From contig NZ_JHVH01000013.1 of assembly GCF_000620045.1 (NCBI RefSeq), positions 1-64,000 of the forward strand: 64,000 nt of DNA, in the 5' to 3' direction. Below the pieces are notes generated by a model. It saw only the letters and a program-made list of their open reading frames with translations, did no database searches and was not told the DNA's origin. The translations under genes and the position numbers were made by a program. How positions within the stretch are numbered: the first letter of the stretch is position 1; each line of letters opens with the position of its first letter. The DNA is from Halomonas halodenitrificans DSM 735. GTDB taxonomy: Bacteria > Pseudomonadota > Gammaproteobacteria > Pseudomonadales > Halomonadaceae. Shown here one piece after another: positions 1-64,000 of this stretch.

Positions 1-114
1 GTGATTCACAAGGCACGGCAGATCATCCTCGACTTCGGGCAGGATATCGGGCGCATGACGGTGCTCAAGACGCTGCGGAGCCGACTGCGTTATCCACGAG
101 GAACGCCATGCTGA
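1..114 (+). CDS. Partial open frame, C-terminal end only, unrecognised
   Basis: An open frame enters from the left edge and stops at a TGA at 112-114, giving 37 basic residues. No family is recognisable, and it may be chance. It lies left of the attC-like site at 426-513, so it could belong to another cassette or to degraded mobile DNA. Confidence 0.2.
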   Translation: MIHKARQIILDFGQDIGRMTVLKTLRSRLRYPRGTPC

Positions 115-281
115 CCGTCAATCGGCGACACTCTATCCACAAGCAGTTCCAAGCGACACGCGATCGCCAGATATGTCGTGCCTGGCGGGTGGAAAGGCAT
201 GACAAAACGGGCCGTCAGCACCGATCAGCACGGTGGGTTTTGGCAATAATGGGCTTGCGAAAGCCAACTTGCACGGGGCGA

Positions 282-431
282 ATGGTCAAAAAATGCTCGC
301 TGGCGGTGATAGGGGGAGTGTCGGCGCCGGCTTCACGGATTCAGGGGATCGTGTTCACCGTCAATTTTCTTGCTGTGCTTGGAATTTGGGTTGTGGTTGT
401 TCTGGCTGCAGTCGATACGTCACCGGCCTAA
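282..431 (+). CDS. Possible 49-residue single-pass membrane protein ending inside an attC-like site
   Basis: This frame, a sub-frame of one open from 108, starts at an ATG after a GGGG stretch and reads MVKKCSLAVIGG, then has a hydrophobic run near residues 23-44. Its TAA stop lies inside the GCCTAAC box of the attC-like site. A stop codon in that box is common for genes of integron cassettes. No homology was recognised and codon use gives no strong coding signal, so this may be non-coding. The 113-281 stretch shows nothing else. Confidence 0.25.
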   Translation: MVKKCSLAVIGGVSAPASRIQGIVFTVNFLAVLGIWVVVVLAAVDTSPA

Positions 432-513
432 CAAGCTGTTGTAGTTCATTCCGGCCTTCGGTCTGCACCGGCTCCTCCTCCTGTCGGGGCGCCGCTAAAT
501 AAAAGTGTTAAAT
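426..513 (+). repeat. attC-like recombination site (left)
   Basis: GCCTAAC (426-432) fits the RYYYAAC box and GTTAAAT (507-513) fits the GTTRRRY box of integron attC sites. Inside them TGTTGTAG (437-444) can pair with CTAAATA (495-501) with one unpaired G in the longer left copy, the asymmetry that marks attC sites. By that asymmetry the site points rightward. The stop of the frame at 282-431 lies in the left box and the ccdB stop in the right box. No integrase is in the window. Confidence 0.45.
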
Positions 514-825
514 GCCAGTGATGGCCAGATCCAGAGCCCCAACAATCTGGTCTCTGAAATGCGATAGAGAACCAACCGAATTTTTGAGATGCTTTTTTTG
601 AACTGAAGAAACTTGTGGGGTTAACAATAGAAGTTCCTGCTCGAAAAAGCTGACTTCCGGTGTGAGGCCTTGCATGGCCTCGCTACCAAAGGCGGACCGT
701 TTCCCCAAAGGGATGACGATTCGAGTTGCTAGTTCGCTCAGCAGGCTGCTTTGAATATCGACGAGGTAAGGATAGTGCGCTTTGCTGGTTTTGTTTGGGT
801 TGAGATACACATCAAACTGTGCCAT
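508..825 (-). CDS. ccdB: CcdB-family toxin (gyrase poison type)
   Basis: This is a 105-residue protein of the usual CcdB length. It starts MAQFDVYLNP, has the central RIVIPLG stretch and ends in ITGI. CcdB proteins bind DNA gyrase subunit A and trap cleaved complexes. The ATG at 825 overlaps the ccdA stop by one base (TGATG), so the pair is translationally coupled; the longer frame back to 855 is rejected because of this. The last residues are TGI instead of the WGI of plasmid F CcdB. As I recall, chromosomal CcdB of Vibrio fischeri also ends this way. Confidence 0.88.
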   Translation of the reverse strand: MAQFDVYLNPNKTSKAHYPYLVDIQSSLLSELATRIVIPLGKRSAFGSEAMQGLTPEVSFFEQELLLLTPQVSSVQKKHLKNSVGSLSHFRDQIVGALDLAITGI

Positions 826-1082
826 CAAAACTCCCTGAATTCGTCGCCGAAGCATCCGTTTTGTTCGACGAAATCATTGTAAATTTTTATCGCAGCACGA
901 TTTTCTTCGACCCATTGGGCTGCCTCGCGTTTGGAAAGTTCTTCTTTCAGGGCTCGCTCCAGGGTAGCGGACAAGTTAATGTTCAGTTCCCGAGTCTTAC
1001 GCAGCAAATCGCTATTAATTGAGAGGTTAGCTGCTTTTTTGGGTGCGGCTGCGTTGTAGAGTTCGGTCACCGGAGCCTCCAA
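825..1082 (-). CDS. ccdA: CcdA-family antitoxin
   Basis: This 85-residue protein precedes ccdB and overlaps it by one base. The N-terminal part (about residues 18-55) fits a ribbon-helix-helix DNA-binding domain with a basic start and LSATLERALKEEL. The C-terminal part, rich in charged residues and with the WVEENRAAI run, fits the toxin-binding tail of CcdA. The family neutralises CcdB and represses its own operon. The pair would need its own promoter upstream of 1082, since a cassette-type promoter from the left would read the opposite strand. Confidence 0.87.
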   Translation of the reverse strand: MEAPVTELYNAAAPKKAANLSINSDLLRKTRELNINLSATLERALKEELSKREAAQWVEENRAAIKIYNDFVEQNGCFGDEFREF

Positions 1083-1135
1083 GTGTCTGTTTAATGCATG
1101 ACTTCAGTCTATGCGCGTCTCAATGCGCATTCAAG

Positions 1136-1208
1136 CATTAAGCCAGCGACTGTTGATGGACGCGCATGGGCTAGCGCTCCGGCTCGCCGCAAAACCAAGG
1201 CGTTAAAC
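1136..1208 (+). repeat. Degenerate attC-like site (right)
   Basis: GTTAAAC at 1202-1208 fits the GTTRRRY core. Five bases to the left, CAAAACC (1190-1196) pairs partly with GACTGTTG (1148-1155), again with an extra G in the left copy. The outer left box CATTAAG (1136-1142) departs from RYYYAAC in its first and last bases. The middle has a short GCGC/GCGC stem. It points the same way as the site at 426-513, so the two would bound a ccdAB unit of about 700 bases. Confidence 0.3.
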
Positions 1209-1239
1209 TCCAGCAAAAGTAACTGATCGCTACAATAAG

Positions 1240-1273
1240 AAGCCCCTGAACCGATATCCTGGCTCAGGGGCTT
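1240..1273 (-). terminator. Rho-independent terminator after the liu operon
   Basis: AAGCCCCTGA (1240-1249) and TCAGGGGCTT (1264-1273) form a perfect 10-bp stem. It lies just after the liuE stop on the minus strand, with a T-rich run (TCTTATT) on the exit side. It could also work on the plus strand, where TTTCTC follows. Confidence 0.75.
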
Positions 1274-1292
1274 TCTCGTTCTGGCGTTGCGA

Positions 1293-2192
1293 TTACCTGG
1301 CGGCGAGCGCCACGCCGACCTTGGAGCGGTTGGGCCGTCCGATGGTCTGGGTGATCCAGGTGCCGGTAGCGGCGAGGACGTCGAGGTCGATGCCGGTCTC
1401 GATGCCGAGGCCATTGAGCAGGTAGACCACATCCTCGCTGGCCACATTGCCGGAGGCGCCCTTGGCGTAGGGGCAACCGCCGAGGCCGGCCACGGAGCTG
1501 TCGATAACCGCGATGCCTTCCTCGAGCACGGCGTAGAGATTGGCGATCGCCTGGCCGTAGGTGTCGTGGAAATGGGCGGCGAGCTTCTCCATGGGTACGT
1601 CGCGGCTGACCGCCTCGAGCATGCGCTTGGCGGTGAGCGGGGTGCCGGTACCGATGGTGTCACCCAGCGAGACCTCGTAGCAGCCCATCTCAAAGAGTGC
1701 CTTGCTCACTTCGGCCACCTTGGCGGGGGCGATCTCGCCCTCGTAGGGGCAGCCCAACACGCAGGAGACGTAGCCACGGACCCGCACGTTGGCCTGCCGG
1801 GCGCGCTCGAGCACCGGCTCGAAGCGGGTCAGGGACTCGGCCACCGAGCAGTTGATGTTCTTCTGGGAGAACGCCTCGGAGGCGGCGCCGAATACGGCAA
1901 CCTCCTCGACGCCACACTCGAGTGCGGCTTCCAGCCCCTTGAGGTTGGGGGTGAGCGCCGCGTAGGTGACGCCGTCACGGCGGGTAAGGCCGGTCATCAC
2001 CTCGCGGTGATCGGCCATCTGCGGTACCCACTTGGGGGAGACGAAGCTGGCCGCCTCGATATAGCGGATGCCAGCCGCGCCGAGGCGGTCGATCAGTTCG
2101 AGCTTGGTGTGGGTCGCGATCGGCTCGGGCTCGTTCTGCAGCCCGTCGCGGGGGCCGACCTCGACCAGGCGTACCTGCTTGGGAAATGCCAT
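1293..2192 (-). CDS. liuE: Hydroxymethylglutaryl-CoA lyase
   Basis: The enzyme splits 3-hydroxy-3-methylglutaryl-CoA into acetoacetate and acetyl-CoA, the last step of leucine breakdown. The 299 residues match the family length. Visible motifs are GPRDGLQNE with R15 and D16, the metal-binding HFHD (H207, H209) and [14 protein letters not shown], which holds the catalytic Cys240. It is the last gene of the liu operon, three bases after liuD, and a terminator follows at 1240-1273. Confidence 0.95.
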
Positions 2193-2195
2193 GGG

Positions 2196-4258
<2,063 letters not shown>

Positions 4259-4262
<4 letters not shown>

Positions 4263-5125
4263 GAGCGGGGCTCCGCGGCACGGGGGTTCTGTTCCTTGGA
4301 AACAGGGTCTTCAGAAACAGAGGGTTGGGTCCAGGCGGGGCGACGCTTCTCGAAGAAGCTGGTCAGGCCTTCCTGTCCCTCTTCGCTGACGCGCAGCTCG
4401 CCGATCACTCGGCAGGTATGCTCGCGGGTGGCGTCGCTGTCGGGGTCGCGGGCCACCTCGGCGAGCAGCGCCTTGGTGGCGCGCTGGGCCTGGGGTGAGC
4501 CGGCCAGCAGGGTGTCGAGCATCGCCGCCACGGCGTCGTCGAGTTCGTCATGGGGGACGACGCGGTGGGCCAAGCCCAGGTCCTGGGCGCTGGGTGCATC
4601 GATGACTTCGGCGGTCAGCGCGTAGCGGCGCATCTGGCGCTCGCCGATGGCGCGCTGCACATAGGGGCTGATTACCGCCGGCGAGAGGCCGATCTTGACC
4701 TCGGAGAGGCAGAACCTGGCCTTCTCGGAGGCGACGACCAGGTCACAGCAGGCGGCTAGACCCACGGCGCCACCGAAGGCGGCTCCCTGCATGCGGCAGA
4801 GCGTGGGGCAGGGCAAGGTGTCCAGGCCGTGCATCAGGGCCGAGAGCTTGCGCGAATCGGCGAGGTTGCCCTCGAAATCGTACTCGACCATGCGTTTCAT
4901 CCAGCCCAGGTCGGCCCCGGCGGAGAAGCTCTTGCCCTCGGAGCCCAGTACGACCACGCGTACCTCGCCCCGTTGGGCGGCCGCGTGAAGGTGCTCAAGA
5001 TGGGTGTTGAGCTCGGCGATCAGGCTGTCATCGAAGGCGTTGTGGATCTCGGGGCGGTCCAGCGTCAGCCAGGCGATGCCGCGCTGATCGACTTCCAGTT
5101 GTGAGTAGGAGGGGGTAGCTGACAT
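4259..5125 (-). CDS. liuC: Methylglutaconyl-CoA hydratase (enoyl-CoA hydratase family)
   Basis: This crotonase-fold enzyme of 288 residues is placed by context as the hydratase making HMG-CoA from 3-methylglutaconyl-CoA. The oxyanion-hole segments GKSFSAGADLGWM and QGAAFGGAVGLAACCD are present. The start MSATPSYS at 5125 is chosen; the frame runs upstream to 5305, but that part lies in the repeat-rich gap and in the 3' end of liuB. The next gene, liuD, overlaps its stop. Confidence 0.93.
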
Positions 5126-5145
5126 AGCAATCGTCTCTGCGTTGG

Positions 5146-5240
5146 GCTCGTAGGAGTTCGACTTGTCGGGCGAATGACGCTTGGCTTCCGTATCCGCTGC
5201 TGAGCGGCGATTCGCGCGATAAATCGCGCTCCTACAGCCT
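5146..5240. repeat. REP-like palindromic element between liuB and liuC
   Basis: GTAGGAG (5150-5156) and CTCCTAC (5230-5236) form the outer arms. Inside are further hairpins: TTCGACTTGTCGGGCGAA, CCGCTGCTGAGCGG and a GCGCGATAAATCGCGC palindrome. This paired, nested layout is typical of intergenic REP elements of gammaproteobacteria that begin with GTAGGAG. A second small hairpin (CCTTGCGTAGCAAGG) follows between the element and the liuB stop. It fills most of the 136-base gap. Confidence 0.7.
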
Positions 5241-5261
5241 CCCTTGCGTAGCAAGGTGGGA

Positions 5262-6869
5262 TTACATCCGAAACACGCCGAACCGGGTCTCTTCCACCTC
5301 GGCATTCATGGCGGCGGCGAGCGACAGGCCGAGCACATCGCGGGTCTGGGCCGGGTCGATGACACCGTCGTCCCAGAGTCGTGCGCTGGCGTAGTTGGGG
5401 TGGCCCTGGTGCTCGTACTGGTCGCGGGTGGGCCGCTTGAAGGCCTCTTCCTCTTCCGGGGACCACGCCTTGCCCTCGCGCTCGATCTGCTCGCGCTTGA
5501 CCTGGGCCAGCACGCCGGCGGCCTGTTCGCCCCCCATCACCGAGATGCGGGCGTTGGGCCACATGAACAGCAGGTTGGGCTCGAAGGCGCGGCCGCACAT
5601 GCCGTAGTTGCCGGCGCCGAAGCTGCCGCCGATCAGCACGGTGAACTTGGGTACCTTGGCACAGGCCACGGCGGTCACCAGCTTGGCGCCGTGCTTGGCG
5701 ATGCCCTCGTGCTCGTACTTCGAGCCCACCATGAAACCGGTGATGTTCTGCAGGAAGATCAGCGGAATCTTGCGCTGGGCACACAGCTCGATAAAGTGCG
5801 CGCCCTTCACGGCGGATTCCGAGAACAAGACGCCGTTGTTGGCGACGATGCCCACCGGGTAGCCGTGGATATGCGCGAAGCCGGTGACCAGGGTGTCGCC
5901 GTAGTAGCGTTTGAACTCGTCGAAGTCGGAGCCGTCAACGATGCGCGCGATCACCTCACGCACGTCATACGGCTTCTTGAGATCGGTGCCGACGATGCCG
6001 TAGAGCTCGCTGGGGTCCAGGCGCGGGGCCCTGGGCTCCTGCATCTTCAGCTGGCCGCGCTTCTGCCAGTTGAGCCGCGACACGCTGGCTCGCGCCAGCT
6101 GCAGGGCGTGGGCGTCGTTCTCGGCGTAGTGGTCGGCCACGCCGCTCTTCTTGGTGTGAACGTCGGCACCGCCGAGGTCCTCGGCGCTGATGTTCTCGCC
6201 GGTGGCGGCCTTCACCAACGGTGGGCCGCCCAGGAAGATGGTGCCCTGCTCGCGCACGATGATCGATTCATCGGCCATGGCCGGCACATAGGCGCCGCCG
6301 GCGGTGCATGAGCCCATGACCACGGCGATCTGGGGGATGCCCTCGGCGGAGAGGGTGGCCTGGTTGAAGAAGATGCGGCCGAAGTGGTCGCGATCCGGGA
6401 AGACCTCGTCCTGGCGGGGCAGGAAGGCGCCGCCGGAGTCGACCAGGTAGATGCAAGGCAGGCGGTGCTTGCGGGCGATCTCCTGGGCGCGCAGGTGCTT
6501 CTTGACGGTCAGCGGGAAATAGGTACCGCCCTTGACGGTGGCATCGTTGGCGACGATCACGCATTCCACGCCCGAGACGCGGCCGATGCCGGTGACGATG
6601 CCGGCGGCGGGTATCGCGGAGTCGTAGACCTCATGGGCGGCCAGGGCCGAGAATTCCAGGAAGGGGGAGCCCTCGTCGACCAAGTGATCGATGCGGTCGC
6701 GCACGAACAGCTTGCCGCGGCTCTCGTGGCGGGCACGGGCCTTCTCACCGCCGCCTTGGGCGATGGCGGCGGTGAGCTCACGCAGCTTCATCACCTCGTC
6801 GCGCATCGCCGCCTCGTTGGCCTGGAAGCCGTCGCTGCGCGGATTGATCTGGGTGTTCAGGATTGCCAT
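5262..6869 (-). CDS. liuB: 3-methylcrotonyl-CoA carboxylase, carboxyltransferase beta subunit
   Basis: The 535-residue carboxyltransferase moves CO2 from biotin on LiuD to 3-methylcrotonyl-CoA. The two crotonase-like halves of acyl-CoA carboxyltransferases are visible, with [13 protein letters not shown] and [13 protein letters not shown] in the first half and [20 protein letters not shown] and [16 protein letters not shown] in the second. Length is normal. Intergenic repeats lie on both sides (5146-5240 and 6884-6965), yet gene order is the usual liuABCDE. Confidence 0.96.
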
Positions 6870-6883
6870 GTACCCCTCCGGGG

Positions 6884-6965
6884 AGCTGTAAGCGGTAAGC
6901 CTGAAGCTGTAAGAAAACCCGGTTTGGCAGTCACTTACAGCTTAAAGCTTATAGCTTACGGCTTA
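6884..6965. repeat. Heptamer-based inverted repeat element, locus A (liuA-liuB gap)
   Basis: The left arm (6884-6913) is built from GCTGTAA/GGTAAGC-like units and the right arm (6934-6965) from CTTACAGC, AAAGCTTATAGC and TTACGGCTTA units, so the arms are imperfect inverted copies. TGGCAGTCAC at 6925-6934 recurs exactly in the related element at 36051-36060. A third relative lies at 54931-55045. The element fills the gap almost up to the liuA stop. Confidence 0.75.
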
Positions 6966-6967
6966 GG

Positions 6968-8137
6968 TTAAACGGATTCGTTGAACAGCTCGCGGCCGAT
7001 CAGCATGCGGCGGATCTCGCTGGTGCCGGCGCCGATCTCGTAGAGCTTGGCGTCGCGCAGCAGGCGGCCGGTGGGGTACTCGTTGATATAACCGTTGCCG
7101 CCCAGCAGCTGGATGGCGTCCAGTGCCACCTGGGTGGCCTTCTCGGCGCAGTAGAGGATGACGCCGGCGGCGTCCTTGCGCGAGGTCTGGCCGCGGTCGC
7201 AGCCGGCCGCCACGGCGTAGAGGTAGGCGCGGCAGGCATTCAGGGTGGTGTACATGTCGGCCACCTTGCCCTGCACCAGCTGAAATTCGCCGATGGACTG
7301 GCCGAACTGCTTACGCTCGTGGACATAGGGCACCACGATATCCAGGGCGGCCTGCATGATGCCGATGGGGCCGGCGGCGAGCACGGTGCGCTCGTAGTCG
7401 AGGCCGCTCATCAGCACGCGTACACCCTTGCCTTCGTCGCCGAGGATGTTCTCTGCTGGCACCTCGCAATCCTGGAATACGAGCTCACAGGTGTTGGAGC
7501 CGCGCATGCCGAGCTTGTCGAGCTTCTGGGCGGTGGAGAAGCCGGGCATACCCTTCTCGATGATAAAGGCGGTGATGCCCTTGGAGCCGGCCTCCGGGTC
7601 GGTCTTGGCGTAGACCACCAGGGTGTCGGCGTCGGGGCCGTTGGTGATCCACATCTTGTTGCCGTTGAGGATGTACTTGTCGCCATCCTTGCGGGCGCGC
7701 AGCTTCATGGAGACGACGTCGGACCCGGCGCCCGGCTCGGACATGGCCAGCGCACCAACATGTTCGCCGCTCATCAGCTTGGGCAGGTACCTGGCCTTCT
7801 GTTCCGCGTTGGCGTTGATCTTGAGCTGGTTGACGCAGAGGTTGGAGTGGGCGCCATAGGAGAGGCCGACCGAGGCGCTGGCCCGGGAGATCTCCTCCAG
7901 GGCGATGCAGTGGGCCAGATACCCCATGCCGGTGCCGCCATCCTCTTCGGAGACGGTGATGCCCAGCAGGCCCATGTCGCCGAACTTCTGCCAGAGGTCG
8001 TTGGGAAACTCGTTGTTCTCGTCGATCTCGGTGGCGCGGGGGGCGATTTCGTCGCGCGCGAAGGCGTTGACCTGTTCGCGCAGCATGTTGAGTTCTTCGT
8101 CATGACCGAAGTCGAGCGGCTTGAAGGGCGTGTGCAT
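6968..8137 (-). CDS. liuA: Isovaleryl-CoA dehydrogenase
   Basis: This 389-residue flavoprotein oxidises isovaleryl-CoA to 3-methylcrotonyl-CoA and passes electrons to ETF. The acyl-CoA dehydrogenase fold shows [10 protein letters not shown] and WITNGPDAD as flavin and substrate segments. [14 protein letters not shown] places the catalytic glutamate at residue 249, the position that marks isovaleryl-CoA dehydrogenases among relatives. [20 protein letters not shown] closes the family pattern. It is the first gene of the operon, with a palindromic operator candidate about 80 bases upstream. Confidence 0.96.
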
Positions 8138-8218
8138 GGGGAGCTCCCGTTCTTGTCAGGGCCGCCACAAAGGGGCCATAGCGGATGGTGATTCCGTATG
8201 GCCCAAGACTAGGACAGG

Positions 8219-8234
8219 TTTACGTTAACGTAAA
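8219..8234. promoter_or_regulatory. Perfect 16-bp palindrome upstream of liuA, likely Liu regulator operator
   Basis: TTTACGTTAACGTAAA is a perfect palindrome in the gap between liuA and the end of tupA. Its form agrees with sites described for the MerR-type LiuR regulator of branched-chain acid degradation in gammaproteobacteria, although I could not check the consensus. No liuR-like gene lies in the window, so the regulator would be encoded elsewhere. Confidence 0.65.
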
Positions 8235-8278
8235 GTGCGACCGGTGGCTTGTACGACGAATGTCCAATCCCCGGTCAC

Positions 8279-9094
8279 TTAATCGGCGTTGGGGAAGAAC
8301 AGCTGCTGGCCCTTGACCTCGAATTCGCCGATGGCCTGCTGGCCTTCGTCGGAGAGCAGCCACTGGTGCCACTGCTCGGCCAGGTCGTGCTTGAGGTGGG
8401 GGTGTTCTTCTTCGGAGATCAGGATGCTGCCATATTGATTGAAGAGGGCGTCATCGCCCTCGAACAGCAGCTCGAGGTTCTGCGGGTTGTCGAAGGCGAC
8501 CCAGGTGGCGCGGTCGCTCATCACGTAGGCGTCCATGCCGGCGGCGGTGTTGAGGGTCGGCCCCATGCCGCTGCCCAGCTCACGGTACCAGTCACCCTCT
8601 GCTTCGACGTTGGCGGCGTCCCACAGACGCAGCTCGGCGCGGTTGGTGCCGCTGTCATCGCCGCGCGAGGCGAAGGGCGCCCCGGACTCGGCGATCAGCT
8701 GCATCGCCTCGGCCACGGTGTCGGCATCGGCGATGCCCGCCGGGTCGCCGTCGGGGCCGATCAGCACGAAGTCGTTGTACATGACGTTGGCGCGCTCGGT
8801 GCCGTAGCCCTCTTCGACAAACGTCTCTTCACCGGCGGTGTCGTGCACCAGCAGGCTGTCGGCATCGCCGCGGCGGGCGATCTCGAAGGCCTGGCCGGTG
8901 CCCACGGCCACCACGCGTACCTCGATGCCGGTCTTGTCGGTGAACTGTGGAATGATGGCGCCGAACAGCCCCGAGTTCTCGGTGGAGGTGGTGGAAGCCA
9001 GGGTGATATAACTCTCGCCGTCCTGGGCCTGGGCGGCCATCGAGAGGCCCATCAGGCCGGCGGCGGTCAGTGCAATGCGTGCCTTGTGTTGCAT
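8279..9094 (-). CDS. tupA: Tungstate ABC transporter, periplasmic binding protein
   Basis: TupA-type proteins bind tungstate in the periplasm with high affinity. The 271-residue sequence has a signal peptide ending near AQAQ (about residue 23). The mature protein begins with the oxyanion motif TTSTENSG (34-41), which marks TupA in place of the molybdate protein ModA. GDDSGTNRAEL is a second binding-loop segment. It is the last gene of a tupB-tupC-tupA unit, 59 bases after tupC. Confidence 0.92.
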   Translation of the reverse strand: MQHKARIALTAAGLMGLSMAAQAQDGESYITLASTTSTENSGLFGAIIPQFTDKTGIEVRVVAVGTGQAFEIARRGDADSLLVHDTAGEETFVEEGYGTERANVMYNDFVLIGPDGDPAGIADADTVAEAMQLIAESGAPFASRGDDSGTNRAELRLWDAANVEAEGDWYRELGSGMGPTLNTAAGMDAYVMSDRATWVAFDNPQNLELLFEGDDALFNQYGSILISEEEHPHLKHDLAEQWHQWLLSDEGQQAIGEFEVKGQQLFFPNAD

Positions 9095-9153
9095 GGTCGT
9101 TTCCTTATTTTAAGAAAGGTCGAGTTTTTCAGGGATGGTGCGAAGAGGCTGAC

Positions 9154-9879
9154 CTAGAGCACCAGCTCTCCGCGGATAAAGGCCCGCGCCTCGCGCGAGG
9201 CGGGGGCCGTGAAAAAGGTGGCGGCGTCGGTGTGTTCGATCAGCCGCCCGGCGTTGAGGAACAGCACCTCGTCGGCCAGGCGACGCGCCTGGTTAAGGTC
9301 GTGGCTGCTCATCAGGATGCGGGTGCCGCCAGCGTGAAACTCCTGAACCGAGCGCTCGACTGCCAAAATGGCGGCGGGATCCAGGGCGGAGGTCGGCTCG
9401 TCCAGGAACAGCACCTCGGGCTCGAGCAGCCAGGCGCGGGCCAGGGCCAGGCGTTGCTGCTCGCCGCCGGACAGTACGCGTGCCGGTCGACGCTCCAGTG
9501 GCCCCAGGCCGAAGCGCTCCAGGGCCTCGCGGGCATGCGCCTTGCGCCGCCGGCGCGGCGTGCCGTTCACCGCCAGGGCGTAGACCAGGTTGGCCAGGGC
9601 CGAGCGCTTCAACAGTACCGGGCGCTGGAACACCATGGCCTGGCGCGGGGTGCGTCCCTCCCAGCACACTTCTCCTCGGGTGGGCGCGAGCAGCCCGTGG
9701 GCCAGGCGCATCATCAGGCTCTTGCCGGAGCCGTTGGGGCCCATCACCAGGGTGCGCCTGCACCCCGTCAGGCGCAGATCCACGGGGCCCAGCAGGCGCT
9801 GGCCACGATGCGTGAAGGTCACGCCCTCGAGGCTCAGGGGCGGGGTGTCGGTCATGATGTGCGTTGTCATGTCGTTCAT
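9154..9879 (-). CDS. tupC: Tungstate ABC transporter, ATPase subunit
   Basis: The 241-residue ATPase powers tungstate uptake. Walker A is GPNGSGKS (47-54), the signature is LSGGEQ (136-141) and Walker B is VLFLDEP (156-162). The Q-loop is VFQRPVLLKRSALANL. The ATG at 9879 overlaps the tupB stop by four bases (ATGA), which fixes the start; the frame stays open far upstream only as a shadow of tupB. Confidence 0.92.
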   Translation of the reverse strand: MNDMTTHIMTDTPPLSLEGVTFTHRGQRLLGPVDLRLTGCRRTLVMGPNGSGKSLMMRLAHGLLAPTRGEVCWEGRTPRQAMVFQRPVLLKRSALANLVYALAVNGTPRRRRKAHAREALERFGLGPLERRPARVLSGGEQQRLALARAWLLEPEVLFLDEPTSALDPAAILAVERSVQEFHAGGTRILMSSHDLNQARRLADEVLFLNAGRLIEHTDAATFFTAPASREARAFIRGELVL

Positions 9880-10580
9880 CCCAGCCGCCTCCTGGCCGTT
9901 TCGCCCACCACATAGGCGGCGGCGTTGACCAGTGCCACCAGCCCCAGCAGCACGATGCCCAGGCCCAGTGCCAGCGCCAGGTTGCCCTTGCTGGTCTCCA
10001 GCACGATGGCGGTGGTCATCATCCGGGTGACGCCGTCGATATTGCCCCCCACGATCATCACCGCGCCGACCTCGGCGCTGGCGCGGCCGAAGCCCGCGAG
10101 GATCACCGTGACCAGCCCCAGGCGGGCGTCCCACAGCAAGGTGGGGATCATGCGCAACCGCGACAGTCCCAGGGAGGTGAGCTGCTCGCGATATTCCTGG
10201 TGAAGTTCCTCCACCTGCTGGCGGGCCAGGGCGGCGATGATGGGCAGCACCAGTACCAGCTGGGCCACCATCATGGCGGTAGGCGTGAACAGCAGCCCCA
10301 GCTCCCCCAGCGGCCCGGCGCGTGACAGCAACAGGTAGACGCACAGCCCTGCCACCACCGGTGGCAACCCCATCAGGGCGTTCAATGCCACCACCAGGAC
10401 GCTGCGACCCGGAAAGCGCCATAGCGCCAGGGCGGCACCCAACGGTAGCCCGATCACGGCGGCCATCAGCACGGCGGCAAGCGATACCCGCAGCGACAGG
10501 GCCACGATTTCCATTAGCGCGGGGTCGAAGCCGAGAATCAGGCTCAGGGCAGTGTTCAGGGCGCTGGTGTCGCTGGGCAT
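9876..10580 (-). CDS. tupB: Tungstate ABC transporter, permease subunit
   Basis: This 234-residue inner membrane protein has about five hydrophobic segments. The EAA-type cytoplasmic loop around ASAEVGAVMIVGGN would contact TupC. It is the first gene of the unit and faces the regulator gene at 10706 across a 125-base gap that holds candidate operator repeats. Confidence 0.9.
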   Translation of the reverse strand: MPSDTSALNTALSLILGFDPALMEIVALSLRVSLAAVLMAAVIGLPLGAALALWRFPGRSVLVVALNALMGLPPVVAGLCVYLLLSRAGPLGELGLLFTPTAMMVAQLVLVLPIIAALARQQVEELHQEYREQLTSLGLSRLRMIPTLLWDARLGLVTVILAGFGRASAEVGAVMIVGGNIDGVTRMMTTAIVLETSKGNLALALGLGIVLLGLVALVNAAAYVVGETARRRLG

Positions 10581-10624
10581 GCAGTTCTCCGATGTCTCAT
10601 TGGCATCTTGTGTGTTCAGGTTTC

Positions 10625-10673
10625 AATATGCATGCACTAAGGTAATCAAAACATCCATAAACAGTAATATGCA
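10625..10673. promoter_or_regulatory. Two direct AATATGCA repeats between tupB and its regulator
   Basis: AATATGCA occurs at 10625-10632 and 10666-10673, 41 bases apart start to start, about four helical turns. The repeats sit in the AT-rich divergent gap and would suit an autoregulator that also controls tupBCA. This is a candidate operator by position only. Confidence 0.4.
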
Positions 10674-10705
10674 GTATCCGTGGAGGTGAGTGTGGAGAGG
10701 CTGGT

Positions 10706-11584
10706 ATGCATACCTATCTGACGACGGTCGAGGTGGCGGACTATCTGCGGCTCAAGGAGCGCAAGGTCTACGACCTGGTGCGCCAGGGGGCCATTCCCAG
10801 CGTTCGGGTGACGGGAAAGCTATTGTTCCCTCGCCATAGCATCGACCTGTGGCTGATGAACCATCTGGAAGGCGACCAGGCCACGGCCCGGCCGGTACCG
10901 GTCGTATTGGCCGGCAGCCAGGACCCGCTGCTGGAGTGGGCCGTGCGGGAGAGTGGCTCCCAGCTGGCGCTGCTGTGCCAGGGCAGCGGGGATGGGGTCC
11001 GGCGTCTGATGGAGGGGCGCGTCATGCTTGCCGGGCTGCATCTGCTGGATGCGGCGAGCGGCGATTACAACCGCCCCGAGGCTCTGGGGATGGGCGGCAT
11101 GCGTGACCTGGTGATGGTGCGTTGGGCGACTCGCCGGCAGGGCTTGCTGCTGGCGCCGGGCAATCCGTTGGGCATCCGGCGAATGGCTGATCTGGCGCGT
11201 CCCGAGGTGCGGGTCGCCCACCGCCAGCCGGACGCCGGGGCAGGACGCCTGCTGACCTGGTTGCTGGGACAGGCGGGTGTGGAGGCCGCGCGACTGCAGT
11301 TTACCGAGCACCCCTCGCTCTCGGAGGATGACCTCGCCCTGGCGGTGCGCCAGGACGAGGCCGATGCGGGGCTGGGGGTGGAGGCGGCGGCGAGGCGCCA
11401 GGGGCTTGCCTTTGTGCCCTTGCACCGAGAGCACTTCGACCTGGCGCTGCGGCGGCGCAGCTACTTCGAACCGCCGGTTCAGCGGCTACTGGCCTTCGCC
11501 CGGGAGTCGCGTTTCCTCGAACGCGCCGAGGCCATGGGCGGCTATGACCTCGGCGAGCTGGGCCGAGTGGTCCATAACGCCTGA
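10706..11584 (+). CDS. One-component regulator: excisionase-type HTH joined to a PBP-like domain
   Basis: The 292-residue protein has an N-terminal helix-turn-helix of the excisionase/MerR kind (about residues 4-50, with TTVEVADYLRLKERKVYDL). The rest (about 65-285) resembles a periplasmic-binding-protein fold of the molybdate/tungstate-related COG1910 type, with no signal peptide. It is divergent from tupBCA, so it probably senses tungstate or molybdate in the cytoplasm and controls uptake. The ligand is inferred from the neighbours only. The stop is two bases from the stop of the convergent gene at 11587. Confidence 0.82.
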   Translation: MHTYLTTVEVADYLRLKERKVYDLVRQGAIPSVRVTGKLLFPRHSIDLWLMNHLEGDQATARPVPVVLAGSQDPLLEWAVRESGSQLALLCQGSGDGVRRLMEGRVMLAGLHLLDAASGDYNRPEALGMGGMRDLVMVRWATRRQGLLLAPGNPLGIRRMADLARPEVRVAHRQPDAGAGRLLTWLLGQAGVEAARLQFTEHPSLSEDDLALAVRQDEADAGLGVEAAARRQGLAFVPLHREHFDLALRRRSYFEPPVQRLLAFARESRFLERAEAMGGYDLGELGRVVHNA

Positions 11585-11586
11585 AT

Positions 11587-12879
11587 TCATCCCTGGGTGC
11601 TGGTGCAGTTGTCGTAGAACGTAACGATAGCGGGCCAGTCGCTGAACATGCCGATGATGCCGACGTCTCGAGCGAGCACATCGAGGCTGAGCAGCTTGTC
11701 GCCATCGCTGTCGATCACGTCATCCGTCGTGCGGTGGTACCACTCGCCGTCGTTGGACAGCGGGCCGGAGCGCTCGAAACTCCAGGCGATAAGGTCGAGG
11801 CCGGCTGCCTTGGCGCGTTCGGCATAAACGGAGGGAACGATGCGGCTCTGGTCGTCACCGGCCTCCGAGTTGGAAGCCAGCAGCATCCACAGTGGTGGGG
11901 CGAGGATGGGCACGTTCATCTCGGCCAGCTCCTCCATGTTCGGTGACCAGCTGGCGGGGTCGCTGTGATCAAAGTCGTCGAGGCCGTAGCGATCGTCGAG
12001 ATAGACCGCCTGACGGCCGAATGTCGGCTCATTCTCGATCCAGTAGCGGACGTCGTCGAGATTGAATGATTGCGCCCAGACGTCGCTTGCCGGCACATCG
12101 GCCGCCTTGTACTCGTCGATCATCTTCTGGGCGTAATCCACCTGGCTCATGCCGTCGAAGGGCATTTCGACGCTCGGCGCCTTGAGCTCCGGCGTCATCT
12201 TCACGCCCAGGGCCTTGAACAGCTCGATGCTTTCGGTATGGGTCATCAGGGTGCCACGCGAGCTGTAGCGGTCCGTGCGCCAGGCGGGGGTGGCGGAAAG
12301 GTAGGCTTCGACGCTGCTGGCCTCGGTGTTGGCACCCTCCATCTTGCCCTGGAGCGTGCGGTACTCCGCCAGACTGATGTCGCTGGTGCAGCATTGAATG
12401 TCCGCGGCATTGGTCAGCTCACCCGCCTCATTGAAGGATGGCGGAACGCTGCACTTCTGCGCCAGGTCGGTCGCCACGATGTTGGTAGTGGAGTGGAGGT
12501 CACACTGGGAGTGACGGCAGACGAGCTCTTGGTCCGCGGTGAAGGTGACATCGCACTCGAGGATGCCGGCACCCATCTGGGCACCGGCCAGATAGGCTTC
12601 GCGAGTGTGTTCGGGGAACTGCATGGGCGCACCGCGGTGAGCGATGCTGAAGTCACTGCGCTGCCAGTCGCTGGTGCTCGCGGCACAATGCATAAGCTCG
12701 GTCTTCAGCTCGCGTGAACGCCGGGTCTCCTCGTCCATGTCCTGGACCAGGAAGAGTGGGCGAGGGCCCAGGGTGATATGGCGGGCAGCGGAGACGACAT
12801 CCTGTGCGGCGACGGTGGCGGGAACGAGCAGCAGCATCGCCAGGCCGATGAGGAAGGGCATAGAGGAAGGTTTCTGCAT
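11587..12879 (-). CDS. Periplasmic glycerophosphodiester phosphodiesterase family protein
   Basis: GDPD enzymes cleave glycerophosphodiesters into glycerol-3-phosphate and an alcohol. The 430-residue protein has a signal peptide (hydrophobic 8-24, cleavage near VAAQ). The catalytic pattern is HRG at 81-83, E90 and ECD at 108-110, followed by H123. It is longer than typical bacterial GlpQ, with an inserted Cys-rich stretch near 120-170, and resembles the larger GDPD class. The start MQKPSS follows a GAGG site; an in-frame ATG 14 codons earlier is possible. Confidence 0.85.
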
Positions 12880-13190
12880 GGTGGCCTCGCTATTCTTCTT
12901 GAAGGAAAGGCGGCGTCGCATCGGCCCGGCGCACTCGGTTGGTTGGCGGGGGCGGCGTATTGGACCGACATGACTTCCTGCAGCGTAGAAGGTTTGACGC
13001 GACCGGACGATCCTGTGATGCCTTCGGCCATCCGGTCGGTCCGAATGGCCGGCGTCGTTATCGACGTACTCCCAGTTGGATGACGGGGTGGTTCGACTGA
13101 CACTCCCCGGCCGCCGCGATTATTGGTACCAGTTGCACCGTGGCGTTGCACCGCTGGGTAATGAGCAGAATCCTTGAGAGGCGGCGGCTC
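12880..13190. other. Intergenic region upstream of the phosphodiesterase gene
   Basis: About 310 bases without a credible gene. It must hold the promoter of the phosphodiesterase gene. A weak inverted repeat GGCCAT/ATGGCC surrounds 13030-13055. I looked for a Pho box and did not find correctly spaced repeats. Confidence 0.5.
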
Positions 13191-13316
13191 TCAACACAGC
13201 CGGCTGCCCAGCAGCAGCAGGGCACCGTCCAGCTGGTGCCAGCCCCACCAAACCAGGGCCAGGGTAGCGGCGGTAATGACGGCAGCGGCGATGCGTAGCG
13301 TCAGGCGACGACTCAT
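13191..13316 (-). CDS. 41-residue single-pass membrane protein coupled to the MFS gene
   Basis: The ATG at 13314-13316 overlaps the MFS stop by four bases (ATGA), so translation should be coupled. The product starts MSRRLTLRIAAAVITAATLA, with three early arginines before one hydrophobic segment (about 9-26), which predicts a membrane protein with its N-terminus inside. The tail is short and ends in LGSRLC. No family is recognised. It may be a partner of the transporter. Confidence 0.55.
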   Translation of the reverse strand: MSRRLTLRIAAAVITAATLALVWWGWHQLDGALLLLGSRLC

Positions 13317-14527
13317 GCTTCAACCTCCGGGCGCGGTTCGCGCTGCATCGGTGCCTCGCTGATCCACCAGTGCAGGGCGGCGGCCATGACGCCGAGCAGG
13401 ATGGCCAGCTTCCAGACCACCTCGTAGTCGCCCTGAAGGTCGTAGAGAAAGCCTCCCAGCCAGACGCCCATGAAGGAGCCGAGCTGGTGAAAGAGGAAGA
13501 CGATCCCGCCGAGCATCGAGAGGTGCCGAACGCCGAATACCGAGGCGACGATACCGTTGGTCAAGGGCACTGTGGAGAGCCACAACAGGCCCATGGCGAT
13601 ACCGAACAGGTAGGTGGTGGTGGGACTCAGGGGCGCTACCAGGAAGAGGGTGATGATGGCCGCTCGGGCCAGGTAGATCCCGCTGAGCAGATGCGGCTTG
13701 CAGAACCGTCCGCCCAGCCAGCCGGTAAGGTAGGTGCCGAAGATATTGAACAGGCCGATCAGCGCCAGCACGGTGCTGCCCACCTGGACGGCGATACCGT
13801 TGTCGTAGAGATAGCCGGGCAGATGCACCCCGATGAACACGACCTGGAACCCACACACGAAGAAGCCCAAGCAGAGCAGCCAGAAGCCGCGATGATTGGC
13901 GGCTTCGTCGAGTGCCTCGCGCAGCGGCAGGTCGTCTGCAGCGGCGGGGGCGGGGCGGTCACGCAGCAGGGCACCCAGCGGTAGCAGCAGGACACCGATG
14001 GCGGCCATGACAAGCAGCGCCGCCGACCAGCCCAGCCATTCGAGAAGCCCCAGCGTTCCCGGCAGCATGGCGAACTGACCGAAGGAGCCCGCGGCACTGA
14101 CGATGCCCATGGCCATGCTGCGCTTCTCCGGTGCCACGGCGCGTCCCACCGCGCCCAGCACCACCGAGAAGGTGGTGCCCGAGAGCCCGAGCCCGATCAG
14201 CACGCCGGCCGAGAGGGTCATGCCCCATGCGGAGTCGGAGAGCCCCATGAAGAGCAGCCCCAGGGCGTAGAGGGCACCGCCGGCCACGACCACTCGTGCG
14301 GCACCATAGCGGTCGGCCAGGGCACCGGCCAGGGGTTGCGAGAGGCCCCACAGCAGGTTCTGGATGGCCAGGGCGAAGGCGAAGACGCCACGGCCCCAGC
14401 CCAGCTCCGCGCTCATCGGTTCGAGAAACAGCCCGAAGCCGTGTCGCAGGCCCATGGCCAGGGTCACCACCAGGCTGCCGAGCACGAGGATCATCAGGGA
14501 GTGGCGGCGTAGAGAGTCCATCGGCAT
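13313..14527 (-). CDS. MFS transporter
   Basis: The 404-residue protein shows about twelve hydrophobic segments in two halves, with GALADRYGAARV as the conserved loop between segments 2 and 3. LRHGFGLFLEPMSAELGW near residue 27 and the overall pattern resemble the oxalate/monocarboxylate branch of MFS carriers. Substrate is unknown. The small membrane protein at 13191-13316 follows in a four-base overlap. Confidence 0.85.
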   Translation of the reverse strand: MPMDSLRRHSLMILVLGSLVVTLAMGLRHGFGLFLEPMSAELGWGRGVFAFALAIQNLLWGLSQPLAGALADRYGAARVVVAGGALYALGLLFMGLSDSAWGMTLSAGVLIGLGLSGTTFSVVLGAVGRAVAPEKRSMAMGIVSAAGSFGQFAMLPGTLGLLEWLGWSAALLVMAAIGVLLLPLGALLRDRPAPAAADDLPLREALDEAANHRGFWLLCLGFFVCGFQVVFIGVHLPGYLYDNGIAVQVGSTVLALIGLFNIFGTYLTGWLGGRFCKPHLLSGIYLARAAIITLFLVAPLSPTTTYLFGIAMGLLWLSTVPLTNGIVASVFGVRHLSMLGGIVFLFHQLGSFMGVWLGGFLYDLQGDYEVVWKLAILLGVMAAALHWWISEAPMQREPRPEVEA

Positions 14528-14697
14528 CCCGTTGGTGTGGAGAATCGATTGATGTGGAGGCTAGTTTTCGGGCTAATGGCCGCCACTATCACACGTCACC
14601 AGCCGGCTGGCTATTCCCCTCAGGTATAGCCATATTTCGGAGATAGCCGGTTTGCCGGTGTCTCTTCGATTCGTCTCAGAGGCCTGATGGGTCGCTT

Positions 14698-14790
14698 TCA
14701 CCCCGACGCCAGGGCGCGCTCCAGCGTCGCCAGCCGGCCCGGCACCAGGGCATCCGCCACGGCGGTGATGCGCAGCACATGGCCCAGGGC
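14698..14790 (-). pseudogene. Copied C-terminal tail of the HisC-like aminotransferase gene
   Basis: The minus strand reads ALGHVLRITAVADALVPGRL, then ends LERALASG and a stop. This matches the last 30 residues of the intact gene at 20335-21441 in frame, including the stop codon position. The clearest DNA match is 14718-14790 against 20355-20427, with only a handful of mismatches. Homology ends abruptly at 14790, so this is a fragment left by duplication or by loss of a paralogue. Confidence 0.8.
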
Positions 14791-14792
14791 CA

Positions 14793-14864
14793 CTGATCGT
14801 CATCGACGATGACCGCGGCGGACACTTCTGCCCGCCGGGTCAGGCCAAGAAGGGGCGCTGCTGA
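14793..14864 (+). pseudogene. Possible C-terminal remnant ending CPPGQAKKGRC
   Basis: Read on the plus strand, 14793-14864 gives LIVIDDDRGG, then HFCPPGQAKKGRC and a stop. The CPPGQAKK tail is like the end of small secreted proteins with PPGxAKK repeats. The frame has no start here because the aminotransferase tail abuts it at 14790. The assignment rests on the short motif only. Confidence 0.35.
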
Positions 14865-15038
14865 ACCTGGGATGGCACGGCCTCGTCAGGCGGAGCGTCT
14901 CGATTAGCGCTTAGCGAGCAGTGCCTGATGCGCCGTGCCCGAGAATCCCGCCTTATCGGACACGCCGAGGTGCTTTGCGACGGCGACCTCGGCGAGCTGG
15001 GGAGGGTTCTACGGCGCCTGATACGGCAGCGGCAAGCG

Positions 15039-16106
15039 CTAACGTCCGGGCTCGACGATGATCTTGACCTGCGACTTGTCGCCGAGCAGTGCTTCGAAGC
15101 CCTGTTCGACCACATCCTCCAAAGCGATGCGTGCCGTCACCAGGTTCTCGGCGCGGAAGTAGCCCTGTTCCATCAGCGCCATCACCGCGGGGTAGATATG
15201 ACGGTAGGCAATGATGCCCTTCAGCGTGCGCTCCTTGATCACTAAGTCGTTGGGCTGGAAGTTGGCTTCGCTTTCCCAGATGCTGACGATGACGGTCTCT
15301 CCGCCCTCGTGGGTGGCGTTGATAGCTTGGCTCAGCACGGCGGGAATGCCGGTCACTTCGAAGGCGAAGTCGGCGCCGCCTTGAGTCAGCTCGTGAATGC
15401 GGCCCACCACGTCGTCGAAGTCTGGAAACAAGGTCTTGGCGCCAAGTTCCTCGGCCTTGTGCCGACGCGCCGTCGAGGGTTCTACCGCCACGATCGTCGA
15501 GGCGCCGGCGGCCTTGAGCGCTTCGATCACTACCAGCCCGATCGGGCCTGCGCCGAACACCACAGCGCTGTCCCCCGCCTTGAATGAGCTCTGGCGCACG
15601 GCATGCAGGCCCACCGCTGCGGGCTCTACCAGTGCGCCCTGCTCAAAGGATAGGCTGTCGGGCAGCGGGTGGACCATATGCTCGCCGACCACGGTGTATT
15701 CGGAGAATCCGCCGCCGCCGCCCGAAAGACCATGGAAGCCCAGCAGCGGCGTCAGGTTATAACGCTCCATCAGATAACGGCCATCTTGGTGAGGCGACAG
15801 AATCGGCTCGATGGCGACCCGGTCGCCAGGCTTAATTCGAGTCACATGCTCGCCAACTTCGACCACCTTGCCGGCGAACTCATGGCCCATGATGATGGGC
15901 GCGCGCTGTCCGCTGATGGGGTGCGGCGTGTCGACCGGGATGAAAATTGGGCCGGCGCTGTATTCGTGCAGGTCGCTACCGCAGATGCCGCAGGCGGCGA
16001 CCTTCACCTTGACCTGGTGAGGGTCTTCCAGATGTGGCACCTCGACCGATTCGACGCGCAGATCCCTAGCCTGGTACCAGACCACGGCTTTCATGGTGTG
16101 GGACAT
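15039..16106 (-). CDS. Zinc-dependent alcohol dehydrogenase, 2,3-butanediol dehydrogenase type
   Basis: This medium-chain dehydrogenase (355 residues) should oxidise a secondary alcohol or diol with NAD. Catalytic zinc ligands are C39, H75 (in GHE) and E161. The NAD loop is GAGPIG (185-190) with a following E209, which suits NAD over NADP. The lobe that usually holds four structural-zinc cysteines (about 95-135) has none. The start MSHTMKA at 16106 follows a GGAAAC site. It lies 120 bases after the monooxygenase gene, probably in the same transcript. Confidence 0.85.
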   Translation of the reverse strand: MSHTMKAVVWYQARDLRVESVEVPHLEDPHQVKVKVAACGICGSDLHEYSAGPIFIPVDTPHPISGQRAPIIMGHEFAGKVVEVGEHVTRIKPGDRVAIEPILSPHQDGRYLMERYNLTPLLGFHGLSGGGGGFSEYTVVGEHMVHPLPDSLSFEQGALVEPAAVGLHAVRQSSFKAGDSAVVFGAGPIGLVVIEALKAAGASTIVAVEPSTARRHKAEELGAKTLFPDFDDVVGRIHELTQGGADFAFEVTGIPAVLSQAINATHEGGETVIVSIWESEANFQPNDLVIKERTLKGIIAYRHIYPAVMALMEQGYFRAENLVTARIALEDVVEQGFEALLGDKSQVKIIVEPGR

Positions 16107-16226
16107 GTTGTTTCCTTGATTCGTGGACGAACGTATTCGTTGATGGACGTGTCGTGCCCTTATCGATGCGGCGCATTCGTTTGGCGTCATTTCTCTTATT
16201 TGGCATCACCTCTCGCTGTCATCGGT

Positions 16227-18023
16227 TCACGACAGGTGGTGAGCTTCCTGCAGGCCATAGACTGGAGTGGATATCCCCTCCATGCGCGCCTTGAGCTGCA
16301 GCGCCAGGTAACGCGAATAGTGGCGTGACTGATGCAGGTTGCCGCCGTGAAACCACAGTGCCTCCTGCTGGGTAGGCTTCCACATGTTACGCAGTTCGCC
16401 TTCCCAGGGTCCTGGGTCCTTGGTGGTATCGGAGCCCAGCCCCCAGCACTTGCCCACCTTGTCGGCCACCTCCTGGGAAATCAGCCGCGCGGCCCAGCCA
16501 TTCATTGACCCGTAACCGGTGGCATAAACGATCAGATCCGCAGCGAGTTCCGAACCGTCGCTAAGGCTCACCGAACGCGGGTTGATTCGCTCGATGCCGA
16601 CGCCGCTGCGTAGCTTGATGTCACCGTTGGCCACCAGGTCGCAGGCACCAACGTCGATATAGTAGCCAGATCCACGGCGCAGATACTTGAGGAATAGGCC
16701 GGAATCGTCGTCGCCGAAGTCGAGCAGGAATCCTGCTTCCTCGAGTCGGCAATAGAAGTCGGCATCCCGTCGGCGTACTGCATCGAAAGCGACCCGTTGG
16801 AAGTCGGGCAGTACTCGGTAGGGAATCGAGGCGAACAGCAGGTCGGCGGTATCGTGATCGATGCCGCGCCTTACTGCTTCTTCCGAGTAGAGTGGTCCTA
16901 GCACCTCTTCCATAAGCGAGTCTGACTTGACCACATGGGTCGATGAGCGCTGCAGCATGGTGACGTCGGCGTCGTGCTCCCATAGCGCGGCACAGATATC
17001 GTGCGCGGAGTTGTTGGCACCCACGACGACGACCTTCTTGCCGCGATAGCGGTCGGGGCCGGGATGTTGGCTGGAGTGCTGCTGCTCGCCTTCGAATGTC
17101 TCGGCACCTGGAAACTGCGGTATGTTGGGGAGACCCGACATCCCGGTGGCCAGGATCAGCTGCTGAGGCCTCAGCGTGATGCGTTCACTGTTACGGTTCA
17201 CCTCGACCTGCCAGCGACCGCTGGCTTCGTCGTAGTGGGCGCCTGCACACTCCGTCGAACTCCAGTAGTTGAGCTCCATTACCTTCGTGTACATCTCCAG
17301 CCAGTCGCCGATCTTGTCCTTAGGAGCGAAGACCGGCCAGTTCTCGGGGAAGGGGATATAAGGCAGGTGGTCATACCAGACCGGATCGTGGAGGCACAAC
17401 GACTTGTAGCGGCTGCGCCAGGAGTCGCCGGGTCGGGGGTTGCGCTCGATGATCAGGGTCGGCACGCCTAGCTGCTTGAGCCGCGCGCCAAGCGCGATGC
17501 CACCCTGACCACCACCGATGATCACACAGTAGGGCTGGCGGCTATAGCCAAGCTCCTGTTCTTCACGCAGTCGGGCCTCCTGCCACGTTTCGCGCTGCTT
17601 GTTGGCGCCATGCTCGGCCCCCTTGGGGCGGTGGATGCCGCGCGGCTCGGGGTGATCCTTGAGCTCTTGCATGGTGGTCAGCAGGGTCCAGCATCTACCG
17701 TTTCTCAGGCGCAGATAGCCCTTGCAATGTGCAACAGCTGTCTCGAAGGTGATACTGCCTTCGATCACGCCGTCGGCCTCGCTGACGTCGCCGTCGAGTC
17801 GCCAGAGGTCTGGTCGAGTCGTGTCCAGGGTGGCATCGAGCATGGACTGGATGGCGTCTTTTCCCTCGAGTGTCTTGAGATTCCAGGTAAAGGCGACCAA
17901 GTCGCGCCAAAAGCACTCATCGTCGAACAGGGAAAGGATCTGTTGAATATCGTCCTGCTTAAGAGCGTTGCCGAAATCGTTCAGCCACTGCTGCAGGGTC
18001 TGTGCGGGGGTTGCTGTTGTCAT
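16227..18023 (-). CDS. Flavin-containing monooxygenase with N-terminal NTF2-like domain
   Basis: The 598-residue protein has a SnoaL/NTF2-like region (about 5-120) and then a two-dinucleotide flavoprotein. The FAD loop is GGGQGG (170-175) and the NADPH loop is GANNSAHD (335-342). Between them FEGEQQHSSQH (310-320) fits the FxGxxxH fingerprint of class B monooxygenases, with H in place of the final Tyr, Phe or Trp. Substrate is unknown. The start at 18023 is set by the sigma-54 promoter at 18064-18081, since the longer frame would begin upstream of the transcript. Confidence 0.87.
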   Translation of the reverse strand: MTTATPAQTLQQWLNDFGNALKQDDIQQILSLFDDECFWRDLVAFTWNLKTLEGKDAIQSMLDATLDTTRPDLWRLDGDVSEADGVIEGSITFETAVAHCKGYLRLRNGRCWTLLTTMQELKDHPEPRGIHRPKGAEHGANKQRETWQEARLREEQELGYSRQPYCVIIGGGQGGIALGARLKQLGVPTLIIERNPRPGDSWRSRYKSLCLHDPVWYDHLPYIPFPENWPVFAPKDKIGDWLEMYTKVMELNYWSSTECAGAHYDEASGRWQVEVNRNSERITLRPQQLILATGMSGLPNIPQFPGAETFEGEQQHSSQHPGPDRYRGKKVVVVGANNSAHDICAALWEHDADVTMLQRSSTHVVKSDSLMEEVLGPLYSEEAVRRGIDHDTADLLFASIPYRVLPDFQRVAFDAVRRRDADFYCRLEEAGFLLDFGDDDSGLFLKYLRRGSGYYIDVGACDLVANGDIKLRSGVGIERINPRSVSLSDGSELAADLIVYATGYGSMNGWAARLISQEVADKVGKCWGLGSDTTKDPGPWEGELRNMWKPTQQEALWFHGGNLHQSRHYSRYLALQLKARMEGISTPVYGLQEAHHLS

Positions 18024-18063
18024 CGTTGTTCTCCGCTCGGGGTTAGATGTTGCCCTCTGCACT

Positions 18064-18081
18064 ATGCAGCATGCGTGCCAG
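18064..18081 (-). promoter_or_regulatory. Sigma-54 promoter for the monooxygenase gene
   Basis: On the minus strand the sequence is CTGGCACGCATGCTGCAT, which fits TGGCACG-N4-TTGCAT. GG (18079-18078) and GC (18067-18066) are ten bases apart, the strict spacing. The predicted transcript starts near 18054, about 30 bases before the ATG at 18023. Confidence 0.85.
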
Positions 18082-18190
18082 TTTTGATGAGCCTGGCGCT
18101 GCTTTCTCTATTCAATTGAAAAAACGAAAGTTTTACAGCCCATGTGTGAGACGAATCTTGATCACAAGAGAATGGCAGCTCGCACAGCGC

Positions 18191-18233
18191 GTGACAGCTG
18201 TTACGGCGCAGGTGTAGCGCGGTGTTACACCTG
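18191..18233. promoter_or_regulatory. Tandem palindromes, likely activator sites for the AcoR-like protein
   Basis: GTGACAG/CTGTTAC (18191-18204) is a near palindrome. CAGGTGTA (18209-18216) and TACACCTG (18226-18233) are perfect inverted arms around nine bases. They lie about 135-180 bases upstream of the predicted sigma-54 start, a normal distance for enhancer sites, and next to the activator gene. Confidence 0.6.
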
Positions 18234-18354
18234 TAGCGCCGCGGGTCAGGTGGTCGCTTGGGGCGATTGACACCGACCCTGGTTGGCATAGGCTGATGAT
18301 GGAGCAACATCCGCAGGGCGGGTGCGGCGATGTCGGCAGGCCGTGGAGGCAGCG

Positions 18355-20313
18355 ATGAGGCTGAGAACCGACCAGCGTACGCATATCGAAACGCTGATGA
18401 GGCTGGGGGAGTGGCGCGGTAGCGAGGTGTCACCGTGTCGCGAGGTGATTCGTCGTTCCTGGGAACGCTGCGTAGGAGAGTATCGGCTCGATCCTGCGCG
18501 GCCACGGCCGGTGCGCGTGCTGAGCCAGCAGGCGCTTCGTGAGCATCAGGATCCCGTGGATGAGCTGCTGCACATGGCGCGGGCCGGCCTTGATCAGCTC
18601 TTCACCCATGCTGCACCGCTGGGCTATGTGCTGCTGCTGACCGACCGCCAGGGGGTCACCGTGGACTTCCGCGGTGACCCCGGCAATGACCTGTCGCTTC
18701 GTCGTGCCGGGCTCTATCTCGGTGCCGACTGGGACGAGCGATTTGCCGGCACCTGCGCCGTTGGCACTTGTCTGCATGAGGGGCAGGCGATTACCTGCCA
18801 TCAAAACGAACATTTCGATGCTACACATATCGCCCTGACCTGTTCGGCCGCTCCCATCAGCGACCCCCAGGGGCGCGTCATGGCGGTGCTCGATATCTCG
18901 GCTCTGCAATCGCCTCGCTCCTTGGAGAGCCAGAACTTCGGTCTTTCGTTGGTCAGCCTGCATGCGCGCATGATTGAAGATGCCTACTTCCTGCACCGCT
19001 ATCGCGACTGCCTGGTACTGCGCTATGACTCGGCGCGCCCGTTTGTGCATCTCAACGGCCGTGGACTGATCGCCATGGAAGAGGATGGCAGTATCATCGC
19101 CGCCAATGGTAACGGGCGAGAGCTGATCGCGGCGCATTTGCGTCGCTGGCCCGCCTGGTCATCCACGTCCAGGATCAAGGCCACTCAGTTGCTTGACGCC
19201 GAGCTGGGCGATCTGCTGACCCTGTCGCGCCGAGGTGACGACCAGATTTATGCCTTCCGCATCCGAGCCAGCGATACCATCTGTTTCGCCACGCTGATCG
19301 AGCCGCCGCGGCGGCGCCTCGCCGAACAACATGTGGCGGCGTCGGCCCCGGTGCCGGCTCTGGATCAGCTGGGAGGCGATGATCCTGCCATGCGCCGACT
19401 GCTCAAACTGAGCCGACGGTTGCGCAACGAGACCGTCGGCGTACTGATTACCGGCGAGACCGGAACCGGCAAGGAGGTGCTGGCGAGGGCCCTGCATGAC
19501 AGCGGTACGCGGGGCGACGGCCCCTTCGTAGCCGTCAACTGCGCGGCCATTCCCGAATCGCTGATCGAGAGTGAGCTGTTTGGCTACCTGCCTGGCGCCT
19601 TCACTGGTGGGCGCCGTCAGGGAATGCGTGGGCTGATCCAGCAGGCCAGCAGTGGCACCTTGTTCCTGGATGAGATAGGCGATATGCCGCTTTCGCTGCA
19701 GACCCGTCTGCTGCGAGTGCTGGCGGAACGCGAAGTGATGCCGCTGGGGGCAGACAAATCGGTAGCGGTGGATATTCGCGTCATTACCGCGACTTATCAT
19801 GACATGGCACAGTTAATCGCCGAGGGCCGCTTCCGGGAGGATCTGTACTATCGGCTCAACGGTGCGCCGCTGCGACTGCCGGCCCTGCGTGACAGGGCCG
19901 ACCGCCATTTCGTGATTCGAAGCGTCTATCAGGCGCTACTCGAGGAGCGCGGTGGCGCGGTGCATCTACGCGCCGACGCCATGAGTGCGCTGCTTGCCTA
20001 TCCCTGGCCGGGCAATATTCGCCAGCTGCGCAATGCCCTGGACTTTGCGCTGGCCACGATAGAAGGGGAAGAGATCACCGTGCACGACCTACCCGAGGAA
20101 TGTCAGGGCGTGCTAGGCACGTCGCCGCGGCTGTACGACAGCGTGCACGCCGGCGCCGATGCGCCTGTCGATGATTCGACAGAGCTTCAGGAGCTACTGC
20201 AGCGCCTGAGCTGGAACATCAGCCAGGCGGCGCGTGAGCTTGGCGTGTCGCGACCGACGGTCTATCGTCGCATGCGGCGCCAGGGGCTGGTGCCTCCTAA
20301 TCGGCGCGGCTAG
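18355..20313 (+). CDS. Sigma-54-dependent transcriptional activator, AcoR type
   Basis: The 652-residue protein has an N-terminal GAF-like sensor (about 60-250), an AAA+ domain with GETGTGKE and LFLDEIGDMP, and a Fis-type C-terminal HTH (NISQAARELGVSRPTVYRR). This is the acetoin activator (AcoR) layout. The usual GAFTGA loop that touches sigma-54 reads GAFTGG here. GGAGG six bases upstream supports the ATG at 18355 over the one at 18322. It is divergent from the monooxygenase gene and probably activates it. The inducer is unknown. Confidence 0.88.
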   Translation: MRLRTDQRTHIETLMRLGEWRGSEVSPCREVIRRSWERCVGEYRLDPARPRPVRVLSQQALREHQDPVDELLHMARAGLDQLFTHAAPLGYVLLLTDRQGVTVDFRGDPGNDLSLRRAGLYLGADWDERFAGTCAVGTCLHEGQAITCHQNEHFDATHIALTCSAAPISDPQGRVMAVLDISALQSPRSLESQNFGLSLVSLHARMIEDAYFLHRYRDCLVLRYDSARPFVHLNGRGLIAMEEDGSIIAANGNGRELIAAHLRRWPAWSSTSRIKATQLLDAELGDLLTLSRRGDDQIYAFRIRASDTICFATLIEPPRRRLAEQHVAASAPVPALDQLGGDDPAMRRLLKLSRRLRNETVGVLITGETGTGKEVLARALHDSGTRGDGPFVAVNCAAIPESLIESELFGYLPGAFTGGRRQGMRGLIQQASSGTLFLDEIGDMPLSLQTRLLRVLAEREVMPLGADKSVAVDIRVITATYHDMAQLIAEGRFREDLYYRLNGAPLRLPALRDRADRHFVIRSVYQALLEERGGAVHLRADAMSALLAYPWPGNIRQLRNALDFALATIEGEEITVHDLPEECQGVLGTSPRLYDSVHAGADAPVDDSTELQELLQRLSWNISQAARELGVSRPTVYRRMRRQGLVPPNRRG

Positions 20314-20334
20314 AGCCGCGCTCGGCCTGAGATG

Positions 20335-21441
20335 CTAGCCGCGTCGTAGTGCCTGCTCCAGCGTCGCCAGCCGTCCCGGTGCCAAGGCATCCTCCACGGC
20401 GGTGATGCGCAGCACATGGCCCAGGGCGGGATCGGCGGGGCGGGCGATCAGCTTGCCCTCGTCGAGCAGCGTCTTGTGCACCTCGGCGGCCAGCTCGGCA
20501 GTTGGCAGGCGCACCCCGACGAAGTTGGTGGCGCTGGGCAGCACATCGGCGCCCAGTTCGCGCAGGTGAGTGGCCAGCCGCTCACGGCGCTTCCTTACTG
20601 CGGCCACGTGGGCAGCAACCTCGCCGGGGGCGTCCAGCACCGTCTCGGCGGCGGCCTGACTGAGTGTCGACACCGCATAGTGGATGCGTACCTTCATCAT
20701 CACCGCCAGGGTCTCCGGCTCCGCGATGGCGTAGCCGACGCGCAGCCCGGCGAGGCCATGGGCCTTGGAGAGGGTGCGCAGGCGCACCACCCCGGGTAGC
20801 ACCCGACGGCCGAACTCGCCGTCGGCGTCGTCACGAAAATCATGGTAGGCCTCGTCGAGCAGCAGCCAGCAGTCGTCCGGCAGGCGCTCGCGCAGGGCCA
20901 GCACGTCCTCGTCGCGGTGGAGATGGCCGCCGGGGTTGTCGGGGTTGGCCAGATAGACCAGCCGTGCGCGCTCCTCGTGGGCGGCTCCGGCCAGGGCCTC
21001 GAGGTCTGGCGCCAGGCGACCCGGCCCCTCGTTGTAGGGCACCTCCACCAGGCGAGCCCCCTCGCCCCGGGCGAAATAGGCGAAGGTAGGGTAAGTGCCC
21101 CGGGTGGCGACGACTGTCTCGCCGGGTGAGGTAACGGCGCGCAGCGTCAGGGCGATCAAGCTGTCGGCCCCGGCGTCCACCAGCATCGCTTCCAGCGGGA
21201 TACCCTTCTGCTCTGCCAGGCGTTGACGGATGCCCAGCGCCTCGGCATCGCCGTAGCTGTAGACGTGTTCGGCCAGGGCGTCGCCGAAGCGTTCGCGCAG
21301 GGCGCGGTGGGGCATGTCGAGCCCCTCGTTGGAGCCCAGCTGATGGGGGATCTCGCGGCCCAGGCGGCGTTCCAGCACGCGCACGCCGGGGAAGGGGTTG
21401 TGGGGACCGTCGCCGGTCAGGTGGTCGGGGAAGCGGGGCAT
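20335..21441 (-). CDS. PLP-dependent aminotransferase, histidinol-phosphate aminotransferase-like
   Basis: This 368-residue fold-type I aminotransferase has the HisC pattern: GSNEG near the N-terminus, ANPDNPGG, DEAYHDF and TLSKAHGLAGLRVGYA with the PLP lysine at about residue 226. It stands alone, not in a his operon, so it may act on another substrate such as an aromatic amino acid. GGAGG five bases before the ATG at 21441 supports that start over 21477. Its last 30 codons have a decayed copy at 14698-14790. Confidence 0.85.
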   Translation of the reverse strand: MPRFPDHLTGDGPHNPFPGVRVLERRLGREIPHQLGSNEGLDMPHRALRERFGDALAEHVYSYGDAEALGIRQRLAEQKGIPLEAMLVDAGADSLIALTLRAVTSPGETVVATRGTYPTFAYFARGEGARLVEVPYNEGPGRLAPDLEALAGAAHEERARLVYLANPDNPGGHLHRDEDVLALRERLPDDCWLLLDEAYHDFRDDADGEFGRRVLPGVVRLRTLSKAHGLAGLRVGYAIAEPETLAVMMKVRIHYAVSTLSQAAAETVLDAPGEVAAHVAAVRKRRERLATHLRELGADVLPSATNFVGVRLPTAELAAEVHKTLLDEGKLIARPADPALGHVLRITAVEDALAPGRLATLEQALRRG

Positions 21442-21515
21442 GTCGGCCTCCAGTCGTTGATGCCAGCTATTGTCCACCCTATCAGGGTTTGGCGATAAGG
21501 TGGCCCGCCGGTGGC

Positions 21516-21860
21516 CTACTCCTCGGGCATGTGGCGGGTGCGTGCCACGCCCCGGAGGCGCCGGCGCAGGGCGGCCTTGCCCATCATATGGGCGCTGACC
21601 GGGGCGGTGGCGAACAGGAAGATGGTCACCAGGGCCTCCTGAACCGAGACGCCATCCTGCTGGTGGCTGAAGAAGAGCAGCGAGCCGATCAGCGTACAGC
21701 CCACGCCCAGGGTGCTGGCCTTGGTGGGGCCGTGCAGGCGGGTGTAGAAGTCGGGCAGCTTGGCCAGTCCCCAGGAACCGATCAGCGCCACCACCGCGCC
21801 GCCCAGCAGGAAGAAGGCGATGACCAGCTGCATGAGCCAGGGCATATCGAGGCTGTTCAT
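21516..21860 (-). CDS. phaG: Mrp/Pha Na+/H+ antiporter subunit G
   Basis: This 114-residue membrane protein has three hydrophobic segments and the LPDFYTRLHGPTKASTLG stretch typical of MnhG/PhaG. It is the last gene of the antiporter operon, overlapping phaF by four bases. All subunits are needed for the hetero-oligomeric antiporter that exports Na+ and resists alkaline and salt stress. Confidence 0.93.
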   Translation of the reverse strand: MNSLDMPWLMQLVIAFFLLGGAVVALIGSWGLAKLPDFYTRLHGPTKASTLGVGCTLIGSLLFFSHQQDGVSVQEALVTIFLFATAPVSAHMMGKAALRRRLRGVARTRHMPEE

Positions 21861-22126
21861 TCGATGACGTCCCCCCGTAGCAGGTACTTGCTCATGGCCA
21901 CGGTGCCGACGAAGCCCATCAGTGCGATCAGCAGGGCCAGTTCGAACAGCACGTCGAGCCCCGTGCGGATGTCGGCCAGCACGATCAGGGCGATGCTGTT
22001 GATCATCAGGGTGTCCAGCGCCAGGATGCGGTCGACGATATCTGGGCCCGCGGCCAGGCGGTAGAGATTGAGCAGCGCGGCGATGGCGAACAGCGTCATC
22101 GCGATGGGAATTACCAGGGCAATCAT
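21857..22126 (-). CDS. phaF: Mrp/Pha Na+/H+ antiporter subunit F
   Basis: The 89-residue protein has three hydrophobic segments and the RLAAGPDIVDRILALDTL motif of MnhF/PhaF. Its start overlaps the end of phaE and its stop overlaps the start of phaG, each by four bases, so translation of the operon is tightly coupled. Confidence 0.93.
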   Translation of the reverse strand: MIALVIPIAMTLFAIAALLNLYRLAAGPDIVDRILALDTLMINSIALIVLADIRTGLDVLFELALLIALMGFVGTVAMSKYLLRGDVIE

Positions 22127-22629
22127 TGGAAGATCTCCTGCAGCGGGCGCTCGTAGCGGCGGTGTATCTCGTCGATGGTCTCGGCCTCGTTTTCCAGGTG
22201 CAGGGCGTGCACCAGCAGGGTGTTGGCCTCGGCGTCATGGTGGATCGAGACGGTGCCGGGGGTCAGCGAGATGGTGCTGGCCAGGATGGTGATGGCGAAG
22301 TCGTCATCCAGGGCCAGCGGATAGGTGAAGAAGCCGGGTTCGAGCTGCCGGGCGGGGCGCAGGATGCGCAGCGCCACCACCAGGTTGGAACGCAGGATAT
22401 CCAGCAGCAGCACCAGCACATAGCGCAGCAGCGGTAATGGCCGCCGGATCCTGGCCTGTTCGGCCCAGAAACCGTGGGTCACCAGCGGGATGGTTACGCC
22501 CAGGGTCAGTCCCAGCAGGGCGTGGGCCATACTGAAGTCGTTTACCATCAGCAGCCAGAGCAGTGCCAGGAACAGCGAAAACAGCGGGTGGGGCAGCCAG
22601 AACTGCCGGGAGCGCCACGATGGTGTCAT
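22123..22629 (-). CDS. phaE: Mrp/Pha Na+/H+ antiporter subunit E
   Basis: At 168 residues it has the usual length. Hydrophobic N-terminal segments are followed by a soluble tail with TISLTPGTVSIHHD, the conserved patch of the MnhE family. Both ends overlap neighbours by four bases. Confidence 0.93.
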   Translation of the reverse strand: MTPSWRSRQFWLPHPLFSLFLALLWLLMVNDFSMAHALLGLTLGVTIPLVTHGFWAEQARIRRPLPLLRYVLVLLLDILRSNLVVALRILRPARQLEPGFFTYPLALDDDFAITILASTISLTPGTVSIHHDAEANTLLVHALHLENEAETIDEIHRRYERPLQEIFQ

Positions 22630-24149
22630 GGAATGACCTCCTGGCCGGACGCCAGTGCCTCGGGCAGCACAGCGGCAATATAGCCGTGCGGCGCGAGCAG
22701 TTGTTCGGCGGTGAGCGCAAGGTAGTCCATCACCGGGTCGCCGAGCATGGCCAGCAAGGCGTTCAGGCCGACCATGCTGCAGACCAGTGTCAGCAGGCCG
22801 CGGCTGAGGGGGTAGGGGGTGGTGGCCGCGCCCGGTCGCCAGAACCAGCTACTGCCGGTGCGGCTGATGGCGATGATCACCAGCAGGGTCGACGCCAGCA
22901 GGATTCCCCATAGCCACAGCCCGCCTGGCTCGGTGGCGCTGGCCTGGAGGATCCATACCTTGCTGACGAAGCCGCTGAACGGCGGTAGCCCCGCCATGGC
23001 GATCCCGGCGATAAAGAACAGGCTGCCGAGCACCCCGCGGTGGCCGATGGGGCCCACCGCGGAGAAGCGGTCATAGCCTTCCTCGCGTTGGCGGCCCAGC
23101 AGGTCGGCGAGCAGGAAGAAGATGGCGGCCATCAGGGTACTGTGGATCAGGTAGAAGAGGGCGGCACCCAGGGCGGCGGGAGTGATCAGGCTGATGGTCG
23201 CGAGCAGCGTGCCCACTGAGAGGATCACCAGGTAGGCGGTGAGGGTGCGCAGGCTGTCGGAGCCCAGCACCCCGATGCCGCCCAGCGCCAGGGTCAGCAG
23301 GGCCAGTGGCCATAGCCAGTTCCAGGCGACCGCGTTGACCGGCGTCTCGCCCAGCGCGAAGACCAGCAGGAAGACTCGCAGGATGGCGTAGATCCCGACC
23401 TTGGTCATGATGGCGAAGAGCGCGGCCACCGGCGCGCTGGCCGCCGAGTAGGCTCGTGGCAGCCAGAACAGCAGCGGCAGGATCGCGGCCTTGATGCCGA
23501 ACACCACCAGCAGGATCAGGCTGGCGGCGGCCAGCAGCGGTGCGTCTTCGGCCGGCGCCGCGGCGATACGCAGCGCCAGGTCGGCCATGTTGAGGGTGCC
23601 GGCGAGGCCGTAGAGGGTGCCCAGGGCGATGAGAAACAGCGCCGAGCCCGCGAGATTGATGATCACATAGTGCAGGCCCGCGCGGCTGCGGGCGCGGCCG
23701 CCGCCGTGCAACAGCAGGGCGTAGGAGGCGATCAGCAGGATCTCGAAGAACACGAAGAGATTGAACAGGTCGCCGGTGAGGAAGGCGCCGTTGAGGCCCG
23801 CCAGCTGGAACTGGAAGAGGGCGTGGAAGTGGGCGCCGCGCCGGTCGGTGCCGCCGCTGGCGTAGAGCAGGCAGCAGAGCCCCAGCACCGCGGTGAGGCT
23901 CAGCATGATGGCGGCGAGGCGGTCGAGGACCAGCACGATGCCGAACGGTGCCGGCCAGTCACCGGCCTGATAGATCAGATAGTCGCCGGCGCCGGCCGCC
24001 GTGACGGCCCAGATTCCCAGCAGCACCAGCCAGGCGGTGCTGGCAAATCCCAGCAGCCGCTGCAGGGCGAAGGGCGCCCGGTAGAACAGCAGCTGGCCCG
24101 CGCCGGTGAGCAGCGGCAGCAAGATGGGGAGGATCAGAACGTGGTTCAT
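22626..24149 (-). CDS. phaD: Mrp/Pha Na+/H+ antiporter subunit D
   Basis: This 507-residue protein resembles the NuoL/M/N family of complex I and has about fourteen hydrophobic segments. GDLFNLFVFFEILLIASYAL and LPLLFWLPRAYSAASAPVAA carry the conserved Glu and Pro positions of the proton-channel helices. PhaD and PhaA are the likely ion-translocating subunits. Confidence 0.94.
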   Translation of the reverse strand: MNHVLILPILLPLLTGAGQLLFYRAPFALQRLLGFASTAWLVLLGIWAVTAAGAGDYLIYQAGDWPAPFGIVLVLDRLAAIMLSLTAVLGLCCLLYASGGTDRRGAHFHALFQFQLAGLNGAFLTGDLFNLFVFFEILLIASYALLLHGGGRARSRAGLHYVIINLAGSALFLIALGTLYGLAGTLNMADLALRIAAAPAEDAPLLAAASLILLVVFGIKAAILPLLFWLPRAYSAASAPVAALFAIMTKVGIYAILRVFLLVFALGETPVNAVAWNWLWPLALLTLALGGIGVLGSDSLRTLTAYLVILSVGTLLATISLITPAALGAALFYLIHSTLMAAIFFLLADLLGRQREEGYDRFSAVGPIGHRGVLGSLFFIAGIAMAGLPPFSGFVSKVWILQASATEPGGLWLWGILLASTLLVIIAISRTGSSWFWRPGAATTPYPLSRGLLTLVCSMVGLNALLAMLGDPVMDYLALTAEQLLAPHGYIAAVLPEALASGQEVIP

Positions 24150-24484
24150 GTGCGGTCCTCGTCGGGGTTCTCGCCGTCGACGTGGTCGTTACGCAGTTCC
24201 ACGGCGGCCTTGAGGGCCAACACGACCACGAAGGCGGTCATGGCGAAGCCGATGACGATGGCGGTAAGCACCAGGGCCTGGGGCAGCGGGTCGGCGGAGT
24301 GCTCGGCGAGGCCGACGATGGCCGGTGCGCCTGTCACCAGGCGTCCCGAGGCGAACAGGTAGAGATTGACGGCATGGGAGAACAGCGTCAGCCCCAGGAT
24401 GACCGTGAACGTGCGGGCGCGCAGCAGCAGGTAGACCCCGCAGGTGGTGAGTATGCCCAGGGTGATGGCGTAGAGGAGTTCCAT
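24146..24484 (-). CDS. phaC: Mrp/Pha Na+/H+ antiporter subunit C
   Basis: The 112-residue protein has three hydrophobic segments and resembles NuoK. DPLPQALVLTAIVIGFAMTA is the conserved stretch. It overlaps phaAB by one base (TGATG) and phaD by four. Confidence 0.93.
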   Translation of the reverse strand: MELLYAITLGILTTCGVYLLLRARTFTVILGLTLFSHAVNLYLFASGRLVTGAPAIVGLAEHSADPLPQALVLTAIVIGFAMTAFVVVLALKAAVELRNDHVDGENPDEDRT

Positions 24485-27279
24485 CAGCCGATCTCCTTGC
24501 CGGGGCCGGTCACCGTCATCAGCTTGCCGAGGTTGGCCAGTATCAGCAGCGTGGCGCCGACCACGTTGGCGTAGACGCCCAGGTCGAAGAGCATGGCGGT
24601 GGCCAACGCGATGTCGCCGATCAGCGGCAGATGCAGGTGGCCATGGGCCGAGGTGAGGAAGGGAAAGCCGAACAGCCAGCTGCCCAGGCCGGTGACGGCG
24701 GCGATCAGTATTCCGGCACCGATCAGCGGCCGGAAGGCGGTCCGCATGCGGGCCTGGGCCCAGACCAGCCCGCCGGCCATGTACTGCAGGGTCAGCGCCA
24801 CCGCGGTGATCAGCCCGGCGATAAAGCCGCCGCCGGGCTGGTTGTGGCCACGCAGGAAGATATAGGCCGAGACCAGCAGGGCGATGGGCAGCACCAGTCG
24901 GGCCACGCTGCCGAGCATGATCGGATGCGGTTCGGCCACCCAGTGGGCGGGGTTGGTTTCGACCACCCGCTCCTTGAGGTGCAGGTCACGGGTAAAGGCG
25001 AATACCGCCACGGCGGCGATGCCCAGCACGGTGATCTCGCCCAGGGTATCGAAGCCGCGGAAGTCCACCAGGATGACATTGACCACGTTGCTGCCGCCGC
25101 CGCCCGGCATGCTATTGGCCATGAAGAAGTCGGAGATCGTCTGTTGGGGGCGGGTGAGGATGGCGAAGCTGAAGGCGGCGACGCCGAGGCCCACCAGGCC
25201 GGCGATGGTCAGATCGCGGCCCATGCGCAGTCGGGTCGAGCCGCGCGGTGAGGTCTGGGGGAGAAAGGAGAGGGCCAGCATCATGATCACCACCGCCATG
25301 ACCTCCACCATCAGTTGGGTGAGGGCCAGGTCCGGTGCCGAGAAGCGGGCGAAGGTCACGGTGACGACCAGGCCGGTGACGCCGAGCAGCAGCAGCGCCG
25401 GAAGGCGATGATGGTGATAGACCACCACGCCGATCGCCGCCAGGCAAAGCAGGATGGCGGCCAGCAGGGTCAGCGGGTCGAGCGGGGTGAGCGCCACGCC
25501 GCCGTCCCAGCGGGGCACATCGTGCAGCTGCAGGCCGACCAGCACCACCAGGGTGGCCATGATGAAGGCCAGGTAGCGTTGGAGTGAACCATTCTCCAGC
25601 TGGAAGACCCGCTGTTGAGCCAGAGTCGTCGCGCGGCGCATGAGCCAGTCGAATATCTCCTTGGCATCCACCGCCGGCAGGCGGGCATGCAGACGAAACA
25701 GCGGGGTTCGCAGGTGATAGAAGAGTGCGCCCCCGGCCAGGGCGAACAGGCTCATCAGCAGGGTGACGCCGGTGCCCAGCGCGGCGAAGTCGTAGGGGGC
25801 GACGGCCGCCTGACGGGCGGCGGCGAAGGCGGGCTGGACCAGCGCCGTATAGGCCCGCTCGGGGGCGAGCCCCAGCAGCAGCGTGGCCAGCGACAGCAGC
25901 GCGATGGGGGCCAGGGCCAGCCGGCGCGGGGCGCGGGGCGGCCAGACAGGCAGGTCGATGGGTCGGCCATTGAAGAAGACGTTATGGAAGATCCGGATCG
26001 AGTAGGCCACCGAGAAGAGCGCGGCCAGGGCCACCCAGGCGGGAATGATCACCGCCGCCCAGTCCGGCGTTGCGAGCAGCAGGCTTTCATTGAACAGCAT
26101 CTTCTTGCTGATGTAGCCACTCATGAGCGGCAGGCCCGCCATGGCGGCGGCCGAGATGCTCGACAGCACCATCAGCGCCGGCATGAAGCGCCACATGCCG
26201 TTGATGTTGCGCATGTCGCGGGTGCCGGTGGCGTGCTCCACGTAGCCCGCCATCATGAACAGCGGCGCCTTGAAAAGCGCATGACACACCAGGTGGAAGA
26301 GGGCCGCGGCCAGCGCCATGGGGGTGCCCAGCCCCAGCAGCAGCATGATCAACCCCAGGTGAGAGACCGTGGAATAGGCCAGAAGCCCCTTCATGTCGTG
26401 CATGAACATGGCCACGAAGGCGCCCACCATCAGCGTCAGCATGCCGGTCAGGGTGACCAGGTGGAACCAGAGCGCGGTGTCGGCCAGTGCCGGGTGCAGC
26501 CGGGCGAGGAGGAAGAGCCCCGCCTTGACCATGGTGGCGCTGTGCAGATAGGCGGATACCGGGGTCGGAGCGGTCATGGCATGGGGCAGCCAGAGGTGGA
26601 AGGGGAACTGGGCCGACTTGGTGAAGGCGCCGAGCAGAATCAGGTTGAGCATCAGGCCGTAGCGTTCATTGCCGCGAATGCGCTCGCCGGCCTCGAGCAC
26701 CACGGAAAGCTCATAGCCGCCGGCGGCCTGCCCCAGCATCACGATGCCCGCGAGCAGTGCCAGGCCGCCGCCACCGGTAATCACCAGGGACATGCGGGCG
26801 CCGAGCCGGGCCGCGTGGTCGTGGGTGTGGTAGCCGATCAGCAGGAAGGAGACGAGGCTGGTCAGCTCCCAGAACACCAGCATGAACAACAGGTTCTCGC
26901 TAAGCACGATGCCCAGCATGGCCGCCATGAACAGCTGGATCAGGGTGAAGAAGCGTGCCGAGGTGGTGCTGCCGGCGAAGTAGTAGCGCGCGTAGAGCAG
27001 GATCAAGCCGCCGATGCCGGTGATCAGCAGGGCGAACAGCAGCCCCAGGCCGTCGAGGCGAAAGCCCACGGCCAGACCCAGGGACGGCAGCCAGGCGAGC
27101 GTCTGGACCACGGCGTCACCGCCCCGCATCACATGGGGGAGCCAGCTAAGCAGCAGCAACAGGCAGAAGAGGGTGGGCAGGGCGGAGACCGAGGCCAGCA
27201 GGCGTGAGGATCGCCCCTGCAGCAGGGCGGGCAGGCAGGCGCCCGTGAGCGGCAGCAGGATGATCAGCACAAGCGGCAT
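24484..27279 (-). CDS. phaAB: Mrp/Pha Na+/H+ antiporter fused subunit A/B
   Basis: The 931-residue protein joins the NuoL-like A subunit (about 1-780, with ENLLFMLVFWELTSLVSFLL and LWLPHAMTAPTPVSAYLHSA) to a B-type C-terminal part (about 790-925, with LRGHNQPGGGFIAGL). The A-B fusion marks group 2 Mrp systems such as Rhizobium Pha. It is the first gene of the six-gene operon, with a GGAGG site before the ATG. A 242-base gap to the divergent TRAP operon holds both promoters; no clear operator was seen there. Confidence 0.95.
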   Translation of the reverse strand: MPLVLIILLPLTGACLPALLQGRSSRLLASVSALPTLFCLLLLLSWLPHVMRGGDAVVQTLAWLPSLGLAVGFRLDGLGLLFALLITGIGGLILLYARYYFAGSTTSARFFTLIQLFMAAMLGIVLSENLLFMLVFWELTSLVSFLLIGYHTHDHAARLGARMSLVITGGGGLALLAGIVMLGQAAGGYELSVVLEAGERIRGNERYGLMLNLILLGAFTKSAQFPFHLWLPHAMTAPTPVSAYLHSATMVKAGLFLLARLHPALADTALWFHLVTLTGMLTLMVGAFVAMFMHDMKGLLAYSTVSHLGLIMLLLGLGTPMALAAALFHLVCHALFKAPLFMMAGYVEHATGTRDMRNINGMWRFMPALMVLSSISAAAMAGLPLMSGYISKKMLFNESLLLATPDWAAVIIPAWVALAALFSVAYSIRIFHNVFFNGRPIDLPVWPPRAPRRLALAPIALLSLATLLLGLAPERAYTALVQPAFAAARQAAVAPYDFAALGTGVTLLMSLFALAGGALFYHLRTPLFRLHARLPAVDAKEIFDWLMRRATTLAQQRVFQLENGSLQRYLAFIMATLVVLVGLQLHDVPRWDGGVALTPLDPLTLLAAILLCLAAIGVVVYHHHRLPALLLLGVTGLVVTVTFARFSAPDLALTQLMVEVMAVVIMMLALSFLPQTSPRGSTRLRMGRDLTIAGLVGLGVAAFSFAILTRPQQTISDFFMANSMPGGGGSNVVNVILVDFRGFDTLGEITVLGIAAVAVFAFTRDLHLKERVVETNPAHWVAEPHPIMLGSVARLVLPIALLVSAYIFLRGHNQPGGGFIAGLITAVALTLQYMAGGLVWAQARMRTAFRPLIGAGILIAAVTGLGSWLFGFPFLTSAHGHLHLPLIGDIALATAMLFDLGVYANVVGATLLILANLGKLMTVTGPGKEIG

Positions 27280-27521
27280 AGGCGACGCCTCCCTGTCCGA
27301 CGATGGACCTTAGTCACACTATAGAGGGCGCCGAGCAGTGGGCAGGCGGCGACTTCAACGCTGTCGCGGCGGCGGGGTCGGTATCACGCCCCGGGGCGTT
27401 GAAAGGTGAAGTCTCCCCGGGCGAGCAGTATCGAGATGGGCGTTCTAGGATAGTGAGCAGGCAAGCGTCTCAGGCGCTGCCGTTGCCCCATCCGATAATG
27501 ACAAGACCGAGAGGCAAGCCC

Positions 27522-28589
27522 ATGCACAACAAGATGCTCCCCCTCGTGACTGCCCTGGCGGCGCTTCCGCTGGCCATGGCAGCCACCCATGCCCAGGCCG
27601 AGGAGATGGCCATCGCCACCATCCTCCCCGAGAACATGAGCAACAACTCGATCTATCCGGCGCTGGTGCGCTTCAAGGACCTCGTCGAGACGCGCACCGA
27701 TGGCGAGGTGACGGTCTCGATCTTCGGCAACAGCCAGCTGGGCTCCGAGGTGGAGACCGCCCAGGAGGTGCAGGACGGGCTGACGCTGCAGTCGACCATC
27801 ATCACCACCGGCGCCATGTCGTCCTTCTATGACGATTATCAGCTGATGACCGCGCCCTTCGTGTTCAACGACTGGCGCCAGGCCTGGGCCTTCCTCGACG
27901 GCGACTGGTTCGCCGAGATGATGTCCGGCACCGTCGAAGAGACCGGCATGCGCTACCTGGGCACCTTCGACGACGGCGGCGGCTTCGTGGCCTTCACCAA
28001 CAACGAGCGGCCGATCAAGACCGTCGAGGACCTCGAGGGGCTCAATATCCGCACCGAGGAGAACCCCGGCCACGTGGCCATCATGAAGGCGCTGGGTGCC
28101 TCGGCCACGCCGCTGCCCTGGGGCGAGGTGATCACGGCGCTGGAGACCGGTCTGGCCGATGGCCAGTTCAACGCCCCGGTGCTCAACACCACCTTCAACT
28201 TCCACGAGGTCACCGATTACACCACCCTGACCGGCCACGTCTACAACAGCGCCGCCTGGCTGATCAGCGAGGACTGGTACCAGGCCCTGACCGAGCAGCA
28301 GCAGGAGGCCATCGTGACCTCGGCACGCGAGGCGATCGAGATCGGTCACGGCATGTCCGGGGCACTGGCCACGGCGAGCTGGCAGGAATCCTGCGAGACG
28401 TTCAAGGAGTGCTACATCATGCCCGCCGAGGAGCGTGCGCGCATGGCCGACATCGCGCGCCCGGCATGGAAGGAGTGGATCGTCAACGACTTCGGCATCG
28501 ACGCCGAGAAGGTCGATGCCTTCCTCGCGGAAGTCGAGCGCGTCGGGAAGGAGGTCAAGGAGTCGGATATGGCCCACTACGGCGAATAA
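27522..28589 (+). CDS. dctP: TRAP transporter, periplasmic solute-binding subunit
   Basis: The 355-residue protein starts MHNKMLPLVTALAALPL, a signal peptide cut near QAEE. The mature part follows the DctP pattern, with FKDLVETRTDGEVTVSIFG and the substrate-carboxylate region around LEGLNIRTEENPGHVAIMKAL, whose arginine usually binds the ligand carboxylate. The ligand is probably an organic acid, identity unknown. The frame is open back to 27303 but has no signal peptide there. GAGAGG precedes the chosen ATG. Confidence 0.92.
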   Translation: MHNKMLPLVTALAALPLAMAATHAQAEEMAIATILPENMSNNSIYPALVRFKDLVETRTDGEVTVSIFGNSQLGSEVETAQEVQDGLTLQSTIITTGAMSSFYDDYQLMTAPFVFNDWRQAWAFLDGDWFAEMMSGTVEETGMRYLGTFDDGGGFVAFTNNERPIKTVEDLEGLNIRTEENPGHVAIMKALGASATPLPWGEVITALETGLADGQFNAPVLNTTFNFHEVTDYTTLTGHVYNSAAWLISEDWYQALTEQQQEAIVTSAREAIEIGHGMSGALATASWQESCETFKECYIMPAEERARMADIARPAWKEWIVNDFGIDAEKVDAFLAEVERVGKEVKESDMAHYGE

Positions 28590-28603
28590 CGCTCTCCCTA
28601 CCT

Positions 28604-28630
28604 GGTCCGGCCGGGCGCTCCGGCCGGCCC
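28604..28630 (+). promoter_or_regulatory. Strong hairpin between dctP and dctQ
   Basis: GGTCCGGCCGG (28604-28614) and CCGGCCGGCCC (28620-28630) pair over 11 bases with one mismatch around a five-base loop. No T run follows, so it is more likely an mRNA-stabilising or attenuating hairpin that keeps dctP expressed above dctQM than a full terminator. Confidence 0.6.
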
Positions 28631-28652
28631 GAGATACCTGTGAGGTTCGCCG

Positions 28653-29204
28653 ATGCGTTTTCTTCAGCCTCTGCGCCGCCTGAGCGACTGGGTCAACCAG
28701 GCGTCGATCGTGACCTGCGTGGCCTGTGTGCTGGTGATGCTCGGCATTTCCTTCACGGCCTTCATCTACAAGCTGGTCACCGGCAGCAGCCTGAGCTGGA
28801 CCTACTCCCTGGCGCGGCTGTTTCTGCCCTGGATCGGTTTTCTCTCCATGACCATCTCGCTGCGCTACGGCGAGCATGTGGCCATGACGCTGCTGGTGCG
28901 CAGCCTGCCGCGGTGGCTGCTGACGCTGGCGGCCGCCCTCAGCCTGACGGTGGTGGGTGTCTTCGGGGCGCTGCTGCTGTGGTACGGCTGGGACTATTTC
29001 CTGGGCGCCAACCAGGTCTACATGGTGTCCGACCAGCTCCAGGTGCACGCCAAGTTTACCGCCATCGTCGTGCCGGTGAGCGGGGCCATCATCCTGCTGC
29101 ACCTGGTCCAGGGATTCGACCTGCTGGAACACTTCATCGATGACGACAGCACCATCAACGAGCTGATCGAGGCCGACACCCATCATGCGGAGGAGCGCCC
29201 ATGA
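28653..29204 (+). CDS. dctQ: TRAP transporter, small membrane subunit
   Basis: The 183-residue protein has four hydrophobic segments, the DctQ layout, with LSWTYSLARLFLPWIGFLSM as the conserved second-segment region. It follows dctP after a hairpin and overlaps dctM by four bases. Confidence 0.92.
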   Translation: MRFLQPLRRLSDWVNQASIVTCVACVLVMLGISFTAFIYKLVTGSSLSWTYSLARLFLPWIGFLSMTISLRYGEHVAMTLLVRSLPRWLLTLAAALSLTVVGVFGALLLWYGWDYFLGANQVYMVSDQLQVHAKFTAIVVPVSGAIILLHLVQGFDLLEHFIDDDSTINELIEADTHHAEERP

Positions 29205-30478
29205 CGCCTGCCATTCTGGTTTTCCTCGTCCTGCTGCTGCTGGGTACGCCCGTGGCGGTGGTCATGGCCCTCTCGGGGCTCGCGGGGGGCTTCGCCATGG
29301 GCGGCGAGCGCATGCTCGGCATCATCGCCAATCGCATGTTTTCCGGGGTATCGGGGTTTCTGTTGATCGCGGTGCCGTACTTTATCTTCACCGCCGAGCT
29401 CATGAACCAGGGCGGCTTGACCCAGAAGCTGATCAGCTTCAACAACGCGCTCTTCGGTCGGGTGCGGGGGGCGCTCTCCCACGTCAATATCTCGGTGTCG
29501 GTGTTCTTCGCGGGCCTGACCGGGGCGGCGATCACCGATACCGTGGCCATCGGCAAGATCATGATCCCGGAGATGAAGAAGCAGGGCTATGACGCCGAGT
29601 ATGCGGCGGCCATCACGGCCTGCTCGTCGATCATCGGGCCGATCATTCCACCCAGCGTGGTGATGGTGGTTTATGCGACGCTGCTGCGCGATATCTCGGT
29701 GATCGATCTGTTCGCCGGCGGCATCGTCCCCGGGCTGCTGATGGCCCTGGCGCTGCTTGCCGTCAGTTTCTTCCTGGCCTGGAAGCGCGGCTACCCCAAG
29801 CAGGCCCCGACGCCTTTCAAGGTGGCGATCATGGCGTTCTTCCTGGCGCTGCCGGCGATGATCGTGCCGCTGATCATCCTGGGGGGCATCCTCTCGGGGC
29901 TGACCACCATCACCGAGGCCTCGGGCTTCGCCGCCATCTATGCCCTGATCATCGGCGTGGTGTTCTATCGCAATCTCAACTGGAAGAAGGTGTGGCACGC
30001 ATTGGTGGTGACGGTGCGCTTCTCGGGGGTGGTGTTCTTCCTGCTGGCGACCTCGGCGGTGCTCGGCTGGTTCGTTACCCGCTCGGGTATCGCCCGGGAT
30101 GCGGCGGGCCTGATCACCAGCTTCAGCGATTCGACCTTCCTGCAACTGCTGCTGGTGTGTGCCTTGCTGATCCTGATCGGCACCGTCATGGATGTGCTGC
30201 CGGCGCTGGTGGTGGTGGCGCCGGTGCTGGTGCCGGCGATGGTCCAGCTCGGCGTGGACCCGCTGCATTTTGCCATCCTGATGATCGTGGTGCTCAATAT
30301 CTCCAACGTCACCCCGCCGGTGGGGATGACGCTGATGACGGCGGCACGCATCGCCGATGTGCCCTTCGAGCGGGCCATCATCGCCTCGCTGCCGTTTTAT
30401 GTGGCCTTTATCGCGGTGATCCTGCTGTTGGTCATCTTTCCTTCCCTGTCCACCTGGATACCGTCGCTGCTGGGGTAG
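29201..30478 (+). CDS. dctM: TRAP transporter, large membrane subunit
   Basis: This 425-residue protein has about twelve hydrophobic segments and the DctM hallmarks: FFAGLTGAAITDTVAIGKIM, SSIIGPIIPPSVVMVVYA and NISNVTPPVGMTLM. It is the Na+-coupled permease of the TRAP system. Two enzyme genes follow 46 and 25 bases apart, probably in the same operon. Confidence 0.95.
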   Translation: MTPAILVFLVLLLLGTPVAVVMALSGLAGGFAMGGERMLGIIANRMFSGVSGFLLIAVPYFIFTAELMNQGGLTQKLISFNNALFGRVRGALSHVNISVSVFFAGLTGAAITDTVAIGKIMIPEMKKQGYDAEYAAAITACSSIIGPIIPPSVVMVVYATLLRDISVIDLFAGGIVPGLLMALALLAVSFFLAWKRGYPKQAPTPFKVAIMAFFLALPAMIVPLIILGGILSGLTTITEASGFAAIYALIIGVVFYRNLNWKKVWHALVVTVRFSGVVFFLLATSAVLGWFVTRSGIARDAAGLITSFSDSTFLQLLLVCALLILIGTVMDVLPALVVVAPVLVPAMVQLGVDPLHFAILMIVVLNISNVTPPVGMTLMTAARIADVPFERAIIASLPFYVAFIAVILLLVIFPSLSTWIPSLLG

Positions 30479-30524
30479 GCCGCGAGCATCGTGATGCGTT
30501 GAAACACAAGGAGGAGATAACCCG

Positions 30525-31652
30525 ATGGAGACGCAGGATAGCGCACCGACTACCGGCTTCTTCTGGCATGAGCGCTGCTTCTGGCACGACCCGGGCGCCA
30601 TCGGTGTCTTCTCGGGCCATGATGAATACCTGCAGCCGCAGCCGGCCTCGGAAAGCCCGGAGAGCAAGCGACGCCTGAAGAACCTGCTCGAGGTCTCGGG
30701 GCTGATCGATGAACTGGCGGTGCGCAAGCCCAGCCCGGCCAGGCGCGAGGACCTGGAGCGTTTCCATACGCGGCGCTATCTCGAAGCGCTGGAGGACGGC
30801 GATGCCGGTCGTGGCGGCGACGCCGGCGACTGTGCCCCCTATACGCCGGGTAGCCTGGCCGCCGCGCGTCAGTCGGCGGGGCTCGCCGTGGCGGCGGTCG
30901 AAGCGGTGGCCACCGGCGAGCTCGAACAGGTCTATGCGCTGTGTCGGCCTCCCGGGCACCATGCCGAGGCCGATCGCGGCCGGGGCTTCTGCCTGCTGGG
31001 CAATATCCCGGTGGCGGTGACGCGTGCGCGTGCCCTGGGCCAGGTCGGGCGGGTGGCGATTCTCGACTGGGACGTGCATCACGGCAACGGTCAGCAGGCG
31101 GCGTTCTATGACGACCCCGACGTCTTCACGATCTCGATTCATCAGGCGGGCAACTACCCGCTGGATACCGGCACCTTCGAGGAGCAGGGCGAGGGCGCCG
31201 GGCGGGGCGCCTGTCTCAATCTGCCGCTGCCGCCAGGCTGCGGCCTCGGGGCCTACGCCCATGCCATGAGCGAGCTGGTGTTGCCGGCGATCGAGGCCTT
31301 CGCGCCCGAGATGATCGTGGTGGCCTGTGGCTATGATGCCGGCGCCAAGGACCCGCTCGGCAAGATGTTGCTCAACAGCACGGCCTTCGCCAGCATGACC
31401 CGCCGGCTTCGCGAGCTGGCCGGGCGCTGCTGCCATGGGCGGCTGGTGATGATCCACGAGGGCGGCTATTCCGAGGGGTATGTGCCGTTCTGCGGCCATG
31501 CGGTCATCCAGGCACTGACCGATAGCAATATCAGCGTGCACGACCCCCAGGCCGAGGAGATCGCCGCCTGGGCCTATCAGGCGTTGCAACCTCATCAGCG
31601 CGAGCTGATCGACGGCTGGCGCGCCGCCTGGTCGACACACGCCCGCCCTTGA
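30525..31652 (+). CDS. Histone deacetylase-fold amidohydrolase (acetylpolyamine amidohydrolase-like)
   Basis: The 375-residue enzyme belongs to the arginase/deacetylase fold. Catalytic and zinc motifs are RPPGHHAEADRGRGFC, LDWDVHHGNGQQ and GYDAGAKDPLG. Bacterial relatives remove acetyl or related groups from polyamines or other N-acyl compounds. An AGGAGG site precedes the ATG. Placement between a TRAP permease and an aminotransferase suggests it opens an amide of the imported solute, but the substrate is unknown. Confidence 0.9.
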   Translation: METQDSAPTTGFFWHERCFWHDPGAIGVFSGHDEYLQPQPASESPESKRRLKNLLEVSGLIDELAVRKPSPARREDLERFHTRRYLEALEDGDAGRGGDAGDCAPYTPGSLAAARQSAGLAVAAVEAVATGELEQVYALCRPPGHHAEADRGRGFCLLGNIPVAVTRARALGQVGRVAILDWDVHHGNGQQAAFYDDPDVFTISIHQAGNYPLDTGTFEEQGEGAGRGACLNLPLPPGCGLGAYAHAMSELVLPAIEAFAPEMIVVACGYDAGAKDPLGKMLLNSTAFASMTRRLRELAGRCCHGRLVMIHEGGYSEGYVPFCGHAVIQALTDSNISVHDPQAEEIAAWAYQALQPHQRELIDGWRAAWSTHARP

Positions 31653-31677
31653 ACGCGACTGCTAAGGAGTGGAAGCC

Positions 31678-32646
31678 ATGACGCCTCTCTACCAACGCGA
31701 TGGCTGGCTATGGCATGACGGCGAATGGCTGGCCTGGCGCGATGCCCGCACCCATCTGCTGACCCATAGCCTGCACTATGGCATGGGCTGCTTCGAGGGC
31801 GTGCGTGCCTATGCGGGACCCAGGGGAACCCAGCTGTTTCGGGTGGCCGAGCATACGCGACGGCTGCTGGATAGCGCCCATATCCTGGATATACCGTTAT
31901 CTTACAGTGACGACACCCTGATCCAGGCCCAGCGTCAGTGCCTGGTGCGCAACGACCTGGCCAATGCCTACCTCAAGCCGACGGTCTATCTCGGCGCCGA
32001 GGGCCTGGGGTTGCGGGCCAGGGGGCTCACCACCCATATCATGATTCCCGCCTGGGACCTGGGGGATTATATCTCCCCCGAGGCGGCCTCGGTCGGGCTG
32101 CGTGCGCTGACCTCCTCGTGGGCGCGCCATCATGTGAATATCAGCATGTGTCGAGCCAAGACCAATGGCCATTACGTGAACTCAATGTTGGCGCTCAACG
32201 CCGCCGTGAAGGCGGGCTTCGACGAGACCATCATGCTGGATCCCGAGGGCCATGTTGCCGAGGCGTCGGCCGCCAACGTCTTCCTGTTGCGCGACGGCGT
32301 CCTGCATACCCCGGAGGTGACCTCCTGCCTCCAGGGCATCACCCGCGATAGCGTGATCCGCCTGACCCGGGAGGTGCTGGGCATCGAGGTGCAGGAGCGC
32401 CGCATTACCCGGGACGAGCTGTATATCGCCGACGAGGCCTTCGTGACCGGCACCGCGGCCGAGATCCTGCCGTTGCGCGAACTGGATGGTCGCCATATCG
32501 GCGCCCGGGCCGGGGCACCGGCCGTGGACAGGCCGATCGCCCAGGACTCGCTGACCGCACGTCTCCAGCGTCTCTACCATGATGTGACCCGTGGCCAGCC
32601 GGGGCCCGCCACGGAGGCCTTCGGCGAGTGGCTGACGCCTGTATGA
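31678..32646 (+). CDS. ilvE: Branched-chain-amino-acid aminotransferase
   Basis: This 322-residue fold-type IV aminotransferase has HSLHYGMGCFEGVRAY, the PLP lysine at K161 in RAKTNGHYVNSM and EASAANVFLLRDG. These fit IlvE, which swaps amino groups between glutamate and Val, Leu or Ile. AAGGAG eight bases upstream supports the ATG at 31678 over the GTG at 31669. Its position after the TRAP and deacetylase genes hints at a special role instead of general biosynthesis. Confidence 0.87.
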   Translation: MTPLYQRDGWLWHDGEWLAWRDARTHLLTHSLHYGMGCFEGVRAYAGPRGTQLFRVAEHTRRLLDSAHILDIPLSYSDDTLIQAQRQCLVRNDLANAYLKPTVYLGAEGLGLRARGLTTHIMIPAWDLGDYISPEAASVGLRALTSSWARHHVNISMCRAKTNGHYVNSMLALNAAVKAGFDETIMLDPEGHVAEASAANVFLLRDGVLHTPEVTSCLQGITRDSVIRLTREVLGIEVQERRITRDELYIADEAFVTGTAAEILPLRELDGRHIGARAGAPAVDRPIAQDSLTARLQRLYHDVTRGQPGPATEAFGEWLTPV

Positions 32647-32705
32647 AGCGGTCAGCCGGAAAGGGCAGGGCGTGGTAGCCTGGCGACACGTCGAAGGGAG
32701 CTCGC

Positions 32706-33719
32706 ATGTCGCTGTTGATCGATATCACCCTGGGCCTGGTGCTGGTGGCCTGTTCGCTATGGGGCGCCCTGGCGTTGCTGTATCGCTTTCCGGCGGGCCT
32801 CACCCGGCGGCGCCTCGCCGCGCTAGGATGGTTGCTGCTCGGTGGGCTGTGGCTGGGATGGCAATGGCAGCAGGGAGCGCGCCTGGGCCCGCTGCTGGGG
32901 ATGGCGGCAAGCCAGCTGCCGCTGCTGTGCTGGTGGCGGCGGCTGGCGCCGGCAAGCGACGGCGACTGGGCGGACGACGTACGCTTCCTGGCCACGGGTA
33001 GCCTGCATGGCCAACGGCTAACGCTCGATCATGTGCGCGGCTTCGACTGGCGCAACCGAGACGAAGCGTCGGTGGCCTGGGGGCGGCGTGAATATGACCT
33101 CCAGCGACTGGCGTCCCTCGATCTGTTCGTGTCGACCTGGGGGCGGCCGGGCATCGCCCATGTGCTGCTGTCTTTCGGCTTCGAGGATGGTCAGGGCGGC
33201 GTCGGTGACTTCGTGGCCTTCTCGGTGGAGGTGCGTCGCAGGCATCATGAGCCCTTCTCGGAGATCGGTGGCTTCTTCAAGCAGTATGAACTGGCAATCG
33301 TCGCCGCCGATGAGCGTGATGCGGTTCTCCTGCGCAGCAATGTGCGACGGGAGTCGGTCACCCTGTACCGGGTGCTGCTCGGCGAGCGCGAGCGTCGCGA
33401 GCTGTTGCTGGCCCTGGTGGAACAGGCCAACGAACTGGAGCGCACCCCGCGCTTCTACCACACCATCACCGCCAACTGCACGACCCTGGTGTATGCCCTG
33501 ATGCGCCGGATCGTGGAGGGGTTGCCGCTGGACCATCGACTGCTGCTGACCGGGTTTCTGCCCGGTTATGTCCATGACCGCGGGGGGCTGGTACCCGGCG
33601 TCTCGCTGAGCGAATTGAGGCGCCGCGGTGATATCACCGGGCGTGCCCTGGCGGCCCATGACGATCCCGACTTCTCGCGACGGATCCGCGTTGGCGTGCC
33701 GGGGTGGACCGGGAACTGA
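32706..33719 (+). CDS. DUF4105 family membrane protein
   Basis: The 337-residue protein has two or three hydrophobic segments in the first 85 residues. A DUF4105-type domain (about 120-300) follows, with HVLLSFGF, EIGGFFKQYELAI and FYHTITANCTTLVYALM, whose N-C-T pattern fits the papain-like catalytic patch reported for related Lnb-type domains. Function in bacteria is unknown. A GGGAG site precedes the ATG. It may be separate from the upstream operon. Confidence 0.82.
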   Translation: MSLLIDITLGLVLVACSLWGALALLYRFPAGLTRRRLAALGWLLLGGLWLGWQWQQGARLGPLLGMAASQLPLLCWWRRLAPASDGDWADDVRFLATGSLHGQRLTLDHVRGFDWRNRDEASVAWGRREYDLQRLASLDLFVSTWGRPGIAHVLLSFGFEDGQGGVGDFVAFSVEVRRRHHEPFSEIGGFFKQYELAIVAADERDAVLLRSNVRRESVTLYRVLLGERERRELLLALVEQANELERTPRFYHTITANCTTLVYALMRRIVEGLPLDHRLLLTGFLPGYVHDRGGLVPGVSLSELRRRGDITGRALAAHDDPDFSRRIRVGVPGWTGN

Positions 33720-33830
33720 AGAGGCGATAGCCCCGATCGAGGGTGTTTCACAGGGGCAGCCCTGGTCGTCTTCTGGTAGAATTCTGCGCCGTTTCGTCTC
33801 AATTCAACTCCTTCTTCGGGAAAATCAGCC

Positions 33831-35180
33831 ATGAACGCGGTAATCATTGCGGTGCTGGTGATGGTCGGACTGTCGCTGGCACGCGTCTCGGTCGTCTTCG
33901 CGCTGGTGGTCGGGGCACTGGTGGGCGGCCTGGTCGGCGGGCTCTCCGTCGAGCAGACCCTCGGCGCCTTCAACGACGGGGTCGGTGGCGGGGCCAAGGT
34001 GGCCCTGGCCTATGCCACCCTGGGCGCCTTTGCGGTCGCGATCTCTCGCTCGGGCCTGCCCGACCTGCTGGCCAGGCGGCTCATCTCACTGCTCGGTCAG
34101 GAGGCCACGGCCAACCAACAGGCGGTGGTCAAGTACCTGATGCTCGGGTCGGTCCTGCTGGTGGCCATCTCTTCGCAGAACCTGATTCCGGTACATATCG
34201 CCTTTATTCCGATCCTGATTCCGCCGCTGCTCAAGGTCATGAACCAGCTGCGCCTCGATCGTCGCGCGGTGGCCTGTACGCTGACCTTCGGCCTTACCGC
34301 CCCCTATATGCTGCTTCCGGTGGGGTTCGGGGCAATCTTCCTCAACGATATTCTGCTGGCCAATATCAACCAGGCCGGGGAGGCGCTGGGGCTGGAGGTC
34401 ACTCGCGGCATGTTGCCCCTGGCCATGGGAGTGCCGGTGGGCGGCATGGCGCTGGGCCTGCTGGTCGCGGTGTTTATCAGCTATCGTCGCCCGCGGGACT
34501 ATGACAATGCGGAAGTGGCGACGACCAATGTGCCGCACCATGAGCCCGAGACCCACGAGCCGCATACCCTGGGCCTGGCGATGTCGGTCCTGGCCATCAT
34601 GGCCGCCCTGGGCATCCAGCTGTGGACCGGCTCCATGATCCTCGGCGGCCTGGTAGGCTTCGCGTTGCTGTCGGTGGGCGGGATCTTCAAGTGGCGCGAG
34701 GCCGATGACCTCTTCACCAGCGGCATGCGCATGATGGCGTTGATCGGTTTCATCATGATCTCGGCATCGGGGTTCGCCTCGGTCATGAATGCGACCGGGC
34801 ACATCGAGACCCTGGTGCATTCCAGTGTCGAGGTGATCGGCGACAATCGCGGGCTGGCCGCGCTGCTGATGCTGCTGGTCGGGCTGTTCATTACCCTGGG
34901 GATCGGCTCGTCGTTCTCCACCATCCCGATCATCGCCGCCATCTTCGTGCCCCTGGCGGTGCAGTTTGGCTTCTCGCCCCTGGCCACGGTGGTGCTGGTC
35001 GGCACGGCGGCGGCGCTGGGCGATGCCGGTTCACCGGCCTCCGACTCCACCCTGGGGCCCACCTCCGGCCTCAACGTCGACCGTCAGCACGACCATATCT
35101 GGGACAGCGTGGTGCCGACCTTTCTCCACTACAATATCCCGCTGATCGGCTTTGGCTGGCTGGGGGCCATGGTCCTCTAG
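33831..35180 (+). CDS. Na+/H+ antiporter family protein (NhaC-like superfamily)
   Basis: The 449-residue protein has ten or more hydrophobic segments. [19 protein letters not shown] and [20 protein letters not shown] are the conserved patches of the COG2056 antiporter family in the ion transporter superfamily. It would add to the Mrp system for Na+ or nutrient-coupled exchange. The 110-base gap upstream suggests its own promoter. A hairpin at 35220-35239 follows. Confidence 0.87.
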
Positions 35181-35219
35181 GCTATCGTTCCGATCATCAA
35201 GATATTCAGCGTCATGCAG

Positions 35220-35239
35220 CGGCGGCCCACGGGCCGCCG
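35220..35239 (+). terminator. Hairpin between convergent antiporter and trmJ genes
   Basis: CGGCGGCCC and GGGCCGCCG pair perfectly over nine bases, followed by TTGTGCTT. It lies between convergent genes and may end both transcripts. Confidence 0.6.
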
Positions 35240-35255
35240 TTGTGCTTCATGGCGA

Positions 35256-35990
35256 TTAGTCCTGGGATAGATGCGACTCGAACGAGGCCAGCAGGCCGCG
35301 GAGCAGCGAGAGTTCGCGCCGCGACGGCTGGGCCCGGGCGAACAGCGTATGCAGGTGCGCCTCGGTGCGAGCATGGGGCTGGGTGATAAAGCCGCTGCGC
35401 TGCATGACCTGGCTCAGGTGGTCGTGGAAATGCGCGAGCTGCTCGCGACTCGGCTGGCGCTCCTGGGCAGGGCGTGTCGGACAATAGCCGTTATCCGGCC
35501 GCCGGCGCCACGCCGAGAAGACCTCGTAGGCGAGTACCTGCACGGCCTGGGAGAGGTTGAGGATGCCGTAGTCGGGATTGGCGGGAATGCTGACCTGGTG
35601 GCTGCACAGGGCGATCTCGTCGTTGGTGAGCCCGAAGCGTTCGCGGCCGAATACCAGCGCCACCGGGTCATGGGCGGCATGCTCCACCAGCTCGCGGGCC
35701 ATGGCATCGGGTTCATCGAAGTGGGGCAGTGGCAGGCTCCGGAGTCGTGCGCTGGCCCCCACCACCTGCACGCAGTCGCCGACGGCCGCCGCCAGCGAGT
35801 CGACGACGCGAGCGCCTTCCACCAGATCCTCGGCCCCGGCGGCCAGGCGCGTGGCCTCGGGATCCGGAAACTGGCGCGGATTGACCAGGACGAGATCGCT
35901 CAGGCCCATGGTCTTCATGGCCCGCACGGCGGCGCCGATATTGCCGGGGTGAAAGGTCTGGACGAGGACGATACGAATATTGGACAGCAT
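35256..35990 (-). CDS. trmJ: tRNA (cytidine/uridine-32-2'-O)-methyltransferase
   Basis: This SPOUT methyltransferase (244 residues) modifies position 32 of certain tRNAs. The N-terminal half has RIVLVQTFHPGNIGAAVRAM and LVFGRERFGLTNDEI, and the SAM-binding knot has PANPDYGILNLSQAVQV. The start at 35990 is chosen over 36029 because MLSNIRI begins the conserved domain. A repeat element separates it from groEL upstream. Confidence 0.93.
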   Translation of the reverse strand: MLSNIRIVLVQTFHPGNIGAAVRAMKTMGLSDLVLVNPRQFPDPEATRLAAGAEDLVEGARVVDSLAAAVGDCVQVVGASARLRSLPLPHFDEPDAMARELVEHAAHDPVALVFGRERFGLTNDEIALCSHQVSIPANPDYGILNLSQAVQVLAYEVFSAWRRRPDNGYCPTRPAQERQPSREQLAHFHDHLSQVMQRSGFITQPHARTEAHLHTLFARAQPSRRELSLLRGLLASFESHLSQD

Positions 35991-36037
35991 AAATCGGCTC
36001 GATGCGAGAGGAGCGGGTAGTTTACGCATTGGACGGA

Positions 36038-36138
36038 AAGCTGTAAGCCCTGGCAGTCACCAGTCTTGGTAGACCACGGCCCGGGCGAATGACGCGAACC
36101 CGTGGGGGTCTTACAGCTTATAGCTTACGGCTTACAGC
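36038..36138. repeat. Heptamer-based inverted repeat element, locus B (groEL-trmJ gap)
   Basis: AAGCTGTAAGCC at 36038-36049 faces CTTACAGC-TTATAGC-TTACGGC-TTACAGC units at 36110-36138. TGGCAGTCAC (36051-36060) is shared exactly with locus A at 6925-6934. The spacer is longer than at locus A. It lies right after the groEL terminator. Confidence 0.75.
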
Positions 36139-36143
36139 GAAAA

Positions 36144-36173
36144 AGACCCCGCCGGCTTTCACCGACGGGGTCT
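36144..36173 (-). terminator. Terminator of groESL
   Basis: On the minus strand AGACCCCG and CGGGGTCT enclose a GC-rich loop, and TTTTTC follows the stem. It lies just after the groEL stop, a standard rho-independent terminator. Confidence 0.85.
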
Positions 36174-36223
36174 GTCTCAGGGCTTGCCCGGAAGGGCAGT
36201 GCCTGGAGCAGGGCGGGGCTGGC

Positions 36224-37897
<1,674 letters not shown>

Positions 37898-37930
37898 TCA
37901 GTCAGTATCGAGAGGTGTCGCGGTCGTGCC

Positions 37931-38224
37931 TTAGCCTTCGACCACGGCCAGGATGTCGGACTCGCTCATGATCAGGACTTCCTCGCCGTCGACTTTCTGC
38001 TTCTCGACGCCGAAGCCATCCTTGAAGATCACGGTGTCGCCAACCTTGACGTCGAGTGCGCGGACATCGCCGTTGTCGAGGATCCGGCCGTTACCGGCGG
38101 CGAGCACTTCGCCACGTGTCGGTTTTTCCTGGGCACTGCCCGGGAGCACGATGCCGCCGGCCGTTTTCTGCTCTTCTTCGACGCGACGAATGATGACGCG
38201 ATCGTGCAAGGGACGGATGTTCAT
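37931..38224 (-). CDS. groS: 10-kDa co-chaperonin GroES
   Basis: The 97-residue lid of the GroEL chamber has the N-terminal [14 protein letters not shown] and the mobile loop [12 protein letters not shown]. It is the first gene of the groESL operon, transcribed from the heat-shock promoter at 38367-38394. Confidence 0.99.
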
Positions 38225-38366
38225 TGCTCACGTTCTCCTGATGGTTTGTATGCCGGTGATCCGGCGGTTTGCATCGTGACCTCGCCACCGAAGCAGCGAG
38301 GGGAGGCGTCAGGCGCCTTCCGTGTCAATGGCGCGATATCGCGCCGAAACCTGTTGCTGACCAGAT

Positions 38367-38394
38367 AAGTGGGGCTCGCCAATGGCCTTTCAAG
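38367..38394 (-). promoter_or_regulatory. Sigma-32 heat-shock promoter of groESL
   Basis: On the minus strand CTTGAAA (38394-38388) is followed after 13 bases by CCCCACTT (38374-38367). The family consensus is CTTGAAA-N13-CCCCATNT, so only one core base differs. The leader to groES is about 135 bases. Confidence 0.88.
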
Positions 38395-38430
38395 GGCCGC
38401 CGAGCATTTTTTTTGCCGACTCGGCCAAAC

Positions 38431-38994
38431 TCAGCCGCGGCGATCGTCACGCGAGATGAAGTCGCCCTCGATGACGTTGTCGTCTGTATGTGGCGACGCC
38501 TTGTCGGCACCGCGACGCTGGCGGCCCTCATCGGCCTGGGACCAGTCATCCCGTGGCCCGCTGCCAGGGCGACCCGATGCCTGGCCGGTCGAGGCTCTGT
38601 GGCTCTCGCCATGCACGTTCTCGCCATGGACATGCACCCCTTGTACCCGCATGCCCAGCCGGGCGAGCAGCTTGCCCATCAGGCGGCGAGCATCGGGAAT
38701 CAGGCACATGAAACCCAGGGCGTCGGAGACGAAGCCCGGTGCCATCAGCAGGGCGCCACCGAAGATCAGGGCGGCGCCGGTCAATAGTTCCCCGGAGGGC
38801 ACCTCGCCGCGTCCCAGGCGCTCGCGGGCCCGGGCGAAGGTGGCGGAACCCTCGCGGCGTACCAGGTGCAGGCCAATGAAGCCGGTGGCCAGTACCAGCA
38901 GGACGGTAGTCAGCAGGCCGACCTCGCTGCCTACTGAAAACAGGACCACGAAGTCGAGCAGGGCGAAAAGCGTGAAGATCAGGAGAAAAGGCAT
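38431..38994 (-). CDS. fxsA: FxsA family membrane protein
   Basis: The 187-residue protein has an FxsA core: hydrophobic segments at about 3-20 and 27-45, then LTGAALIFGGALLMAPGFVSD and DARRLMGKLL. FxsA in Escherichia coli is a membrane protein whose overproduction relieves phage T7 exclusion. The C-terminal third is rich in His, Gly and Asp and longer than usual. Proximity to groESL is conserved in many gammaproteobacteria. Confidence 0.9.
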   Translation of the reverse strand: MPFLLIFTLFALLDFVVLFSVGSEVGLLTTVLLVLATGFIGLHLVRREGSATFARARERLGRGEVPSGELLTGAALIFGGALLMAPGFVSDALGFMCLIPDARRLMGKLLARLGMRVQGVHVHGENVHGESHRASTGQASGRPGSGPRDDWSQADEGRQRRGADKASPHTDDNVIEGDFISRDDRRG

Positions 38995-39153
38995 GTGGCC
39001 TCCCGTGGTGACATTGTCGAGAAGATGGGGGCGAGAGCAGGAAAATCAAGCGTTGTCCGCGGGTGTCGGCCGGTTGGCCCCGGGCGGCGAACCTGATGCG
39101 CTGTAGCGGGTCTGATAGAGTGCTTTTGATCAACCACCCCGAGAGGAAACCGG

Positions 39154-39915
39154 ATGCACCTGGAAAATTCCGTTATCGCCATTACCGGTGGCGCTCGCGG
39201 CCTCGGCCTCGCCATGGCATCGATGCTGGGCAGCCGCGGTGCACGCCTGGCACTGCTCGACACCGATGCCGCCAGCCTGGACGAAGCGGTCTCGGGGCTT
39301 CATCGAGCCGGCATCGAGGCGCGTGCCTTCGTGACCAATGTGGCCGACGAGGCCTCCGTCAAGCAGGCCTTTGCCGATATCGCGGCGTCCATGGGGCCGG
39401 TAAGCGGCCTGATCAACAATGCCGGCATCCTCAGGGACGCCCTGCTGGTCAAGGCCAGAGACGGCAGGGTCGAGAAGACCATGTCGCTGGAACAGTGGCA
39501 ATCGGTCGTCGACGTCAATCTCACCGGGGTCTTCCTGTGCGGTCGCGAGGCGGCGACCCAGATGGTCGAGGCGGGCAATGGCGGGGTCATCGTCAATATC
39601 TCCAGTATCTCGCGGGCCGGCAACATGGGGCAGAGCAACTATGCGGCATGCAAGGCGGGCGTGGTGGCCTTGACCACCACCTGGGCCCAGGAACTGGCCC
39701 GTAATGGCATTCGCGTGGGGGCGGTGGCACCCGGCTTCATCGAGACCGAAATGACCGCCTCGATGCGTCAGGACATGCTCGACAAGCTGACCGCCGGAGT
39801 CCCGCTAAAGCGCCTGGGTGAGCCGGACAATATCGCCCGGAGCGCGTTGTTCATCTTCGAGAATGACTACTTTACCGGCCGCGTGATCGAATGTGACGGT
39901 GGCCTGCGCCTGTAA
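39154..39915 (+). CDS. Short-chain dehydrogenase/reductase
   Basis: The 253-residue Rossmann enzyme has TGGARGLG near residues 10-17, NNAG, and the catalytic S-Y-K set in [20 protein letters not shown]. It resembles 3-oxoacyl-ACP reductases and 3-hydroxyacyl-CoA dehydrogenases. D at the end of the second strand (LLDTDA) suggests NAD preference. The exact substrate is unknown. Confidence 0.88.
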
Positions 39916-39948
39916 GGCGTACCGGCGGCCACGACGTCAGGAGGAGCG

Positions 39949-40009
39949 AGGGCGAGGAGCGAGGGCGAGGGCGAGGGCGAGGGCGAGGGCGAGGGCGAGG
40001 GCGAGGGAT
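39949..40009. repeat. Tandem GAGGGC hexamer tract
   Basis: Seven perfect GAGGGC units run from 39961 to 40002, with degenerate copies on both sides. One strand is nearly all purine plus C. It lies in the non-coding gap between the SDR gene and the ComEA-like gene, and copy number probably varies. Confidence 0.9.
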
Positions 40010-40102
40010 GAGGGCGAGAGTCGGTGAGAAGGGGCTAGATGGCGGCCGTCCGCTGGTCGCCCGGTGGTTGCCTGCTAGCCTGGACCAGAAGCTACCCTGG
40101 TA

Positions 40103-40384
40103 TCAGAAGCTCACCTGGTCTTCCAGGTTGCTTACCGTGCCGTCACCGATGCCACTGACCCGGGTCAGGTCCTGGGCGCTCTCGTAAGGGCCATTGGCCT
40201 CACGGTCTTCGACGATGGCCGCCGCCTTGCTCGGCCCGATACCCGGTAGTTCGGTCAGCAGGTCGGCGCTGGCTGTATTGACGTTGATGGGCTCGACCTC
40301 CTGCGCCACGGCGCCGGGCGACATGACGCCCAACATCAGTGCGACGAGGCAGGCCCTGAACAGGGTGTTAAACCGGATCTTCAT
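40103..40384 (-). CDS. Secreted ComEA-like helix-hairpin-helix protein
   Basis: The 93-residue protein has a signal peptide (cleavage near VAQE) and a double helix-hairpin-helix: INVNTASADLLTELPGIGPSKAAAI and DLTRVSGIGDGTVSNL. This is the ComEA fold, which binds DNA in the periplasm during uptake. No other competence gene is nearby, so the role is uncertain. AAGGGGG before the ATG at 40384 supports that start over 40411. Confidence 0.87.
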   Translation of the reverse strand: MKIRFNTLFRACLVALMLGVMSPGAVAQEVEPINVNTASADLLTELPGIGPSKAAAIVEDREANGPYESAQDLTRVSGIGDGTVSNLEDQVSF

Positions 40385-40627
40385 GGCATTTCCCCCTTGT
40401 TGGAGTCGCATCCTTCGCGGGTGCCTGTTTAAAGCTAGTCTCGATGGTAAGAGATTCCCTGGGGTCTTTTGCTCACTCGCGCGTAGGACAAGACGTTATT
40501 AAGCCTGACGTCGTGACCTCCAGGGCCGGGAGACGTCGTCGGAGTCGGCCCGGCCAACTCGCACGGTTCATGTTCGGTATGGCTGGTATACTCTGACGAC
40601 GATGACCTCTTGCCAGGAGCCCGGTTC

Positions 40628-41323
40628 GTGTCTACCGATTCCCCACTGATTATTGCCCTCGATTATCCTTCCCTGGATGCGGCCCTATGCATGGCCGATA
40701 GCCTCGATCCGGCGCGCTGTCGCCTCAAGGTGGGCAAGGAACTGTTTACCCGCAGCGGTCCCGATGTGGTGGAAGCGCTGCATGGGCGCGGTTTCGAGGT
40801 GTTTCTCGACCTCAAGTTTCACGACATTCCCAACACCGTGGCCGGCGCCGTTGAAGCCGCGGCAGAGCAGGGTGTGTGGATGGTTAACGTGCATGCGGCC
40901 GGCGGGCGCCGCATGATGGAGACGGCCCGTGAACGCCTGGATCGTCAAGGCCTGTCCACTCGACTGATCGCGGTAACCGTGCTGACGAGCATGATGGCCG
41001 ACGACCTGGCCGAAACCGGCGTGGCAGCGTCCCCCGCGTCTCAGGTCGAGCGCCTGGCGGTGCTGGCCCACGATAGTGGCATGCATGGCGTGGTCTGCTC
41101 GGCCCGGGAATCGGCACGCCTGCATGAGCTGTGCGGCGCCGATTTTCTCAAGGTGACGCCGGGAATTCGCCCCGCCTTCGCCCAGGCTGGAGACCAGCGG
41201 CGCGTAATGACGCCCGGGGACGCCATGGCCGCGGGCAGTACCCATCTGGTCGTGGGGCGCCCGATCACTCAGGCCGAGGAACCCATGGCGGCTCTTGCCG
41301 CCATCGAGGCTGAATTGACCTGA
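40628..41323 (+). CDS. pyrF: Orotidine-5'-phosphate decarboxylase
   Basis: PyrF makes UMP from OMP. The 231-residue barrel has [10 protein letters not shown] with D61, K63 and D66 of the catalytic array, and ends with VVGRPIT phosphate-binding residues. AGGAG eight bases upstream favours the GTG at 40628 over the TTG at 40610. It is convergent with lapB, only nine bases apart. Confidence 0.95.
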
Positions 41324-41332
41324 CTCCCTGCG

Positions 41333-42514
41333 CTATTCGCCTTCGATGCCGGTGATCGGCCGGGTGCTGCCCCAGCTTCGGCAGCGGGGGCATTGCCAGT
41401 GCAGCCGATCACCGGTGAAGCCGCAGCGTCGACAGCGATGGCGGGGCAGTTTGCCCAGCAAGGTGGCGGTGTGCTGCTGGAGAAGGGAAAGCTGGTCCAG
41501 TGCGGTGCCGTGGCCGTGCTGGCGGTAGAGGCCGATGAGATAGTCGAGTGCGCCCAGGCTCGTTTCACGATTGAGCTGCTCGCTGACCAGGTCGATGGCG
41601 GCCTCGACCCCCTGTTGGTGCCGAATGGTGTCGGCCATCAGGATGATCACGCTGGTGTAGGGGGTTCGCTCGACCAGGCTGTGGAGGTGCTGGATCAGGC
41701 CGTCCGTATCGTCGAGCAATCGATAGGCGTTGGCCAGAGGCTCCAGCAGGATCGAGGTGTAGGTCGGATCCTGGTCGGGAATCCGCGACAGCAAGGCGAT
41801 CTCCTGACGATAGTGCCCGGTATCGTGCTCCAGGGTGGCCAGCAGCAGGTTGGCCCTCACGCACCGGGGGTCGACGCCGAGGGCCTGCTTCAGGTGACGC
41901 CGCGCCAGGGCCGGGCTGGCATTGGCGTATTCCTCCTCGGCCAGCTGGCAGAGCCAGTGGGACGCGGCACGCTGAAGTTCTCGATTGTCACGGATCAGCT
42001 GGGGCGTGACCACGGCGAAGGCCTCGGACCATTCGCCTCCGCGCTCGAAGAGGTCGGCCAGCAGTCGACGGGTCGAACGCCGGCGCTCGGTATCCTGTGA
42101 GTCGCGCAGCAGCCCCTTGAGCAGGCGTTCGGCGCGATCCAGCACCCCCAGGGAAAGAAAGTCCCGCGCCAGCTCCAGCTGCACGCGCTCGCTCTGCTGG
42201 GGTGTGAGGCTGGGGCGGGCCAGAAGGTTCTGGTGGATCTTCATGGCCCGATCGGCTTCGCCTCGGCTGCGAAACAGGTTACCCAGGGTGATATGGGTAT
42301 CGATGGTCTCGCTGTTGACCTCCAGGGCGTCCACGAAGGTCTCGATGGCGCGGTCCTGCTGATCATTGAGCAGATAGTTGAGGCCCACGAAATAATCCCG
42401 CGGCAGTCCCTGGGGAGGCGCGGGATCGTCTGGCTTGCCGCGTTCGCGTCGGCCCAGCAACCAGCCAATGGCGACGGCTGCCAACAGCGTGGTCAGCAGC
42501 AGGGCGTCGGGCAT
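41333..42514 (-). CDS. lapB: Lipopolysaccharide assembly protein B
   Basis: LapB (YciM) guides FtsH-dependent turnover of LpxC and so tunes LPS synthesis. The 393-residue protein has one N-terminal membrane segment, TPR repeats through about 50-340, and a rubredoxin-like metal site with CRRCGF and CPRC near the C-terminus. It follows lapA after a single base. Confidence 0.95.
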   Translation of the reverse strand: MPDALLLTTLLAAVAIGWLLGRRERGKPDDPAPPQGLPRDYFVGLNYLLNDQQDRAIETFVDALEVNSETIDTHITLGNLFRSRGEADRAMKIHQNLLARPSLTPQQSERVQLELARDFLSLGVLDRAERLLKGLLRDSQDTERRRSTRRLLADLFERGGEWSEAFAVVTPQLIRDNRELQRAASHWLCQLAEEEYANASPALARRHLKQALGVDPRCVRANLLLATLEHDTGHYRQEIALLSRIPDQDPTYTSILLEPLANAYRLLDDTDGLIQHLHSLVERTPYTSVIILMADTIRHQQGVEAAIDLVSEQLNRETSLGALDYLIGLYRQHGHGTALDQLSLLQQHTATLLGKLPRHRCRRCGFTGDRLHWQCPRCRSWGSTRPITGIEGE

Positions 42515-42515
42515 A

Positions 42516-42839
42516 TCAGGCGATTTCCTTCAACTCCCGGGTGTCCTTCAGCTCCTGGACGCGTAGCTTGTCGAGTTCCTTGCGCTGCTGCTGATTATGG
42601 CGCTGGGCGCGTGTCAGCAGGGTGCGCAGGCGCAGGTAAACGCCACTCATCGCCAGCATGCCCAGCAGTACGCCAATCGCGAGGGATGCCAGCAGCCATA
42701 CCGACAGCGAGGCGGAGGGCAGCTCGATCCAGATCAGGTCGAGCGGCAGGGCTTCACGGTTGTTGACCGCGAACAGGATGCCGACCAGTAGAACCGCCAG
42801 CAGGATGATGGCCAGGATCAGGCCTTTGAGCCAACGCAT
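42516..42839 (-). CDS. lapA: Lipopolysaccharide assembly protein A domain protein
   Basis: The 107-residue protein has two hydrophobic segments (about 5-25 and 44-66) and a coiled basic tail ending in KELDKLRVQELK. It pairs with LapB in the membrane. The order ihfB-lapA-lapB is the conserved one. Confidence 0.92.
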   Translation of the reverse strand: MRWLKGLILAIILLAVLLVGILFAVNNREALPLDLIWIELPSASLSVWLLASLAIGVLLGMLAMSGVYLRLRTLLTRAQRHNQQQRKELDKLRVQELKDTRELKEIA

Positions 42840-42893
42840 GCGTAGTGTCCCCTGTAGAAGTAAGAGTTGGGCCGGAAAGGTGGAGAGTCGAGT

Positions 42894-43190
42894 TCAGTAG
42901 CCCTGCACGCGGCTATCGTCTACCTGCTCGCGTAGTTCCTTGCCGGGCTTGAAGTGTGGCACGAACTTGCCGTCCAGCGCGACCGGTTCGCCGGTCTTGG
43001 GATTACGGCCGGTGCGGGGTTCGCGATAATGCAACGAGAAGCTGCCGAAGCCACGTATCTCGACACGGCCTCCGGCGGCCAGGGTCTCGGTGATGTCATC
43101 GAGAATCAGTCGAACCGCCGATTCCACTTCCTTGAGCGACAGCTCGGGCTGTCGCATGGCGATCTGGTCGATCAGCTCGGACTTGGTCAT
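42894..43190 (-). CDS. ihfB: Integration host factor beta subunit
   Basis: IhfB and IhfA form the DNA-bending factor IHF, which often supports sigma-54 promoters like the one at 18064. The 98-residue sequence has [28 protein letters not shown], with the proline arm that inserts in the minor groove. MTKSELIDQ at 43190 is the standard start. The usual upstream gene rpsA is missing; sdhE lies divergently instead. Confidence 0.97.
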
Positions 43191-43368
43191 CTGGGGTCTC
43201 CATTGGCGGCAGTGCTGTTGTTTTCTTCCAAGCATACTCGGCAAAGCGAGACAAAACAACGCACTACGACCTCGGGAAGAAACCGCGATTCCTGATCGGT
43301 GTCGGCTGTGTCGATGTCCGGCCTCGGGTATACTGTCGCGACACCCCCAAGGCAAGTCGAGGTCGACC

Positions 43369-43662
43369 TTGAACGAATCATCAAGTCCGGAGGCGATACA
43401 GCGCAAGCGGCTCTACTGGCACTCACGCCGCGGCATGTGGGAGCTGGATTTACTGCTGGTGCCTTTCCTCGAACAGCGCTACGACACCCTGGAGGCCGCT
43501 GATCAGGCCGCCTTCCGCGACCTGATCGACGAGGAGGACCAGGACCTCTTCCTGTGGCTGATGCGTCGTGAGCTCCCCGAAGAGCCGGTGCGCCGGCGCA
43601 TCGTCCAGCTGATTATCGATCATGCCGAGAGCGCCGGTAGCCTGTCGCATCGGCCGGTCTAG
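43369..43662 (+). CDS. sdhE: FAD assembly factor SdhE
   Basis: SdhE helps attach FAD to succinate dehydrogenase. The 97-residue protein has the defining RRGMWELD motif and the acidic [12 protein letters not shown] stretch. The TTG at 43369, preceded by GAGG, is chosen as the start; no ATG fits the family N-terminus. The frame overlaps ygfX by 41 bases. Confidence 0.93.
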
Positions 43663-44047
43663 GCTGGCGTTTCTCGTCCATTTCCTGCCGATCGCCGCGG
43701 TGGCCGGCCTGCTGGGCAGGGTGTTGCCTTCCGGGTTGTGGTTGCCGGTCACGTTCTGCCTGATGCTTATGGCCGTCTGGTGTGCCCGTCGTCAGCCGGC
43801 GGGCGAGCTGAGTGCCGATCCCCTCCCCGACGGGACGCTACAGTGGCGATGGCGAAAAACACAGGAGCCGGCGCCGCGGCCGGTCTCTCTGCGCTGTGAC
43901 TATCTGGGGCCCTGGCTGATCGGGCTGCGCCTGGATGGTCGCCGCCTGTGGCTATGGCCGGACAGCTGTTCGGCGTCCACTCATCGGGAATTGCGCCGCT
44001 ATCTGATTCGCCATCAGGGCGAAGCCAGGGGTGGCCGCCAGGCCTGA
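43622..44047 (+). CDS. ygfX: YgfX-like inner membrane protein
   Basis: The 141-residue protein has two hydrophobic segments (about 16-52) and a soluble basic tail with LRCDYLGPWLIGLRLDGRRLWLWPDS. This and its place after sdhE match YgfX (CptA), the partner of SdhE (CptB). Reports call the pair a toxin-antitoxin system, but the flavinylation role of SdhE is better founded. The ATG at 43622 lies within sdhE. Confidence 0.85.
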   Translation: MPRAPVACRIGRSRLAFLVHFLPIAAVAGLLGRVLPSGLWLPVTFCLMLMAVWCARRQPAGELSADPLPDGTLQWRWRKTQEPAPRPVSLRCDYLGPWLIGLRLDGRRLWLWPDSCSASTHRELRRYLIRHQGEARGGRQA

Positions 44048-44081
44048 CGAGACAAGCCGGGGTCTGTCTGCTCGACAAGGC

Positions 44082-45653
44082 TCAGTCGAGTTCGCCCAGG
44101 TGAATCCTGGAGGGCTCGGGGTGGTGGTTCGCATGGTGTTGGCAGTCCGGGTTGTAGTGCAGGCCGCGGGATTCACGGCGCGCCCTGGCGCTGGCCACGG
44201 TGAGCCGGGCCAGGCGCAGCGCCTGCCAGAGGCTCGTCAGCCTGGTACCCGGCTGTCCATGCTCAACGGCCTCACGGACTTCCTGATACAGCTCGGCCAG
44301 CTCTTCGGCCGCCTTATTCAGCCCTTCGTCGGACCTGACAATGGCGACCCGGGCGCTCATCAGGGCGCGCATCCGTTCACGCCACCCTTCGAGGGCCGCC
44401 GGTGGCGCTTCGGCCACTGCCGGAACGGTGGAGCGAATGGCAAGTGGCGCATGGGTCGCATCGCGCAAGGCGGCGGCGCAGCTGCGCGCAAAGACGAGGC
44501 ATTCCAGCAATGAGTTGCTGGCCATGCGGTTGGCGCCGTGCAGGCCGGTGCAGGCCACTTCCCCCACGGCATACAGATGATCGATGTCGGTGGCGCCGTG
44601 CCGGTCGGTGGCCACCCCGCCGCAGCTGTAGTGGGCCGCTGGCACGACCGGGATCGGCGTCCTGGCGATATCGATGCCGCGCGTGGCGCAGTGGCGGTGA
44701 ATGGTGGGGAAGTGTTCCAGGATCGCGGCCTCGCCCAGGTGGCGCATATCGAGGAAGACGTGTTCGCTGACGGTACGCTGCATCTCGGCATCGATGGCTC
44801 GGGCCACCACGTCTCGCGGCGCCAGTTCGGCGCGGGTATCGATGGCCGGCATGAAGCGCTCCCCGTGGACATTGAGCAGCTGCCCCCCCTCGCCGCGTAC
44901 CGCCTCGCTGATCAGGAAGGGGGCGCCTTCCGGATCATGCAGGCAGGTAGGGTGGAACTGCTGGAACTCCAGGTTCATCAGGGTGGCGCCGAGCTCGGCG
45001 GCCATCAGCATGCCCTCGCCGCTGGCCGGCTGGGGGCTGGTGGTGTGGCGATACAGGCCGCTGGCGCCGCCGGTGGCCAGTACGGTGTCATGGGCCGGCA
45101 GATCGGCTCGCGCGCCGGTACTTTCCAGGCAGCGCGCGCCGCGACAGCGGCCGTCGTCATCCTGGAGCAGGCCGATGGCGGTGAGGTCGTCGCGGACCCG
45201 TATCATGGGATGCGCCGCGACCCGGGCCTTGAGCGTGTCCATTACTGCGCGGCCGGTGGCGTCGTCGGCATGGATGATGCGGCGCGCGCCGTGTCCGCCT
45301 TCACGGGTCAGGTGATAGGGGTAGTCGGCCGTGGGGTTGGTATCTCGCGTGAAGGGGACGCCGAGGCCGAGCAGCCATTCGATGGCCGCCGGGCCCTGCT
45401 CCACGGTGAAGCGTACCGCGGCTTCGTCGCACAGGCCGTCGCCAGCCACCAGCGTGTCCTGGGTGTGGGCGTCGATATCGTCGCTGGGTGAGAGCACCGC
45501 GGCGATGCCGCCCTGGGCCCAGCGACTCGCGCCGAGGTCATCGCTGGCGGGGCGCAGCAGGGTGACCGGGCGTCGGTCGGCCACTTCCAGGGCAAGTACC
45601 AGGCCGGCAACGCCGCCGCCGATGATCAGCACGTCATGGTTACCGTGGGGCAT
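44082..45653 (-). CDS. nadB: L-aspartate oxidase
   Basis: NadB oxidises aspartate to iminoaspartate for NAD synthesis. The 523-residue flavoprotein has GGGVAGL near residue 12, ASRWAQGGIAAVL, and HYSCGGVATDRHG and GANRMASNSLLECLVF near the C-terminal half. It lies convergent to sdhE-ygfX, the common arrangement, and its start overlaps the next upstream gene by 14 bases. Confidence 0.96.
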   Translation of the reverse strand: MPHGNHDVLIIGGGVAGLVLALEVADRRPVTLLRPASDDLGASRWAQGGIAAVLSPSDDIDAHTQDTLVAGDGLCDEAAVRFTVEQGPAAIEWLLGLGVPFTRDTNPTADYPYHLTREGGHGARRIIHADDATGRAVMDTLKARVAAHPMIRVRDDLTAIGLLQDDDGRCRGARCLESTGARADLPAHDTVLATGGASGLYRHTTSPQPASGEGMLMAAELGATLMNLEFQQFHPTCLHDPEGAPFLISEAVRGEGGQLLNVHGERFMPAIDTRAELAPRDVVARAIDAEMQRTVSEHVFLDMRHLGEAAILEHFPTIHRHCATRGIDIARTPIPVVPAAHYSCGGVATDRHGATDIDHLYAVGEVACTGLHGANRMASNSLLECLVFARSCAAALRDATHAPLAIRSTVPAVAEAPPAALEGWRERMRALMSARVAIVRSDEGLNKAAEELAELYQEVREAVEHGQPGTRLTSLWQALRLARLTVASARARRESRGLHYNPDCQHHANHHPEPSRIHLGELD

Positions 45654-46779
45654 CTTGCGTTTCTCCAGGGGGCGGGGTGGTGTGACGGCGAGCCCACTTG
45701 CGGCTCGATGCGCGGCGCAGGCGCCGGCTGGGCAGGCGAGTGAGATCGCCCAGCCGGGTGGCCAGGACCTCTGTCAGGCGCGCCAGCTCGCGATTGAGCC
45801 ATAGGTAGCCGCTGGGGCTGAGCAGTGCGCGTCCCTCCGCGCTGGTCGCGGTGACAGCCAGCGGGGCGTGACGCTGGAGGTCGAAGGGGTTGATTTCAAC
45901 CGTGATGGCCTGGCCGGTGCGTACCTGGTAGGCCAGGGTGCCGAGCTCTCGGGAGAGGCGATGTTGCTCATCGCGAAGTCCGTCCATCGCCTCGATGCGG
46001 TCGTGGCCGGCGCGGGTGTTCCAGTGGCTTTCGAGCAGCAGTTCGATGGTCGAGAGCATGCGCCGCTGCAGGGAAATGATGCCATCCTGCTCATCGCGAC
46101 TGAGGCGGCGTTCGCGATGGATGGCGTCGACCAGGCCGCGCTGCTTGACCAGCGCCGAGCTGGTGGCCTTGAGCAGGGCGTGGGTGTCGATATCCAGGGC
46201 CGCCGTGGCGGTGGTGTGTGCATGAAACAGACGCGCCATGCGGTCGAGGTTTTCCGCCAGGATGAAGCGCAGCATATCCGTGGCCTTTTGGGGCAGGATC
46301 AGTACCGTAATGGTGATGCCGACCAGGGTGCCCAGCAGCACATTGAAGGCGCGCCATAGGCCGACATCCAGGGCGTGGCTGCCGTCACCGGCCACCAGCA
46401 AAAGGCTGATGGCGAACATCAATCTGCTATAACCGTAGCGACTGCCGAAGGTCAGCCAGGTGGCGAGGCCGATGGCGATCAGGCTACCGGCGGGAATAAG
46501 CAGTGGCTGCTCGAGGGGCGGCAGAATCAACAGGAGGCCGGAGCCGGCGCCGAGGACGGTGCCCAGCAGCCGTTGACGCCCCTTGTCGAGGACGCCCCCG
46601 ATATGCGGCAGGTTGCCCATCACCATCACGGTGCTGACCAGCGCCCATCCCGAGTGAGGGAGTGCGAAAAAACGGGTGATGACAAAGGTGATCAGCAGTG
46701 CCAGCAGCACGCGCAGGACATGCAGTCGGCGACGATATCGATACGTGAAGAAGGGGTCGCGCAGGGTGGGCAGGTTCAT
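45640..46779 (-). CDS. FUSC family membrane protein (aromatic acid exporter-like)
   Basis: The 379-residue protein has about six hydrophobic segments in the first half, with VLRVLLALLITFVITRFF and the duplicated GTVLGAGSGLLL and GTLVGITITVLIL patches of FUSC/AaeB proteins. A helical soluble part follows. The start MNLPTLRDP at 46779 is chosen because the longer frame runs into tRNA-Leu. Substrate is unknown. Confidence 0.8.
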   Translation of the reverse strand: MNLPTLRDPFFTYRYRRRLHVLRVLLALLITFVITRFFALPHSGWALVSTVMVMGNLPHIGGVLDKGRQRLLGTVLGAGSGLLLILPPLEQPLLIPAGSLIAIGLATWLTFGSRYGYSRLMFAISLLLVAGDGSHALDVGLWRAFNVLLGTLVGITITVLILPQKATDMLRFILAENLDRMARLFHAHTTATAALDIDTHALLKATSSALVKQRGLVDAIHRERRLSRDEQDGIISLQRRMLSTIELLLESHWNTRAGHDRIEAMDGLRDEQHRLSRELGTLAYQVRTGQAITVEINPFDLQRHAPLAVTATSAEGRALLSPSGYLWLNRELARLTEVLATRLGDLTRLPSRRLRRASSRKWARRHTTPPPGETQDAPR

Positions 46780-46825
46780 CGAGCGATTGCCCCGCAGAGG
46801 TTCGGCCTGACCAATGATGTCTGGC

Positions 46826-46912
46826 TGGTGCCCGGAGCCGGGCTCGAACCGGCACGGTGTCGCCACCGAGGGATTTTAAGTCCCTTGCGTCTACCTATTT
46901 CGCCATCCGGGC
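46826..46912 (-). tRNA. tRNA-Leu (TAA)
   Basis: The minus strand folds into an 87-base tRNA with a long variable arm, as in class II Leu tRNAs. The anticodon loop reads ACTTAAAAT with anticodon TAA, the T loop is GGTTCGAGCC and the CCA end is encoded. It is third in the Gly-Cys-Leu unit. Confidence 0.96.
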
Positions 46913-46945
46913 GGCACGGTGTCGGGCAGTACAGAAATCGGGGAG

Positions 46946-47019
46946 TGGAGGCTGGAGTCGGAATCGAACCGGCGTACGCGGAGTTGCAGTCCGCTGCATG
47001 ACCACTCTGCCATCCAGCC
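46946..47019 (-). tRNA. tRNA-Cys (GCA)
   Basis: A 74-base cloverleaf on the minus strand begins GGCTGGATGGCAGAGTGG, with the anticodon loop ACTGCAACT (GCA), T loop GGTTCGATTCC and an encoded CCA. Confidence 0.96.
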
Positions 47020-47045
47020 TCATTGAGTCGAACCATTCTAGTGAA

Positions 47046-47120
47046 TGGAGCGGGAAAGGAGATTCGAACTCCCGACCCTCGCCTTGGCAAGGCGATGCTC
47101 TACCACTGAGCTATTCCCGC
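47046..47120 (-). tRNA. tRNA-Gly (GCC)
   Basis: A 75-base cloverleaf on the minus strand begins GCGGGAATAGCTCAGTGG, with anticodon GCC in CTTGCCAAG, T loop GAGTTCGAATCTC and an encoded CCA. It is first in the unit, just after pgsA. Confidence 0.97.
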
Positions 47121-47135
47121 CTGACTCGAGTGCGA

Positions 47136-47163
47136 ATTATACGGATAAGCAGGTGACTGTCAA
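47136..47163 (-). promoter_or_regulatory. Sigma-70 promoter of the tRNA-Gly-Cys-Leu unit
   Basis: On the minus strand TTGACA (47163-47158) and TATAAT (47141-47136) both match consensus exactly and are 16 bases apart. It lies between the pgsA stop and tRNA-Gly. Confidence 0.9.
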
Positions 47164-47179
47164 GCGTTTTTGTAATGAC

Positions 47180-47728
47180 CTACATCGAGTGCCGAAGATG
47201 AGGCCAGGCAGCGCGCAAATAGAGAATCATGGACCAGAGTGTCAGCACGGCGGCCGCGAAGAGCGTGACGACGGCAAGCATGGCAATAGGGGTGCCGGGG
47301 GCGAAGGCGAGCAGCAGGAAGATGGCGACCATCTGCAGTGTGGTCTTCAGCTTGCCGATCCAGGATACCGCCACGCTGCCACGTTTTCCCATCTCGGCCA
47401 TCCACTCGCGTAGCGCCGAGATCACGATCTCGCGGCCGATGATTACCAGCGCGGGCAGGGTCAGCCAGATCGCGTCATAACGTTCGATAAGCAATGCCAG
47501 GGCCACTGCCACCATCAGCTTGTCGGCCACGGGGTCGAGGAAGGCGCCGAACGGCGTGGACTGGTTCCAACGCCTGGCCAGGTAGCCATCCAGCCAGTCG
47601 GTCACCGAGGCCAGGGCGAAGAAGGCCGCTGCCAGGGGCATGCTCCAGGAAAATGGCAAATAGAACAGCACCACCAGCAGCGGGATGAAGGCGATACGGG
47701 CCAGGGTCAGGATGTTGGGAATGTTCAT
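47180..47728 (-). CDS. pgsA: CDP-diacylglycerol-glycerol-3-phosphate 3-phosphatidyltransferase
   Basis: PgsA makes phosphatidylglycerophosphate in the inner membrane. The 182-residue protein has several hydrophobic segments and the CDP-alcohol motif D47-G48, A51-R52, G61, D65, D69 in [20 protein letters not shown]. The gene order uvrY-uvrC-pgsA-tRNAs is as in Escherichia coli. Confidence 0.96.
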
Positions 47729-47795
47729 ATCGCGGAGCTGTCCTTGCCGGTGGGGAGCGTTGAGCGTTGGCGTATTCTATCCCCCTTGGCGGACA

Positions 47796-49610
47796 TCATC
47801 CATGCAGGGCGCGATGGATTGTCTCGGCCAGGGTGGCGCTGATGCCGGGGACCCGTGCGAGCTCGTCGCGAGTCGCCTGCTTGACGCCCTGAAGCCCCCC
47901 GAAGAAGCGCAAGAGCTCGCGTCGCCGCTTGGGCCCCACGCCGGCGATGCCCTCCAGGGTGGAGGTGCGTCGCTGCTTGTCGCGTCGGGTGCGGTGCCCG
48001 GTGATGGCGAAGCGATGCGATTCATCGCGGATATGCTGGATCAGGTGCAGTGCCGGGGAAGAGGCCTCCAGGTTCAGGGTCTGATCCACGGTCTCCAGGA
48101 ACAGCGTCTCGAGGCCCGCCTTGCGGGTGGTGCCCTTGGCCACGCCGAGCAGGGCCACGCCGCTGACGCCCAGGGACGTCAGCACGTCCCGCGCCATGTT
48201 GAGCTGTCCCTTGCCCCCGTCCACGACCAGCACATCCGGCGCCTGGCCCTCACCCTCCTTCGCGCGCCGAAAGCGGCGGGTAAGCGCCTGCTGCATGGCC
48301 GCATAGTCATCGCCTGGCGCGACGCCCTCGATATTGAAGCGGCGGTAATCCGACTTGCGTGGACCATTCTCATCGAAGACCACGCAGGAGGCGACGGTGG
48401 CCTCGCCGTGACTGTGGCTGATGTCGAAGCACTCCAGCCTTTTGGGCGGTGCCGCCATGCCCAGGGCGTCGCGTAGCGCCTCGAAGCGACGCGTCAGCTG
48501 GTTCTGGCTGGCCAGCTGGCCGGCCAGCTGCTGCTCGGCGTTGGTGCGCGCCAGCTCCTTCCATTGGGCACGATGGCCGCGGACCTGGTCGGTGAGCCGC
48601 GTTCGGCGGCCGGCCTTCTCGCTCAGTGCCCTGGCGATCAGATCGGCATCGGGAACGGCATGGCTGATGATCACCTCGCGGGGGATCTCGCGGGCCTGGC
48701 CCAGGTAGTACTGACTGATGAAGTCGCCCAGCAGGGCTTCTTCCGACAGGTCGAGGCCATTGGTGGGCGCGTGGTGTCGGGCCCCCAGCAGGCGGCCCTG
48801 GCGAATGGCCAGCACCGAGATGCAGAGCGCGCCGGGGCGACTGGCCAGGGCGAAGGCATCGGCGTCGCCGTCACCGGTATCGACGAACTGGCGCTGCTGA
48901 AGCTGTCGTAGTTGCTGGACCTGGTCGCGCAGCCGCGCGGCTTCCTCGAAGTCCAGGGCCTGGCTGGCGGCCTCCATTGCGGCGGTGAGCTCGTGGGTCA
49001 CCTGTTCGCTCTTGCCTTCCAGGCATTGAACGGCGTGTTCCAGGTCGCGCCGGTAGTCGGCCCCGGAGATATAGCCCACGCAGGGGGCGCTGCAGCGATT
49101 GATTTGATACTGCAGGCAGGGACGCGTGCGGTGTGAGAAGACGCTGTCCTCGCAGTTGCGGATACGAAAGACCTTCTGCATGAGCGAGAGGCTGTCGCGT
49201 ACCGCGTGGCTGCTGGGGTAGGGACCCAGGTAGCGGCCGTCATCGTGGCGCTGGCGAGCGCGCTTGTACTCCAGGGCCGGAAAGGGGTGACGGTCGGTCA
49301 CGAAGACGAAGGGGTAGGACTTGTCGTCTCGCAACAGGATATTGTACGGGGGACGCAGTTCCTTGATCAGCGTCTGTTCGAGCAGCAATGCCTCGGTCTC
49401 GCTATTGGTGACCGTGACCTGGATGTCGGCGATACGCACCACCAGCGCCTGGGTCTTGGCGTTGAGCGCGCCGCGAAAATAGCTGGCCAGGCGCGCCTTG
49501 AGGCGGCGGGCCTTGCCGATATACAGGGTGTTACCGCCTTCGTCGAACATGCGGTAGACCCCGGGGGCCTCGCTGACGGTGGCCAGGAAGCGGCGATGGT
49601 CGAAGTTCAT
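47796..49610 (-). CDS. uvrC: Excinuclease ABC subunit C
   Basis: UvrC makes both cuts in nucleotide excision repair. The 604 residues include the GIY-YIG nuclease (APGVYRMF and TLYIGKA, about 14-95), a UVR domain near 200-235, the RNase H-like domain with ECFDISHSHGEATVAS and a C-terminal helix-hairpin-helix pair. It follows uvrY by nine bases. Confidence 0.97.
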   Translation of the reverse strand: MNFDHRRFLATVSEAPGVYRMFDEGGNTLYIGKARRLKARLASYFRGALNAKTQALVVRIADIQVTVTNSETEALLLEQTLIKELRPPYNILLRDDKSYPFVFVTDRHPFPALEYKRARQRHDDGRYLGPYPSSHAVRDSLSLMQKVFRIRNCEDSVFSHRTRPCLQYQINRCSAPCVGYISGADYRRDLEHAVQCLEGKSEQVTHELTAAMEAASQALDFEEAARLRDQVQQLRQLQQRQFVDTGDGDADAFALASRPGALCISVLAIRQGRLLGARHHAPTNGLDLSEEALLGDFISQYYLGQAREIPREVIISHAVPDADLIARALSEKAGRRTRLTDQVRGHRAQWKELARTNAEQQLAGQLASQNQLTRRFEALRDALGMAAPPKRLECFDISHSHGEATVASCVVFDENGPRKSDYRRFNIEGVAPGDDYAAMQQALTRRFRRAKEGEGQAPDVLVVDGGKGQLNMARDVLTSLGVSGVALLGVAKGTTRKAGLETLFLETVDQTLNLEASSPALHLIQHIRDESHRFAITGHRTRRDKQRRTSTLEGIAGVGPKRRRELLRFFGGLQGVKQATRDELARVPGISATLAETIHRALHG

Positions 49611-49619
49611 GGCGCGAGA

Positions 49620-50267
49620 CTACTGCATGTTGGAGAAGCCTTCCACCAGCCCGTGGCGCAGCCCCAGGTGGGTGAGTTCCACGTCCGAGCTGACGCCGAG
49701 TTTCTCGAAGATGCGATAGCGGTAGGTGTTGACCGTCTTGGGGCTGAGGAACAGGCGCTCGGCGATAGTCGCCACCTTCTGGCAGTTTATGATCATCATC
49801 GCTACCTGCATCTCCCGGGAGGAGAGCTCCTCGAAGGGATTTTCCGGTGAATCGATGCGCGAGAGTATCAGGCGCTGCGCGACATCGGGGCTCACATATC
49901 GATGTCCCTGGAAGACCTCGTGGATGGCGACGATCATCTCGTCGTGTCGGGAACCCTTGCTGACGAGTCCCCAGGCGCCGGCATCCAGCAGGCGCTGGGC
50001 GAAGCTATCCTCCAGCCAGGCGGTCAGGACCAGAACGCGGGCATCCGGCAGGGTCTGGGTGATCTTGCGCGTGGCCTCGAGGCCGCCGATACCCGGCATG
50101 CGAATATCCATCAAGACGATATCCGGCCTCAGGCGGCGGGTCTCGGCGATGGCCTCTTCGCCGCTCGACGCCTCGCCAATGACCCGCAGGTCCTTCTCGG
50201 CATTCAGCAGGTGGGCGAGGCTGGTCCTTATCAGGTGGTGGTCATCGGCGATGAGTACCTTGATCAA
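49620..50267 (-). CDS. uvrY: Response regulator UvrY/GacA
   Basis: This NarL-family regulator (215 residues) has a receiver with phosphorylated D54 in IVLMDIRMPG and a LuxR-type HTH near the C-terminus (LSSREMQVAMMI, LFLSPKTVNTYRYRIF). With a BarA/GacS kinase it normally drives the Rsm/Csr small RNAs. Those RNAs and the kinase are not in the window. Confidence 0.94.
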   Translation of the reverse strand: MIKVLIADDHHLIRTSLAHLLNAEKDLRVIGEASSGEEAIAETRRLRPDIVLMDIRMPGIGGLEATRKITQTLPDARVLVLTAWLEDSFAQRLLDAGAWGLVSKGSRHDEMIVAIHEVFQGHRYVSPDVAQRLILSRIDSPENPFEELSSREMQVAMMIINCQKVATIAERLFLSPKTVNTYRYRIFEKLGVSSDVELTHLGLRHGLVEGFSNMQ

Positions 50268-50438
50268 CGTGAATGGCTCCTGAGCGGCTCGTCAGCGGCG
50301 AGATAGCGTATTGGCAAAAGGAAATAAGAAGGCATCAATAGCGGAAAGGGTGTCACAACCGCGATCCGGAAAGATAGACGACGATAGATGGCCATGCCGT
50401 CTTTCGGGGAGGCGGGGAAAAGGGCCCGAAAAAAGGGC

Positions 50439-50467
50439 TTGACGGTAAGTCGGTATGGCCATATTAT
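50439..50467 (+). promoter_or_regulatory. Sigma-70 promoter of tRNA-Ala
   Basis: TTGACG (50439-50444) and TATTAT (50462-50467) are 17 bases apart, and the tRNA begins 32 bases further on. The rest of 50268-50438 shows nothing beyond the likely uvrY promoter region. Confidence 0.8.
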
Positions 50468-50498
50468 GTGCCTCGTTCTCGCAACGGCGAGACGGTGT

Positions 50499-50574
50499 GG
50501 GGCCTTAGCTCAGCTGGGAGAGCGCAACACTGGCAGTGTTGAGGTCAGCGGTTCGATCCCGCTAGGCTCCACCA
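50499..50574 (+). tRNA. tRNA-Ala (GGC)
   Basis: A 76-base cloverleaf begins GGGGCCTTAGCTCAGCTGGG, with anticodon GGC in ACTGGCAGT, T loop GGTTCGATCCC and an encoded CCA. It is a single tRNA with its own promoter and terminator. Confidence 0.97.
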
Positions 50575-50589
50575 ACAAGTTTAGTGAAA

Positions 50590-50624
50590 AAGCCGCCTGG
50601 TGCCCTGCATCAGGCGGCTTTTTT
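50590..50624 (+). terminator. Terminator after tRNA-Ala
   Basis: AAGCCGCCTG and CAGGCGGCTT form a ten-base stem and six T residues follow. It also faces the end of the thi operon. Confidence 0.9.
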
Positions 50625-50680
50625 CGTGGTTTTATCACGGCCCGATGTCAAGGGGGTGATGACGTTGGGCCGTGAAAGGC

Positions 50681-51502
50681 TCAGGTCGTCGCGTGCCAGA
50701 AAGGCTGACCCAGCGTGGGCGTGCTGGGGCTTGCCGTCTGCCGCTGCTCCATCGGCCCGGCAAGGTAGGCCGCACGGCCCGCCTCGATGGCCCGGGCGAA
50801 GGCAGACGCCATCCGGGCCGGACGACGCGCCCTGGCCACGGCGGTGTTGAGCAGCACGCCGTCAAAGCCCATCTCCATGGCCTCTGCCGCCTGGGAAGGA
50901 GCGCCCAGGCCGGCATCGATGATCAAGGGTGCCGCGATACGCTCGCGCAGGGTGCGCAGGGCGTAGCGGTTCATCAGGCCGCGCCCGGTGCCGATCGGCG
51001 CTCCCCAGGGCATCAGCGCCTGGCAGCCCGCTTCATGAAGCCGCTGGCAGAGCACCAGGTCGTCTGTGCAGTAGGGCAGTACCTTGAAGCCCTGGGCGAT
51101 CAGTTCCCGGGCGGCCTCCAGCAGGCCAAAGGGGTCAGGCTGAAGGTTGTAGTCGTCGCCGATCACCTCGAGCTTGATCCATGGCGTGTCGAACAGCTCA
51201 CGGGACATCTCCGCCAGGGTGATCGCCTCTCGGGCGGAGCGACAGCCGGCAGTATTGGGCAGCAGGCGGCAGCCGCTCTCGCGCAGGATCTGCCAGAAGG
51301 CATCGCCGTCGCCGCCGCCGGGGTTCTGTCGACGCAGCCCCAGGGTGATCATGTCGCACCCGGCGGCCTCGACCGACGCCTGCATGACCGCGGGAGACGA
51401 GTACAGGGCGGTGCCCAGCAGGAAGCGGCTGGTAAACGGCTCGTCATAGAGCACCAGGGCGTCGTCATGGGAAGTGTCGTCGTGGAAAGTGTCGTGACGC
51501 AT
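50681..51502 (-). CDS. thiG: Thiazole synthase
   Basis: ThiG builds the thiazole phosphate of thiamine from deoxyxylulose phosphate, dehydroglycine and ThiS-carried sulfur. The 273-residue barrel has the Schiff-base K110 in [10 protein letters not shown] and [10 protein letters not shown] for phosphate. The first 15 residues are rich in His and Asp and come from a short imperfect DNA repeat. It overlaps the thiS stop by one base. Confidence 0.95.
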
Positions 51503-51711
51503 CAGCCACCCCCTACCGGGGCGACGATATCGATGCGGTCGCCATCGTCCAGGGTGCGTTCGGGCCAGGTGGAGCGCGGTGCGAAGGCATCGTTGATGGC
51601 GACGGCGATGCGACGGTCGGCATATCCCCAGCGTTCCAGCGCATATGTCAGGGCACAGCCCCGGGGCAGTCGGGCGGGTTCGCCATTGAGGCTCAGGGTG
51701 ATCTCTTGCAT
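51502..51711 (-). CDS. thiS: Sulfur carrier protein ThiS
   Basis: This 69-residue ubiquitin-fold carrier donates sulfur to ThiG from its C-terminal thiocarboxylate. It ends in VGGG, so the needed Gly-Gly end is present. [10 protein letters not shown] at 51711 is the family start. It lies 13 bases after thiO. Confidence 0.93.
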
Positions 51712-51724
51712 GGGAATCTCGTTA

Positions 51725-52822
51725 TCAGGATAGGGCCATCCGGGGTGCGGTGCCGGCCAGAACGTCGGCAAAGGGCTGTTCGCCGTGGCCACGGACCGCG
51801 GCCAGCAGATGGTCGGCTACCGCGGGGGCGAGCAGGTAGCCGTGGCGGAACAGGCCATTGGCGCTGATCAGGCCGTCGTCGCAGATGACGTGGGGCAGGT
51901 TGTCGCGAAAGGCCGGGCGCAGATTGACGCCCTGCTCGAGAATACGCGCCTCGGCGAAGGCGGGAGACAGGGTGTAGAGGGCGCTCCCCAGTTCCAGGGA
52001 GGACTGCAGCGACATCGGGGAGCGGTCCTCGCTCTCGATGGAGGTAGCGCCGATCACGAAGCGTTTCCCGGGCTTGGGGACCACGTAGAGCTGGTATCGC
52101 GGGTGCATCAATCGCACCGGGCGCGATAGGCGCACCTCGTGCGTCTGCACATGCAGGGTCTCGCCGCGTACCCCGCGCAGGGTGGGGTGCCGGGGCTTGG
52201 CGCCGTGGCCCCGGCAATCCAGGACCAGGTCGAAGGCGCGCCTGCCGACCGGCGTGACAACCTCACCGGGGTAGGGCTCGACCGGGGTGTGGGCATGGCA
52301 TTCGCCGCCCAGTCCGCGAATCGCCGCCAGGAGTCGCACCAGCAATTCGCGATTGTCCAGATGGGCCTCGTCGGCGAGGAAGAGGCCGCGGCGAAAGTCG
52401 GCGAGATCCGGTTCCAGCGAGCGGATGGCGGTGCTGTCCAGTGCCTGGGCGTTGGCTTCGTCGCCCACGGCACCGGACAGGTCGCGACGGAACTGGCTCA
52501 GTTCATTTTCGTCCTGGGGGTGAGCCACGATGAGACTGCCGTGAGGATGCCACAGTTCGGGCGTCTCGAGCTCGGCGAGCCAGGCGGGCCAGCGCTGCAA
52601 GGCGACTCGGCCCATCTCGAAGATGCAGGGTTCGCCGACGACGGTCTCGGCCAGCGGAGCGACCATGCCGGCGGCGGTCCAGGCGGCGGCCGCCGGGGCG
52701 TCGAGGTCGCCGGCATCATACAGGGTCACGGCGTGGCCATCGCGTAGCAACTGCCAGGCGACGAGGCGGCCGAGCAGGCCCGCGCCGGCGACGGCAAGGC
52801 GGCGTTGGGGTGAAGCGTTCAT
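51725..52822 (-). CDS. thiO: Glycine oxidase
   Basis: ThiO oxidises glycine to the imine that ThiG needs. The 365-residue FAD protein has VAGAGLLGRLVAWQL near the start, AWTAAGMVAPLAE, YVVPKPGKRFVIGATSIES and LISANGLFRHGYLLAP. Use of ThiO in place of ThiH fits aerobic life. The start at 52822 follows the riboswitch leader; the longer frame to 52996 runs through it. Confidence 0.93.
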   Translation of the reverse strand: MNASPQRRLAVAGAGLLGRLVAWQLLRDGHAVTLYDAGDLDAPAAAAWTAAGMVAPLAETVVGEPCIFEMGRVALQRWPAWLAELETPELWHPHGSLIVAHPQDENELSQFRRDLSGAVGDEANAQALDSTAIRSLEPDLADFRRGLFLADEAHLDNRELLVRLLAAIRGLGGECHAHTPVEPYPGEVVTPVGRRAFDLVLDCRGHGAKPRHPTLRGVRGETLHVQTHEVRLSRPVRLMHPRYQLYVVPKPGKRFVIGATSIESEDRSPMSLQSSLELGSALYTLSPAFAEARILEQGVNLRPAFRDNLPHVICDDGLISANGLFRHGYLLAPAVADHLLAAVRGHGEQPFADVLAGTAPRMALS

Positions 52823-52889
52823 GGATGCGGCATCCAGCGGTTGGCGGTGATGATCAGGCCGGATGCTGCAAGGGGGGCGGTGTGGCACG

Positions 52890-52998
52890 ATCTTGTTCCC
52901 TCCGCAGGCATCAACCTGATCAGGTTCAACGGGTTCGGCCGTACCGATCTCAGCCCTTGTGCACATCGCTTGGCAATGGTCAGGGCTCCCCGACAAGT
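52890..52998 (-). ncRNA. TPP riboswitch (THI element)
   Basis: On the minus strand the conserved parts are in order: CGGGGAGCC, GGGCTGAGAT, ACCCGTTGAACCTGATCAGG and GATGCCTGCGGAGGGAACAA. These form the pyrimidine and pyrophosphate sensor arms that bind thiamine pyrophosphate. It sits about 70 bases before thiO and should shut off thiOSG when thiamine is plentiful. Confidence 0.97.
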
Positions 52999-53004
52999 CT
53001 GTTC

Positions 53005-53033
53005 AACATAACCAAAGAGGCCCGCCGACGCAA
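53005..53033 (-). promoter_or_regulatory. Candidate promoter of the thi operon inside the upstream terminator
   Basis: On the minus strand TTGCGT (53033-53028) and TATGTT (53010-53005) are 17 bases apart. The start would fall near 52998, at the first bases of the riboswitch. Matches to consensus are moderate (three and four of six). Confidence 0.4.
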
Positions 53034-53052
53034 TCGAGCGTCGGCGGGCCTC
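53017..53052 (-). terminator. Terminator between the 100-residue gene and the TPP riboswitch
   Basis: GAGGCCCGCCGACG (53017-53030) and CGTCGGCGGGCCTC (53039-53052) pair perfectly over 14 bases. On the minus strand the stem is followed by TTTGG, a short T run. Confidence 0.7.
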
Positions 53053-53090
53053 AATCATCGCGAGCCGCGATGGTGATACCGGGGCGTACT

Positions 53091-53396
53091 TCAGGCGCAG
53101 TCGGCGGCGCCCTCGCCAAACATGTCGAACAGCAGCTCGCGGCCCATGCCGGTCAATACGAAGCGTCGCTGGTCGTTCCAGGTCGCCGCCTGGCTGGACT
53201 CGAGGATGCGCTGACAGGCCGACCATCCATGGTGGTCGCTTTCCAGCGTCTGCAGGGCATCGTTGTCGAGGCCGCGATGGGGAACGGTGACGCTTTCGAG
53301 GACATGGCCCTGGCGGTAGAGCAGGGCGGCCATGTTGGAGAGGCACTGGCGCAGGCTGCGCTGCATGCCGAAGGTGTTGATCGAAGGGTTAGTCAT
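53091..53396 (-). CDS. Conserved-looking protein of unknown function, 101 residues
   Basis: No family is recognised. The sequence starts MTNPSINTFGMQRSLRQCLS, is soluble, has an amphipathic N-terminal half and ends in LLFDMFGEGAADCA. AGGA before the ATG at 53396 supports that start over 53441. It has its own terminator and lies between argF and the thi operon without overlap, so it appears to be monocistronic. Confidence 0.6.
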   Translation of the reverse strand: MTNPSINTFGMQRSLRQCLSNMAALLYRQGHVLESVTVPHRGLDNDALQTLESDHHGWSACQRILESSQAATWNDQRRFVLTGMGRELLFDMFGEGAADCA

Positions 53397-53479
53397 GCGC
53401 CGCGTCCTTCCTGTGGGAATGTGCTGCGGCGCATTATACAACCTTGGTAGAATAAGACAAAGGTCTATATGGGGTGGCG

Positions 53480-54406
53480 CTACTGGCCCTCTTCGACGTT
53501 GCCGAGCAGCAGAAACTCGATCAGTGCCTTCTGGGCATGCAGGCGGTTGCCGGCCTCCTGCCAGACCACGGCTCGTGGATCGTCGAGCAGGGTGTCGCTG
53601 ATCTCCTCGCCGCGGTGGGCCGGCAGGCAGTGCAGGAAGAGTACGTCGTCATGAGCACGGTCGAGCAGGGCCTCGTTGACCTGGAAGTCGGCGAAAGCCG
53701 TCGCACGCTTGGCCTGTTCCTCCTCCTGTCCCATGGAGGCCCAGACATCGGTGGTTACGAGGTCGGCGTCGGTGACCGCCTCGACGGGATCATGCAGCAG
53801 CGTGACGCTGTCGCCGGCGGCGGCGAGGATGTCCTGGCGCGGTTCATAGCCCTCGGGGCAGCAGATGCGAAGCCGGAACCCGAACTGGCGAGCGGCATTG
53901 ATCCAGGAGTGGCACATGTTGTTGCCATCGCCGATCCAGACCGCGGTCTTGTCCTTGACGCTGCCGCGCAGCTCGGTCCAGGTCATGACGTCGGCAAGCA
54001 GCTGGCACGGGTGGTAATCATCGGTCAGCGCATTGATCACGGGAACGCTGCTGGCCGCGGCAAATGACTCGAGCCCGGCGTGGGAGAAGGTACGGATCAT
54101 CACGATATCGACCATCTCGGAGAGCACCCGGGCAGTATCGCCGATGGGTTCGCCGCGGCCGAGCTGGGTATCCCGGGAGGAGAGGAACAGCGCATGACCG
54201 CCGAAGTGGGCCATGGCGGTCTCGAAGGAGACTCGGGTGCGGGTCGAAGATTTCTCGAAAATCATCGCCATGGTGTGATTCGGGAAGGGGGTATAGGTAG
54301 GCCCCTCCAGCTTGAGCGCATGCTTGATGGTGATGGCGCGCTGAATCAGGTTGCTCAGCTCTTCGGGGCTGGCATCCATCAGGGTCAGGAAGTGCCGAGT
54401 GGCCAT
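53480..54406 (-). CDS. argF: Ornithine carbamoyltransferase
   Basis: ArgF makes citrulline from ornithine and carbamoyl phosphate. The 308-residue protein has the carbamoyl phosphate loop [14 protein letters not shown] and the ornithine-side [11 protein letters not shown]. The start MATRHFLTL at 54406 is preceded by GAGGAGCACC. argG lies about 1.5 kb away on the other strand. Confidence 0.96.
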
Positions 54407-54570
54407 GGGGTGCTCCTCGTAAAAACGCACATCCTAGCCAGCCGTCGGGGGATGCGCAACGCGCCATGGATGAGTAGAATGGCTTTCACCAAGACCTACC
54501 GTCGGGGTCGGGTATTATCCGAGCCGGCATTCGAGACCTTTGACATCCGTGACATCCATAGGGAGACGCC

Positions 54571-54915
54571 ATGAGCACCACCCTCGAGAACATTCAGCGC
54601 CAGATCGGCGAAAACTCGATTCTGATCTACATGAAGGGCACGCCCCAGTTGCCCCAGTGTGGCTTTTCCGCTCAGACCGTCCAGGCGTTGATGGCCTGTG
54701 GCGAACGTTTCGCCTTCGTCAACATTCTGGATAACCCGGACATCCGTGCCGAGCTGCCCAAGTATGCTAGCTGGCCCACCTTCCCCCAGCTATGGGTCGA
54801 GGGTGAGCTGGTCGGCGGCTGCGATATCGTGATGGAGATGCACCAGAACGGTGAGCTCGAGACGCTGATCAAGGAAACCGCGGCCAAGCAAGATTCGGCT
54901 TCGCCGGAAGGCTGA
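54571..54915 (+). CDS. grxD: Monothiol glutaredoxin, Grx4 type
   Basis: The 114-residue protein has the CGFS active site at C30 and the WPTFPQLWVEGELVGGCDI stretch that binds glutathione. Such proteins carry [2Fe-2S] clusters to target proteins. A GGGAGACGCC site precedes the ATG. It is convergent with rnt, with a hairpin and repeats between. Confidence 0.96.
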   Translation: MSTTLENIQRQIGENSILIYMKGTPQLPQCGFSAQTVQALMACGERFAFVNILDNPDIRAELPKYASWPTFPQLWVEGELVGGCDIVMEMHQNGELETLIKETAAKQDSASPEG

Positions 54916-54930
54916 TCGGGCTTCGTTCGG

Positions 54931-55710
<780 letters not shown>

Positions 55711-55886
55711 GCACCCCTCCTTTGTGTTTGGCCTTCATGTCACGGGCAGGTCGGCCGCGGCCCGGCTCGAATTCGCGCAGTCTAGCAGCTCGCTCCCGCT
55801 AGGTCCCGTGGACGAGCGGTATTCGAGGCCAGGTTGGCGCGCTATACTGGCAAGTCTCTCGTGTTCAATAGAAAGGAGCTCCTCGA

Positions 55887-57107
55887 ATGTCCGATGTCAA
55901 GAAGGTTGTGCTGGCCTATTCCGGCGGCCTGGACACCTCAGTAATCGTCAAGTGGTTGCAGGAAACCTACAACTGCGAGGTGGTGACCTTCACCGCTGAC
56001 ATCGGTCAGGGCGAGGAGGTGGAGCCGGCTCGCGCCAAGGCGCAGGCCCTGGGTGTCAACGAGATCTACATCGAGGACCTGCGCGAGGAGTTCGTGCGTG
56101 ACTACGTTTATCCGATGTTCCGTGCCAACACCATCTACGAGGGCGAGTACCTGCTCGGTACCTCCATCGCACGCCCGCTGATCGCCCGGCGCCTGATCGA
56201 GATTGCCAACCAGACGGGTGCCGATGCCATCTCCCACGGCGCTACCGGCAAGGGCAATGACCAGGTGCGTTTCGAGCTCGGTGCCTATGCCCTGAAGCCC
56301 GGTGTCCAGGTGATCGCCCCCTGGCGCGAGTGGGACCTGAACTCCCGCGAGAAGCTGATGGCCTACTGCCAGCAGCACGATATTGCGGTGGATTTCGCCG
56401 GTCAAAAGAAGAAGTCCCCCTACTCCATGGATGCCAACCTGCTGCATATCTCCTACGAGGGCGGCATACTCGAGGACCCCTGGGCCGAAGCCGAAGAGGA
56501 CATGTGGCGCTGGAGCGTCTCGCCGGAAGCCGCACCGGACGAGCCGACCTATATCGAGCTGACCTACGAGAAAGGCGACATCGTGGCCATCGACGGCCAG
56601 CCGCTGCGCCCCCACGAGGTGCTCGAGACCCTCAACAAGCTGGGGGGCGACAACGGTATCGGCCGCCTGGATATCGTCGAGAACCGCTATGTGGGCATGA
56701 AGTCTCGCGGCTGCTACGAGACCCCCGGGGGCACCATCATGCTCAAGGCGCACCGCGCCATCGAGTCGCTGACCCTGGACCGTGAAGAGGCGCACCTCAA
56801 GGATGAGCTGATGCCCAAGTACGCCGAGGTGATCTACAACGGCTACTGGTGGAGCCCGGAGCGGCGCATGCTGCAGGCCGCCATCGACGAGACCCAGCAC
56901 AACGTTTCAGGCGCGGTGCGCCTCAAGCTCTACAAGGGCAACGTCATCGTCGCCGGTCGCCAGTCGAAGCAGTCGCTGTTCGACGAGTCCATCGCGACCT
57001 TCGAGGACGACGCCGGCGCCTATGACCAGAAGGATGCCGAAGGCTTTATCAAGCTCAACGCCCTGCGCCTGCGTATCGCCGCCGGCAAGGGTCGTCAGCA
57101 GGATTGA
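55887..57107 (+). CDS. argG: Argininosuccinate synthase
   Basis: ArgG joins citrulline and aspartate with ATP. The 406 residues match the family, with the PP-loop [10 protein letters not shown] near residues 11-20 and [22 protein letters not shown] before the ATG supports the start. A hairpin separates it from hlyU. Confidence 0.97.
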
Positions 57108-57111
57108 TGCC

Positions 57112-57134
57112 GCGGGGCGCCCCGTGCGCCCCGC
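57112..57134 (+). terminator. GC-rich hairpin after argG
   Basis: GCGGGGCGC and GCGCCCCGC pair perfectly around a five-base loop. There is no T run, so it may weaken read-through into hlyU or protect the argG mRNA end. Confidence 0.5.
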
Positions 57135-57192
57135 TGTCATCCTCGCGGGTGCGACGGCAGGTACGCCGGGCGGATACACAAGGAGCCGCATC

Positions 57193-57513
57193 ATGTTCAA
57201 GAAGCTTCTCTCGGGGCTGTTCGGGGCCGGCGGTAACGACGCTACCTCGAATAATGCGCCGGCCGCCGAGCCGGTGGAGCACAACGGTTTTCTGATCATC
57301 TCCGAGCCAGCGCAACAGAGTGGCCAGTATCGGGTCAGTGGCTGGATCCGCCGCCCGCTGACCGGCGACGGCGAGGAAGAGGCGGACGAGGTGTTCGAGC
57401 ATCGCTTCGAGCGTTCGGACATGGTGCCCGACCGCGAAGCCTGCGATGAGCTGATGATCCGCAAGGCCCGGCGCTTTATCGACGAGACGGGCGACGACAT
57501 GTTCGCCCGCTAG
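57193..57513 (+). CDS. hlyU: HlyU family protein
   Basis: The 106-residue protein matches the HlyU family of small proteins (FKKLLSGLFG start, then VEHNGFLIISEPAQQSGQYRV and DEVFEHRFERSD). The family is named for a Vibrio regulator, but its general role is poorly known. AGGAG at 57181-57185 supports the start. Its stop overlaps the next gene by one base. Confidence 0.85.
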   Translation: MFKKLLSGLFGAGGNDATSNNAPAAEPVEHNGFLIISEPAQQSGQYRVSGWIRRPLTGDGEEEADEVFEHRFERSDMVPDREACDELMIRKARRFIDETGDDMFAR

Positions 57514-58643
57514 TGCCGCCGGCCGTGCGCTTCCTGCATCGTGCCTCACCGTGGCGGGTGCTGTTTGCCGGAGAATCCCTGCCGGCACCCGACAGCCTGC
57601 CTGACCTGCTCGCGCCCTTACGCGAGGCCCTGGCCATCCTGGGGCCCCATCCCGACCTTGCCGACACCTACGCCTGGCAATCCACCCTGGTGGAGGCGTT
57701 GGTGCGTCTCGACCTGCCTGCCTGGCGCATCGCCCAGTTGATCAGCGACCACAACGCCACGCTCTACCGCCGTGCCATTCGCCTCGCCGAGGCCGAGATG
57801 TGTAGCCAGGGATGGGGGCCTGCGCCGGTGGGCTACTGTGTGCTGGTGCTGGGTTCCGGCGGCCGCCACGAGAGCCTGCTGGGTCCGGATCAGGATAATG
57901 CCATGATTATCGAGGAGTATCCGGATGCTCGGCATGTCGAGATCGACGGTTACTTCCAGTCGCTGGGGGAGCGCTTTACGGCACGCCTCGATGCCGCCGG
58001 GATCCCCCTGTGCAGCGGCCATGTCATGGCGCGGTGGCCGATGTGGCGAAAGCGCCTCTCGGAATGGCAGCGCCAGCTCGAGATATGGAGTGCCGAGCGT
58101 CGAACCAAGCGGGTGCAGCAAGCCAATATCCTGCTCGACTTCACGCCGGTCTGCGGTGACGAGGCGCTGTCCGATGCGCTGCGTGACTGGGTGGCGCAGC
58201 GGCTTCCCGGGGCGGGGCTGTTCCTCGACGAGATGGGGGCGCTGTTCGATGAACAGCCGGTGGCCCTGGACCGTTTCGGCAGGCTGGCCGGTTCGCTGGA
58301 AGGCGCGCCCCACGAGCGGGCGCTCAACCTCAAGCATCAGGCCGTGCTGCCGCTGGTGGCCGCCGTACGCCTGTTGTCGCTGCGCCACGCGGTGCGCGAG
58401 ACCGATACCCGGCGGCGGCTCGCCGCCCTGGTCGCCTGCGACGCGATCGACGCCGAGACCTGCCGTGGGCTTATCGCCGCCCATGACCGGCTGCAGGCCC
58501 TGTTGCTGTCCGAGCAGCGCCATAATCTGGCGGCCGGCCGTGCCGCCGATGGCTGGGTGGACCTGACCCGCCTGGGCGAGGACCAACGCCTGCTGCTGCG
58601 CCACGACCTACAGCGGATACGGGCGCTGCAGCGCCAGGCCTAG
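57513..58643 (+). CDS. DUF294 nucleotidyltransferase-like protein
   Basis: The 376-residue protein has a nucleotidyltransferase-type loop GSGGRHESLLGPDQDN, with GSGGR at 114-118 and the acidic pair D126 and D128. A DUF294 C-terminal helical domain follows. It starts with GTG overlapping the hlyU stop. Similar genes neighbour acetate-switch kinases in Vibrio and relatives. Its stop overlaps the stop of the kinase gene by four bases. Confidence 0.85.
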   Translation: MPPAVRFLHRASPWRVLFAGESLPAPDSLPDLLAPLREALAILGPHPDLADTYAWQSTLVEALVRLDLPAWRIAQLISDHNATLYRRAIRLAEAEMCSQGWGPAPVGYCVLVLGSGGRHESLLGPDQDNAMIIEEYPDARHVEIDGYFQSLGERFTARLDAAGIPLCSGHVMARWPMWRKRLSEWQRQLEIWSAERRTKRVQQANILLDFTPVCGDEALSDALRDWVAQRLPGAGLFLDEMGALFDEQPVALDRFGRLAGSLEGAPHERALNLKHQAVLPLVAAVRLLSLRHAVRETDTRRRLAALVACDAIDAETCRGLIAAHDRLQALLLSEQRHNLAAGRAADGWVDLTRLGEDQRLLLRHDLQRIRALQRQA

Positions 58644-61390
58644 CCCGGCTCCGCCGTATCCGGGGGTGCCTCGGGAAGCTCCATGATCAGGCAGGCGCCC
58701 CCCAGGTTGGGAGCCTTCTCTGCCCAGAGTCGGCCGCCCAGATGGGCGACGATCCCGCGGCTGATGGGCAGGCCCAGGCCACTACCACGGGGGCGCCCGT
58801 GGCGCTTGTCGGGGGCTTGCTCGGGGTCCTGGATCTGGTGAAACTTTTCGAAGACCCGCTCGCGCTCCTCCTCGCCGATGCCGGGGCCGTTATCCTCCAC
58901 CATCAGCTGGTAGTGGCGCTTGTGCGGCAGCAGGCTCAGGCGCACCTTGGCGTCGTCCCCTGACGCGAACTTGCCGGCGTTGTCGAGCAGGTTGATGATC
59001 ACCTGCTCCAGGCGGTCCGGGTCGCCGACGACCGGTGCCTTTTCCAGTTCTATCGCCACCTCCAGCGTCACGCCGCGATCGGCCTGCATATGGTGCACGG
59101 CGTCGATGCTGTGACGGGCCAGGGCGACCAGGTCCAGGTGCTGGGGGTTCAGGGTCAGGCGCCCGCTTTCCAGGCGCGCCAGGTCGAGGATCTCCTCGAT
59201 CAACCGCGAGAGACGCTGGCTCTCCTTGACCACCACATCGAGGAAGTGCACGCGTTTCTCGTCGGGCAGATCGCTGCTGTCGCGCAGGATCTCCGCGAAG
59301 GCGCGGATCGAGGTGAGCGGGGTGCGAAGCTCGTGACTGACCATGGCCACGAACTCATCCTTGAGCCGGTCGAGTTCGCGCAGGCGTTCATTGGCGGCGC
59401 GCAGCTCCTCGCTGGCCTGAGCCAGTTCGCTGGATTTCTGCTCGAGTCGCCGGTTGATCTCCAGGGTCTCGGAGGTGGTGTCCAGGATGCTGAGGATCGA
59501 TTCCAGGTCCAGGGCTTCGCCGCGTACCACCGAGTTGATCAGGACCCGCGCCGAGGCGTTGCCCAGGGCCCCGGAGAGGGCCTGTTCGGCGCGGGCGATC
59601 TGGGCGGGGGTCGCCGGTTGTTCGGCGTCTCTCTCCCGGGGTTCGATGTCGGCGAAGACGCGTGCCGTGGTTCCCGTTCCCAGGTAGCGGTCGAGCAGGC
59701 TGCGCAGCTCGCCGCGGGTGGTCTGGCCGTGCCAGAGCGAGGTCTCCAGCAGGTTCGGATGCAGCGCCTCGGTAAACAGGGCCGCCTGGGTCTGTTCGAG
59801 CGGCGATTGGCGGCTGAACAGCGAGACCCCGACCAGCAGGCCGAGATTGGCGGACAGGCTCCACAGCAACGAGTGGGTATAGATATCCCAGTCCTCCAGG
59901 CCGAAGAGCGCATAGGGACGTAGCCAGTCGATGCCGAAGGGGCCCAGCTCGAGGAAGGCATCATCCAGCCAGCCGGATTGGGCGAAGCCGGGGATCAGCA
60001 GCGTCCATGCCCAGACGAGGGTGCCGGCGATCAGACCCAGGGTGGCGCCACGGCGGTGCGCGCCGCGCCAGTACATGCCCAGCAGCATGGCCGGGGCGAA
60101 TTGGCAGGCCGCGGCGAAGGACACCAGCCCGATGGTCACCAGGCTGTACGCATCGCCCACCAGGGCATGGTAGAGATACCCCATCAGCAGGATCAGCACG
60201 ATCGCGACCCGGCGGATGCCGAGCAGCCAGCCGGCCAGTTCGCCGCTGGCGCTACGGTGCAGGCGACGGGTGCGCAGCAGCAGCGGCATGATCAGCTGGT
60301 TGCTGACCATGGTGGAGAGCGCGATGGTCTCGACGATGACCATGCTGGTTGCCGCGGACAGGCCGCCGATGAAGACCAGCAACGGCAGGCCCTCGAGGCT
60401 CGCCGAGAGCGGCAGGGTAAGCACGAAGCGATCGGGGTCGGCGTCTCCCATCAGCAAGAGCCCGGCCATGGCGATGGGAATCACGAACAGGTTGATGGCC
60501 AGCAGATAGAGCGGGAAGAGCCAGCTGGCGCGGGCCATATGACGCTCATCGACGTTTTCCACGACCAGTACCTGAAACTGGCGGGGCAGGGAGAAGAAGG
60601 CCAGCAGGGCCAGCACCAGCATGCCGACCCAGCCGGTGGTGCCGCCGGGCACGGCATCCAGTCCCAGGCGGCTGGCAAGCGCCGGGGTGGCCGCGACCCG
60701 GGCGAAGAGGTCGCCGGGGCCCTGGAAGAGCACGAAGACGGTGAAGATACCCACCGACAGGAAGGCCACCAGCTTGACCAGCGACTCGAAGGCGATGGCC
60801 GCCACCATGCCTTCATGGCGCTCGCTGGCGTCCAGGTGACGGGTACCGAACAGGATGATGAATACCGCCAGCACCAGGGCCACCCAGAAGGACTTGTCCA
60901 GCCAGAAGGGCTCGTTGGCCAGGCGCAGGTCGCCGGCATCGGGATAGTTGACCAGCACCGCATGGGTGACGGTGATGGCCTTGAGCTGCAGGGCGATATA
61001 GGGCGTGATGCCAATCAATGCAATCAACGCCACCAGGGCGCCCAGGCTCGAGCTCTTGCCGTAGCGGGCGCTGATAAAGTCGGCAATCGAGGTGATGCGC
61101 TGGGCACTGGCGATACGCACCATCTTGCGAATCAGGAAGGGGGCCATCAGCATCGCCAGGGTCGGTCCCAGGTAGATCAGCAGGAAGCTGGGGCCGAACT
61201 GGGCGGCGCGGCCCACGCTGCCGTAGAAGGTCCAGGCGGTGCAGTAGACGGCGATGGAGAGCGCATAGACGTTGGGTGAGCCGATCAGCGAACGCCCCTG
61301 TTCGGCGCGGCGGTCACCCCAGGCGGCGATCAGGAACAGCAGCGCCAGGTAGCCGAAGGCGACGCTCAGGACCACGACCTCGCTGCGCAT
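58640..61390 (-). CDS. crbS: Sodium:solute symporter-histidine kinase fusion, CrbS type
   Basis: The 916-residue protein has an SSS symporter fold (about 1-525, thirteen hydrophobic segments), a STAC-like linker (about 535-640), a coiled coil and a kinase core. H686 lies in MVSHELRTP, the N-box is NLLDNAGK (800-807), and DNGPGIG (833-839) and GSGLGL (869-874) bind ATP. CbrA and CrbS share this layout. The DUF294, small membrane protein and exonuclease neighbours match CrbS loci, which control acetate use through acs. The symbol is inferred from context. Confidence 0.8.
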   Translation of the reverse strand: MRSEVVVLSVAFGYLALLFLIAAWGDRRAEQGRSLIGSPNVYALSIAVYCTAWTFYGSVGRAAQFGPSFLLIYLGPTLAMLMAPFLIRKMVRIASAQRITSIADFISARYGKSSSLGALVALIALIGITPYIALQLKAITVTHAVLVNYPDAGDLRLANEPFWLDKSFWVALVLAVFIILFGTRHLDASERHEGMVAAIAFESLVKLVAFLSVGIFTVFVLFQGPGDLFARVAATPALASRLGLDAVPGGTTGWVGMLVLALLAFFSLPRQFQVLVVENVDERHMARASWLFPLYLLAINLFVIPIAMAGLLLMGDADPDRFVLTLPLSASLEGLPLLVFIGGLSAATSMVIVETIALSTMVSNQLIMPLLLRTRRLHRSASGELAGWLLGIRRVAIVLILLMGYLYHALVGDAYSLVTIGLVSFAAACQFAPAMLLGMYWRGAHRRGATLGLIAGTLVWAWTLLIPGFAQSGWLDDAFLELGPFGIDWLRPYALFGLEDWDIYTHSLLWSLSANLGLLVGVSLFSRQSPLEQTQAALFTEALHPNLLETSLWHGQTTRGELRSLLDRYLGTGTTARVFADIEPRERDAEQPATPAQIARAEQALSGALGNASARVLINSVVRGEALDLESILSILDTTSETLEINRRLEQKSSELAQASEELRAANERLRELDRLKDEFVAMVSHELRTPLTSIRAFAEILRDSSDLPDEKRVHFLDVVVKESQRLSRLIEEILDLARLESGRLTLNPQHLDLVALARHSIDAVHHMQADRGVTLEVAIELEKAPVVGDPDRLEQVIINLLDNAGKFASGDDAKVRLSLLPHKRHYQLMVEDNGPGIGEEERERVFEKFHQIQDPEQAPDKRHGRPRGSGLGLPISRGIVAHLGGRLWAEKAPNLGGACLIMELPEAPPDTAEPG

Positions 61391-61393
61391 GGC

Positions 61394-61648
61394 TCACTCC
61401 TCCGGAGGCTTGCGTATTGTCGGGCTCTCCATCAGCCAGGCGGCGAGCCCGATCACCAGGCCCCAGGCGATAAACAGGTAGAGCGGCAGCCACGAGATCG
61501 CCAGGGCGCGGTCCGACACCAGCACCAGTGGCGGCGTGAACAGCAGCGCGGCCAGCACGATCAGTGCCAGCAGTCGTTCGCGGCGGCGCGGGGCGCTCAG
61601 CACGGTCGTGCCTGGTGGTCGGCGGGAGTGGTCATGAGGCGCAGGCAT
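61394..61648 (-). CDS. Small two-segment membrane protein before the symporter-kinase
   Basis: The 84-residue protein has a basic N-terminus and two hydrophobic segments (about 26-44 and 51-72). A small membrane protein ahead of a CbrA- or CrbS-like kinase is a recurrent arrangement (CbrX in Pseudomonas). It overlaps the exonuclease gene by 17 bases and ends three bases before the kinase start, so the three are co-translated. Function is unknown. Confidence 0.8.
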   Translation of the reverse strand: MPAPHDHSRRPPGTTVLSAPRRRERLLALIVLAALLFTPPLVLVSDRALAISWLPLYLFIAWGLVIGLAAWLMESPTIRKPPEE

Positions 61649-63692
61649 CCTCCTTGCTCAGGGCGCTGTTCTGCAGGGCCAGGGCCTGTTCCAGGGTGTC
61701 GATGCCCCGGGCCTCCAGGCGAGGCAGCAGCGACAGCCAAAGTTCGGCGGTGACCCGGGCGTCGCCCAGGGCGGTATGGCGGGTGCCCGGCGGGAAGGCG
61801 AGGTCATAGCGTTGGGCCAGGCTGTCCAGGTCGTGACCATCGAGGCTCGCATCGAGGGCCCTCGAGATCAGCAGGGTATCGAGTACCGGCATGTCCAGGT
61901 CGATGCCGGCGCCCGGGGGTTGCAGGGCCAGCAGGTCGAAGGCGGCGTTATGGGCCAGGATCACCGCCTCGCCCACGTAGTCGCGAAAGCGGGGCAAGGC
62001 CACCGAGAGCGGTGGAGCGCCGGCCACGGCGTCGTCGGTGATGCCGTGGATGGCGGTGCTGGCCGGGGGTATCGGCTTGCCCGGGTCGACGTAGAGATCG
62101 AAGGTTTCACTGGCCAGGAGTCGCGCGTTGACGACCCGGCAGGCGCCGATGCTGATCACGGTGTCGCCGCGGCGCAGCTCCAGGCCGGTGGTCTCGGTAT
62201 CGAAGGCGACCACTTCCAGGGCGCGCAGCGGCCGGGCGGCCAGCGCCGCGTCGGGAGCCGGCAGCTCGGCGATGCCGAAGTCGTGGAATTCGGGGCGGGG
62301 CGGGGCGGCCGGGCGGGGGGCCCCGACGCGCTCGGCGGCGTGGAGGGGCAGGCGCAGCCGGGCATGCCGGCCATCGTCATCGGCCAGGCTCCAGATATCG
62401 CTGGCGTGCTGGTGCAGCACGTCGACGACTCTTGGGTTGAGGGGCAGGGACGCCAGGCGCTGTTGCTGCCAGTCGCCGAGCCGGCCCTCGGCAAGCGGGG
62501 CGCCTTCCCAGATCAGGTCCAGGTAGACCCGCCGGTTGCCCAGGCATACCTCGCCCTCTAGGGGCGTCTCGCCGAGCGTGGCCTTCAGGACGTCGAGGAG
62601 CGAGTCCAGCAATACCAGCAGGGCGCTGGCGTCGCCCTTCAGCCAGGCCGGCATGCCCACCGCCGTCAACTGACGCGTGGGCGGAAGGCGCTCATTGAGG
62701 CCGTCCCAGAGATCATTGGACCACAGCGGCACCAGGCGCTCCCCCTCCTGCTGCATGCGCTCGACCAGGGACGCCAGGGCCTCGATATCCACGCCCAGCG
62801 CCTGGCTCTCCTCCTCGACCACCCGCTCCAGCCGCCGGCGCATCTCGCCGGCGCCCTCGGGAAGGGCGGACAGCGCGTCGGCGGCGCTGGTCAGGCTGGC
62901 GCCATGGCGGCGCAGTCGCGGCAGGCCATCGAGCAACTCGGCCCGCGCGCCCATCTCGCTGGTCCAGGCGGCGGTGGTGTCGGTCAGGGTCAGCAGGGTC
63001 TCGCCATGGCTGCCGGGCACCCGGCGCAGCGTGGCGCGCAGCCAACGCTCGCCGCTGGGGACCAGTACCTCGCGGGGTGCCCCACTGGCGGGCAGCTGGC
63101 TCAGGGCATCCTGCAGGCTCGAGGCCGGCAGCAGGGCCTCCAGGCGCTTGCCCAACCCCAGGCCGGCGTGATCGTCGAACAGTGTCTCGGCGGCCTGGTT
63201 GAACAACAGGATGCGGCGATGGTGGTCGCACAGCAGCAGCGGCGTGTCGAGCACCTGAAGCAGCGTCTCGAGTTCCTGGCGAATGCGTGCGGCGCTTCTG
63301 GCGCCTTCGGCATGGGCGGTGGCCAGGCGGGAACGGTCACTGCGCCAGGCCTCGCGAACTCGCACCAGGTCGGGCCCCAGGGCCCGTAACCAGCCCTCTG
63401 GCGGGTAGTCGTCACTGGCGTCGGGATTGGCCACCAGCCGCGCCAGCTGCACCTGAAGGTGGCGCAGCGGCGTGAAGAGCTGACGTTCGAGAAGCAGCCC
63501 CACCAGGAAGATGGTGCCACCACCGGAGAAACAGCCCGCCCATAGCACGAGGCGGGCGACTCCCTGGGGCTGGAAGAGGGTGTCGAGCCATAACGCGAAG
63601 GTGGCGCCGCCGAAGACACTGATACCGCTGAGCAGCAACCACAGGCCGATCAGGCGCTGGCGGCGGGGCAGGCCGGAGGAGCGACGCGCCAT
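61632..63692 (-). CDS. Membrane PAS protein with C-terminal DEDDh exonuclease
   Basis: The 686-residue protein has two membrane segments (about 13-34 and 48-68), a PAS-like domain (about 140-240), a stretch resembling a histidine kinase core without its key residues (about 285-460; the N-box region reads VLLDSLLDVLKATL) and a DnaQ-like exonuclease (494-660). The last has D498 and E500 in FDTETTG, HNAAFD and HTALGDA. Relatives near crbS are called DNA polymerase III epsilon-like. It overlaps the response regulator stop by one base. Confidence 0.85.
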   Translation of the reverse strand: MARRSSGLPRRQRLIGLWLLLSGISVFGGATFALWLDTLFQPQGVARLVLWAGCFSGGGTIFLVGLLLERQLFTPLRHLQVQLARLVANPDASDDYPPEGWLRALGPDLVRVREAWRSDRSRLATAHAEGARSAARIRQELETLLQVLDTPLLLCDHHRRILLFNQAAETLFDDHAGLGLGKRLEALLPASSLQDALSQLPASGAPREVLVPSGERWLRATLRRVPGSHGETLLTLTDTTAAWTSEMGARAELLDGLPRLRRHGASLTSAADALSALPEGAGEMRRRLERVVEEESQALGVDIEALASLVERMQQEGERLVPLWSNDLWDGLNERLPPTRQLTAVGMPAWLKGDASALLVLLDSLLDVLKATLGETPLEGEVCLGNRRVYLDLIWEGAPLAEGRLGDWQQQRLASLPLNPRVVDVLHQHASDIWSLADDDGRHARLRLPLHAAERVGAPRPAAPPRPEFHDFGIAELPAPDAALAARPLRALEVVAFDTETTGLELRRGDTVISIGACRVVNARLLASETFDLYVDPGKPIPPASTAIHGITDDAVAGAPPLSVALPRFRDYVGEAVILAHNAAFDLLALQPPGAGIDLDMPVLDTLLISRALDASLDGHDLDSLAQRYDLAFPPGTRHTALGDARVTAELWLSLLPRLEARGIDTLEQALALQNSALSKEDACAS

Positions 63693-64000
63693 CAGGACAC
63701 CTCGCTGAGCAGGGACTTGACCTTCTCCACCAGGGCCTGGGTGGAGAAGGGCTTGGTGACATAGTCGTCGGCGCCCAGGGCCAGGCCCTTCTCGCGTTCC
63801 ACTTCGCGGCCATGGGCGGTCAGCATGATGATGGGCAGGCGGGCATGGGTTGTATCGCCACGCAGGCGTTCGAGCACATCGAAGCCACTGATGCCGGGTA
63901 GGCTGATGTCCAGCAGCACCAGATCCGGCGCCCCCTCCTGGACACGCGACAGGGCGCTTTCGCCGTCCTCGGCGGTGACCACCTCGAAGCCGGCCTGCTG
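63692..64000 (-). CDS. Response regulator receiver protein, 5' end outside the window
   Basis: The frame is open through the right edge and gives the last 102 residues. The receiver shows the phosphorylated Asp in LVLLDISLPG, the Thr in MLTAHG and the Lys in DDYVTKPF, and ends soon after, so there is no output domain. It is co-transcribed with the exonuclease and kinase genes and may receive phosphate from the symporter-kinase. Confidence 0.9.
   Translation of the reverse strand, partial: QQAGFEVVTAEDGESALSRVQEGAPDLVLLDISLPGISGFDVLERLRGDTTHARLPIIMLTAHGREVEREKGLALGADDYVTKPFSTQALVEKVKSLLSEVS

Follow-up and report, generated by a model that had tools for sequence, protein, structure and literature searches.

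Acetoin catabolism is represented among described systems by the acoXABC-AcoR operon of Pseudomonas putida KT2440 and P. aeruginosa PAO1, which, as far as the available part of the source describes it (PMC8427195), is resembled by the module analysed here in its AcoR-type activator, its (R,R)-butanediol dehydrogenase and an SDR present in part of the loci. Sigma-54 boxes likewise stand in the majority of the retrieved aco and aco-like loci, and the palindromic operator of the module recurs in most of those from the gamma (aco-like) and beta lineages. Unlike acoXABC-AcoR, the module has no TPP/lipoate acetoin dehydrogenase and carries an O2-dependent flavin-containing monooxygenase (FMO) instead, and its expected products are acetate and acetaldehyde, as against acetyl-CoA and acetaldehyde.

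The monooxygenase belongs with the type IIb FMOs (JsFMO, R. jostii FMO-E, FMO-F and FMO-G, PsFMO A-C), which, in the accessible parts of the reports (PMC10028610, PMC7570161), have both domains including the NTF2-like front, and the H/D/Y/R residues, the FxGxxxHxxxH motif and the GxNxxA nucleotide motif that the FMO considered here has in common with them. The difference lies in the setting: those parts deal with JsFMO and the other type IIb FMOs as biocatalysts or in terms of phylogeny, and describe neither an operon nor a physiological substrate for them. The JsFMO report (PMC10028610), in the sections available, describes a SnoaL/NTF2-like N-terminus, the use of NADPH or NADH, the conversion of several ketones and sulfides, mostly slowly and with weak sulfoxidation, and, as best reported substrates, bicyclic and cyclobutanone-type ketones; linear ketones react slowly, two of them giving acetate products only (section 2.4). 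Its main text uses none of the words "acetoin", "operon" and "physiological".

In its logic the module would work like the acetone monooxygenase (ACMO) route of Gordonia, where a dehydrogenase yields a small methyl ketone and a Baeyer-Villiger monooxygenase opens it. The Gordonia ACMO is a classical Baeyer-Villiger monooxygenase, and its stable ester needs an esterase. Acetoin as natural substrate of a Baeyer-Villiger enzyme was not found among open-access titles and abstract openings. A link between an FMO and 2,3-butanediol has been described in Fmo5-knockout mice, and the authors, in the part of the report available (PMC9393927), trace the diol to gut microbes.

Gene layout and enzyme families

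The window, a stretch of 64,000 nucleotides from the halophile Halomonas halodenitrificans DSM 735, reads on its minus strand from a sigma-54 promoter into an FMO gene and then a dehydrogenase gene, with an AcoR-like activator gene standing divergently. A sequence-only reading had named every one of these elements and all were found, with coordinates corrected. The FMO gene (16227..18023, minus strand, ATG start) encodes 598 aa; a longer alternative GTG start at 18062 is disfavoured, since it lies beside the -12 element and upstream of the expected transcript start. An MFS transporter gene (13313-14527) was rejected as a member of the module, as it lies 511 bp past the dehydrogenase gene and has a 95%-identical homologue flanking the aco-like cassette of the same-genus genome G127.

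The FMO aligns with crystallised JsFMO (8ACS) at E 3.8e-288; in the 611-aa frame the alignment begins at residue 30 and continues to residue 611, and so takes in the N-terminal domain. The N-terminal extension of about 160 residues is NTF2/SnoaL-like, as expected of type IIb; a Pfam search of the FMO sequence returned no NTF2 family at E<=0.001, so that it is the alignment to 8ACS that bears out the front domain claimed earlier. Residues corresponding to H216, D217, Y458 and R571 of JsFMO (identified by visual inspection, the numbering of the chain and that of the paper differing by 16) are kept, as is GxNxxA. FxGxxxHxxxH, given as the type IIb marker in the consulted part of the source (PMC7570161), reads FHGGNLHQSRH in the window and recurs in 116/116 FMO rows, as does the HD motif; the Y motif is present in 111/116. 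By these features the window FMO is a type II (IIb) FMO, predicted to be of Baeyer-Villiger type and near JsFMO, itself a Baeyer-Villiger enzyme.

The dehydrogenase gene (15039..16106, minus strand, ATG start, 355 aa) matches PF08240 and PF00107, and no NCBIfam model scores above its own cut-off on the product. Among solved structures the closest is an (R,R)-butanediol dehydrogenase (6ie0, E 7.9e-133), the next chain following at 1.4e-50, and by homology the protein is a zinc-dependent MDR of (R,R)-2,3-butanediol dehydrogenase type. The secondary-alcohol dehydrogenase placed after the monooxygenase by the earlier reading was thus recovered with a predicted type, which argues against the "unknown substrate" of that reading.

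Activator, promoter and operator

The activator gene (about 18355..20313, plus strand; alternative GTG start at 18322) encodes a sensor region, an AAA+ domain and a Fis HTH domain (PF00158, PF25601 and PF02954; no GAF match at E<=0.001), and the protein falls with activators of aco operons, in agreement with the AcoR-like label given to it earlier. Its AAA+ loop reads GAFTGG, a variant of GAFTGA found in 29/90 related activators. The promoter upstream of the FMO gene, TGGCACGCATGCTGCA (18065..18080, minus strand), agrees with the -24/-12 consensus at 11/12 positions, as the description "near-perfect" had implied, and rpoN has one match in the genome. Two putative activator palindromes lie farther upstream: site 1, GTNACANNTGTNAC (18191..18204), scoring 10/10, with the promoter box 110 bp away, and site 2 (18224..18237), scoring 9/10, with the box 143 bp away. 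Control by sigma-54 through the AcoR-like activator, as first proposed, is supported by this arrangement and appears probable.

Conservation was followed in a gamma set of 37 loci, each selected for an AcoR-like activator gene standing divergently, comprising the window and 36 of 80 retrieved loci from Halomonadaceae, Marinobacter, Aquisalimonas, Nitrincola and Oceanobacter, neighbouring genes in the compared loci being called by codon usage. Activator and FMO are together in 37/37, for which the set was chosen (the activator is cut by a contig end in one locus, L018, and broken in another, L021). In this activator-selected set a box of at least 9/12 precedes the FMO in 37/37 loci and one of at least 10/12 in 33/37; of 4000 stretches of 495 bp drawn at random from these loci, 18.6% and 4.8% reach the respective scores. 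A box with a palindrome 30-350 bp upstream occurs at the FMO promoter in 37/37, and such a pair occurs anywhere in 0/129 base-shuffled loci. A further gammaproteobacterial FMO locus, from Psychrobacter, has neither activator nor box.

Under the same position rule, operator and box stand together at the operon promoter in 37/37 gamma FMO, 7/8 gamma aco-like, 4/6 beta FMO and 2/3 beta aco loci; in the third beta aco locus the pair sits near the acoX start, outside the rule. The palindrome is absent from the 20 alpha FMO loci scanned. In G127 the box of the operon lacks an accompanying palindrome of 9/10 or better, and the sole box-palindrome pair is found 5' to a 211-aa frame at the opposite end of the cassette; a guess that this frame and a 194-aa frame near the cassette of G111 encode OmpW proteins failed. 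Across the family, 34/116 FMO rows lack such a regulator within 4 kb (L018, where the contig ends, included), and FMOs with and without it are mixed on a fast tree, which indicates that the family also serves elsewhere.

Partners shared with aco and aco-like operons

The three genes are conserved together in part: beside the invariant activator-FMO pair of the activator-selected set, the dehydrogenase adjoins the FMO in only 18/37 gamma loci, a count that includes L021 (dehydrogenase broken) and L017 (SDR in between), while in L002 the contig stops right after the FMO. The dehydrogenase is a frequent, not obligate, partner of the FMO, and the butanediol-dehydrogenase-type enzymes beside FMOs come from two lineages. 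A search from the dehydrogenase alone found it in 7/61 same-genus genomes at E<=1e-100: in three FMO modules (the window included), in three cases by aco-like complexes, and in one on a short contig by neither. In a 41-row tree the window dehydrogenase groups with those of two same-genus genomes (SH-aLRT 97), where the gene lies between the E1 alpha and E1 beta genes. In one of the three aco-like cases, L229, the dehydrogenase gene has an internal stop and lies 2-3 kb from the complex on the opposite strand.

FMO-linked and aco-linked labels interleave on both the activator and the dehydrogenase trees. In the activator tree (46 rows) accounting for the 7 aco-linked rows takes 5 label changes, each of them required by starred branches; the gamma branch that holds the window includes a Halomonadaceae aco-like activator, and canonical aco activators stand on other branches. 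In alpha- and betaproteobacteria related activators are partnered by acoXABC-type genes, and the single E2 scanned, from Caballeronia, scores 487 bits against an NCBIfam acetoin cut-off of 307. The Paracoccus denitrificans locus reads acoXABC-SDR-BDH-AcoR, its BDH and SDR being 70% and 75% identical to their counterparts in Phyllobacterium FMO operons. In G127 the genes flanking the cassette are 90-97% identical to those of the window, which marks the same chromosomal site, and there an activator (54%) and an aco-like complex with BDH (82%) are found with no FMO. Related activators, dehydrogenases and, in the gamma and beta lineages, operators recur by genes for TPP-dependent acetoin or acetoin-like dehydrogenases, and this comparative evidence indicates that the module belongs to the acetoin/2,3-butanediol regulon. 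The distance from acetoin that had been read into the locus finds no support in these shared parts.

The idea that the Halomonadaceae complexes are acetoin dehydrogenases of the canonical kind is weakened and their substrate is putative: their E1 alpha forms a long branch of its own, away from canonical AcoA. A GMC oxidoreductase is included in the complexes.

As claimed earlier, acetoin dehydrogenase genes are missing, genome-wide at the level of E1 alpha. PF00676 matches three frames: an E1 alpha with a beta-subunit frame after it, which we read as branched-chain type, a frame of 2-oxoglutarate-dehydrogenase length and a marginal one; an acetoin E1 alpha query found no match at E<=1e-40. A standard acoABC operon (TPP-dependent E1 alpha/beta with lipoyl E2) elsewhere in the genome was rejected on this basis, no acoA-type E1 having been found. 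The sequence-only reading had concluded from this absence that the module is not the standard acetoin system; the absence speaks in favour of acetoin.

Co-occurrence is weak support at best, and the claim that FMO and aco genes exclude one another is weakened. Among 151 Halomonadaceae genomes, 43 of which have the FMO, it is present in 0/10 with an acoA-like E1 at 1e-60 (P 0.03, a cut chosen post hoc) and in 1/13 at the search cut (P 0.07), and both systems seem to be present in Halomonas sp. Y3 (L001 and L229, on contigs of the same length). Across 349 genomes of the phylum, 10/25 with an acoA-like match also have an FMO match; nine of these ten are, in our reading, probably pyruvate-dehydrogenase-like (44-47% identity; the four placed on the E1 alpha tree stand apart from AcoA), and G193 combines an AcoA-like E1 (56%) with an FMO of 42% identity.

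A putative acetoin monooxygenase route

With enzyme families, promoter, operator and partners common to aco and aco-like operons established by sequence comparison, the module is, with modest confidence, best described as an inducible 2,3-butanediol/acetoin operon in which a type IIb FMO would stand in for the acetoin dehydrogenase complex. Acetoin or a close relative may be sensed by the AcoR-like protein, which would bind the two palindromes and switch on sigma-54-dependent transcription of both enzyme genes. Of their products, the dehydrogenase would convert 2,3-butanediol to acetoin, and the FMO, with NAD(P)H, FAD and O2, would insert oxygen beside the acetoin carbonyl to give 1-hydroxyethyl acetate, a hemiacetal ester expected to break down to acetate and acetaldehyde; as this should proceed unaided, the operon would need no esterase. 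A dehydrogenase feeding a ketone-oxidising monooxygenase, the core of the earlier interpretation, is supported as a probable logic; its substrate assignment is what changes. For acetoin as the FMO substrate speak the acetate products that JsFMO makes from two linear ketones and its acceptance of NADPH or NADH; against it speak the preference of JsFMO for bicyclic and cyclobutanone-type ketones and the FMO rows with no regulator or dehydrogenase nearby. The acetaldehyde would then be oxidised by an aldehyde dehydrogenase, of ExaC type in some relatives: ExaC acetaldehyde dehydrogenase lies near the FMO in L062 and L074 (above the NCBIfam cut-off), with homologues (77-92%) in L191, L194 and L203, and 2/4 of the aldehyde dehydrogenases scanned near FMOs are of the methylmalonate-semialdehyde type, not ExaC. 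Some ExaC units carry their own short regulator.

It is conceivable, if rather unlikely, that the module belongs to the same regulon and takes another step, the FMO acting on diacetyl, or on volatile ketones or toxic by-products accompanying acetoin or butanediol, with acetoin reduced or removed otherwise, so that the module would detoxify and not feed the cell. The breadth and slowness of JsFMO towards ketones and sulfides agree with this, as do a genome without acoA-type E1 in the searches and the half of gamma FMOs with no adjoining dehydrogenase; the FMO, however, sits where an aco-like complex is found elsewhere, with an activator and a dehydrogenase beside it that are related to those of the complex, and this favours a main catabolic step. 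Slightly less probable still is a pathway that degrades some other alpha-hydroxyketone or secondary alcohol (2-butanol/butanone, 1,2-propanediol/acetol) with a sensor tuned accordingly, roughly what the sequence-only reading had in mind. Here the Halomonadaceae complexes matter, since they share the activator and dehydrogenase type, are non-canonical and contain a GMC oxidoreductase, so that the common substrate could be an acetoin relative, and JsFMO does convert linear ketones; the acoXABC-type partners of related alpha and beta activators, the Caballeronia E2 and the nearest solved dehydrogenase speak for acetoin instead. That an FMO of unrelated function, such as sulfoxidation, merely acquired an AcoR-type promoter is very improbable, for although JsFMO sulfoxidises weakly and 34/116 relatives lack the regulator, the activator-FMO linkage, promoter and operator are conserved over genera and families and butanediol-dehydrogenase-type enzymes of two lineages stand repeatedly beside the FMO.

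The acetoin reading can be extended, tentatively and with nearly even chances of being right or wrong, to a widespread proteobacterial "acetoin monooxygenase" pathway, in which type IIb FMOs would use O2 to turn acetoin into acetate and acetaldehyde, and in which FMO and TPP-lipoate acetoin dehydrogenase would have replaced one another several times independently within AcoR regulons, and even at one and the same chromosomal site. If true, an oxygen-dependent acetoin/2,3-butanediol route would exist beside the classical acetoin dehydrogenase, and part of the type IIb FMOs, a family studied mainly in vitro, would gain a physiological substrate; the crystal structure already at hand for the family (JsFMO, 8ACS) opens the acetoin idea to a direct test, and loci labelled merely "NAD(P)/FAD-dependent oxidoreductase" would receive a sharper annotation.

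Promoter, palindromes and enzymes of the module

The arrangement picked out by the sequence-only reading, in which a sigma-54 promoter drives a flavin monooxygenase (FMO) and a secondary-alcohol dehydrogenase next to an AcoR-like sigma-54 activator, is real, and all of its parts are present. The promoter (18065-18080, minus strand) matches 11 of the 12 fixed positions and is followed by the FMO gene (598 aa, 16227-18023, minus) and, 120 bp beyond it, by that of a zinc dehydrogenase (355 aa, 15039-16106, minus). The activator is encoded on the plus strand (about 18355 to 20313), and the genome has one match to rpoN. Two copies of the palindrome GTNACANNTGTNAC upstream of the promoter (18191-18204 and 18224-18237) are an addition to that description. 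The sigma-54 contact loop reads GAFTGG, not GAFTGA, in the activators of the window and of several Halomonas (29 of 90 activators).

Residues 30-611 of the 611-aa FMO frame align with PDB 8ACS (E 3.8e-288), the structure of JsFMO. The N-terminal domain of this type II FMO is SnoaL/NTF2-like (PMC10028610), and the alignment supports the proposed NTF2-like front domain. JsFMO carries out Baeyer-Villiger oxidation and sulfoxidation, with low activity on linear ketones, and no acetoin assay was found in the main text of that report (PMC10028610). JsFMO residues H216, D217, Y458 and R571 (chain and paper numbering differ by 16) are all kept in the window's enzyme. The type IIb motif FxGxxxHxxxH (PMC7570161) occurs in 116 of 116 FMO relatives and the tyrosine motif in 111, counted as rows of which several may come from one genome. 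For the dehydrogenase, the nearest solved structure by far is the (R,R)-butanediol dehydrogenase 6ie0 (E 7.9e-133; the next, 1.4e-50).

Conservation beside the monooxygenase

From an FMO-based scan of which the best 80 loci were listed, 36 gammaproteobacterial loci were picked, together with the window, for a divergent AcoR-like activator beside the FMO. All 37 have a sigma-54 box upstream of the FMO that scores 9 or more; the score reaches 10 in 33 and 11 in 18 of them. Of random 495-bp segments drawn from these loci, 18.6%, 4.8% and 1.6% attain the same three thresholds. The Psychrobacter locus L042 has neither activator nor box. It had been expected that the genes would be conserved together; this holds for the activator and the FMO, in a set picked for the activator, but the dehydrogenase adjoins the FMO in only 18 of the 37 loci. 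In an alphaproteobacterial subset (11 loci among the best 80 listed) the dehydrogenase precedes the FMO, the activator lies on the same strand in 10 and divergently in L080, and a box scoring 11 or 12 stands upstream of the first gene in nine. The box of L080 scores 10; L060 has a fragmented dehydrogenase, and there the region scanned was that upstream of the FMO, where no box was found. No such regulator lies within 4 kb in 34 of the 116 FMO rows, and regulator-linked and lone FMOs are intermixed in a fast tree of 40. In Halomonas olivaria TYRC17 (L021) the activator and dehydrogenase are in pieces and the FMO frame and promoter box intact, reflecting either a decaying copy or sequencing errors.

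In nine Burkholderiales loci (L041, L046, L049, L050, L054, L056, L068, L075 and L077, the last a Janthinobacterium) the FMO follows a regulator of 380-410 aa alignable with the sensor region of the AcoR-like activator, and none has a box scoring at least 9 upstream of the FMO. The L050 regulator, the only one scanned, matches GAF and Fis-HTH domains and no sigma-54 AAA+ domain. The short regulator of these nine loci looks like a sensor that has escaped sigma-54 control.

Partners in common with acetoin operons

Sequence comparison establishes which families the enzymes belong to, the promoter and the operator, and that partners are shared with acetoin dehydrogenase (aco) and aco-like operons. 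Besides the FMO, related activators and dehydrogenases mostly have aco or aco-like genes as neighbours, a Pantoea dehydrogenase without aco genes (L097) being an exception. Activators 42-46% identical to the window's adjoin acoXABC in two Caballeronia records and in Paracoccus denitrificans (plasmid collection); the one E2 scanned, from Caballeronia L095, exceeds the NCBIfam acetoin cut-off. The acoXABC operon of P. denitrificans continues with an SDR and a butanediol dehydrogenase (BDH), 75% and 70% identical to their counterparts in two Phyllobacterium FMO operons. In quick trees with SH-aLRT support only, seven aco-linked activators fall among the FMO-linked ones (46 in all; five changes, all forced by starred branches), and six aco-linked dehydrogenases among 41 need four changes, three of them forced.

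A sigma-54 box with a palindrome 30-350 bp upstream occurs at the operon promoter in 37/37 gamma FMO, 7/8 gamma aco-like, 4/6 beta FMO and 2/3 beta aco loci; it lies near the acoX start in beta L208 and, in gamma L177, upstream of a 211-aa frame at the cassette's far end. Anywhere in the locus, the pair was found in none of 20 alpha FMO loci, none of 129 base-shuffled loci and one of 11 loci with an AAA-less regulator (L068, away from the FMO promoter). At L177 (3093-3756) the box matches 12/12 and the palindrome is the same; the frame, for which OmpW was ruled out when tested, looks glyoxalase/VOC-like by eye only and is possibly a further regulon member.

L177 belongs to a genome of the same genus, G127, where genes 90-97% identical to both window flanks enclose an activator (54%) and an operon without FMO, encoding a GMC oxidoreductase, E1 alpha, BDH (82%), E1 beta, a lipoyl protein and an E2 catalytic domain. 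No gene is called in G127 at the place of the window's GDPD-family gene (11587-12921), which separates an MFS transporter from the next gene of the flank. The aco-like operons of Halomonadaceae (L177:4598-13295, L178, L180-L185) comprise an AcoR-like activator, E1 alpha, in some BDH, and E1 beta; L177 also has the GMC oxidoreductase, and its E2 is divided between a 79-aa lipoyl protein and a catalytic domain encoded separately. Their E1 alpha forms a separate long branch, with neither canonical AcoA nor pyruvate-dehydrogenase-like rows, so the exchange seen in G127 involves an aco-like complex whose substrate is unproven. When the dehydrogenase alone was the starting point of a search, it was present in 7 of 61 same-genus genomes: in three FMO modules (the window's included), beside three aco-like complexes (in L229, 2-3 kb off, on the opposite strand and with an internal stop) and with neither on one short contig.

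The absence of acetoin dehydrogenase genes, noted earlier for the window, extends to its genome as far as E1 alpha is concerned, an acetoin E1 alpha query having no match there at E<=1e-40. The genome's three PF00676 matches are a 408-aa E1 alpha followed by a beta subunit (in our reading, branched-chain type), a frame of 2-oxoglutarate-dehydrogenase length and a marginal one. FMO occurs in 43 of 151 Halomonadaceae genomes, in 0 of 10 with an acoA-like match at a 1e-60 cut chosen afterwards (P 0.03), and in one of the 13 obtained at the search cut (G033; P 0.07). Phylum-wide, an acoA-like match was obtained in 25 of 349 genomes, 10 of which have an FMO match as well. In nine of the ten we read the acoA-like match as pyruvate-dehydrogenase-like; the one left, G193, combines an AcoA-like E1 with a distant FMO. 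Both systems seem to be present in Halomonas sp. Y3, as loci L001 and L229 on contigs of equal length.

A proposed route of acetoin cleavage

The effector, substrate and products that we infer would fit the following route. The dehydrogenase would convert 2,3-butanediol to acetoin; NAD(P)H would reduce the FMO, which would then form a peroxyflavin whose oxygen may be inserted between the carbonyl and carbinol carbons of acetoin, giving a hemiacetal ester. Such an ester should decompose to acetate and acetaldehyde, and its falling apart unaided would explain why no esterase is seen in the module. Five loci (L062, L074, L191, L194 and L203) have an ExaC-type acetaldehyde dehydrogenase close to the FMO, in several of them with a short regulator of its own; the aldehyde dehydrogenases near the FMO in L033 and L034 are of the methylmalonate-semialdehyde family. 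Between activator and ExaC, L194 (11689-12102) encodes a DUF779-family protein (Pfam match) and L203 (12791-13195) has a frame of similar size. Taken together, the module is best classed among AcoR acetoin/2,3-butanediol systems, as a variant in which an FMO, rather than acetoin dehydrogenase, occupies the cleaving position.
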